DNA of 28,115 nt. It comes from a virus. Each line of letters begins with the position of its first letter. Position 1 is the stretch's first letter. The notes below the pieces were generated by a model, which was not told the origin of the DNA, ran no database searches, and saw only the letters and a list, made by a program, of their open reading frames with translations. Below are positions 1 through 28,115 of this stretch, piece after piece. The stretch lies in IMG/VR virus record IMGVR_UViG_3300017598_001040, positions 1 to 28,115 of that record. One strand, 5' to 3'. Both the position numbers and the translations under genes were made by a program.

Positions 1-307
1 CTAAACCCCTCCCTTTCAAAAAACGTATACACCTAACGTCAGGAACACCGCGACTGGCTCCGTTACCTGCGTGACACTCTCTCCTGTGTCTTCTACAAGC
101 ATTCAACAAATGCCTCTCCAAGCCACTGACCTCCGTAGTGCCCATCTCCCAAACCATCGACTCAGGCACCACCAGCAACTTGTCTCCACAAACTCCGCAG
201 GACCAAATTCTATCATTTCTTTCAAAGTCTACTTTAACTGAAACGGGCTTGCCAAAGCAGCAGAGCTTACCCCTTTCCAAATCGAGAATATCAAGGTGAC
301 TTACCAT
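1..307 (-). CDS. Unknown protein with CxxC motif, 3' end cut by window edge
   Basis: An ATG at 307 opens a frame that stays open to base 1, giving about 102 codons without a stop, so the C-terminus lies outside the window. It starts 3 nt after the stop of the upstream gene, as expected in this compact operon. The visible part is rich in cysteine and histidine: KLCCFG near residue 15, WSCGVCGDK near residue 40, and a CRRHRRECH stretch near residue 78. This suggests a small zinc-binding domain. I do not recognise the family. It is the last gene of the terminase-side operon visible here, and its function is unknown. Confidence 0.55.
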   Translation of the reverse strand, partial: MVSHLDILDLERGKLCCFGKPVSVKVDFERNDRIWSCGVCGDKLLVVPESMVWEMGTTEVSGLERHLLNACRRHRRECHAGNGASRGVPDVRCIRFLKGRGL

Positions 308-310
308 CGT

Positions 311-616
311 CTATCCCCACTCTCGTAGAATCTGTTCTCGTTGCTCCACCTCCAATCTGGTAAACCAAACAAAGCATGCGTTCACGGCTATATCAATCTC
401 CAGATCCTTCCTCTCCAGCATGCCTTCTTTGATACTTTTCACTAACTCTCTGCGTCGGTCCAGGAGACCTTCTTCAGACGTGTCAAACCAGTTAATGTAC
501 TTCCGGTCCTTGGCTATCTTCTTCTCCATCCGCTGTTTAACCTTGGTCATAAACTTCGCCATAACACGTCTGGCCTTCCGCAGCTCCGGACCAGAATTAA
601 AATGCCTTATCGTCAT
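311..616 (-). CDS. Small basic protein of unknown function
   Basis: This 101-residue frame starts at an ATG preceded by a good ribosome binding site (AGGGAGG, about 8 nt upstream). The protein is strongly basic and probably mostly helical. Its N-terminal half is full of Lys/Arg (KARRVMAKFMTKVKQRMEKK near residue 14) and its C-terminal half is more acidic, ending LEVEQREQILREWG. There is no signal peptide or membrane segment. It lies downstream of the large terminase gene, separated by about 180 nt, and is followed directly by the partial gene at the window edge. I do not recognise the family. The position suggests a packaging- or head-associated accessory, but that is only context. Confidence 0.7.
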   Translation of the reverse strand: MTIRHFNSGPELRKARRVMAKFMTKVKQRMEKKIAKDRKYINWFDTSEEGLLDRRRELVKSIKEGMLERKDLEIDIAVNACFVWFTRLEVEQREQILREWG

Positions 617-641
617 TTCCTCACCTCCCTTCTAACGAACT

Positions 642-734
642 TTATTCTTCAACGTACGGTCCAACCACAGGCGCGTCTAATTGAAAATCACCCATCTTTT
701 GTGTGGTAGTATTCGCTACCTTGCTTTCGTGCAT
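642..734 (-). CDS. Possible 30-residue peptide in the gap after terminase
   Basis: The 180-nt gap between the large terminase gene and the next gene (617-796) holds one plausible short frame: ATG at 734, TAA at 642-644, 30 residues beginning MHESKVANTTTQK and ending VVGPYVEE. The amino-acid composition looks protein-like, and the stop sits just before the ribosome binding site of the next gene. However, no Shine-Dalgarno sequence precedes the ATG, and the frame is open for ten further codons upstream without an ATG. It may be a small gene, a decayed gene end, or chance. I see no convincing terminator or promoter in this gap. Confidence 0.2.
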   Translation of the reverse strand: MHESKVANTTTQKMGDFQLDAPVVGPYVEE

Positions 735-796
735 CAACGTCCATTTCTGTAACAGCCCATTTTCTTAATGATTTTAACGCATTACAGCTTTTTTAG

Positions 797-2860
797 CTAA
801 ACGATTGTCGCACGGAGCCTCTTCTTGCCTTGCACTCGGATCTTTCGTACTCGTTCCTCTTCTGCTGCAGCATTCTTCCTCCTCCTTTTCCCCACGGGTC
901 TTCCATACGAGGCTTCTTTATGCTGGAGGATGTAACAAACTCCAGCGGCGGCATCCGAGCAGTCCTTACTGCCTCCCGGAGGATGGTCAACCTTCTCTTT
1001 CTTCTTATGCTTCTCTATCTCCCTCATCTCCTTAGCCAGGATCTCATGCTGTGGCATATACAGTCGCTCATCTTTGACCGCAAGCTTCAACTCCGTATAA
1101 GGCGCTATCGAGGTATCAACCGACAGGACACCGGATCTCATCCTGGCTTTCCTAAACGACTGAATCAACATAGCCGACTGATATGAGTCCAACGTTGCCC
1201 ACTTCAGGTTCAACTCCCCACGTAGGAACATCAACAGATCTCGCACAACTTGTAAATCTACTTCATCCCCAGGGGCAGACACACATCTCAAAACACCATC
1301 CAACTGATATACCGGTGCACGTATGTCAGCAATCTCCACAAACTCGTTCGTACGCTCATTAAAGAACTTCGTTGAAGGAAGGAGCTTGTAGGCCACAATA
1401 CGCCCAATGGCAATTCCCGCTGCGTCCCCCGTCAGTCCAACATCAATATGGCTTGCAAAGATCTGGCGTTTATCGAGAATGCAATCTTCAATATACGTCT
1501 CGTCCACCAGATCCCAAAAATCGTATGTGGTCGGATCTTCATCAGCTGGAAAAATATCTGTCAGTACCACTTCATCAAGCCGGAACAGCTGCTTCCCTCC
1601 AGTCACATCAACAAAATCATCCTGAGCCTTAACAATCAATTCCTTGTACGGGATAAACGGTCTTCTTGTACCCGTAGCTATCCCTCCCAGGTCCCTCAAT
1701 GCAGCATCTATGTCCCTTTCAAACTCCGGCTTGTACTCTACCGGTACTTCCACCACGTCTTCTACATCCCTGGCAGCCTCCCGCGTTGGCACAATCCTCG
1801 TCTGTTTAAACTCGTTGCCGACTTCGACCAGGAACATCTCCCCAGAAAATCTGTCTGCTGGTAACGCTTCCCACTGGCTCATGCTCATCACGAAGATGGA
1901 CGGATCATGTCGGGCCTCCTCTATCTTTCGATCGGTAAAGTCTCCAGGATAATTCCTCGATGACACCAGCATCAATTTCCCAGGGACCTTGCCTTTCTGC
2001 ATGAACCTCGACTTCATCCTTCGTATAATCGTGGAATACAGTCTCTGTGCCTGGTCGTATTCATCCTCACCTGTGTACCGCGTATACTTACTATCTGATA
2101 CCCTCTCCATGAAATTCATCTCGTCTATGATACCACCGTAGACAGTCATTCCAAGTGCTGACGTATCAGATCCTCCTACGGGCATTACCGTAATCTGATG
2201 CGGGAACCGAAGCTCAGACTTTATCTGGGTGTCATACGTAAAATGCTCCTGGAAATACTTCGAGTACTTAAGCATTCCCGCAAACTCTTCGAACACTACC
2301 TTCTTCGCCAGCGTCAACGTCTTACTTTGCATAATAAATTTGATCTGAGTTCCTGGAGCTAACTCAAACTCCAGCTGCGGGTTGTGATAGCAACTTAGCA
2401 CATACAGCATGTAAGCTATCGAATCATTCGCAAAAAAGTTCTTTCCTATTCCTATAGCTCCAGTAAGGACTGCTTCCACATAACCTGGAGTCGTGAATAG
2501 TCGGTACAGCTCGCTTTTAATCACTGGCCTGATGATCCCCTTCTGGTTCAGAAAATCCGCCGACTCCACAAACTCTTCTATGTCCGCTACCCGCTCTACC
2601 TTCAGCCCCCTTTTTTGCAGAAGCCAGCTTGAATCCTTGGCCTCTATTGCCTTCTGTAAATTCAGTAAGAAGCCGTGGGCGTCTCCTAACCGTACATGAG
2701 CTACACCATCCACTTCCAACTTTGGACATGAGGAGACAAGGAGCTTCATCATCTCTTCCTCACGCATCGACAGTCCATTCTTCTTCGCTGCCTGGAGGGC
2801 GTACCCTACCGCAGCACTTACCGGCAGTACCTTAGATTCAGCTCTCGTCCACGTTGGCAT
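797..2860 (-). CDS. terL: Phage terminase large subunit (ATPase and nuclease)
   Basis: This is the DNA-packaging motor, which pumps genome into the prohead with ATP and cuts the concatemer. The 687-residue protein shows the expected two halves. The ATPase half has a Walker A-like loop GAIGIGK (134-140), a Walker B GGIIDE (242-247) with the catalytic Glu, and a coupling motif VSSRN (299-303). The nuclease half is RNase H-like with acidic motifs HIDVGLTGD (Asp473), ATLDSYQS (Asp558) and GSKDCSDAAAG (Asp633/Asp636). The C-terminus is very basic. The frame extends 21 codons further upstream, but the ATG at 2860 has GAGGAGG 9 nt before it and is preferred. It overlaps the end of the small-subunit candidate by 23 nt, which suggests translational coupling. 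The P-loop is slightly non-canonical. Confidence 0.93.
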   Translation of the reverse strand: MPTWTRAESKVLPVSAAVGYALQAAKKNGLSMREEEMMKLLVSSCPKLEVDGVAHVRLGDAHGFLLNLQKAIEAKDSSWLLQKRGLKVERVADIEEFVESADFLNQKGIIRPVIKSELYRLFTTPGYVEAVLTGAIGIGKNFFANDSIAYMLYVLSCYHNPQLEFELAPGTQIKFIMQSKTLTLAKKVVFEEFAGMLKYSKYFQEHFTYDTQIKSELRFPHQITVMPVGGSDTSALGMTVYGGIIDEMNFMERVSDSKYTRYTGEDEYDQAQRLYSTIIRRMKSRFMQKGKVPGKLMLVSSRNYPGDFTDRKIEEARHDPSIFVMSMSQWEALPADRFSGEMFLVEVGNEFKQTRIVPTREAARDVEDVVEVPVEYKPEFERDIDAALRDLGGIATGTRRPFIPYKELIVKAQDDFVDVTGGKQLFRLDEVVLTDIFPADEDPTTYDFWDLVDETYIEDCILDKRQIFASHIDVGLTGDAAGIAIGRIVAYKLLPSTKFFNERTNEFVEIADIRAPVYQLDGVLRCVSAPGDEVDLQVVRDLLMFLRGELNLKWATLDSYQSAMLIQSFRKARMRSGVLSVDTSIAPYTELKLAVKDERLYMPQHEILAKEMREIEKHKKKEKVDHPPGGSKDCSDAAAGVCYILQHKEASYGRPVGKRRRKNAAAEEERVRKIRVQGKKRLRATIV

Positions 2861-3617
2861 CGTCTTCAGCCTCCTCTTCTTCCTCCTCCTCTGGAGGTTC
2901 AAGGGTGTAATGACCCTCGTCATCGAGTGCCAACGTCAACGCCTTCTTCTCAGCCATATCCAGGAAGTCATTCGTGGCCTGAATCATCGCTACGCCACCA
3001 CCCTGAATCGTGTTGGCTACCAAACCGTCAAATCTGTGCTTTATATTCAAATTGAACTCTGAGGGCTTGCTGTCGAGTACGCCAAGTTCTATTGCCCGGC
3101 CTATGTAGCTGTCGAGCAGTTCGCCCGCTACCCTCACCATTCTATCCGTCGCCTTCAGAGGCATTCCCATCTGCTTTTCACGGGCATACTGCAATTCTAC
3201 TCTTTCAAGCTGTACGTTAATCAGCCACCTTTTCGAGCCCATGGCATCAAGCCTTTCGTATATTCGCTTTCCCTTCCTCTTTAAAACCGACTTCCCTCCT
3301 TCCCCTCTCAGCTGCTGCAGGTCTGCTAAAACTCTGTCTCGAAAGGCAACTACAGACCTCCACAGGGATCTCGCCGTTGAGTTTCTTCGGACTCCCCAAT
3401 CCCGCTGAGCTATGTTTACTATGTGATTCGGCGGTTGCCCAATCTTCAGCCTGTGGTAAACCTCCGCCAACTGTCTATCACTCAGTTCCGCAAGCCACAG
3501 GGGACGTCCACCCTTCTTAGACTTGCAGGCTTCTCTCAACTGCTTCATCCTCGTCGCACCGGTAACTTCCGTCTGGTCCTCTATGCTTAGGACCTCTTGC
3601 TCTTTTCCATTTTCCAT
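2838..3617 (-). CDS. Putative terminase small subunit
   Basis: This 259-residue protein sits directly upstream of terL and overlaps it, the classic position of the DNA-recognition subunit of the packaging enzyme. The N-terminal third (about residues 40-75) reads like a helix-turn-helix region: SDRQLAEVYHRLKIGQPPNHI. The middle is basic and helical. The C-terminus is a long acidic tail containing a run of Glu residues (about 238-259). Small terminases are poorly conserved, so the call rests on position, DNA-binding-like N-terminus and size; the protein is somewhat longer than many small subunits. The Shine-Dalgarno sequence before the ATG is weak (GGATTAG). Another DNA-binding role cannot be excluded. 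Confidence 0.55.
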   Translation of the reverse strand: MENGKEQEVLSIEDQTEVTGATRMKQLREACKSKKGGRPLWLAELSDRQLAEVYHRLKIGQPPNHIVNIAQRDWGVRRNSTARSLWRSVVAFRDRVLADLQQLRGEGGKSVLKRKGKRIYERLDAMGSKRWLINVQLERVELQYAREKQMGMPLKATDRMVRVAGELLDSYIGRAIELGVLDSKPSEFNLNIKHRFDGLVANTIQGGGVAMIQATNDFLDMAEKKALTLALDDEGHYTLEPPEEEEEEEAEDDANVDES

Positions 3618-3620
3618 CGT

Positions 3621-4511
3621 CTAATCCATTAAATCATCTATCGCATCGACTTCTCCGGTAGTTGGCACCTCTACTTCTTCCAGGAAGTCTTTATGCTGGT
3701 CAACGAACTCATCTACGTCCATCAACAGGATCATCCGTGCAACTACAGAATCGAACGTGAAGCCGTGCGACTGAACTTCCCGCGCCTGCGATTGCACCAA
3801 CTTGTACCCCTTCGGATCCATTCTAACCCAGATACAATTCTTACCTCCAAAGTCGAGAAACATAAAATGAAAGGGAAGGGTATCTCCGTACTTCGTAAAC
3901 AGCCTGTTAAGAAGCAAACTTAAATCATCAATCGTCTTCAGCTCCTCTCTGGCAGCATCAAAATCCTTCTTCATATCATCACTTGGCAGAGACTCCCGCG
4001 CCTGATCTATAAGCTCCTCGAACTCGTCCATGTCCACAAAGCCCAGATCGTGAGGCAGCTCCTCTGGCTCCACCTGGGACTTCTCCATGTACTTCTCAAC
4101 AAAACTCGTAAACTTCCTCGGAGAAATCTTGCCCCTGATCTTATTCATTCGGACAGTCTGCCTCATCTGTTCTATCTCATCCATCCTATCAGGGGCTGCG
4201 ACAATACACCGCACACTTTCTGCATCCAGTAGCCTCTGCTGCTCGTAACGGTGCTCTCCGTCGATAATCCTGAACTTCCCTTCCTCAATTGGCACGACCA
4301 ACGGGTAATCAAGGAAGCCCACATCTTCTACATTCTCAGAAAGCATATCAAATTCGTCAGGTGACATCTCATTCGGATTCCATGGATTCGCCTCCAAGCG
4401 TCCGATAGGAATATCTGCTACATCTCCGTGATCCCACTTGATACTTTTCCCGATGACTCTCTTGGTCTGCACCTTCTCTGCTTTCTTGTTTTTCAGTCTC
4501 ATTTTTGCCAT
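3621..4511 (-). CDS. ParB-like nuclease-domain (ParB/Srx fold) protein
   Basis: The N-terminal part (about residues 33-110) matches the ParB/sulfiredoxin-like domain: IPIGRLEANPWNPN, then a segment on not going wrong in direction (SENVEDVGFLDYPLVV), then the signature RIIDGEHRYEQQ, with GEHRY at 85-89. This domain binds CTP in chromosomal ParB and acts as a nuclease or DNA-handling module in phages. The rest (about 110-296) is not recognised and ends in the acidic tail VDAIDDLMD. The ATG at 4511 has GGAGG 7 nt upstream and is preferred over a TTG at 4517. A palindromic operator-like site lies 18 nt before the start, in the end of the previous gene. It is next to terminase genes, a frequent phage arrangement. 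Confidence 0.8.
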   Translation of the reverse strand: MAKMRLKNKKAEKVQTKRVIGKSIKWDHGDVADIPIGRLEANPWNPNEMSPDEFDMLSENVEDVGFLDYPLVVPIEEGKFRIIDGEHRYEQQRLLDAESVRCIVAAPDRMDEIEQMRQTVRMNKIRGKISPRKFTSFVEKYMEKSQVEPEELPHDLGFVDMDEFEELIDQARESLPSDDMKKDFDAAREELKTIDDLSLLLNRLFTKYGDTLPFHFMFLDFGGKNCIWVRMDPKGYKLVQSQAREVQSHGFTFDSVVARMILLMDVDEFVDQHKDFLEEVEVPTTGEVDAIDDLMD

Positions 4512-4522
4512 ACTCAAACCTC

Positions 4523-5539
4523 CTACTTTGCAAGCGCTTGCAGCGAATCGGCCACTATCGTCTTCCCCACTTCAGTTCCGTACGGGTGGCTCCATGCTTT
4601 AGCATGCTTGGCCTCTAACATCTTCTTCAGCATTGGCTCTGACCTCTCAGGCTCGATTAAAACGTTCGCTCCGCACACGATCGTCTCAGGCCTCTCCGTA
4701 TTCGGGCGCACAGTAAAACATCTTGCTCCAAGGATACATGCCTCTTCTTGAATGCCTCCACTATCCGTGAAAACAAATGGAGCATTCGCTATCGCCTCCC
4801 ACATTTTCCTCGGTAGATACGGCATCGCCATAACAATTTCATTCGGCATCTGGATACTATGCTGACTAATCATCCTGTGCGTAAAGGGATGGACCGGGTA
4901 GATCGCCGTTCTTGCTCCTATCTCCTTTATAAAATCTGAGATTGCATTCAACGTATGCTGGAACAGCCACGGATTCGCCACCAACTCGCTTCTGTGCAGT
5001 GTCACTAAACAACTTCCACCTTCGCGTCTTTTTGCCTTCCAGGCATCAATAACGTCAACCACTGTGTTACCTACTACAAACGTCTCTCCTTCACAGTCCT
5101 CATCTATACAGGTGTCTTCGTGTTCTATGAGAGGACAGAACAGCAGGTCAGAGGCATGATCCACCATCATCCTATTCCGTTCCTCTCTCATTCTGAAGTC
5201 TCCTGATCTCAGGCCAGCCTCTACGTGTACAAGCATAATCTTGCGATGGACAGCGGCTAACGCTCCAAGTACAGTGGAGGTCGTGTCGCCTTGAACAAAG
5301 ACTATATCTGCGCCATTCATATGCTGAGCACTCTCCCCAAAGAACGTACTCATCTCCAACATAACAACGTCTTCCAAAGGATACTGCAACTCGTCAAAAA
5401 CGTTTAAGCCCATCGCACTGCTGAAGTGCTGGCCGGTAAACAGAACCTTGACCCGCATATTTCGCCTTGCTGCTTCTACTACAGGCCAAAGCTTAATAAT
5501 CTCCGGCCTCGTCCCCATAACAAAGACCGCATTCTTCAT
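4523..5539 (-). CDS. wecB: Non-hydrolysing UDP-N-acetylglucosamine 2-epimerase
   Basis: The enzyme interconverts UDP-GlcNAc and UDP-ManNAc in the cytoplasm, feeding surface or virion glycan synthesis. The 338-residue length is close to the family norm (about 360-380, slightly short). The family motifs are present in order: MGTRPEIIK (8-16), FTGQH (34-38), QGDTTS (83-88), HVEAGLRS (105-112), a VVGNTVVD stretch near 155-162, TDSGGIQEE (258-266) and TERPE (281-285). The ATG overlaps the stop of the SDR gene (TAATG), so translation is coupled. Its last codons (LQALAK) are encoded by the palindrome at 4529-4542. A hydrolysing NeuC-type epimerase is a less likely alternative. Confidence 0.9.
   Translation of the reverse strand: MKNAVFVMGTRPEIIKLWPVVEAARRNMRVKVLFTGQHFSSAMGLNVFDELQYPLEDVVMLEMSTFFGESAQHMNGADIVFVQGDTTSTVLGALAAVHRKIMLVHVEAGLRSGDFRMREERNRMMVDHASDLLFCPLIEHEDTCIDEDCEGETFVVGNTVVDVIDAWKAKRREGGSCLVTLHRSELVANPWLFQHTLNAISDFIKEIGARTAIYPVHPFTHRMISQHSIQMPNEIVMAMPYLPRKMWEAIANAPFVFTDSGGIQEEACILGARCFTVRPNTERPETIVCGANVLIEPERSEPMLKKMLEAKHAKAWSHPYGTEVGKTIVADSLQALAK
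4529..4542. promoter_or_regulatory. Dispersed palindrome, copy 1 (TGCAAGCGCTTGCA)
   Basis: This is a perfect 14-bp palindrome in the last codons of the wecB-like gene, 18 nt before the start of the ParB-like gene and just upstream of its ribosome binding site. It matches the cre-like pattern TGNNANCGNTNNCA bound by LacI/CcpA-type regulators. Here it reads as CTG CAA GCG CTT GCA AAG on the minus strand. The function is inferred from repetition across the window. Confidence 0.75.
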
Positions 5540-6555
5540 TAGTTCCCCTCCTTTACCCTTTCGTCAAAACCCGCAGTAACGAGTTCCATCCTCTTTCTGT
5601 AATATTCTACAGTCTTCTCCAGCCCTTCTATGAGCCCAACCTCTGGAAGCCAGCCTGCTGCCGTCAGTTCGAGTGACTGTTCTATCTGCTTCACCCTAGC
5701 ATCAATCGTCCTGGACTCCACATATCTTTTCTCCGCCCCAGGGACTACCTCTGTAATGGCATCAGCTATCTCATTCACCGACGTCATGTGCTCCGGAACT
5801 ATGCTTACAGTTCTATTCTTGAAAACGTCAAAATTGTCAATTATCGTTGCTACCCCCCTGGCAAGATCTTCGCAGTAAAAATGCTGCCTTTGTTGTGTAC
5901 CATCTCCATGAATTACCATCGGCCTCCCAAGCAGCACATTGCGGACAAAATACCACGTTACTATGTTCCTACGCATCCTCGGTCCATACTGCGTCCCAAA
6001 TCTGAAGATAGAGAACGGAACCTCAAATTGATACCAGTTGTCGTGACAAATCATCTCCATGCCCAACTTGTTATCCACATACTGGTGGTAGCAATCCGAC
6101 AATAAAATCCGCTGCTCATCGTTCGCTACCTTACCTTTCTCATTCTCCTGGAACATGCCTGACAGCAGACTTGAGCTGGAAATCGACACCCTTCGTACCT
6201 TATTTACACCGAGAGCTTTGTTGTCAGCTATAGCATCATGAATCGTGGCCAATCCAACAGTACCAGGCATCCAGGCAGCCCTCTGCCCGAGAGCAGCTGC
6301 TACCGTGTGGCTAATACCGGCTAGGTGGATAACTTCCTCAATTTCTAATTCAGCCAACAGCTTCCTCATACCTTCAGGATCAGTAACATCTACCTTCGAA
6401 AACCAAATCGGCTCCTCCGGCCCCATATCGTCAATAATTTCATCTGCATTTGAATCGTCAATATCCGTAATGACAACTTTGTACCCTCTTGCCTGTAATT
6501 CATGGGCAATGTAGCCACCGAGAAAGCCCGCGCCTCCAGTAATTAAAACTTTCAT
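5539..6555 (-). CDS. NAD-dependent sugar epimerase/dehydratase (extended SDR)
   Basis: This is a nucleotide-sugar-modifying enzyme of the GalE-like extended short-chain dehydrogenase family, 338 residues. The dinucleotide-binding loop GGAGFLGG is at residues 7-14, acidic DIDD at 31-34 favours NAD(H), and IHLAGIS follows near 76. A Ser-rich strand is at 125-130, and the catalytic YVDNK (Tyr159, Lys163) is present. FRFGTQYGP and GDGTQQR in the second half are typical of sugar-nucleotide binding. The start has GGAGGG 6 nt upstream. It lies between an SGNH hydrolase and the 2-epimerase in a sugar island, so it probably makes or converts a UDP- or dTDP-sugar. The exact substrate cannot be told. 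Confidence 0.85.
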   Translation of the reverse strand: MKVLITGGAGFLGGYIAHELQARGYKVVITDIDDSNADEIIDDMGPEEPIWFSKVDVTDPEGMRKLLAELEIEEVIHLAGISHTVAAALGQRAAWMPGTVGLATIHDAIADNKALGVNKVRRVSISSSSLLSGMFQENEKGKVANDEQRILLSDCYHQYVDNKLGMEMICHDNWYQFEVPFSIFRFGTQYGPRMRRNIVTWYFVRNVLLGRPMVIHGDGTQQRQHFYCEDLARGVATIIDNFDVFKNRTVSIVPEHMTSVNEIADAITEVVPGAEKRYVESRTIDARVKQIEQSLELTAAGWLPEVGLIEGLEKTVEYYRKRMELVTAGFDERVKEGN

Positions 6556-6556
6556 T

Positions 6557-7174
6557 TCATCCCTCCAGGATTTTCGTTTTTTTCGTTACCATTCTTCTCA
6601 CACCATACAAACGCCTTCTTTCTATTGCATCAGCTACCTTCTCCGCTATCATCTTGTACCCGCTATTATTCATGTGCACTCCGTCTGCATAACAACTGTC
6701 TGGCAACTCTCGTAGATCAACAAGTGAAATCTTCCAGCCAGCGGCGATTGCCTGGAGATACTCATTATACTCATCAATCATCTCCTGGTCGCAGAAATCA
6801 GGCGCTCCAAAACCACTAAGATCTGGGATCGTACACAAATACGACACCTTATCAAATCTCTGAGCTATCCTTAAAATCGCCTCCACGTGCTCCGAGTACC
6901 TATCTGGCGGTGTCCTCACCTGCATTTTCGCATCGTTCGTCCCGACTAACAGGACCAGCTCGGCAGCCTCTGGATAGCCTCGTACAACATCGTATGCTCG
7001 CTTGTAGACTTCTATCGATATTTCCCCAGCCACCCCAGCATTGATACAATTCCAATTCTGGCCGTGCCTACTGTACAGCAACAGCTCCAGCTCTATCGGG
7101 TAGCCCCTCCATCGTTCATCTCTACTTCCCTCAGTCAAGCTATCACCAAGGCATATTATCGAACCGTAGATCAT
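6557..7174 (-). CDS. SGNH/GDSL hydrolase (esterase or deacylase)
   Basis: This 205-residue serine hydrolase shows all family blocks: GDSLTEG (10-16, nucleophile Ser12), NAGVAGE (45-51, oxyanion Gly), VGTND (77-81, oxyanion Asn) and DGVHMNNSGY (164-173, catalytic Asp164 and His167). Such enzymes remove acyl groups from sugars, lipids or peptidoglycan. It has no signal peptide, so it acts in the cytoplasm or is packed in virions. A perfect AAAGGAGGTGA ribosome binding site precedes the ATG. Its neighbours are a glycosyltransferase and sugar-nucleotide enzymes, so a carbohydrate O- or N-deacetylase role is plausible. Confidence 0.88.
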   Translation of the reverse strand: MIYGSIICLGDSLTEGSRDERWRGYPIELELLLYSRHGQNWNCINAGVAGEISIEVYKRAYDVVRGYPEAAELVLLVGTNDAKMQVRTPPDRYSEHVEAILRIAQRFDKVSYLCTIPDLSGFGAPDFCDQEMIDEYNEYLQAIAAGWKISLVDLRELPDSCYADGVHMNNSGYKMIAEKVADAIERRRLYGVRRMVTKKTKILEG

Positions 7175-7188
7175 TCCATCACCTCCTT

Positions 7189-8643
7189 TCAGGAAAAAAA
7201 CGCTTCTACGTCATAGGAATCAGCCTTTTCAAACTCCGGCTGTCTGCCTCCCAGATCCTTCAGCCATGGCAGCTCAGACAGAAACATGTACATCATCTGC
7301 GCTGTGAATCTGCCCTTAGAGCCTTGGCTAAAACAAGCAATTCGGTAAGCATTGTCATCGCCTCTAACAATCGATTGTATGAGATCCCGGATATGGAACT
7401 TTTTAGGCATGCGGTCTACATGACTCAACACCAACCGTGAATTCGGGTTCAGCCTCTTCGTCCCTCCGAGCTTCGGGGGCGGCCATCTTCCGGCTACGAG
7501 ATTCTTGATCCTATCATGAATATCCAGGAGGCACTTCTCCTCGTGGTATTCCTCTTCTACCCACTCCGGCACCCACGAAATCCTCTTGCATGCTTCCTCG
7601 TAATTCTCGTAAATCCACTTTAGCCATCCATAGGCTTGATTTCCGTTCTTGTACTTAAACGGATACTTTGACCACCTATCCTTCAACAGTGCCGCTGCCC
7701 ACGGGAGATCAGGCAAAACTGCAACTATACCCGTTACCAGCTGTTCTACAAAGCCTACTGAGAATCCCTCTATCCTCGATGAAGCCAGGTACGCATGGGC
7801 TTTACAACATCTCTCTACAAACTCGTCAGGGGGCACACGTTCTAAAACCTCAAAGCCTGGTGGAATCCTCTCCCCCGGGGTCCACCCAGTCGGGCTCGTG
7901 ATCACAATCCTTATCGGCCTACCCGCAGCGAAAAACTTCTCGTAGATTTCTACAAGGAATCGCTTCCTCTTCATGGCATTCAGGCGTCCACCAAAAAACA
8001 AGGTAAACTTGGCATTCTTCCTCTTTACCTTACTCTTCACCCGCCTCACTCTCTCAAATGAAATCCCCTTAACAGCAATCCACGACTTCCTGCTTACCTC
8101 GCTACAAATCTTCTCTTTAAAGAATCGCCTACAGGCCCGGAGCGCAGTCGCCTTCTCCAGGGTCGTGTGAAAAATGGGCTGGCACATTGCATATGAAAAC
8201 GACCGTGAGATCAGATCAATATCCTCAAGATTCTTCAACATCGGAGAACTGTAATCTGCTGCCATGGCCTCATCTACAATTACAGGAATATACTCCTTTT
8301 CTCCTCGCCATAGCATCCTCTGAATATGTCCGGCAATGCCGGTCCTGACTACCATGACAGCATCAGCAAACAGCTTCGGGTATCCGTAATTCAGGTACTC
8401 GTCAAGATTAGGAGGCATCGTTCCCATCAGCTCGTTAAATCTTCTATACTTCCCCAATTTCACGTAGTGCAGGCCCTCTACCTTCGGGACCTTATCTATA
8501 AACCTCAAATCAGCCGGGAGAATGAGGTATAGCGTCCCATTTCGGAACTTCCGTATCACCCTTGCCATCCTCTGATATATCAGGACTTCGGGCTCTGAGA
8601 GAGCGTTCGTATGACTACAACACGCTACCGCTGCTATCCTCAT
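7189..8643 (-). CDS. Glycosyltransferase, GT4/GT-B type
   Basis: The 484-residue protein has the second Rossmann half of a GT-B glycosyltransferase: FTLFFGGRLNAMKRK near 232, then IRIVITSPTG, EVLERVPPDEFVERCCKAHAYLASS, and the acceptor/donor-binding signature SSRIEGFSVGFVEQLVTG (near 296-313), which corresponds to the E-x7-E motif. The last roughly 110 residues (after about 375) are not part of a standard GT4 enzyme and are not recognised; they include DLIQSIVRGDDNAYRIACFS. It transfers a sugar from an activated donor to an unknown acceptor. The start ATG overlaps the stop of the acyltransferase gene and has AAAGGAG upstream. It belongs to the sugar island. Confidence 0.8.
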   Translation of the reverse strand: MRIAAVACCSHTNALSEPEVLIYQRMARVIRKFRNGTLYLILPADLRFIDKVPKVEGLHYVKLGKYRRFNELMGTMPPNLDEYLNYGYPKLFADAVMVVRTGIAGHIQRMLWRGEKEYIPVIVDEAMAADYSSPMLKNLEDIDLISRSFSYAMCQPIFHTTLEKATALRACRRFFKEKICSEVSRKSWIAVKGISFERVRRVKSKVKRKNAKFTLFFGGRLNAMKRKRFLVEIYEKFFAAGRPIRIVITSPTGWTPGERIPPGFEVLERVPPDEFVERCCKAHAYLASSRIEGFSVGFVEQLVTGIVAVLPDLPWAAALLKDRWSKYPFKYKNGNQAYGWLKWIYENYEEACKRISWVPEWVEEEYHEEKCLLDIHDRIKNLVAGRWPPPKLGGTKRLNPNSRLVLSHVDRMPKKFHIRDLIQSIVRGDDNAYRIACFSQGSKGRFTAQMMYMFLSELPWLKDLGGRQPEFEKADSYDVEAFFS

Positions 8644-9233
8644 ACATTCTCCTTTCGAGAATCCAGAATTCTACTGTTCTCCAAAATAACATCTGACTTT
8701 CTGGTTTTTAACGGCCTGGCCGGAACACCTCCGTACACCAGCCACTCAGACAGGCTTCCCTTTGCCAGACTTAAGGCTCCCAGCGCAACTCCATCTCCTA
8801 AAAACGTACTCGGTAGAATCACACAGTTCGCGCCCACGCTGACATACTTACCTATCAATACATCACCATTCCAGCAACCACAAAGATCATCCGGAATAAA
8901 CGCTCCCGCGAGTCCTAACTCTCCGTGAAAATCATCTACAATGGTATAAACCCTTGTACCTGCTGCCAACGTAGAATAATCCCCAATCTTCAACACTCCG
9001 TCTCCAGATCCTCCGAGCAGGCAATATGAGCATATCTGAACATGCCTGCCGAGAGTAAAGCCTGAGTGCCCTATTAATACGGCAAAATCATGGATCAGCG
9101 TGTAATCGCCAACCTCAATCAGATCAGGCCTCGACACCTTCACCAACTCGCCAATCTCAACTCCTGTGCCTATAGCCTTAAAACACTTCAAGGCCTCTTG
9201 CCCTCTGACAAGAGACCCATCACCAAGAATCAT
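8640..9233 (-). CDS. Hexapeptide-repeat (left-handed beta-helix) acyltransferase
   Basis: The 197-residue protein is built of imperfect hexapeptide repeats, for example IEVGDYTLIHDFAVLIG, FTLGRHVQICSY, LKIGDYSTLAAG, VLIGKYVSVGANCVILP, LGDGVALGALSLAKG, closing with VYGGVPARPLKTR, the usual end of a sugar O- or N-acetyltransferase. It most likely acetylates an amino sugar such as the product of the aminotransferase in this island. A GTG at 9239 overlaps the previous stop; the ATG at 9233 is better spaced from AAAGGG and is used here. A DD-H segment (VDDFHGE) near residue 100 could carry the catalytic His. Confidence 0.85.
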   Translation of the reverse strand: MILGDGSLVRGQEALKCFKAIGTGVEIGELVKVSRPDLIEVGDYTLIHDFAVLIGHSGFTLGRHVQICSYCLLGGSGDGVLKIGDYSTLAAGTRVYTIVDDFHGELGLAGAFIPDDLCGCWNGDVLIGKYVSVGANCVILPSTFLGDGVALGALSLAKGSLSEWLVYGGVPARPLKTRKSDVILENSRILDSRKENV

Positions 9234-9235
9234 TA

Positions 9236-9409
9236 TCACACCAGCCCTTTATCGACCGCAAACCATTCCCGTACTTCTACTGTACTTTCGTCGATACCCT
9301 CCACAACACTTTTCGGCACCCAGATTTCGTCATCTCCAATTTTAAAACAGAACGCCAGCTCCGTCTCCTTCGCAATTTCATCATAGTCTATTTCGACCAG
9401 CTCTGACAT
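9236..9409 (-). CDS. Small acidic protein of unknown function
   Basis: A 57-residue frame fills the space between the acyltransferase and the DUF5662 gene: it begins MSELVEIDYDEIAKETELAF and ends WFAVDKGLV. The ATG at 9409 has AGGAGG-type sequence just upstream (AAGGAGGATTA), and its stop overlaps the alternative GTG start of the acyltransferase, so the fit in the operon is exact. The protein is acidic and has no cysteine cluster, signal peptide or membrane helix. The operator-like palindrome at 9430-9443 lies 21 nt upstream of its start. The family is not recognised. Its placement suggests an acyl-carrier-like or partner role, but the Ser attachment motif of acyl carrier proteins is absent. 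Confidence 0.7.
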   Translation of the reverse strand: MSELVEIDYDEIAKETELAFCFKIGDDEIWVPKSVVEGIDESTVEVREWFAVDKGLV

Positions 9410-9429
9410 TTAATCCTCCTTACCTATCT

Positions 9430-9443
9430 TGCAAGCGCTTGCA
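9430..9443. promoter_or_regulatory. Dispersed palindrome, copy 2 (TTGCAAGCGCTTGCAA)
   Basis: This copy is extended to a perfect 16-bp palindrome (9429-9444). It lies in the 38-bp gap between the stop of the DUF5662 gene and the start of the 57-residue gene, just upstream of the latter's ribosome binding site. It is a cre/LacI-operator-like site, and the function is inferred. Confidence 0.8.
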
Positions 9444-9447
9444 ATTC

Positions 9448-9918
9448 CTACTTCTGGAGAAATCGAACCGTGTTGCTCAGAACCTGCATCAGCTGGTCTG
9501 AAATTCCGAAACGGGCTCTGTTCACTTCAAGGCTCTTCCAGATATCACCGTCATCGTGACGTTCCGTCGCTGCCAGCCAATCACAAAGCATCTCCACAAC
9601 GTCTATCAGATTCATTCCGCTGACACCCTCCCCAAAATGCTCCGGGTGATGTCTGTTCATCGCATAGTGATGATCAATCGTCGGCTTTTCCCATCGCAGC
9701 GCCTGTCTGTATTCTGGGCTCCCATACGTAAGGCCGCCCAGACTCTTCGTAATATTCTCAAAACCAGTAACCTCCGGCCTTTCAAGCTTCGACATATCAT
9801 GGTCGTCTGCTCTTGCCTCAAGCTCATGCATGAAACGCAACATCACTCGACGTACTGTATTAATGTGCTTCTGCGTCTCAAAATTCGTTGCCATCTCCCC
9901 TACAGTCAGAAACTCCAT
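9448..9918 (-). CDS. DUF5662-like phage protein
   Basis: The 156-residue protein has the pattern I associate with DUF5662: an early QKHINTVRRVM segment, ADDHDMSKLERPE near 38-50, then IDHHYAMNRHHPEHF near 83-97, MNLIDVVEMLCDWLAA near 104-119, and RHDDGDIWKSLEVN. The repeated His/Asp residues look like a metal-binding helical site, perhaps an HD-like hydrolase, but no activity is established to my knowledge. It starts 2 nt after the stop of the upstream gene with GGGGGAA before the ATG. It interrupts the sugar island, so it may be an unrelated cargo gene. Confidence 0.7.
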   Translation of the reverse strand: MEFLTVGEMATNFETQKHINTVRRVMLRFMHELEARADDHDMSKLERPEVTGFENITKSLGGLTYGSPEYRQALRWEKPTIDHHYAMNRHHPEHFGEGVSGMNLIDVVEMLCDWLAATERHDDGDIWKSLEVNRARFGISDQLMQVLSNTVRFLQK

Positions 9919-9920
9919 TT

Positions 9921-10922
9921 CTATTCCCCCTCATCGTCCGATCTTTTTTCCATGCACCACTCGACTATCGACTTCAGTTCTTTCCTAATCTTCGTATCCC
10001 ACAGCTTCTTCACCTGTCTCGCCGAATAATCCGCATAGGCGAGATCCCTCTTAACCATGTACGGCCACCACATACTATCGAAACAGGTCAACTTGCCATC
10101 CAAATTATAAGGAACCAATTTCATTAGATCAGTCGGAATCCAGGCAGATTCAAGATCGAACCATATCTGGTGAAGCTTCTCTTTGCTCAACCCGAACTTT
10201 CTCGCCTTCCTCTTCATAAACACCGAACTGGCAAACTTTCCTACCACAGTGTGAATATCAAATACATACCACCCCAGACTCGTTGTCCTCGGTTTTCTGT
10301 CCTTCTCTTTCTTCCACCTTTTAAACCCACTCGACAGCTCTTCTTCTACTGCTTCCTCATCTAACCCCCGCATAGCTACCAAAAGCATACCTGAGACACA
10401 GGCAAACCGATCTGCCGACATCCCTCCCATTTTCGTTCTACTTGAGAGAAGCTTTACCGCATTCAACTCGTACTCAGATAACTTTCTGTACTTGCTGTCC
10501 ACGATATCTTTCAGCATTTCTTCTGCTACTTCGACTGGACTTGTTGCCATTCCCCGCCAGAAACGGAATTCCTTCAGCTCTTCGTGATCATCTTCCTGTT
10601 CCGGCAACTCTGACGCCCAGTATAAGGCCTCCGCGTCTTTGGCTTTCTTACATAGGGTCAGCTCATACAGGAACTTCCTCCACGTCTTCGCTTCCGCAGC
10701 TCCATGGAGGCCTTTAACCTTAGCAAAAAACTTCGGGAGTTCTCCTATCATCCCGAAAACATCTTCCTCCACAAGAACCGTCACCCTCCACTTTAGCCAG
10801 TTTCTTTCTTTCTTGACCGGCCACATGATATCGAGGCACGTTTTCGTTAGATCAAGATCTCCTCGTCTGATTGCTTTTTGAATCCCCGAGTGGGCTCCGT
10901 AAGTGAGATCGTCTTGGCGCAT
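9921..10922 (-). CDS. RarA/MgsA C-terminal-like helical protein
   Basis: The 333-residue protein begins TYGAHSGIQKAIRRGDLDLT (residues 8-27), followed by KWRVTVLVEEDVFGMIGE near 43-61 and EALYWASELPE near 98. This resembles the helical C-terminal domain of RarA/MgsA-type clamp-loader ATPases (AIRRGN..., RRL...EDVG, ALYWLA), but there is no AAA+ core or P-loop here. If related, it could tetramerise or contact replication proteins. The last 130 residues are basic and unrecognised. It is the first gene after a near-perfect promoter at 10945-10972, so it opens a transcription unit that includes the downstream sugar genes. The function is uncertain. Confidence 0.5.
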   Translation of the reverse strand: MRQDDLTYGAHSGIQKAIRRGDLDLTKTCLDIMWPVKKERNWLKWRVTVLVEEDVFGMIGELPKFFAKVKGLHGAAEAKTWRKFLYELTLCKKAKDAEALYWASELPEQEDDHEELKEFRFWRGMATSPVEVAEEMLKDIVDSKYRKLSEYELNAVKLLSSRTKMGGMSADRFACVSGMLLVAMRGLDEEAVEEELSSGFKRWKKEKDRKPRTTSLGWYVFDIHTVVGKFASSVFMKRKARKFGLSKEKLHQIWFDLESAWIPTDLMKLVPYNLDGKLTCFDSMWWPYMVKRDLAYADYSARQVKKLWDTKIRKELKSIVEWCMEKRSDDEGE

Positions 10923-10944
10923 CCTAACATCCTGTTTTTATTTG

Positions 10945-10972
10945 ATTATATCATACTGACCTAATTTGTCAA
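10945..10972 (-). promoter_or_regulatory. Consensus sigma-70/sigma-A promoter
   Basis: On the minus strand, TTGACA (10967-10972) and TATAAT (10945-10950) are separated by 16 bp, with a TGA extension before the -10 box. Both hexamers are perfect. The -35 box begins right after the stop codon of the flavin-reductase-like gene, and the expected start is near 10938, giving a short leader before the gene at 10922. Confidence 0.88.
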
Positions 10973-11509
10973 TCAATAACCCCTGACTTTGTACGGCGTC
11001 AAATCATAAAACAACTTTGAATGCGAGAACATCAATGGAGAGGCATCCTCCCGAAAGACTATCTCCTCTTCTATGCTCAGGCTTACCAGCCTATGAGTCG
11101 TCAGGTTCATGAGAGGAGCGCTAAAAATGCCGTTTATAGAGCAGAGGTGGGAAGCAATCGCCATTTTAGGAACCGGAAGCGACCACCCATCAACCTTCGA
11201 AAGACTAAACTCATACGGTGCTTCTGGCCTTCTTGTCTCTAAAACTTTTTGGGCCAACTTTACGTCCCCAGGCAGCCAGCTCAGTACCAGCTTCAAACTG
11301 TTACCTCCGGGCACCCATTCTCTTTCGACGTTACCCAGCGTCTTAGACTCCTTTCTCATCATGACAGCCACTACCGACTTCTTCGACAACGGTAGAACCC
11401 AGGTAAACGGTGAGCACCTGAAACTTCTATCACGATTCTTCGATGTTATCATCACAACAGGCAAAGGAGCGTACCAATCATGCCACTTTTGTCTATCAAC
11501 GAATTCCAT
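10973..11509 (-). CDS. Flavin reductase-like (FMN-binding split barrel) protein
   Basis: The 178-residue protein starts with WYAPLPVVMITSKNRDRSFRCSPFTWVLPLSKKSVVAVMM-like sequence (about residues 12-51). This is the pattern of flavoredoxin or flavin reductase domains: P-x-PVV-x-V-T-S, then S/P-x-x-x-x-V-PLS. LETRRPEAPYEFSLSKVDGW and a final EEEIVFREDASPLM segment also fit the split barrel. It would bind FMN and move electrons to a partner or oxygenase. Its ribosome binding site (GGAGGTAGCCG) lies in the end of the aminotransferase gene, which it overlaps by 14 nt, so the two are coupled. A flavin protein is unusual within a phage sugar island; the substrate is unknown. Confidence 0.65.
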   Translation of the reverse strand: MEFVDRQKWHDWYAPLPVVMITSKNRDRSFRCSPFTWVLPLSKKSVVAVMMRKESKTLGNVEREWVPGGNSLKLVLSWLPGDVKLAQKVLETRRPEAPYEFSLSKVDGWSLPVPKMAIASHLCSINGIFSAPLMNLTTHRLVSLSIEEEIVFREDASPLMFSHSKLFYDLTPYKVRGY

Positions 11510-12731
11510 CGGCTACCTCCGTTAGACTCTCAGCCACATACTCGGCTTCGTCAACAGTAAGTGTCGGGTATATGGGAAGACATAAGTGCTTCATACAATA
11601 GCCCTCGGCATCTGTAGGACTTCCTAACTTGTCCGGGAAAATACTGAAATTCTTGTGCTCCTGAAAAACTGCCATTTTACTCAGCGGCTTAGAATTGCAT
11701 TTAGCTTGAAGGCCTATACCTCGTTCCTTCATTCTTTCATAAACCTGGTAATTCTTCTCCACCGTATCCATCCAGTCTACAATCACAATGTACCTATACA
11801 GATTCGGCGACAACTTCGTTCCCCTGGCTCCATCTACTCCAAGACGCCAAATCACGGAAGCCCCGGGGTCCTGGAAAGAACCGTAGTGTCCCTCGTATGC
11901 AAGTTCCACCTTGCGCCTCCCCATCCAAATCTGCTTGTAATGCTTCCACAAGATAGCCCCAAGGGCTGCCTGAAACTCCGTCATCCTCCAGTTGTAACCT
12001 AAGATCAGAGAATCCGCAAATACTGGATCTGCCAGATCAGACGAATCCTTTCCGTAATTCCTGTAGGTCCGAAGAAACTCGTCGGAATCATCATCATCAA
12101 CTAATAGCATCCCTCCTTCTCCTGAGTGAATCATCTTTGTAGCGTAAAAAGAAAATGTAGAGATAGGCCCAGCCGAGCCCACAAGCCTTCCATCGGTATA
12201 GGTAGCACCGTGACAGTGGGCACAATCCTCAATCACCGGGATTCCGAGGCTGGTCAACCAATCTATCGTCTCCAAAGAATCTAAACCCACGGTGCCCGCT
12301 GTATAAACCGCCAGGTAGACCAACCGCTTCCTATGAACATCGGAAAATGTGCTGATAGCCTCACTAACCTGCCCGACTGTAGGCATGATCCCATTGGAAA
12401 TGGTAGAAGGAACGGCAGCGACTTCGGCTCCCATCCTCAGAGCTACGTTGGCACAACCATAGAACGACGTGTCGGGCATCAACACTATCAGGTCGGACAC
12501 ATCCATATCTTTCTTCTTTGCCGACAAAAGCAGCGCCATCTCCAGCGCTGCCGTATCACTGTTCACTGCAATGCCAAACTTCCTACCATGGGAACTGGCA
12601 AACGATTCTTCAAAGTCTCTGGTTCTATCTCCAAGAACAAACATTCCAGAAGTCAGCACGTCATCAAAGGCTTTCAGAACCTCCTCTCTAAACGGGTCAG
12701 TTGCAACCCTGTATGGAACTATAAAATCCAT
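11496..12731 (-). CDS. DegT/DnrJ/EryC1/StrS-family sugar aminotransferase
   Basis: This PLP enzyme places an amino group on a keto-sugar nucleotide. The 411 residues contain the family landmarks: NSDTAALEMAL (57-67, phosphate-binding Thr/Ala region), MPDTSFYG (85-92), VIEDCAHCHGA (166-176, with Asp169 facing the PLP nitrogen), STFSFYATKM (191-200, with Lys199 forming the Schiff base), EGGML (205-209) and GYNWRMTEFQAALG. GGAGGTAGGCG precedes the ATG. With the acyltransferase, SDR and 2-epimerase it would make an N-acylated amino sugar. An operator-like palindrome and a hairpin lie in the 67-nt gap upstream. Confidence 0.92.
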   Translation of the reverse strand: MDFIVPYRVATDPFREEVLKAFDDVLTSGMFVLGDRTRDFEESFASSHGRKFGIAVNSDTAALEMALLLSAKKKDMDVSDLIVLMPDTSFYGCANVALRMGAEVAAVPSTISNGIMPTVGQVSEAISTFSDVHRKRLVYLAVYTAGTVGLDSLETIDWLTSLGIPVIEDCAHCHGATYTDGRLVGSAGPISTFSFYATKMIHSGEGGMLLVDDDDSDEFLRTYRNYGKDSSDLADPVFADSLILGYNWRMTEFQAALGAILWKHYKQIWMGRRKVELAYEGHYGSFQDPGASVIWRLGVDGARGTKLSPNLYRYIVIVDWMDTVEKNYQVYERMKERGIGLQAKCNSKPLSKMAVFQEHKNFSIFPDKLGSPTDAEGYCMKHLCLPIYPTLTVDEAEYVAESLTEVADGIR

Positions 12732-12754
12732 CGCCTACCTCCTTTTTTAAATAT

Positions 12755-12774
12755 GGACCGGGATAAACCGGCCC
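12755..12774 (-). other. GC-rich hairpin upstream of the aminotransferase gene
   Basis: On the minus strand GGGCCGG and CCGGTCC form a 7-bp stem (one G-T pair) around the loop TTTATC. It is followed by ATATTT but not by a true T-run, so it is at best a weak terminator or a 5' stabilising hairpin. It lies between the palindrome at 12782 and the ribosome binding site of the aminotransferase. Confidence 0.5.
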
Positions 12775-12781
12775 ATACTCT

Positions 12782-12795
12782 TGCAAGCGCTTGCA
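12782..12795. promoter_or_regulatory. Dispersed palindrome, copy 3 (TTGCAAGCGCTTGCAA)
   Basis: A perfect 16-bp palindrome (12781-12796) starts 3 bp after the stop codon of the upstream gene, in the gap before the aminotransferase gene. It is cre/LacI-operator-like. No clear promoter accompanies it, so it could act as a roadblock on read-through transcription; that is inferred. Confidence 0.8.
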
Positions 12796-12798
12796 AAA

Positions 12799-13683
12799 TT
12801 AATCCTCAAGGTCAAGGACATCTTCAAGATTCGTTTCTCCCTCTTCCTCACCCAGGAGATCCTCTATACTCGCTTCCTCTTCCTTTCCTTCTTTCCCATT
12901 CTTACGGTCAGCTGCCTTTTTCTCCGCAGCTTTTTCCACCTTTTTAGCCTCGGCCTTTGTCGCTTTTCCCTTCTTTTTGGCTTTGTACGTCATCTTCACA
13001 TTGTACGTAGCCTCTAAGAAAGTCACGAAATCGTCAAGTGAGGTTCTCTCTGGCGTAACTCCTTTATCAGCCAGCCAGTCCTGACAGATCATCTCCAGGG
13101 CTACTACTGCGTTATCAGACTCGCAAAGCTTCTTGGCTTCCTCTATGGCCTCAGTTATAATATTCGACTCCGACTCAGACATTCGCAGCGTCATCGTCGT
13201 AACAACTGGAACCGTTGCCCCTGCGGTATCTTTCTTGCGTATTATCTTGACGGCCTCAGTAAGCTCCCTGGAAGTCATTTTCTCTGCCTTCTCCAGCCAC
13301 TCTTTAGCGTTCTTTTCGTTGATAACAGCAGCTATGTCCTTCATCTTCGTCCAGCCAAGCTTGGACACCTTCGCCTTCGGCAGCCCCAACGACTTCACTT
13401 TATCCCATATATCCACGTAATACATGGCCTTTCGATATAGGATATCAATCTCATCCTTACAATAGTCCTCGAAGGTATCGTGCCCCCAACCAATATAGAA
13501 CTCCTTGTGGTACGCCTCCGACAACAACAGTGATAGGTCAATAAAGCTTGTCTCGACATTCTTCTTGGCCTCGACTATTGCCTTCCTCACAATCTCTGTC
13601 CGCTTTTGTTTCACCTTCGACCGAGCAGCTCTCCCAGTCGCCGAGCTGTTCCCAGTCTTCGTGGTCACCTTCTGTTTTGCCAT
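12799..13683 (-). CDS. Unknown phage protein with acidic C-terminal tail
   Basis: The 294-residue protein has a Lys-rich N-terminus, then a helical region with GWGHDTFEDYCKDEIDILYRKA (about residues 65-86) and LGWTKMKDIAAVINEKNAKEWL (about 108-129), and a Lys/Ala/Glu-rich linker. The first region resembles the helix-turn-helix or RNA/DNA-handling domains of some phage proteins, but I cannot name a family. The tail ends ASIEDLLGEEEGETNLEDVL, echoing the acidic ends of the SSB and ParB-like proteins in this window. AGGAGGTAGCG precedes the ATG. It sits directly after the Ycf46-type ATPase gene (3-nt gap) and may be its partner. Confidence 0.7.
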   Translation of the reverse strand: MAKQKVTTKTGNSSATGRAARSKVKQKRTEIVRKAIVEAKKNVETSFIDLSLLLSEAYHKEFYIGWGHDTFEDYCKDEIDILYRKAMYYVDIWDKVKSLGLPKAKVSKLGWTKMKDIAAVINEKNAKEWLEKAEKMTSRELTEAVKIIRKKDTAGATVPVVTTMTLRMSESESNIITEAIEEAKKLCESDNAVVALEMICQDWLADKGVTPERTSLDDFVTFLEATYNVKMTYKAKKKGKATKAEAKKVEKAAEKKAADRKNGKEGKEEEASIEDLLGEEEGETNLEDVLDLED

Positions 13684-13686
13684 TCG

Positions 13687-15294
13687 CTACCTCCTAATCT
13701 TCTCCTTCTTCTCTGTTCGTAATTTCCGGACGGTTGCCTTTTTACCTTTCGGCATCTTCTCACCTCCCGACACCAGCCTCGCTCTGGACTCTACCCACTT
13801 TCGTATTACCTTAATTTCCTCTTGATCTCTTTGTGCTTGTGGAATAGTCTCGTCCAGAGATTTCAAAACGTATTTAGTATTCACTTCTACTCCATCATCA
13901 AAAGCAGAAAACATGGCATCCTCTATACATCCCTCAATTTCTGAGCCCGTCATCTCTTCCGCCTTTACCGCAAGCATCTCAATATTAAACTTCTTCGGGT
14001 TTCGATCCCTCTTTCTAATATGAATTCGAAAAATCTCCTCCCTCTCTTCTTTCATAGGCAAATCCGTTGCCCATACCTCATCGAGACGCCCCTTCCTGTA
14101 AACCATTGATGGCAGCGTAGTAACATCATTTGCCGTCGCTACCAGCATCACAGGATATCGAGTTTCTTGCCTCCACGTCAGCACCGTCGACACGACCCTT
14201 GCAGTGACTCCAGAGTCAAGTTCTCCACTGCCACGCATTCCAGCCAGCCCTTTATCAATTTCATCCATCCACAATACAACTGGACTGACAGCCTCTGCCA
14301 CCTGAAGCGCCATACGAATCGCCGCCTCAGATTCTCCCACCAGTGACCTGAACACTTTCCCCATGTCTAACCTTAAGCAGGGCAGCCGCAAAAACGATGC
14401 TACTGCCTTGGCCGTCAACGACTTACCAGTTCCAGCCGGTCCAACAATCAACATCCCCTTCGGATACGGCAGGCCGTACTCTCTGGCTTCGTCTGTAAAA
14501 ACTTTCTGACGCCTTTTCAGCCATACTTTCATAGCTGCGAACCCTCCAACATCCTCCATCGTATCATCAGCTTTGATGAACTCAAGGACGTCAGACTTCC
14601 TAACCTCCTGCTCTTTCTGTGCCTGAATCACACGTACATCGACAGTCTCCTTCAGTGCCAAACTTAACGCAAGCGCATTCTCCGCTCCCAGCATATCCAG
14701 TCCAACAGCAGCACTTCCTGCAGCCCTCAAAAGATCAGCAAGTTCTTCCTTGTCTTCAGGAATACTAATCTCGTCCTTATAGGCTGTTACGATTCTACCA
14801 TACTCCTTCGCTAACTGTGCCTGTGTCGGCAATGGACAGTCGCACCACGTCACCAGGTTCTTCAACTCCGGTGCCAGCTCCAAATACGGACCGACTATGA
14901 TTAAATGAGAACCTTTGAGCCTTCCTGCCATAATCGTATCGATCATCTGCTGAATAATAGGATGCGTTCCCAGAATCTGCCTGCAGTTGTGAAAAACTGC
15001 GACTACGGGATCACGTTCCACTTCTACCCAAGCGAGAGCATCTAACAGATCTTCTTGGACTGGGCGCTTCTTCTCCCAAGTCTCAGGTGACTCACCTATG
15101 CTGCCAACCTTCAAGCCAGTTGTTACCTTCCACACACAGTACCGCATGGATTCGAGGCCAAGTCCTTTTATCGCCGTTTTGACTCGTCTCTCAGCAACTT
15201 CTGCTTCTACTGTCGGCATGAATAGGCATGGATACCCTGCCTGCATAAAATCTTGTACGGTGGGACTTTTATAATCTCCTACCAATTTCGCCAA
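13687..15294 (-). CDS. ycf46: Ycf46-type AAA+ ATPase
   Basis: The 535-residue protein matches the Ycf46 family over its full length. The N-terminal 240 residues carry the family's degenerate domain (YPCLFMPTVEAEVAERRV, VVAVFHNCRQIL, LIIVGPYLELAPELKNLV, DCPLPT). The AAA+ core follows: VGGFAAMKVWLKRR, GLPYPKGMLIVGPAGTGKS (Walker A 285-292), LDMGKVFRSLVGESE, LWMDEIDK (Walker B 341-348), VATAND (sensor 1) and RKGRLDE (Arg finger), ending with SEIEGCIEDAM and RKWVESRARL. The family is known from cyanobacteria and plastids; its role is not firmly established. Translation starts at TTG (15294), supported by AAAGGAGGTGA 6 nt upstream and no better ATG. It has its own promoter. Confidence 0.92.
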   Translation of the reverse strand: MAKLVGDYKSPTVQDFMQAGYPCLFMPTVEAEVAERRVKTAIKGLGLESMRYCVWKVTTGLKVGSIGESPETWEKKRPVQEDLLDALAWVEVERDPVVAVFHNCRQILGTHPIIQQMIDTIMAGRLKGSHLIIVGPYLELAPELKNLVTWCDCPLPTQAQLAKEYGRIVTAYKDEISIPEDKEELADLLRAAGSAAVGLDMLGAENALALSLALKETVDVRVIQAQKEQEVRKSDVLEFIKADDTMEDVGGFAAMKVWLKRRQKVFTDEAREYGLPYPKGMLIVGPAGTGKSLTAKAVASFLRLPCLRLDMGKVFRSLVGESEAAIRMALQVAEAVSPVVLWMDEIDKGLAGMRGSGELDSGVTARVVSTVLTWRQETRYPVMLVATANDVTTLPSMVYRKGRLDEVWATDLPMKEEREEIFRIHIRKRDRNPKKFNIEMLAVKAEEMTGSEIEGCIEDAMFSAFDDGVEVNTKYVLKSLDETIPQAQRDQEEIKVIRKWVESRARLVSGGEKMPKGKKATVRKLRTEKKEKIRR

Positions 15295-15334
15295 ACTTTT
15301 TCACCTCCTTTCACCGTAATTTTTTTGTACCATA

Positions 15335-15362
15335 GTAATAACAGATCAGCACCTTTTGTCAA
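15335..15362 (-). promoter_or_regulatory. Sigma-70/sigma-A promoter with extended -10
   Basis: On the minus strand, TTGACA (15357-15362) is followed after 16 bp by TATTAC (15335-15340), with TG at the extended -10 position. The -35 box lies 10 bp after the stop codon of the RuvC-like gene. It should drive the Ycf46-type ATPase gene from a start near 15328. Confidence 0.7.
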
Positions 15363-15371
15363 GATTTACCC

Positions 15372-15977
15372 TCATCCGGGGCTCTTCAGGGCTTCGCCAT
15401 ACTTCTTTCTAAGATCGTTCACTATTTTAACTTCGTACCCAGACAGCTTCCTTCCGGGCCTCCCTATTAAATGCCACCCCAGATCTGCCATAGCATAAGC
15501 TGCGGCCTCGTCATTCGTCTTGCACTCGACCTTGAACTTCTTATAGATGCGTAACTTGAACTCGTCCTTTTTTAATGCTCCATTATCGCACAGAAACTTC
15601 TTCCACTGTCCCTGCCCGATCAACATCGGCTGACGCCTCGTCCACTTCCACATCACAACCTTCACAACTCCATTCAGTTCCCCCAAAGTTGCCAAGCTCG
15701 ATTGCTTCGATTTAATCCGATAAGCAAAATCTTCGACAAAAACTACGTCCTCTTTTATCACCTCCTTTCTAATTCTTTCGACCGTCTCCCAATAACGCTC
15801 CAGGCGAGTTCCAAACGACGCCCTCGTTCCAATCGTCATCAGCTCCAACAGACGGCCATTCTCCGTCCACTCCAAGCGTGCGAGCCCTGTTCCCGTCAGA
15901 CTCAAATCAAGGCCTACTACTCCTGCTTTCTTCCTATCCGTATCACTCGTACGGCTCCTGATCCTGTCTTCGGCCAT
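15372..15977 (-). CDS. RuvC-like Holliday junction resolvase
   Basis: This is an RNase H-fold endonuclease expected to cut four-way junctions in replicating or recombining phage DNA before packaging. The 201 residues show the RuvC acidic centre: VGLDLSLTGTG (Asp24), VVFVEDFAY (Glu82), LGELNGVV and QWKKFLCDNG in the middle, and KTNDEAAAYAMADLG (Asp156, Asp165 region). AAGGAG stands 8 nt before the ATG, and the first 60 nt overlap the previous gene in another frame. It closes the recombination operon and is followed by a new promoter. Confidence 0.88.
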   Translation of the reverse strand: MAEDRIRSRTSDTDRKKAGVVGLDLSLTGTGLARLEWTENGRLLELMTIGTRASFGTRLERYWETVERIRKEVIKEDVVFVEDFAYRIKSKQSSLATLGELNGVVKVVMWKWTRRQPMLIGQGQWKKFLCDNGALKKDEFKLRIYKKFKVECKTNDEAAAYAMADLGWHLIGRPGRKLSGYEVKIVNDLRKKYGEALKSPG

Positions 15978-16279
15978 TTTCTGAACTCCTTAATATTTTC
16001 GAGATACGCTTCATCACACATCGGAGGCTCCCACATACCACCCCAATCTCTATCGTGAACCTTTGTTTCAACCTCATAGCTTTTACATTTCAACGTCAGA
16101 ACCGTTTCCTCACTTATAATCTGCTCTCTATCATCCTCCAGCCGAAAAGTACGGGTAACCTCCGCAGTAGCCTCATAGGCAAAAACTTCGAGCAATTGGT
16201 CATACGCCAAAATTTTAGCTTCTACTTTCCCGAGGATCGCCCTGTCTTTCTTTTTGCCGTAGTCGATTCTTTCCGCCAT
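15917..16279 (-). CDS. Small protein of unknown function before ruvC-like gene
   Basis: This 120-residue frame runs from an ATG at 16279 (GGGAGGAG lies about 13 nt upstream; a TTG at 16309 is an alternative) to a stop inside the RuvC-like gene. It overlaps both neighbours by about 60 nt. The sequence shows alternating beta-type segments (LEVFAYEATAEVTRTFRLED, ETVLTLKCKSYEVETKV), then WGGMWEPPMCDEAYLEN, and a basic end (AVRVIRIGRKQE). It is not recognised. Its place between two nucleases suggests an accessory to recombination or resolvase control. Confidence 0.6.
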   Translation of the reverse strand: MAERIDYGKKKDRAILGKVEAKILAYDQLLEVFAYEATAEVTRTFRLEDDREQIISEETVLTLKCKSYEVETKVHDRDWGGMWEPPMCDEAYLENIKEFRKWPKTGSGAVRVIRIGRKQE

Positions 16280-17196
16280 GCTCTTCCGCACTCCTCCCTT
16301 ACCGGACAAAACCTGGCCCTATAGCTGCTCAACTTGGAAGTCTCACAGTGGCTATCCATCGGAGGCAGCCACTTAGGATACTCCTTCATTCCTCTAACAT
16401 AGGCCCCCAGTTTCGCCCTTATCCTCAACACCAAAGCCTCATCTCTCTTCACCGGAAACATCTTCACCGGAATCTGATCTGTGTGCTCCTTCTTAGACAC
16501 GTACAGAATATAGCCAACATTTCTGTCAACATCTATCGGTAAGCTTTTATCAAACTCGCTCCCCCACATGTACGTCTGCACCTGCCAGACATGAGCTATC
16601 AGAGGAGCTGCCAGTGACGGGAACATTTCCCCTGAGATAGATTTCAGCTCACATACCCGAAACACCTTATTAGTCTTCTCCCAAAACATGTCCGGGTGGC
16701 CGGTCACTATCAACGGTTCTCTAACTTTCATGTAATGCTCGTGGTAAAACGTGGCTGTTTTCTTCGCGCCACAGTGCTCGCACGGACGTCGTGGTGGTCC
16801 GCCAAAATATCTTACTCGTCCACAGGCGCTACACTTCCACCATCCTCGTCTCCGGCTCCCGAATACATCCGGCGTGTTCTGCATCCAAAAATGGATAGCG
16901 TTCCCTATCCCAAACGTCACTCTGTCTTTGAAGGACTCCCACTGCTTCTTCTCCCTCTTATAAATCGTGCCTAACACATGCATTCTAATACAGGCACCGT
17001 AAAGAGAGGAAGCACGTGGCCCTCCTATTCTCATTTTCTCAACCTCTGTCTGCAGTTCAACAACATTCGCAGCTATGGCATTCGGATTGCCGCTCCTCTC
17101 CACATCATCAAGATCAATTTTTCTCTCGACTGGGCGTCCTATTCGTACTATTCTTCTTGCAAAAGACACGACTCTCCTTTCAGCAGTAAAAAACAT
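16222..17196 (-). CDS. Cas4/RecB-like PD-(D/E)XK exonuclease with zinc ribbon
   Basis: The 324 residues hold a RecB-family nuclease core: FGIGNAIHFWM (95-105), VTGHPDMFWE (164-173, catalytic Asp169), VCELKSIS (181-188, E183-x-K185) and WQVQTYMW (204-211, the Q-x-x-x-Y motif). A zinc ribbon with CSAC (122-125) and CEHC (139-142) is inserted before the active site. Cys69 in the early YGACIRMH segment and Cys284, Cys297 and Cys303 near the end are spaced as in Cas4/AddB enzymes that hold a 4Fe-4S cluster. It is expected to degrade or process DNA ends during replication-recombination. The start has GAGGAA about 11 nt upstream. No CRISPR array or cas1/cas2 is nearby. Confidence 0.82.
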   Translation of the reverse strand: MFFTAERRVVSFARRIVRIGRPVERKIDLDDVERSGNPNAIAANVVELQTEVEKMRIGGPRASSLYGACIRMHVLGTIYKREKKQWESFKDRVTFGIGNAIHFWMQNTPDVFGSRRRGWWKCSACGRVRYFGGPPRRPCEHCGAKKTATFYHEHYMKVREPLIVTGHPDMFWEKTNKVFRVCELKSISGEMFPSLAAPLIAHVWQVQTYMWGSEFDKSLPIDVDRNVGYILYVSKKEHTDQIPVKMFPVKRDEALVLRIRAKLGAYVRGMKEYPKWLPPMDSHCETSKLSSYRARFCPVREECGRAWRKESTTAKRKTGRSSGK

Positions 17197-17222
17197 CGTG
17201 GCCGAATTCCTCGAACCAATTT

Positions 17223-17723
17223 TCAGCTTTCATTTTCCTCACCCTTGTCGGGAAAAAAATCTCCGTGCACAACCCATGGCACTACCAGCAATGGGGCCTC
17301 CGGATACTGGCTACGAAACATCGCCAACTTCTTCTTCTGGCCGAGCCCCCATTTCCCCTTAGTCTCACAAAATACTCCATGCTGCGAGAGGAAAAAATCC
17401 GGCATGTACGTCTTTGTATTACCTACAAAGAAGCCGAACCTCTCATAATCCCACAAGATTGCTTGGCTCGTCAAAAAATCCGCAAATACCCTCTCATACA
17501 TCGACCTGAACAGCGGCTGATCTTTTCTATCATCCCACAGTGTTACCGCCCTCTCAATTGCCAGCTTGCCCGGATTCACTCTGAAATTCTTATCAAGGTG
17601 GCGATCAAGCCAACGTAAAAGACAAGACTTCGAACAAACAAAATCTCCGGCATCCAGCAACTTCCATTGATCTGTCGGGATGATATGCAAGCGCTTGCAA
17701 ACAGAGCAACTATGATGGGGCAT
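17223..17723 (-). CDS. T7-endonuclease-I/TnsA-like nuclease with N-terminal zinc finger
   Basis: The frame is open further upstream, but the ATG at 17723 has GGGAGG 6-7 nt before it and begins the recognisable protein (166 residues). Residues 1-40 form a zinc finger with SCSVC (5-9) and VCSKSC (29-34). The nuclease part shows MYERVFADFL (Glu77), YMPDFFL (Asp109), FCETKGKW (Glu120, Lys122) and LLVVPW, the E-x-n-D-x-n-ExK arrangement of T7 endonuclease I and related resolvases. It overlaps the end of the HNH-like gene. A palindrome at 17686-17699 encodes CKRLH within the zinc finger. It probably cuts branched DNA. Confidence 0.75.
   Translation of the reverse strand: MPHHSCSVCKRLHIIPTDQWKLLDAGDFVCSKSCLLRWLDRHLDKNFRVNPGKLAIERAVTLWDDRKDQPLFRSMYERVFADFLTSQAILWDYERFGFFVGNTKTYMPDFFLSQHGVFCETKGKWGLGQKKKLAMFRSQYPEAPLLVVPWVVHGDFFPDKGEENES
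17686..17699. promoter_or_regulatory. Dispersed palindrome, copy 4 (TGCAAGCGCTTGCA)
   Basis: An exact 14-bp copy lies inside the early codons of the zinc-finger nuclease gene, read as TGC AAG CGC TTG CAT (CKRLH). This is a different reading frame from the copies at 4529 and 20212, which argues for conservation as DNA. It is an operator-like site by inference. Confidence 0.75.
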
Positions 17724-18105
17724 CTCGTGCCTCCCTTCTTTTCCTTCGGTCATACGAATTGAGGCAACTTCTATGGTACGCTCGACTTCCTCGTACATGC
17801 ATATTCTCTGGATCATCATACTCCTTGCAAAAGACACACCTCATCCAGCCAGCACACCCACAGGCCTCAATAGCTCTTGCTCTACGGTGCAGCAACATAT
17901 GATAGGCCTGATCTTCACATACAACTAACTGATCTCCCGTAAAGTGGTGGACCACAGCAGCTTCCGGCAGACGTCTTACGAGTGCATCTTCTGCCATAAC
18001 AACATACAACCGCGCCTGCTCACCATTCAGTCTTGTAACATATCTCCGGTTCCCAAGTCTGGCTCTCGCAGCGGCTGGCCTCTTGCTTCCTCTTCGTATA
18101 GGCAC
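17710..18105 (-). CDS. HNH-type, Cys/His-rich phage protein
   Basis: The preferred start is a GTG at 18105 that overlaps the recA-like stop (TAGTG) and is preceded by AAAGGAGAGG 8 nt upstream, giving 131 residues. Longer starts inside the recA-like gene (ATG 18168, GTG 18180) have weaker sites. The core AAVVHHFTGDQLVVCEDQAYHMLLHRR (around 49-75) looks like an HNH finger, with His53-His54, His69 and His73. It is followed by cysteine pairs (Cys82, Cys84, Cys90-x2-Cys93) and YHRSC (110-114), a second zinc knuckle common beside phage HNH domains. It may be a nuclease or only a DNA-binding zinc protein. The basic C-terminus supports nucleic-acid contact. Confidence 0.65.
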   Translation of the reverse strand: MPIRRGSKRPAAARARLGNRRYVTRLNGEQARLYVVMAEDALVRRLPEAAVVHHFTGDQLVVCEDQAYHMLLHRRARAIEACGCAGWMRCVFCKEYDDPENMHVRGSRAYHRSCLNSYDRRKRREARDAPS

Positions 18106-19232
18106 TACTTCAACCTCTCCTTTGCACGTTCTATAATCTCTCTCTGCGTCCGCATGTATTCTGGCCATTTCTTCTTCCACAAGTTCTTAATGTCTTCTAA
18201 CTTCTTTGCCGAAAAGTCAAAATACTTCCACTTCGTCCCAGCCTTCTCCACAATTTGGTACTCTTTGGCATACGTCATCACCGTGCTAAAATCATCGATC
18301 ATCCCTTTCTTCACTCCCAACTCTGGAATCTTCTCAAGGACTCTAACATACTCTCCGATGCCTGACATTGTCAGCACCTTTCTCTTCTTCACCGAAAAAG
18401 AATGCCGATGCGCTCTATCGAACGATCGGCTTCCATCTACGTACTTGGCATCGATTCCAGTTTTTACCAGAGCCTTCTTCACACATCTCAGCAGAAGACT
18501 AAATTCGTGTTGCAGGCCCTGCCCCCCTGGCATCGTCTCCGGGTCTCCGAACATCTGTCCTATCTTGATTCTTCTTTGATTCGTGAAAATAACCAAACAC
18601 GGATGCCCCCGTTTTCTCTCTCGTATCAGCCTCTGCTTCAGCTTACGGACCATCCTCGTTATCATGAGCGGCTGCTGCCCTATGAATTTACTCTCTTCAG
18701 CTGCTTCCATTTCAGCTGCAGGTGACATCGCTGCCAACGAGTCTACGACAACAAGGCCACAATCATCAGCCCGCAGGGCCGAGTCAGCTATATTAACATG
18801 CTGTTCTCCATAATCTGCAAGGCCCACAACATACTTCGCTGGGTCAGCGCCTACAGCTTCGGCCCACTCCTTATCTAACGTACCCTCTACGTCTCCCCAA
18901 TAAGCTTTCATCTCAATCGGTTTCGTTGAGCAGGTACAGAATTCAAGGAGATTCATGCATCTCCAGCAAATACTCTGGCACATTCTGACAGCATTTATTG
19001 CCAGCGTCGTCTTACCTCCAGTAAACGGCCCCCAGAAACACGACGTACCATGAACCGGACACCCGCCACCTATCGCAAAATCAACCGAGAATACTCCAGT
19101 AGGCAGCCTCGGCGGGTCCTTCGGTAGCCCCGAACCCAGAAACATCGTGCCAGGGCCACACAATTCATTCGTCTGCTTAATGACGTGTTCCAGCTTGACG
19201 GAGTCGCTACTTTCCGTCTTTTTCTTCGTCAT
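18105..19232 (-). CDS. RecA-type recombinase
   Basis: The 375-residue strand-exchange ATPase has an N-terminal LPTGVFSVDFAIGGG segment (43-57), Walker A GPFTGGKT (68-75), Walker B LVVVDSLAAMSP (160-171), and the IFTNQR...MPGGQGL region (215-240) equivalent to motif IV and loop L2 of RecA. A five-cysteine insert lies right after Walker A (Cys85, 89, 92, 99, 101), which could bind zinc and is not usual in bacterial RecA. The C-terminal part differs from host RecA and is basic. It overlaps the upstream gene by ATGA and the downstream HNH-like gene by TAGTG. It would serve phage recombination-dependent replication and repair. Confidence 0.9.
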   Translation of the reverse strand: MTKKKTESSDSVKLEHVIKQTNELCGPGTMFLGSGLPKDPPRLPTGVFSVDFAIGGGCPVHGTSCFWGPFTGGKTTLAINAVRMCQSICWRCMNLLEFCTCSTKPIEMKAYWGDVEGTLDKEWAEAVGADPAKYVVGLADYGEQHVNIADSALRADDCGLVVVDSLAAMSPAAEMEAAEESKFIGQQPLMITRMVRKLKQRLIRERKRGHPCLVIFTNQRRIKIGQMFGDPETMPGGQGLQHEFSLLLRCVKKALVKTGIDAKYVDGSRSFDRAHRHSFSVKKRKVLTMSGIGEYVRVLEKIPELGVKKGMIDDFSTVMTYAKEYQIVEKAGTKWKYFDFSAKKLEDIKNLWKKKWPEYMRTQREIIERAKERLK

Positions 19233-19546
19233 TCCTCAATCTCCTTCGTCAGTCTTTCCACTTCACCGTCTATCAGCGCATCACCAAGATCTGACAAGTT
19301 ATGAAAAACATCAACCATCTCCTCTTTATAGCAGGGTGAATTCAACATGACATCTACTTTCACCCATTTTCCATCGCCAGCTTCAAATGAGGTTCCGAAC
19401 TTCACACCCACATGGGCAGGCTCGGTAACAAACGGACGTATTTTAATCCTCTTCGACTTTCTCTTGGTCTTGCCAAGAACCGTCGATGTTACATCAACCG
19501 TTGCTTCCTGCTGCCCTACTTTCTTCGTCGTCTTCCTCTCTGTCAT
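19229..19546 (-). CDS. Conserved-looking small phage protein upstream of recA-like gene
   Basis: The true start is likely the ATG at 19546, with GGAGGG 5-6 nt upstream, inside the MerR-like gene; the frame is also open further upstream. The 105-residue protein has a basic N-terminus (MTERKTTKK, KTKRKSKRIKIRPF) and a beta-rich middle (HVGVKFGTSFEAGDGKWVKV) followed by DVMLNSPCYKEEMVDVF. I recall similar RPFVT...VDVM...PCY...EE proteins next to phage recombination genes, but no function is established that I can name. The ATGA overlap with the recA-like gene suggests a dedicated partner, for example a loader or modulator. Confidence 0.65.
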   Translation of the reverse strand: MTERKTTKKVGQQEATVDVTSTVLGKTKRKSKRIKIRPFVTEPAHVGVKFGTSFEAGDGKWVKVDVMLNSPCYKEEMVDVFHNLSDLGDALIDGEVERLTKEIEE

Positions 19547-19964
19547 ATTCCCTCCATTTCTTGTGTAAAACAGCTCCAACCTGAGCCAGACATTCAAACT
19601 CTCTTCTATCCCACCTTCTGAACGTATGCTGTAAAAGATTCGCCTGCTCCCGCGTGTAAAGTCTCCAACCTCTGGCATTGAACTGAGTCGGTGTCGGGAT
19701 AACCCCTAATCTGTGATACTCTCTCACCATATAGATGCTTCTCCTTATCATCCGGGCAATTCTTCCAATCGTAAGATACCGGACTCCGGCAGTAGAAATT
19801 ATCATCATACGATCTGCTCTCGAATCCTTTGCACGACTCCTCTGGTAATCACGGGCGGCCTTCTTCACCTTCTCTCTATGCTCTTCGTCGTACCAGTACC
19901 TCTCCTTCTTCCGCTTCCGTATCTTATCCCTTTTTATCTGATAATATAGTTGATAATAATTCAT
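19494..19964 (-). CDS. MerR-type helix-turn-helix protein
   Basis: The 156-residue protein has a very basic N-terminus (KRDKIRKRKKERYWYDEEHR, residues 11-30), followed by a MerR-like winged HTH at about 62-115: YLTIGRIARMIRRSIYMVREYHRLGVIPTP and then GWRLYTREQANLLQHTF. In MerR proteins this domain binds DNA; effector and dimerisation regions are missing or reduced here. It could be a regulator or a DNA-recognition adaptor for replication. It overlaps the UvsW-like gene by 4 nt and the next gene by about 50 nt. MerR operators differ in design from the dispersed palindrome, so it is not an obvious partner of that site. Confidence 0.75.
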   Translation of the reverse strand: MNYYQLYYQIKRDKIRKRKKERYWYDEEHREKVKKAARDYQRSRAKDSRADRMMIISTAGVRYLTIGRIARMIRRSIYMVREYHRLGVIPTPTQFNARGWRLYTREQANLLQHTFRRWDRREFECLAQVGAVLHKKWREYDREEDDEESRAAGSNG

Positions 19965-21370
19965 CGTACAACCCTGATGTCGAGTCCTTTACCTTTGTAA
20001 TGCTTCCGTCTGCTGCTTGCCCAGTTAAGGGTGTCTCTGTAAAACGTATCTACAATATCCACAACTATTGGCTGCTTCTTGCCTTCTACAAAACGCTCAA
20101 TCCTCCCCTTAGACTGCTCCACACTCGACTGCGGTGTAGCATACAGCAGGCCTGCCAGTTCTGGAATATCCGTCCCCAGGGAAATCATTCCGTATGTAGC
20201 AAGAATGACTTTGCAAGCGCTTGCAACACGATCTCGTTCTCCCTGCGACACCTTTCGATACGTCTGCTTCATCTTCCCCGCCCTGTCTCTCTTCTTCTTC
20301 GTTGGAATACGACTAACATAAAGGCCGGTGTCGGATCTCGGAATCCCCTGCCTCGCTTCTAACATATCCCTCAGCAACATCAGCTGCTTCGTCCTATCCG
20401 CAAGAACCAGGATCTTCCGATCCGAGTTATACATCATTTTGATCCATCTACACAGCATCAGGTTTCGTCCTGGGCTGGTGGCAAGTCTTGAAATCAACAT
20501 TCCCCTTCTGTTCATCTTTTTACTCGATGGATAAACGAATCCAGAATCCTCTGGCCACATTACCATCAAGACCTTCGCCCTCATTCTTTTTCCACCTTTA
20601 CCATGGATCAGTGTCTGGCCTATATGCTTCTCGAATACTGCTTCCAGACCGTCCCCTCTTTTAAGCGTTGCCGAGGCTCCTATTCTAAACTTCGCCGGAA
20701 ACATCGCTGCCACTGTTGAAAATGTCTGAGGCGGAACCGACCTGTCGACCTCATCAAATATCACGCAACCAAAGTGCTTCTTGAACTCAGGGCCAAAGCG
20801 GTCAAGGGCAAGTGTATGAACCAGGCCTATCATCACCTTTCTATGCTTCCAGTCCGCATCCACAGAACCGTCCATCACAAAGCCGATATCCTTCAGCTTC
20901 AAATTACTATGATTCATCAATCTATCATGCCACTGGTGAGTGAGATTCGACCTTGGAACGACTACCAGGACCGTTGTGCCCAGGATAGACATCATCTTGA
21001 TCAGACAGACAGTCTTGCCAAAGCCAGGCGGAGCCTCCAGAATAAACCCAGTTCGGCCACGCTGTCGCATCAAACTGAACTGAGCTATCACCTTCTCCTG
21101 CCCCGGCCAGAATTCAGACCGGAATCCAATCTCAGCAGGCTTCCCGTCAATCTGGTGGTCTAACACCTCATCTGCGACCAGCTTCGGATCACGGTAAAAA
21201 TACCTTGGAACTCCAAACCATTTTTTATTCGAATCGTCGAAAAGCTCAACCTCAGTTCTGTCTTCCCACTTACTTCTAACAGTCAGCATCCGTTTGGCTG
21301 ATTCAACACTTTTCAACTCGGCTCTCGGAATCCACAGATAATTCGTTAATGCTACTTTGCTGTACGCCAC
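19961..21370 (-). CDS. UvsW-like superfamily 2 DNA helicase
   Basis: This 469-residue ATP-dependent helicase is of the type that remodels branched DNA and R-loops in recombination-dependent phage replication. The motifs in order are: WPGQEKVIAQF (88-98, Q-like region), LEAPPGFGKT (111-120, motif I), VVVPRSNLTHQW (136-147, Ia), VIFDEVDR (203-210, motif II, DEVD), GASATLKRGDG (231-241, motif III), and in the second RecA domain ILVLADRTKQL and ILATYGMISLGTDIPELAGLLYA, then QSKGRIERF (motif VI). Translation starts at GTG (21370) after AAAGGGG. A palindrome lies in the motif V region (20212-20225). Confidence 0.88.
   Translation of the reverse strand: MAYSKVALTNYLWIPRAELKSVESAKRMLTVRSKWEDRTEVELFDDSNKKWFGVPRYFYRDPKLVADEVLDHQIDGKPAEIGFRSEFWPGQEKVIAQFSLMRQRGRTGFILEAPPGFGKTVCLIKMMSILGTTVLVVVPRSNLTHQWHDRLMNHSNLKLKDIGFVMDGSVDADWKHRKVMIGLVHTLALDRFGPEFKKHFGCVIFDEVDRSVPPQTFSTVAAMFPAKFRIGASATLKRGDGLEAVFEKHIGQTLIHGKGGKRMRAKVLMVMWPEDSGFVYPSSKKMNRRGMLISRLATSPGRNLMLCRWIKMMYNSDRKILVLADRTKQLMLLRDMLEARQGIPRSDTGLYVSRIPTKKKRDRAGKMKQTYRKVSQGERDRVASACKVILATYGMISLGTDIPELAGLLYATPQSSVEQSKGRIERFVEGKKQPIVVDIVDTFYRDTLNWASSRRKHYKGKGLDIRVVR
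20212..20225. promoter_or_regulatory. Dispersed palindrome, copy 5 (TTGCAAGCGCTTGCAA)
   Basis: A perfect 16-bp palindrome (20211-20226) lies inside the UvsW-like gene, read as GTT GCA AGC GCT TGC AAA (VASACK), the third of the three reading frames used by intragenic copies. It is operator-like by inference. Confidence 0.78.
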
Positions 21371-21385
21371 TTGGCCCCTTTAAAC

Positions 21386-22120
21386 TTAGAGTAGATCGTC
21401 AATCGATCGAGCTTCGCCTTCATCTTTTTCATCCTCTTCCTCTGGCTCTTTCGTCTTTTTGCTTTTTCCTTCATCTTCATCTTCATCCTCAGCCCCAACA
21501 GGAGCCGCAGCTCCGACCAACTTCCTCAGCTCCTTGGCCTCTTTTGGCTCGAACTCTTTTTCGTAGTCAAAGGGCTCCAGATCGTCAAGCTGAAGGCCGC
21601 CCAGCTGCTTCTTTGTCAGCCTCTTGAGAAACTCGAAATCTTCTCCGGTATTACATTCGGTGGAGCCTGATCCTCTCGCAAGCTCATACGCACAATACTT
21701 CAAATCATCCTCACGCCTCTCCAGCTGCTTCAGCAGTCTTTGCCTGGCTCTACCTTTTGCAACGAACAACATCTTCTGATTCTGATGGACTCCGCCGTCA
21801 CTGTCTTTCCATTTCTTGTGACTGATAACAGTTGCCACAGCCACATAAGACGGGTTGTCGCCTGCCTCACACAATGGGCATGTATCAACGTCCTTAATGC
21901 AGGTAAAGAAATTATTAAACCGGCCTTGCAGTTTCAAATTGTGCTCCCAACAGAAAAACTTCGGACTGTCCAGAAACGTCAATTTCGCAGATGAATCATA
22001 ATCAAGCCAGAATCTCATTGGCCCCCTTGCGTCTCTCCTCGCCTTTGCCTGGTCGTCTACTTTCCGCGACTCATCTATCCCCTTTTTTCCTGTTACAAAC
22101 CACGACTTTTTCTTTGCCAT
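21386..22120 (-). CDS. Phage single-stranded DNA-binding protein
   Basis: This 244-residue protein protects single-stranded DNA at the replication fork. The N-terminus MAKKKSWFVTGKKG is typical of a family of Gram-positive phage SSBs. A zinc site is suggested by FFCWEH (56-60), FFTC (71-74) and CPLC (81-84). An OB-type core covers about 35-125. The last 50 residues form a Glu/Asp-rich tail ending ARSIDDLL, like the protein-recruiting tails of gp32 and bacterial SSB. AAGGGAG precedes the ATG and a separate strong promoter stands just upstream, as expected for a protein needed in large amounts. Confidence 0.85.
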   Translation of the reverse strand: MAKKKSWFVTGKKGIDESRKVDDQAKARRDARGPMRFWLDYDSSAKLTFLDSPKFFCWEHNLKLQGRFNNFFTCIKDVDTCPLCEAGDNPSYVAVATVISHKKWKDSDGGVHQNQKMLFVAKGRARQRLLKQLERREDDLKYCAYELARGSGSTECNTGEDFEFLKRLTKKQLGGLQLDDLEPFDYEKEFEPKEAKELRKLVGAAAPVGAEDEDEDEGKSKKTKEPEEEDEKDEGEARSIDDLL

Positions 22121-22147
22121 CTTTTTCTCCCTTCTTTTTTAGCGTTC

Positions 22148-22176
22148 ATGATAACATAGCTTTTGTCTTTCGTCAA
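22148..22176 (-). promoter_or_regulatory. Sigma-70/sigma-A promoter of the SSB gene
   Basis: On the minus strand, TTGACG (22171-22176) and TATCAT (22148-22153) are separated by 17 bp, with TG at the extended -10. The -35 box starts 1-2 bp after the primase stop codon. It should start transcription near 22141, in the 57-nt gap before the SSB gene. Confidence 0.75.
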
Positions 22177-22177
22177 T

Positions 22178-23203
22178 TTAAAATTTCCTCTTTCTCCTCA
22201 GCACATCATCCAGCGAATCCCGGTCGTGTAAATCACCGGCATCCTTACACCTCTTTCCGTCTTTTTTTCTTGCCACATCCCATCTTAGCTGCCACATCTC
22301 CGCAGTGTTGCCTATTCTGTCTGAGATACGGGCATGTGCAAACTCACCCGCCTTATCAGCATCGAACCCCAACCACAACGTCTCTCCTGCCAGGGCATCG
22401 ATCTGTTTATCCGTAAGGTTACTGGTCGTCGCGGCTACTACGTTTGGCCGTCCCAACGCTATCAGCCTCATGGCATCTAATTCTCCCTCTACCAAAATCA
22501 CTGGCTCTGTCCATTCAATGTTGTGCATGTTAAACCAGACACCCACATCTTTCAGGCTCGGAAAATCAATATCTACTCCTGATACATCAGCATTCACAGT
22601 CCACATCGTCTTCGACTTCCGCAATCGCTCCCGCAGGTAATAAATACTCCCAAGGATATTCGTCAGCGGGAACACTAACGCCGAGTTATCCGTATCCAAT
22701 CTTACACCGCACATATTCGCCACCCACTCAGGGATGCCTCTCTCTCTTTCCAAAAAAGCTATACAACGTTTCTTCTCGTATCCCCGTTGTGCCTGTAAAA
22801 GCGGGTACAACTTCAACAGCTTTGGCGGCAGCGGCTTCACCTTCTTCTTCTCTCTAATTCGAAGCCACCCATCCGGCGTCGTCTTCTTTGGCTTTCCGCT
22901 ATCATGGTTTTCATACTTTGCAAATATGCCAGCAGCCTCGTGCGGGTACGCTCCAGACATCAACCATATATTATGAAGTAACCTCGATAGATCACGAACC
23001 TCAAACGTGCAACCAAAACAGTAGTAAACCGACCTCCTTTCTTCGTCGATTGCAATACCAAAACTCGGATGAACGTCAACACCTCCTGCATGCATCCACG
23101 CTGCCATCGGACATTGACTATTCACCCATTTGTCACCTACACGGACACTCTCCATGTCAACGTCAAGTGCTCTTAAAAATTTCAGTATGCCCTCTTCGTT
23201 CAT
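22178..23203 (-). CDS. DnaG-type DNA primase (zinc finger plus TOPRIM)
   Basis: The enzyme makes RNA primers for lagging-strand synthesis. Starting at the ATG at 23203 (GGAGAAGGA upstream, ATGA overlap with the previous stop) it has 341 residues, shorter than host DnaG. A CHC2-like zinc finger covers about 31-65: CPMAAWMH, HPSFGI, YYCFGC. The TOPRIM catalytic core follows: VILVEGELDAMRL (Glu239), LWLGFDADKAGEF (Asp281, Asp283) and KDAGDL near the end. The frame stays open upstream of 23203, but that part has no domain and overlaps the zinc-ribbon gene. It sits beside dnaB-like and SSB genes, forming a phage replisome. Confidence 0.88.
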   Translation of the reverse strand: MNEEGILKFLRALDVDMESVRVGDKWVNSQCPMAAWMHAGGVDVHPSFGIAIDEERRSVYYCFGCTFEVRDLSRLLHNIWLMSGAYPHEAAGIFAKYENHDSGKPKKTTPDGWLRIREKKKVKPLPPKLLKLYPLLQAQRGYEKKRCIAFLERERGIPEWVANMCGVRLDTDNSALVFPLTNILGSIYYLRERLRKSKTMWTVNADVSGVDIDFPSLKDVGVWFNMHNIEWTEPVILVEGELDAMRLIALGRPNVVAATTSNLTDKQIDALAGETLWLGFDADKAGEFAHARISDRIGNTAEMWQLRWDVARKKDGKRCKDAGDLHDRDSLDDVLRRKRKF

Positions 23204-23436
23204 TCCTTCTTCTCCGCGTCTCCAGCTATCTTGGCATCTAAAAACTTCTTCACATAAACCAAGCCGCCGCAGGCCGGGCACTGCCCTTTTGCCCCAGTCT
23301 CTGGATACTTTTCTTCCGTGCCTTTGTCCAACACCTGGTCCGCGCCAAAAAACCTTCCACAACTATCGCACTCCAAGGTCTCGTCTCCAACATCCCGGCC
23401 CGCAATGTCTTTCATTTCGACAGTCTTTTCCTCCAT
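23200..23436 (-). CDS. Nested in-frame internal start encoding the zinc ribbon alone
   Basis: An ATG at 23436, in the same frame as the larger gene, is preceded by AAAGGAGGTGAACAAT, the strongest kind of ribosome binding site in this window (AGGAGGTGA, 6 nt spacing). It would produce a 78-residue protein consisting only of the acidic linker and the zinc ribbon (CDSCG and CPACG). Both products may be made, or the upstream half may be a separate remnant fused by loss of a stop. The upstream start also has a good site, so two products seem likely. Confidence 0.45.
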   Translation of the reverse strand: MEEKTVEMKDIAGRDVGDETLECDSCGRFFGADQVLDKGTEEKYPETGAKGQCPACGGLVYVKKFLDAKIAGDAEKKE

Positions 23437-23673
23437 ATTGTTCACCTCCTTTCGTTCTAAAATTTCTGCCACGTCTTGGATACACTCCAACATCTCGATC
23501 ATGCCATCTATCATATCGGCATCCCGTCTATTCGTAGTCGCATCTGCATTACTTCTCGGCATCAGCTTACTCTCCGCGTACAGCCACTCCTTTTGCCTCT
23601 GGAGCAGCCCCATATCTATTACCAACGGATGCCAGTCTCCGGCATTTCCTGCCCACAACGTCAACTTCTCCAC
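23200..23673 (-). CDS. Unknown protein with C-terminal zinc ribbon
   Basis: The best start is a GTG at 23673 with AAAAGGAGG 5-6 nt upstream, giving 157 residues. The N-terminal half (residues 1-75) is helical: LQRQKEWLYAESKLM and MIDGMIEMLECIQDVAEILE. The C-terminal half has two cysteine knuckles, ECDSCGRFFG and GQCPACGGLVY, a zinc ribbon. Between them lies an internal in-frame ATG with a near-perfect ribosome binding site (see the entry at 23200-23436). It lies between dnaB-like and primase genes, so it may be a primosome accessory; the function is unknown. A palindrome lies just upstream of its ribosome binding site. Confidence 0.7.
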   Translation of the reverse strand: MEKLTLWAGNAGDWHPLVIDMGLLQRQKEWLYAESKLMPRSNADATTNRRDADMIDGMIEMLECIQDVAEILERKEVNNMEEKTVEMKDIAGRDVGDETLECDSCGRFFGADQVLDKGTEEKYPETGAKGQCPACGGLVYVKKFLDAKIAGDAEKKE

Positions 23674-23686
23674 GCCATCCTCCTTT

Positions 23687-23700
23687 TGCAAGCGCTTGCA
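23687..23700. promoter_or_regulatory. Dispersed palindrome, copy 6 (TGCAAGCGCTTGCA)
   Basis: An exact copy is fitted precisely between the dnaB-like stop codon (23701-23703) and the ribosome binding site of the next gene. A bound protein here would block access to or passage into the zinc-ribbon and primase genes. The function is inferred. Confidence 0.8.
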
Positions 23701-24945
23701 CTACCTATAACCACTTAATACCTCGGTCTGTTCTATCAGCATCCTCGACATGTCGTACAGCACCTGAATCTTACCGCGTTCGCCTTCCCGCCCCTTTAAC
23801 AACTCCAGTATCTTGAAAGTTCTTGCCTTCCATACCCCCGACTCCCTCTCTCTTTCCTCTGTCAGATCCTCATCCAGACTGATGACGATACTCGCCAATT
23901 GGCCAACTGCATCGGTATAAGCAATGTTCTCCAGCTTCCCCGCCCCTCGCCTGTTAAATTGATATGTTGCTATCGCCGGAATCGAGAACTCCGTGGCTAT
24001 CATCTTCAAAAATTCCGCTGTCTGGGATACTCTCTCCCACCTTGCACTGATGTTCTCCTTTGATCGCAGCAAATAAGCTCCGTCAACATACAGGGCATCC
24101 GGCTTCAATTCTCGCACCGTTAATACGAGGTCCTCAATCGTACTCTTGAGTTCACCTTCTAACAGCCAGAAAGGCCTATCTGTGTTCCCCATGAGGTTGC
24201 CTACTCCCTCCTCCAACCGCATTCGGCCCCAGTGCCCAAGCCTACCCTTTCGGATTAAATCCGTCGGGACCCTCGTCCTCAGAGCCATTATTCTCCTGGC
24301 ACACTGCAGGGCTGGCATTTCTAAGGTAACCACCAACGGGCACTTGCCTGCATCATATGCATAGTTCGCCATGGCAAACTCGAAATATGACTTCCCCATA
24401 CCAGGCCTACCAACAATCGCTATTGTATCACCAGGCTGTGCCCCATTCGATACTTGGTCCAGGTAATCCAATCCAAACGGAACGCCGTCCATTTCTCCTG
24501 AATTCCTCAGCCTATCATGCTTTATCAATACCAACTGTGCCTTCCTCACCAAATCGTCTACTCGGTGCGTCGGGCTCCTTGCTTCAAGCTCAAGGAAACA
24601 GTCCCTTAATTTTCCTCGGGCAACGTCAACATCACCTTCTGAACACGCCTCCATCATCTGCTCAGCTGCTTCTGTTATCAGCCTCGACATTCTTCTTCTT
24701 TCAACTCTGTCTATCCAGTACTCAATCGGCTCATCCGTCAGCTCCGGTAGCGACACATTGACCTCGGCATCTATTGTCTCTTCCTTTGGATACACTCCGT
24801 ATTCCGCAAGATGCCGTTTGAGAAACTTATACACCTTCAGCTCTTCACCTACAAAAGAGTCATCGTCGACTCCCTTGTCTTTTAAATCAGTCAACAGCTC
24901 CTTCGTATCTAATAACTTCTTAATTAATCCAAGGCCAATTGTCAT
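23701..24945 (-). CDS. DnaB-type replicative DNA helicase
   Basis: This hexameric fork helicase has 414 residues. The N-terminal domain (about 1-125) is helical and binds primase in this family. The RecA-like C-terminal domain begins GVPFGLDYLDQVSNGAQPGD (154-173), then AIVGRPGMGKS (Walker A 179-186), VVTLEMP, DALYVDGAYLL (Walker B, Asp288), and IATYQFNRRGAGK near 330, ending LELLKGREGERGKI, which matches the usual KnR-G-x-x-G segment. It starts with TAAATG directly after the loader gene and has GGAGA upstream. The loader before it and the primase after it complete a phage primosome. Confidence 0.9.
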   Translation of the reverse strand: MTIGLGLIKKLLDTKELLTDLKDKGVDDDSFVGEELKVYKFLKRHLAEYGVYPKEETIDAEVNVSLPELTDEPIEYWIDRVERRRMSRLITEAAEQMMEACSEGDVDVARGKLRDCFLELEARSPTHRVDDLVRKAQLVLIKHDRLRNSGEMDGVPFGLDYLDQVSNGAQPGDTIAIVGRPGMGKSYFEFAMANYAYDAGKCPLVVTLEMPALQCARRIMALRTRVPTDLIRKGRLGHWGRMRLEEGVGNLMGNTDRPFWLLEGELKSTIEDLVLTVRELKPDALYVDGAYLLRSKENISARWERVSQTAEFLKMIATEFSIPAIATYQFNRRGAGKLENIAYTDAVGQLASIVISLDEDLTEERERESGVWKARTFKILELLKGREGERGKIQVLYDMSRMLIEQTEVLSGYR

Positions 24946-25656
24946 TTACAATTTCTCCGTCACCTTCAGGCTAAACTCTTTATATCCTTCTACATCAAAT
25001 GGAACAGCAAATCCAAATTCGTTTATTCGCCTCGCAACCGCATCGCCTAACATCCTCTCCAAATCCTTGAAAAGCTCACTGAGTCCTGCCCTCTGAAACG
25101 TCTTACCCTTGAAAGTTGTTGTCATTAACGTCAGGCCTCCTTTCACGCACCGATCAGACAGCATGCTCGCCGCCATCCCCTTTCCATAAGAATTCAGCTG
25201 CATGTCAGCTACATCTTCCCAAACGAGCAGCCCCGCTTTTCTGATTAACTCCCTCGTCTCCCACGCTGGGTCAGCAGCAAAAATATCAGCTGGGGCTCTG
25301 GCGCTAAAAAGTGAATGCAACTCCTCTGTATTCGTTCGGTTACACGGTACGCCCACTCTCGTAAATGAATACGTCGGTCCAACATAAAGTGCAAGCGCTT
25401 GCAGAAATCCGTAACTCTTTGAGACAACGACTACTATCGGTTTCTTTTCACTATGCGTTAAATGTATCAGTGCTCTGATTATTCCTTTTCTCACAGCCTC
25501 TGGCGGCTTAGTCCTCAATTTTTTAATTGGAAATTTCAGTCCATCCAGCTTCTCCCATATAATCGCCTTTGTTGTAGCATCGCCTTTAAATTTCGTCAGA
25601 TCCCATGGGAACACTATGTCTTTTTCAGTTATTTTCTTCGCTTCCTTCTTCGCCAT
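24946..25656 (-). CDS. Probable helicase loader-like protein lacking a P-loop
   Basis: The ATG at 25656 has GGGGAGG 5 nt upstream and gives 236 residues. The order initiator, this gene, dnaB-like is the usual place of a DnaC/DnaI loader. The fold pattern also fits: a strand KKPIVVVVSKSYGFLQALAL (71-90) where a P-loop would be, AGLLVWEDVADM (141-152) where Walker B would be, LTLMTTTF as a sensor-1-like strand, and a last helix ERMLGDAVARRINEFGFAVPF. But GxxxxGK[ST] is missing, replaced by SKSYGFLQ. So it may be a degenerate AAA+ protein that no longer binds ATP, or an unrelated protein in the same slot. A palindrome lies inside it. Confidence 0.5.
   Translation of the reverse strand: MAKKEAKKITEKDIVFPWDLTKFKGDATTKAIIWEKLDGLKFPIKKLRTKPPEAVRKGIIRALIHLTHSEKKPIVVVVSKSYGFLQALALYVGPTYSFTRVGVPCNRTNTEELHSLFSARAPADIFAADPAWETRELIRKAGLLVWEDVADMQLNSYGKGMAASMLSDRCVKGGLTLMTTTFKGKTFQRAGLSELFKDLERMLGDAVARRINEFGFAVPFDVEGYKEFSLKVTEKL
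25390..25403. promoter_or_regulatory. Dispersed palindrome, copy 7 (TGCAAGCGCTTGCA)
   Basis: An exact 14-bp copy lies inside the loader-like gene, read as CTG CAA GCG CTT GCA CTT (LQALAL), at the position where a P-loop would otherwise be coded. It uses the same reading frame as the copy at 4529. It is operator-like by inference. Confidence 0.75.
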
Positions 25657-26572
25657 CTTCCTCCCCTTCAATTATAACTGGATATTCTTCCACTATCGGT
25701 CTTTCGTTCTTTGGAATCGCCAGCCAGTCACGTATCTCCCTTCGGTTCAAATAATAGAACTCAAAACTTACACGCGACGGAATCGGTAAGTCGGTTACTT
25801 TTCCATCGTGCCACGTCTTGTGAAGCGTACTTCTTTGCATTTCCCGGAAGTGCTCAACAAAACCACTTAACTCCTGCTTCGGGTCGCTGTCACTCGACTC
25901 GCATTCTTTCAGCCAGTTCTTAGCCTGTCTTTTTAACTTCCGCGTCCATCCATCAAAATACCCAAGCTCTTGCTCCGCACACAAGCCTCTTAAAATCGTC
26001 TCGACATTCGCCTGGCTTAAATTTTCCGCCGCCATCGCCGTATCGTATTTCTGCTTCCTTGCCATCTCCGACTTCCTCATTCCTTCCTTAATTGCGCTAT
26101 CTAATTTCATCCACCTCCTCCCCTCCCAGAAAATCAACACTTTCTTTTGAATCTCTGTCAGCTTCGCGCACCTCCTTCCAACCATTTTATCATCAGACCC
26201 TTTAACCAGCCAGTCTATGTACAAGCCCAGAAGCATCGGAATATTCAGTCTGTACTCCGCAGAGTCTGCTCTCTTTCTCTTAATTTCTAAGACCCCTTTT
26301 TCAATAAGTCTTTTTTTGGATTTAAAAAATTGCTGCCTACAACAACCTACTGGTGGAGTATAACCAGGCCAAAAATCTTCGTAAAATTGCATCTCCCTCA
26401 TACGTCCTGAAAAATAACTAAAACACAACGTCCTCCCGTAGACATAAAGCGCAACCTCTAACTCCGACCTGCTACCGGGAACCATACACAAACCACTGAC
26501 CACTGCATCTTTTAATAGAAGCTTTTCATATACTGTAATCCCTGCTTCCGTAAAATGATTCTTGTCTGCCAA
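25625..26572 (-). CDS. Putative replication initiator (winged-helix-like phage protein)
   Basis: This is the first gene of the replication operon, upstream of the loader-like and helicase genes, the usual place of a phage origin-binding protein. The N-terminal 115 residues look like a winged helix: LEVALYVYGRTLCFSYF, CCRQQFFKSKKRLIEKGVLE, IKRKRADSAEYRLN. The middle is basic (KLTEIQKKVLIFWEGRRW, RKLKRQAKNWLKEC) and the tail is acidic (EGEEDGEEGSEENN). The preferred start is TTG at 26572, 5 nt after GGGGGTGA, the same arrangement as for the Ycf46-type gene; GTG at 26581 is the alternative. It overlaps the loader gene by 32 nt. The family is not identified with certainty. Confidence 0.6.
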   Translation of the reverse strand: MADKNHFTEAGITVYEKLLLKDAVVSGLCMVPGSRSELEVALYVYGRTLCFSYFSGRMREMQFYEDFWPGYTPPVGCCRQQFFKSKKRLIEKGVLEIKRKRADSAEYRLNIPMLLGLYIDWLVKGSDDKMVGRRCAKLTEIQKKVLIFWEGRRWMKLDSAIKEGMRKSEMARKQKYDTAMAAENLSQANVETILRGLCAEQELGYFDGWTRKLKRQAKNWLKECESSDSDPKQELSGFVEHFREMQRSTLHKTWHDGKVTDLPIPSRVSFEFYYLNRREIRDWLAIPKNERPIVEEYPVIIEGEEDGEEGSEENN

Positions 26573-26635
26573 ACTCGTCACCCCCTTTCCTCTAAAATTT
26601 TTACTTTATTTTCTCGTCGAAATGTCTTGTGCGGT

Positions 26636-26664
26636 ATTATAACCCAGCTTTCACTTTTTGTCCA
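26636..26664 (-). promoter_or_regulatory. Promoter of the replication operon
   Basis: On the minus strand, TGGACA (26659-26664) and a perfect TATAAT (26636-26641) are separated by 17 bp. The start would be near 26629, giving a leader of about 55 nt before the initiator gene. Confidence 0.82.
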
Positions 26665-26669
26665 GTAGT

Positions 26670-26678
26670 TTATCCACG
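26670..26678 (+). promoter_or_regulatory. DnaA-box-like 9-mer
   Basis: TTATCCACG on the plus strand differs from the DnaA-box consensus TTATNCACA at one position. It lies 6 bp beyond the -35 box of the replication operon, next to the initiator gene. One box alone is weak evidence; the setting makes it worth noting. Confidence 0.4.
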
Positions 26679-26736
26679 GCGAAATTTTTCCTTTCTTCCC
26701 TCCTGGCAGTAAAGAAAAGAAGGCTTTCCGGATGCG

Positions 26737-26750
26737 GGCGTCTTGACGCC
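26737..26750. repeat. Short inverted repeat GGCGTC-TT-GACGCC
   Basis: A 6-bp perfect inverted repeat with a 2-bp spacer, embedded in a GC-rich patch (GCGGGCGTC...GACGCCGC) of the otherwise AT-rich control region. No T-run follows, so it is not a terminator; it could be a protein-binding site. Confidence 0.4.
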
Positions 26751-26799
26751 GCAATCTACTCTCTTGTATATTCTTGTTCTATTCTCGTATTAAAGAAGA

Positions 26800-26883
26800 G
26801 ACGCATTTCGGTCATAGTTTGTCTTATTTCTGCGACTCTTTGTCGCATTTCGGCCATAGTTTGTCGCATTTTGGCTACCCGTA
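26800..26883. repeat. Four tandem 21-bp repeat units (iteron-like)
   Basis: Four consecutive 21-bp units begin at 26800, 26821, 26842 and 26863. Units 1 and 3 differ at 2 positions; units 2 and 4 differ from unit 3 at 7 each. The shared core is GTCGCATTTCGG. The unit length equals two helical turns, and the array lies upstream of the putative initiator gene, so these could be iterons. Because 21 is a multiple of 3 they also encode heptads on the minus strand (see the possible coiled-coil gene). Confidence 0.6.
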
Positions 26884-26888
26884 CATTT

Positions 26889-26902
26889 TGCAAGCGATTG
26901 CA
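26889..26902. promoter_or_regulatory. Dispersed palindrome, copy 8 (TGCAAGCGATTGCA, one mismatch)
   Basis: This copy has one change (C to A) in the right half but keeps the outer TTGCAA...TTGCAA (26888-26903). It lies 9 bp upstream of the -35 box of the plus-strand small-RNA promoter and next to the 21-bp repeats. The position suits an activator or a modulator of that promoter. Confidence 0.7.
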
Positions 26903-26911
26903 AAAAAATAG

Positions 26912-26940
26912 TTGACAAAGCAAAAAAAAGATGATATCTT
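26912..26940 (+). promoter_or_regulatory. Plus-strand promoter of the small RNA
   Basis: TTGACA (26912-26917) is separated by 17 bp from TATCTT (26935-26940), with TG at the extended -10 (TGATATCTT). An A-rich stretch precedes the -35 box. Transcription should start near 26947. It is the only convincing promoter on the plus strand in the window. Confidence 0.8.
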
Positions 26941-26946
26941 ACTTGA

Positions 26947-27094
26947 CAACTGGTGAGATATCCATCCATCTCACCTCTCTCTTACCGAGGTCGGTTTTCA
27001 TCCTACCACACTCAATGAAAACCTGCCACCGCCAAACGAAAGGCCCGTAGGATTCGCCACCTCGGGCCTTTCGTCATCTTATTTCTTTTTTTCT
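26947..27094 (+). ncRNA. Structured small RNA beside the replication control region
   Basis: A plus-strand transcript of about 145 nt is bounded by a strong promoter and a terminator and contains no open frame of note. It holds three hairpins. H1 is GGTGAGAT (26952-26959) with ATCTCACC (26968-26975), an 8-bp perfect stem. H2 is GGTTTTCAT (26993-27001) with ATGAAAACC (27015-27023), a 9-bp perfect stem. H3 is the terminator stem of 11 bp. In addition, CCGAGGT (26985-26991) can pair with ACCTCGG (27059-27065), and ATCCTAC (27000-27006) with GTAGGAT (27047-27053). This gives an alternative long-range duplex or a loop-loop contact. It is not a known family that I can name. It could be a replication-control RNA, an attenuated leader or a packaging-type RNA. 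Confidence 0.65.
27037..27094 (+). terminator. Rho-independent terminator of the small RNA
   Basis: CGAAAGGCCCG (27037-27047) pairs perfectly with CGGGCCTTTCG (27063-27073) around a 15-nt loop. A T-rich tail (TTTCTTTTTTTCTT, 27082-27094 region) follows on the plus strand. The stem ends one base before the stop codon of the convergent HNH gene. On the minus strand only TTTGG follows the stem, so termination there should be weak. Confidence 0.88.
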
Positions 27095-27343
27095 TAGGAT
27101 ATATCTTGGCTCAAATCTACTTTTAACAGCAAGGCCATGTCTACTCCTGTGGCAATACTCGCATAGAGTCTGCAAATCACGTTTCAGATCTTCAAGACCT
27201 AAACTATCATAATTCTTGTGATGCACATTCACTCGCTTCGTACTTCCACACTTCTGACAGCTTGGATTCATTTTCAGCTTTTCTGCCCGAATCTCCCTCC
27301 ACAACGCAGACTTGATATACTGCCGATAATACGAATCCTCCAC
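27074..27343 (-). CDS. HNH endonuclease
   Basis: The 89-residue protein has the full HNH zinc finger: SCQKCG (28-33, Cys29 and Cys32), VNVHHKNYDSLG (38-49, catalytic His pair 41-42), LQTLCEYCHRSRHG (57-70, Cys61, Cys64, His65). Free-standing proteins of this size are common in phages, where they act as homing-type nickases or assist packaging. It starts with GTG overlapping the previous stop (TAGTG); the ribosome binding site is weak. Its end abuts the small-RNA terminator. Packaging-linked HNH proteins usually sit next to terminase, which is far away here, so a homing or free HNH nuclease is more likely. Confidence 0.85.
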   Translation of the reverse strand: MEDSYYRQYIKSALWREIRAEKLKMNPSCQKCGSTKRVNVHHKNYDSLGLEDLKRDLQTLCEYCHRSRHGLAVKSRFEPRYILRKKEIR

Positions 27344-27645
27344 TATTTTACTTCGTCAAACCACATCACCCTTACTTTACTCCTCTGCTCTTCCAGCTGT
27401 TCGTTCAGCCATTCAATTTCAGCAGCAACAGCATCGCTTCTATTCTTGAATCCGTGGCCTATCTGTTTCTCCGATCCATCTTCAAGGACCAACCAAATCT
27501 GCCATTTCTGCTCTTCCTTCGACCAACGAACGTTACTTGCCCGCGTCATTTCAGCAGATCCTAACTCCAAACATGGATGTCCGTCTTGATACAAAAATCG
27601 TACTGTCCCTCCATTAGGACTTATCAATACTATTGACGACTCCAT
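27343..27645 (-). CDS. Unknown 100-residue protein
   Basis: The ATG at 27645 follows the DUF2997-like stop by one base. The protein reads as a beta-rich N-terminal part (SIVLISPNGGTVRFLYQDG), then NVRWSKEEQKWQIWLVLEDG (about 38-57) and a helical end FKNRSDAVAAEIEWLNEQLEEQ. The W...KW..W..L.DG pattern followed by a DA..EI..LN helix suggests a small alpha/beta protein with a repeat-like fold. I do not recognise a family. Its tight packing between the DUF2997-like and HNH genes suggests it belongs to the same module. Confidence 0.65.
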   Translation of the reverse strand: MESSIVLISPNGGTVRFLYQDGHPCLELGSAEMTRASNVRWSKEEQKWQIWLVLEDGSEKQIGHGFKNRSDAVAAEIEWLNEQLEEQRSKVRVMWFDEVK

Positions 27646-27646
27646 C

Positions 27647-27838
27647 TTATGCTTCTACCTGTTGGCCGCTATGGCTCTCTTTGTAATAGCTATCTTTCTT
27701 CTTCTCTTCTTCAACGTTTCCAAGCATTTTGAGGACATTGTTGATGCCATCCTTGCACTCTGTTCCGACAAAATCCTTGGCGTCCACATCCACACTCGTC
27801 CCATCAGGACTAATCTTAATGATATACTCTCCCATCAT
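27647..27838 (-). CDS. DUF2997-like small protein
   Basis: The 63-residue protein has the layout of DUF2997: YIIKISPDGTSVDVDAKDFVG (a strand-turn-strand with the PDG turn), then TECKDGINNVLKMLGNVEEE (a conserved Cys followed by a helix) and a short polar tail containing DSYYKE. AAAGGAGGAA stands before two ATGs at 27838 and 27835; the second is better spaced. DUF2997 genes are often next to DUF1257/Ycf35 and a Ycf46-like ATPase; the neighbouring upstream gene here is DUF1257-like. Biochemical function is not known. Confidence 0.7.
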   Translation of the reverse strand: MMGEYIIKISPDGTSVDVDAKDFVGTECKDGINNVLKMLGNVEEEKKKDSYYKESHSGQQVEA

Positions 27839-27848
27839 TTCCTCCTTT

Positions 27849-28115
27849 CTACAACTGTAGTGAGCTGACTTTCATAACAATAGAACCATCGTCCTGCTCT
27901 CTCGCCCAATCAACCATTTTGCCAGACTTCCGTACGCCTTTTGTAATTACACCTTTCGTGTAATCTCTCCCAAGCTTTCCTCCGTTACGTCCTAAACGCC
28001 TGGTTATCATAGAATAGTTTGGGTCATTGTCGACAATCATTTTAAAACCGCCCCCATCCTCTACTAAATAACCATCGTACCCGCGACGCCCACGACTTTT
28101 ATCTTTTAGGAAAGC
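27849..28115 (-). CDS. DUF1257/Ycf35-like protein, 5' end outside the window
   Basis: The frame is open from 28115 to TAG at 27849, 88 codons, and the ATG at 28040 is probably internal. The visible part reads RGRRGYDGYLVEDGGGFKMI, then NYSMITRRLGRNGGKLGRDY, a helix TKGVITKGVRKSGKMVDWAR and a final strand DDGSIVMKVSSL. This matches the end of DUF1257/Ycf35 proteins: a strand pair, a basic helix and the closing DGSI.L.V strand. With the DUF2997-like gene directly downstream the call is strengthened. The reaction or partner is not known. Confidence 0.6.
   Translation of the reverse strand, partial: AFLKDKSRGRRGYDGYLVEDGGGFKMIVDNDPNYSMITRRLGRNGGKLGRDYTKGVITKGVRKSGKMVDWAREQDDGSIVMKVSSLQL

Follow-up and report, generated by a model that had tools for sequence, protein, structure and literature searches.

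The promoter-to-terminator unit and its surroundings

The window, by which we mean the whole 28,115-nucleotide stretch of DNA analyzed here, is a 28-kb piece of a tailed-phage genome. Long relatives that share its gene order include contigs of 98.3, 99.8, and 94.9 kb, so the complete genome probably measures ~95–100 kb. All recognizable genes of the window lie on the minus strand; among their products are the terminase large subunit, a ParB-like protein, a sugar-modification cassette, an AAA ATPase, RecA, an SF2 helicase, a primase, and DnaB. The cassette (4523–9239 and 11496–12731, minus strand) includes a UDP-GlcNAc 2-epimerase, an NAD-dependent epimerase, a GDSL hydrolase, a hexapeptide transferase, and a DegT-type aminotransferase; for neither epimerase does the 98-kb relative offer more than a weak or partial match.

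On the plus strand, positions 26912–27095 hold a unit composed of a promoter, an RNA of ~145 nt, and a strong terminator (Table 1). A scan for promoter-to-terminator units returned this unit as its single match in the window on either strand, in agreement with the initial annotation, which had described it as the sole plus-strand transcription unit; the promoter, the three stems, and the U-rich tail were all recovered in place. The unit is read at the sequence level, and we infer its transcription from these signals. The minimum free energy (MFE) of the RNA is −51.3 kcal/mol, whereas its shuffles average −25.3 (z −7.8; 0 of 200 shuffles equal it), and without the terminator the RNA is still structured (z −5.6). 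When the whole Rfam library was searched, no family exceeded the gathering threshold in the window, consistent with the earlier remark that the RNA belongs to no family that could be named.

Table 1. Features around the RNA unit, numbered from the first nucleotide of the window
Feature	Position	Strand	Remarks
DnaB-like replicative helicase	23701–24945	−	phrog_19, E 3.4e-51
DnaC/DnaI-like helicase loader	24946–25671	−	predicted fold, 3ec2 DnaC, E 1.4e-6
Probable replication initiator	25625–26572	−	start TTG 26572 or GTG 26581
Promoter-like site of the replication operon, TGGACA-17-TATAAT	26636–26664	−	divergent from the RNA
Iteron-like array, 3 repeats, 21-bp spacing (probable origin)	26802–26878	.	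16/18 identical at lag 21; 0/300 shuffles
16-bp palindrome TTGCAAGCGATTGCAA	26888–26903	.	LacI-family-operator-like; copy of a dispersed repeat; ends 8 bp before the −35 box
Sigma-70-type promoter, TTGACA-N17-TATCTT	26912–26940	+	−35 box 26912–26917; −10 box 26935–26940
Predicted RNA gene, ~145–150 nt	26946–27095	+	5′ end inferred via the promoter, 3′ end via the terminator
Hairpin 1: stem 8 bp, loop 8 nt	26952–26975	+	
Hairpin 2: stem 9 bp + 3 bp, loop 13 nt	26989–27027	+	
Intrinsic terminator hairpin: 15 bp, loop ATTCGCCA	27036–27074	+	
U-rich tail of the terminator	27075–27095	+	overlaps the final codons of the convergent HNH gene
HNH endonuclease gene	27074–27343	−	converges on the RNA

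The probable initiator has a predicted N-terminal winged helix (pLDDT 83), for which the best fold match is CodY, with a probability of 1.0 but a weak E value of 0.03. The initiator gene is followed by the loader and DnaB genes, and the primase gene comes after DnaB. Because iteron repeats occur together with initiator, loader, and DnaB genes, the locus beside the RNA probably combines an initiator with its iteron origin; we regard this as a good prediction, not proof. Additionally, three small conserved proteins, one of them a DUF2997 protein, are encoded at 27343–28040 (minus strand), and in most relatives their genes likewise come before the RNA unit.

The palindrome before the RNA promoter is dispersed over the genome. 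TTGCAAGCGATTGCAA has four matches counting both strands, against 0.00 expected, and its 14-bp core TGCAANCGNTTGCA occurs eight times in the window (4529, 9430, 12782, 17686, 20212, 23687, 25390, and 26889). The core is found in 18, 16, 14, and 20 copies in four long relatives and in zero copies in several other relatives, and its reversed control was never found. Copies lie within genes and also just before ribosome sites. The spacing between the palindrome and the −35 box is the same within 1–2 bp in the relatives L259, L132, and L133, and in G008 the sole copy in 31.9 kb stands at the RNA promoter. The contig L137 (G017, 100.5 kb), a distant relative whose DnaB is ~30% identical, carries 20 palindromes of this type, nearly all of them exactly TGCAATCGATTGCA. 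The palindrome has the form of LacI-family operators, in which AA/TT and TGC/GCA flank a central CG. The repeat resembles a stoperator or a partition site of this type. Similar to the stoperators of cluster A mycobacteriophages, it consists of many near-identical short copies throughout the genome, some just before ribosome sites; in contrast, those stoperators are asymmetric 13-bp elements, whereas the core here is a symmetric 14-bp palindrome. A protein with a ParB N-terminal domain is encoded beside the terminase genes (3621–4517, minus strand) with a palindrome directly before its ribosome site, and this protein is a candidate binder of the dispersed repeat. Through this palindrome, the RNA promoter may be coupled to a repressor or segregation system that operates genome-wide.

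Equivalent units in related phages

Relatives were taken from IMG/VR via DnaB and helicase alignments, and nine of them cover the equivalent spot (L259/L130, L132, L133, L134, L260, L261, L263, L264, and L295), with DnaB proteins that are 39–50% identical. A promoter-to-terminator unit of 69–158 nt lies at the same spot and on the same strand, opposite to the genes, in all nine. With the window included, it is present in 10/10 phages of the clade whose contigs span the spot and share the gene order. All ten promoters have a TTGAC[A/T] box, a 17-bp spacer, and a −10 box in common. The 3′ end of the RNA falls between −21 and +28 nt from the stop codon of the convergent gene across the ten phages; the HNH gene was not found adjoining the RNA in the relatives, where other genes converge. 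The scan yielded 37 matches in 930 kb, both strands counted, nine of which are the syntenic units, and in several phages the syntenic unit is its sole match. No such unit was found in L262 (DnaB 44% identical), in which the gene order is different, nor in the more distant L265, L266, and L267. L127, L128, and the 98-kb G001 are uninformative because their contigs stop short of the spot. G001, a close relative (L002/L123, 98,252 bp), has its ends inside DnaB and inside the homologue of 27849–28040, so this assembly lacks exactly the origin and RNA region.

Similarly, a direct-repeat array lies between the initiator gene and the RNA promoter in nearly every phage, with a repeat unit that differs from phage to phage and a spacing of typically 21–23 or 31–33 bp. 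The arrays are beyond chance in 8/10 phages (P < 1/300 versus shuffles over the lags tested). In the lag test, the iterons of L259 and L261 are not significant; L259 has weak repeats, and L261 carries two identical 25-mers at a longer spacing. The initial annotation had placed the RNA beside a candidate origin and divergent from the replication operon, and this arrangement is supported by the iterons, by the initiator, loader, and DnaB genes, and by the position retained in the nine relatives.

Folding is conserved across the ten RNAs, with z values of −4.1 to −8.1, and each RNA beats all 200 of its shuffles. The part preceding the terminator is structured in 9/10 RNAs (P ≤ 0.05 each). The number of hairpins differs between relatives, and three stems are not a feature of the family. 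Almost no sequence is common to the ten RNAs, the mean column identity of their global alignment being 31%; at this identity, the alignment is unfit for a covariance model or a meaningful count of pairs. A few short pieces are shared: the terminator-loop 13-mer GGATTCGCCACCT is common to the window and L260, related pieces occur in L295 (ATCGCC) and L133 (ATCCGCC), and ACTCCTTTCCTGTT is common to L263 and L264. An Rfam search of the RNAs in eight relatives matched no family, and BLAST against phage records gave no convincing match. Searched against viral contigs, the terminator and hairpin-1 patterns were too frequent for use, and a pattern of two shared motifs gave 25 matches, among which only the already known L260 sits within such a unit. 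A search of the genome collection found no relative and hence no host or prophage. Collectively, these results indicate that this kind of RNA gene escapes sequence search yet is traceable by synteny.

Comparison with lambda pO/oop and a proposed role

The oop RNA of lambda, transcribed from pO, is the textbook origin-flanking phage RNA, and its part in replication is still debated. The order of the lambda region, with the pR operon including cII, then pO/oop, O with ori, and P, is matched by the gene order of this phage group. Similar to pO/oop, the unit would yield a short RNA with its own promoter and intrinsic terminator, here at the sequence level. In 10/10 phages it points away from the initiator gene and toward the operon that precedes it, and it adjoins a predicted iteron origin, after which the initiator and loader genes follow. 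In lambda, pO faces pR transcription beside ori, and its loss impairs replication and the binding of the initiator to the iterons; replication does not require the oop RNA itself, which silences cII as an antisense RNA (PMC3985674; PMC12197685).

There are also differences. In lambda, oop is an antisense RNA to the 3′ portion of cII, whereas the overlap with the neighboring gene here is at most ~21 nt, and several phages have none. Because the RNA is antisense to its neighbor by no more than this, the cII-antisense role of oop is not transferable. Judged from the Rfam search alone, there is no recognized sequence relation to oop. Moreover, the repeats lie upstream of the initiator gene here and inside it in lambda, and, unlike in lambda, a promoter-like site of the initiator operon lies in between. 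In some members, a LacI-operator-like palindrome flanks the RNA promoter, which is unlike pO/oop. Other known RNAs are more remote. The RNAI/RNAII pair of ColE1 and the countertranscript RNAs of plasmids are likewise short structured RNAs beside an origin; however, those RNAs are made from the strand opposite to their target, which they overlap with full complementarity, whereas the two units here diverge and have no sequence in common. An RNAI/RNAII-like control, one of the roles proposed initially, is geometrically excluded because the RNA lies outside the replication leader and does not overlap it. The c4-type RNAs of P4 and P1 and the sar RNA of P22 are also small stable phage RNAs of early control regions; in contrast to them, no overlapping antisense gene is identifiable here, and the whole Rfam library gave no match. 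By analogy, the comparison suggests that the unit is an oop-like, origin-flanking variant on the lambda theme.

We favor, at somewhat short of an even chance, a dedicated non-coding unit that flanks the origin and would work like pO/oop. Such a unit most likely acts mainly through its own transcription and possibly also through the RNA. Around the unit, all genes point in one direction, and the order runs from the small genes through the iterons to the genes for the initiator, the helicase loader, DnaB, and the primase. From its place on the outer side of the iterons, the RNA promoter would fire against the incoming operon of small genes, and the transcript would stop at the last stop codon of that operon. 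Firing of the promoter, together with the strong terminator, may restrain possible read-through of the upstream operon into the origin, which would protect the initiator-iteron complexes and tune initiation. In phages that carry the palindrome, a protein binding to it may regulate the RNA promoter. Furthermore, the RNA may pair with the ribosome-binding site of the initiator gene. The retention of the unit in nine relatives despite near-complete sequence change suggests that it helps to run the origin. Conservation of position and promoter, and not of sequence, fits an element whose act of transcription matters, while a role of the RNA as well, or a need for its stability, is suggested by the structure conserved ahead of the terminator.

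Possible targets of the RNA and alternative explanations

The strongest alternative, possible but rather doubtful, is a trans-acting RNA whose C/U-rich single-stranded loops mask ribosome-binding sites, chiefly that of the initiator gene, and thereby set initiator dose and copy number. Within each phage, the RNA was scored against the gene starts, and the cost of opening structure was counted; an earlier target ranking had been skewed by cis-antisense artefacts and the U tail, and it was redone in this way. The initiator start is the top target in two phages, L132 (−17.2 kcal/mol in total, over a 20-nt interaction) and L134 (−15.8), and takes third place in L259; however, it ranks only 9th of 34 in the window and near the bottom in L263. 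Over the ten phages, the initiator ranks first of 22 gene families (uncorrected Fisher P 0.010), which fails correction for 22 families; next come RecA, gene 16222, and the ATPase, with P 0.012–0.014. In 10/10 phages, unpaired segments of the RNA bind start regions better than gene interiors (combined P 0.018 versus composition shuffles), in favor of such a role. Unpaired C+U is somewhat above the same-strand background (P 0.004), likewise in its favor. Against it, unpaired G is not significantly depleted with same-strand controls (P 0.25); G-poor loops, considered as evidence of anti-Shine–Dalgarno pairing, had held with both-strand controls and failed with same-strand ones. The RNA strand is C-rich throughout (GC skew ~−0.3). 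The anti-Shine–Dalgarno reading is weak because this strand skew explains most of the C/U richness, and the initiator as the target is a lead only. A more specific version, which we consider unlikely, is a fast-evolving RNA family, fixed in place and not in sequence, that would control initiation through base pairing to the 5′ region around the start of the divergently transcribed initiator mRNA and co-evolve with the initiator and iterons of its own phage. If this were true, copy number would be controlled by a regulatory RNA encoded across the origin from its target, not opposite to it.

Less probable is that only the DNA matters, with the terminator and promoter insulating the origin and the RNA a functionless by-product. 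That position and terminator are kept and sequence is not is consistent with this explanation, which is a special case of the oop-like model preferred above. However, the stable structure beyond the terminator in nine of the ten RNAs would be needless in a by-product. It is about as improbable, or slightly more so, that the RNA acts on the host by pairing with or titrating a host RNA or protein, as an anti-CRISPR repeat mimic or an sRNA sponge would, and that its place on the origin side merely reflects early expression. Structure with rapid sequence turnover is expected of an RNA tracking a host target, and phage RNAs of this kind exist, namely AgvB and the Racrs (PMC10651486). The lack of any Rfam match in the window and eight relatives argues against such a role, which moreover has no need for a fixed place beside the origin.

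Two further explanations are very improbable. A gene for a small protein, located on the opposite strand and directed toward the replication genes, could lend the plus strand its anti-Shine–Dalgarno appearance through its ribosome site, and minus-strand open reading frames with good ribosome sites do start within the unit in the window (26790–26969), L263, and L264; however, these match no protein from any other phage in the set, most phages show no such frame, and the conserved letters belong to the plus-strand promoter. Equally improbable is a conformational switch or attenuator, in which leader segments would pair with the terminator and control termination. The initial annotation had proposed mutually exclusive folds from two pairs of segments, CCGAGGT/ACCTCGG and ATCCTAC/GTAGGAT, which are indeed present and complementary. 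A nested pair of complementary 7-mers linking leader and terminator arises in 0.1% of shuffles, compared with 10% for a single 7-mer, and the CCGAGGT/ACCTCGG pairing becomes optimal, though only in a transcript cut within the terminator. In the full transcript, enforcing either pairing gives ~−37 kcal/mol, 14 worse than the MFE, and leader-terminator matches never exceed 6 nt in the nine relatives (all P ≥ 0.3), none of which has a counterpart of the switch. We regard the switched fold, possible only during transcription of the terminator, as chance or a folding intermediate. The kissing contact suggested for ATCCTAC and GTAGGAT is likewise unsupported because GTAGGAT sits partly in the terminator stem, and so is an attenuated leader, since the genes beyond 27074 are all on the minus strand and no plus-strand gene follows downstream. 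R-loops favor G-rich transcripts, and a primer or R-loop role was disfavored on these general grounds for the C/U-rich RNA.

The proposed oop-like, origin-flanking unit is thus a predicted RNA gene that keeps its place, promoter, and stable folding while its letters turn over almost completely. As a second group beside lambda, the ten phages offer ten natural variants, each with its own initiator and iterons, and swapping their parts could separate the effect of the RNA from that of its transcription. Collectively, the results suggest that regulatory RNAs beside phage origins are under-counted.
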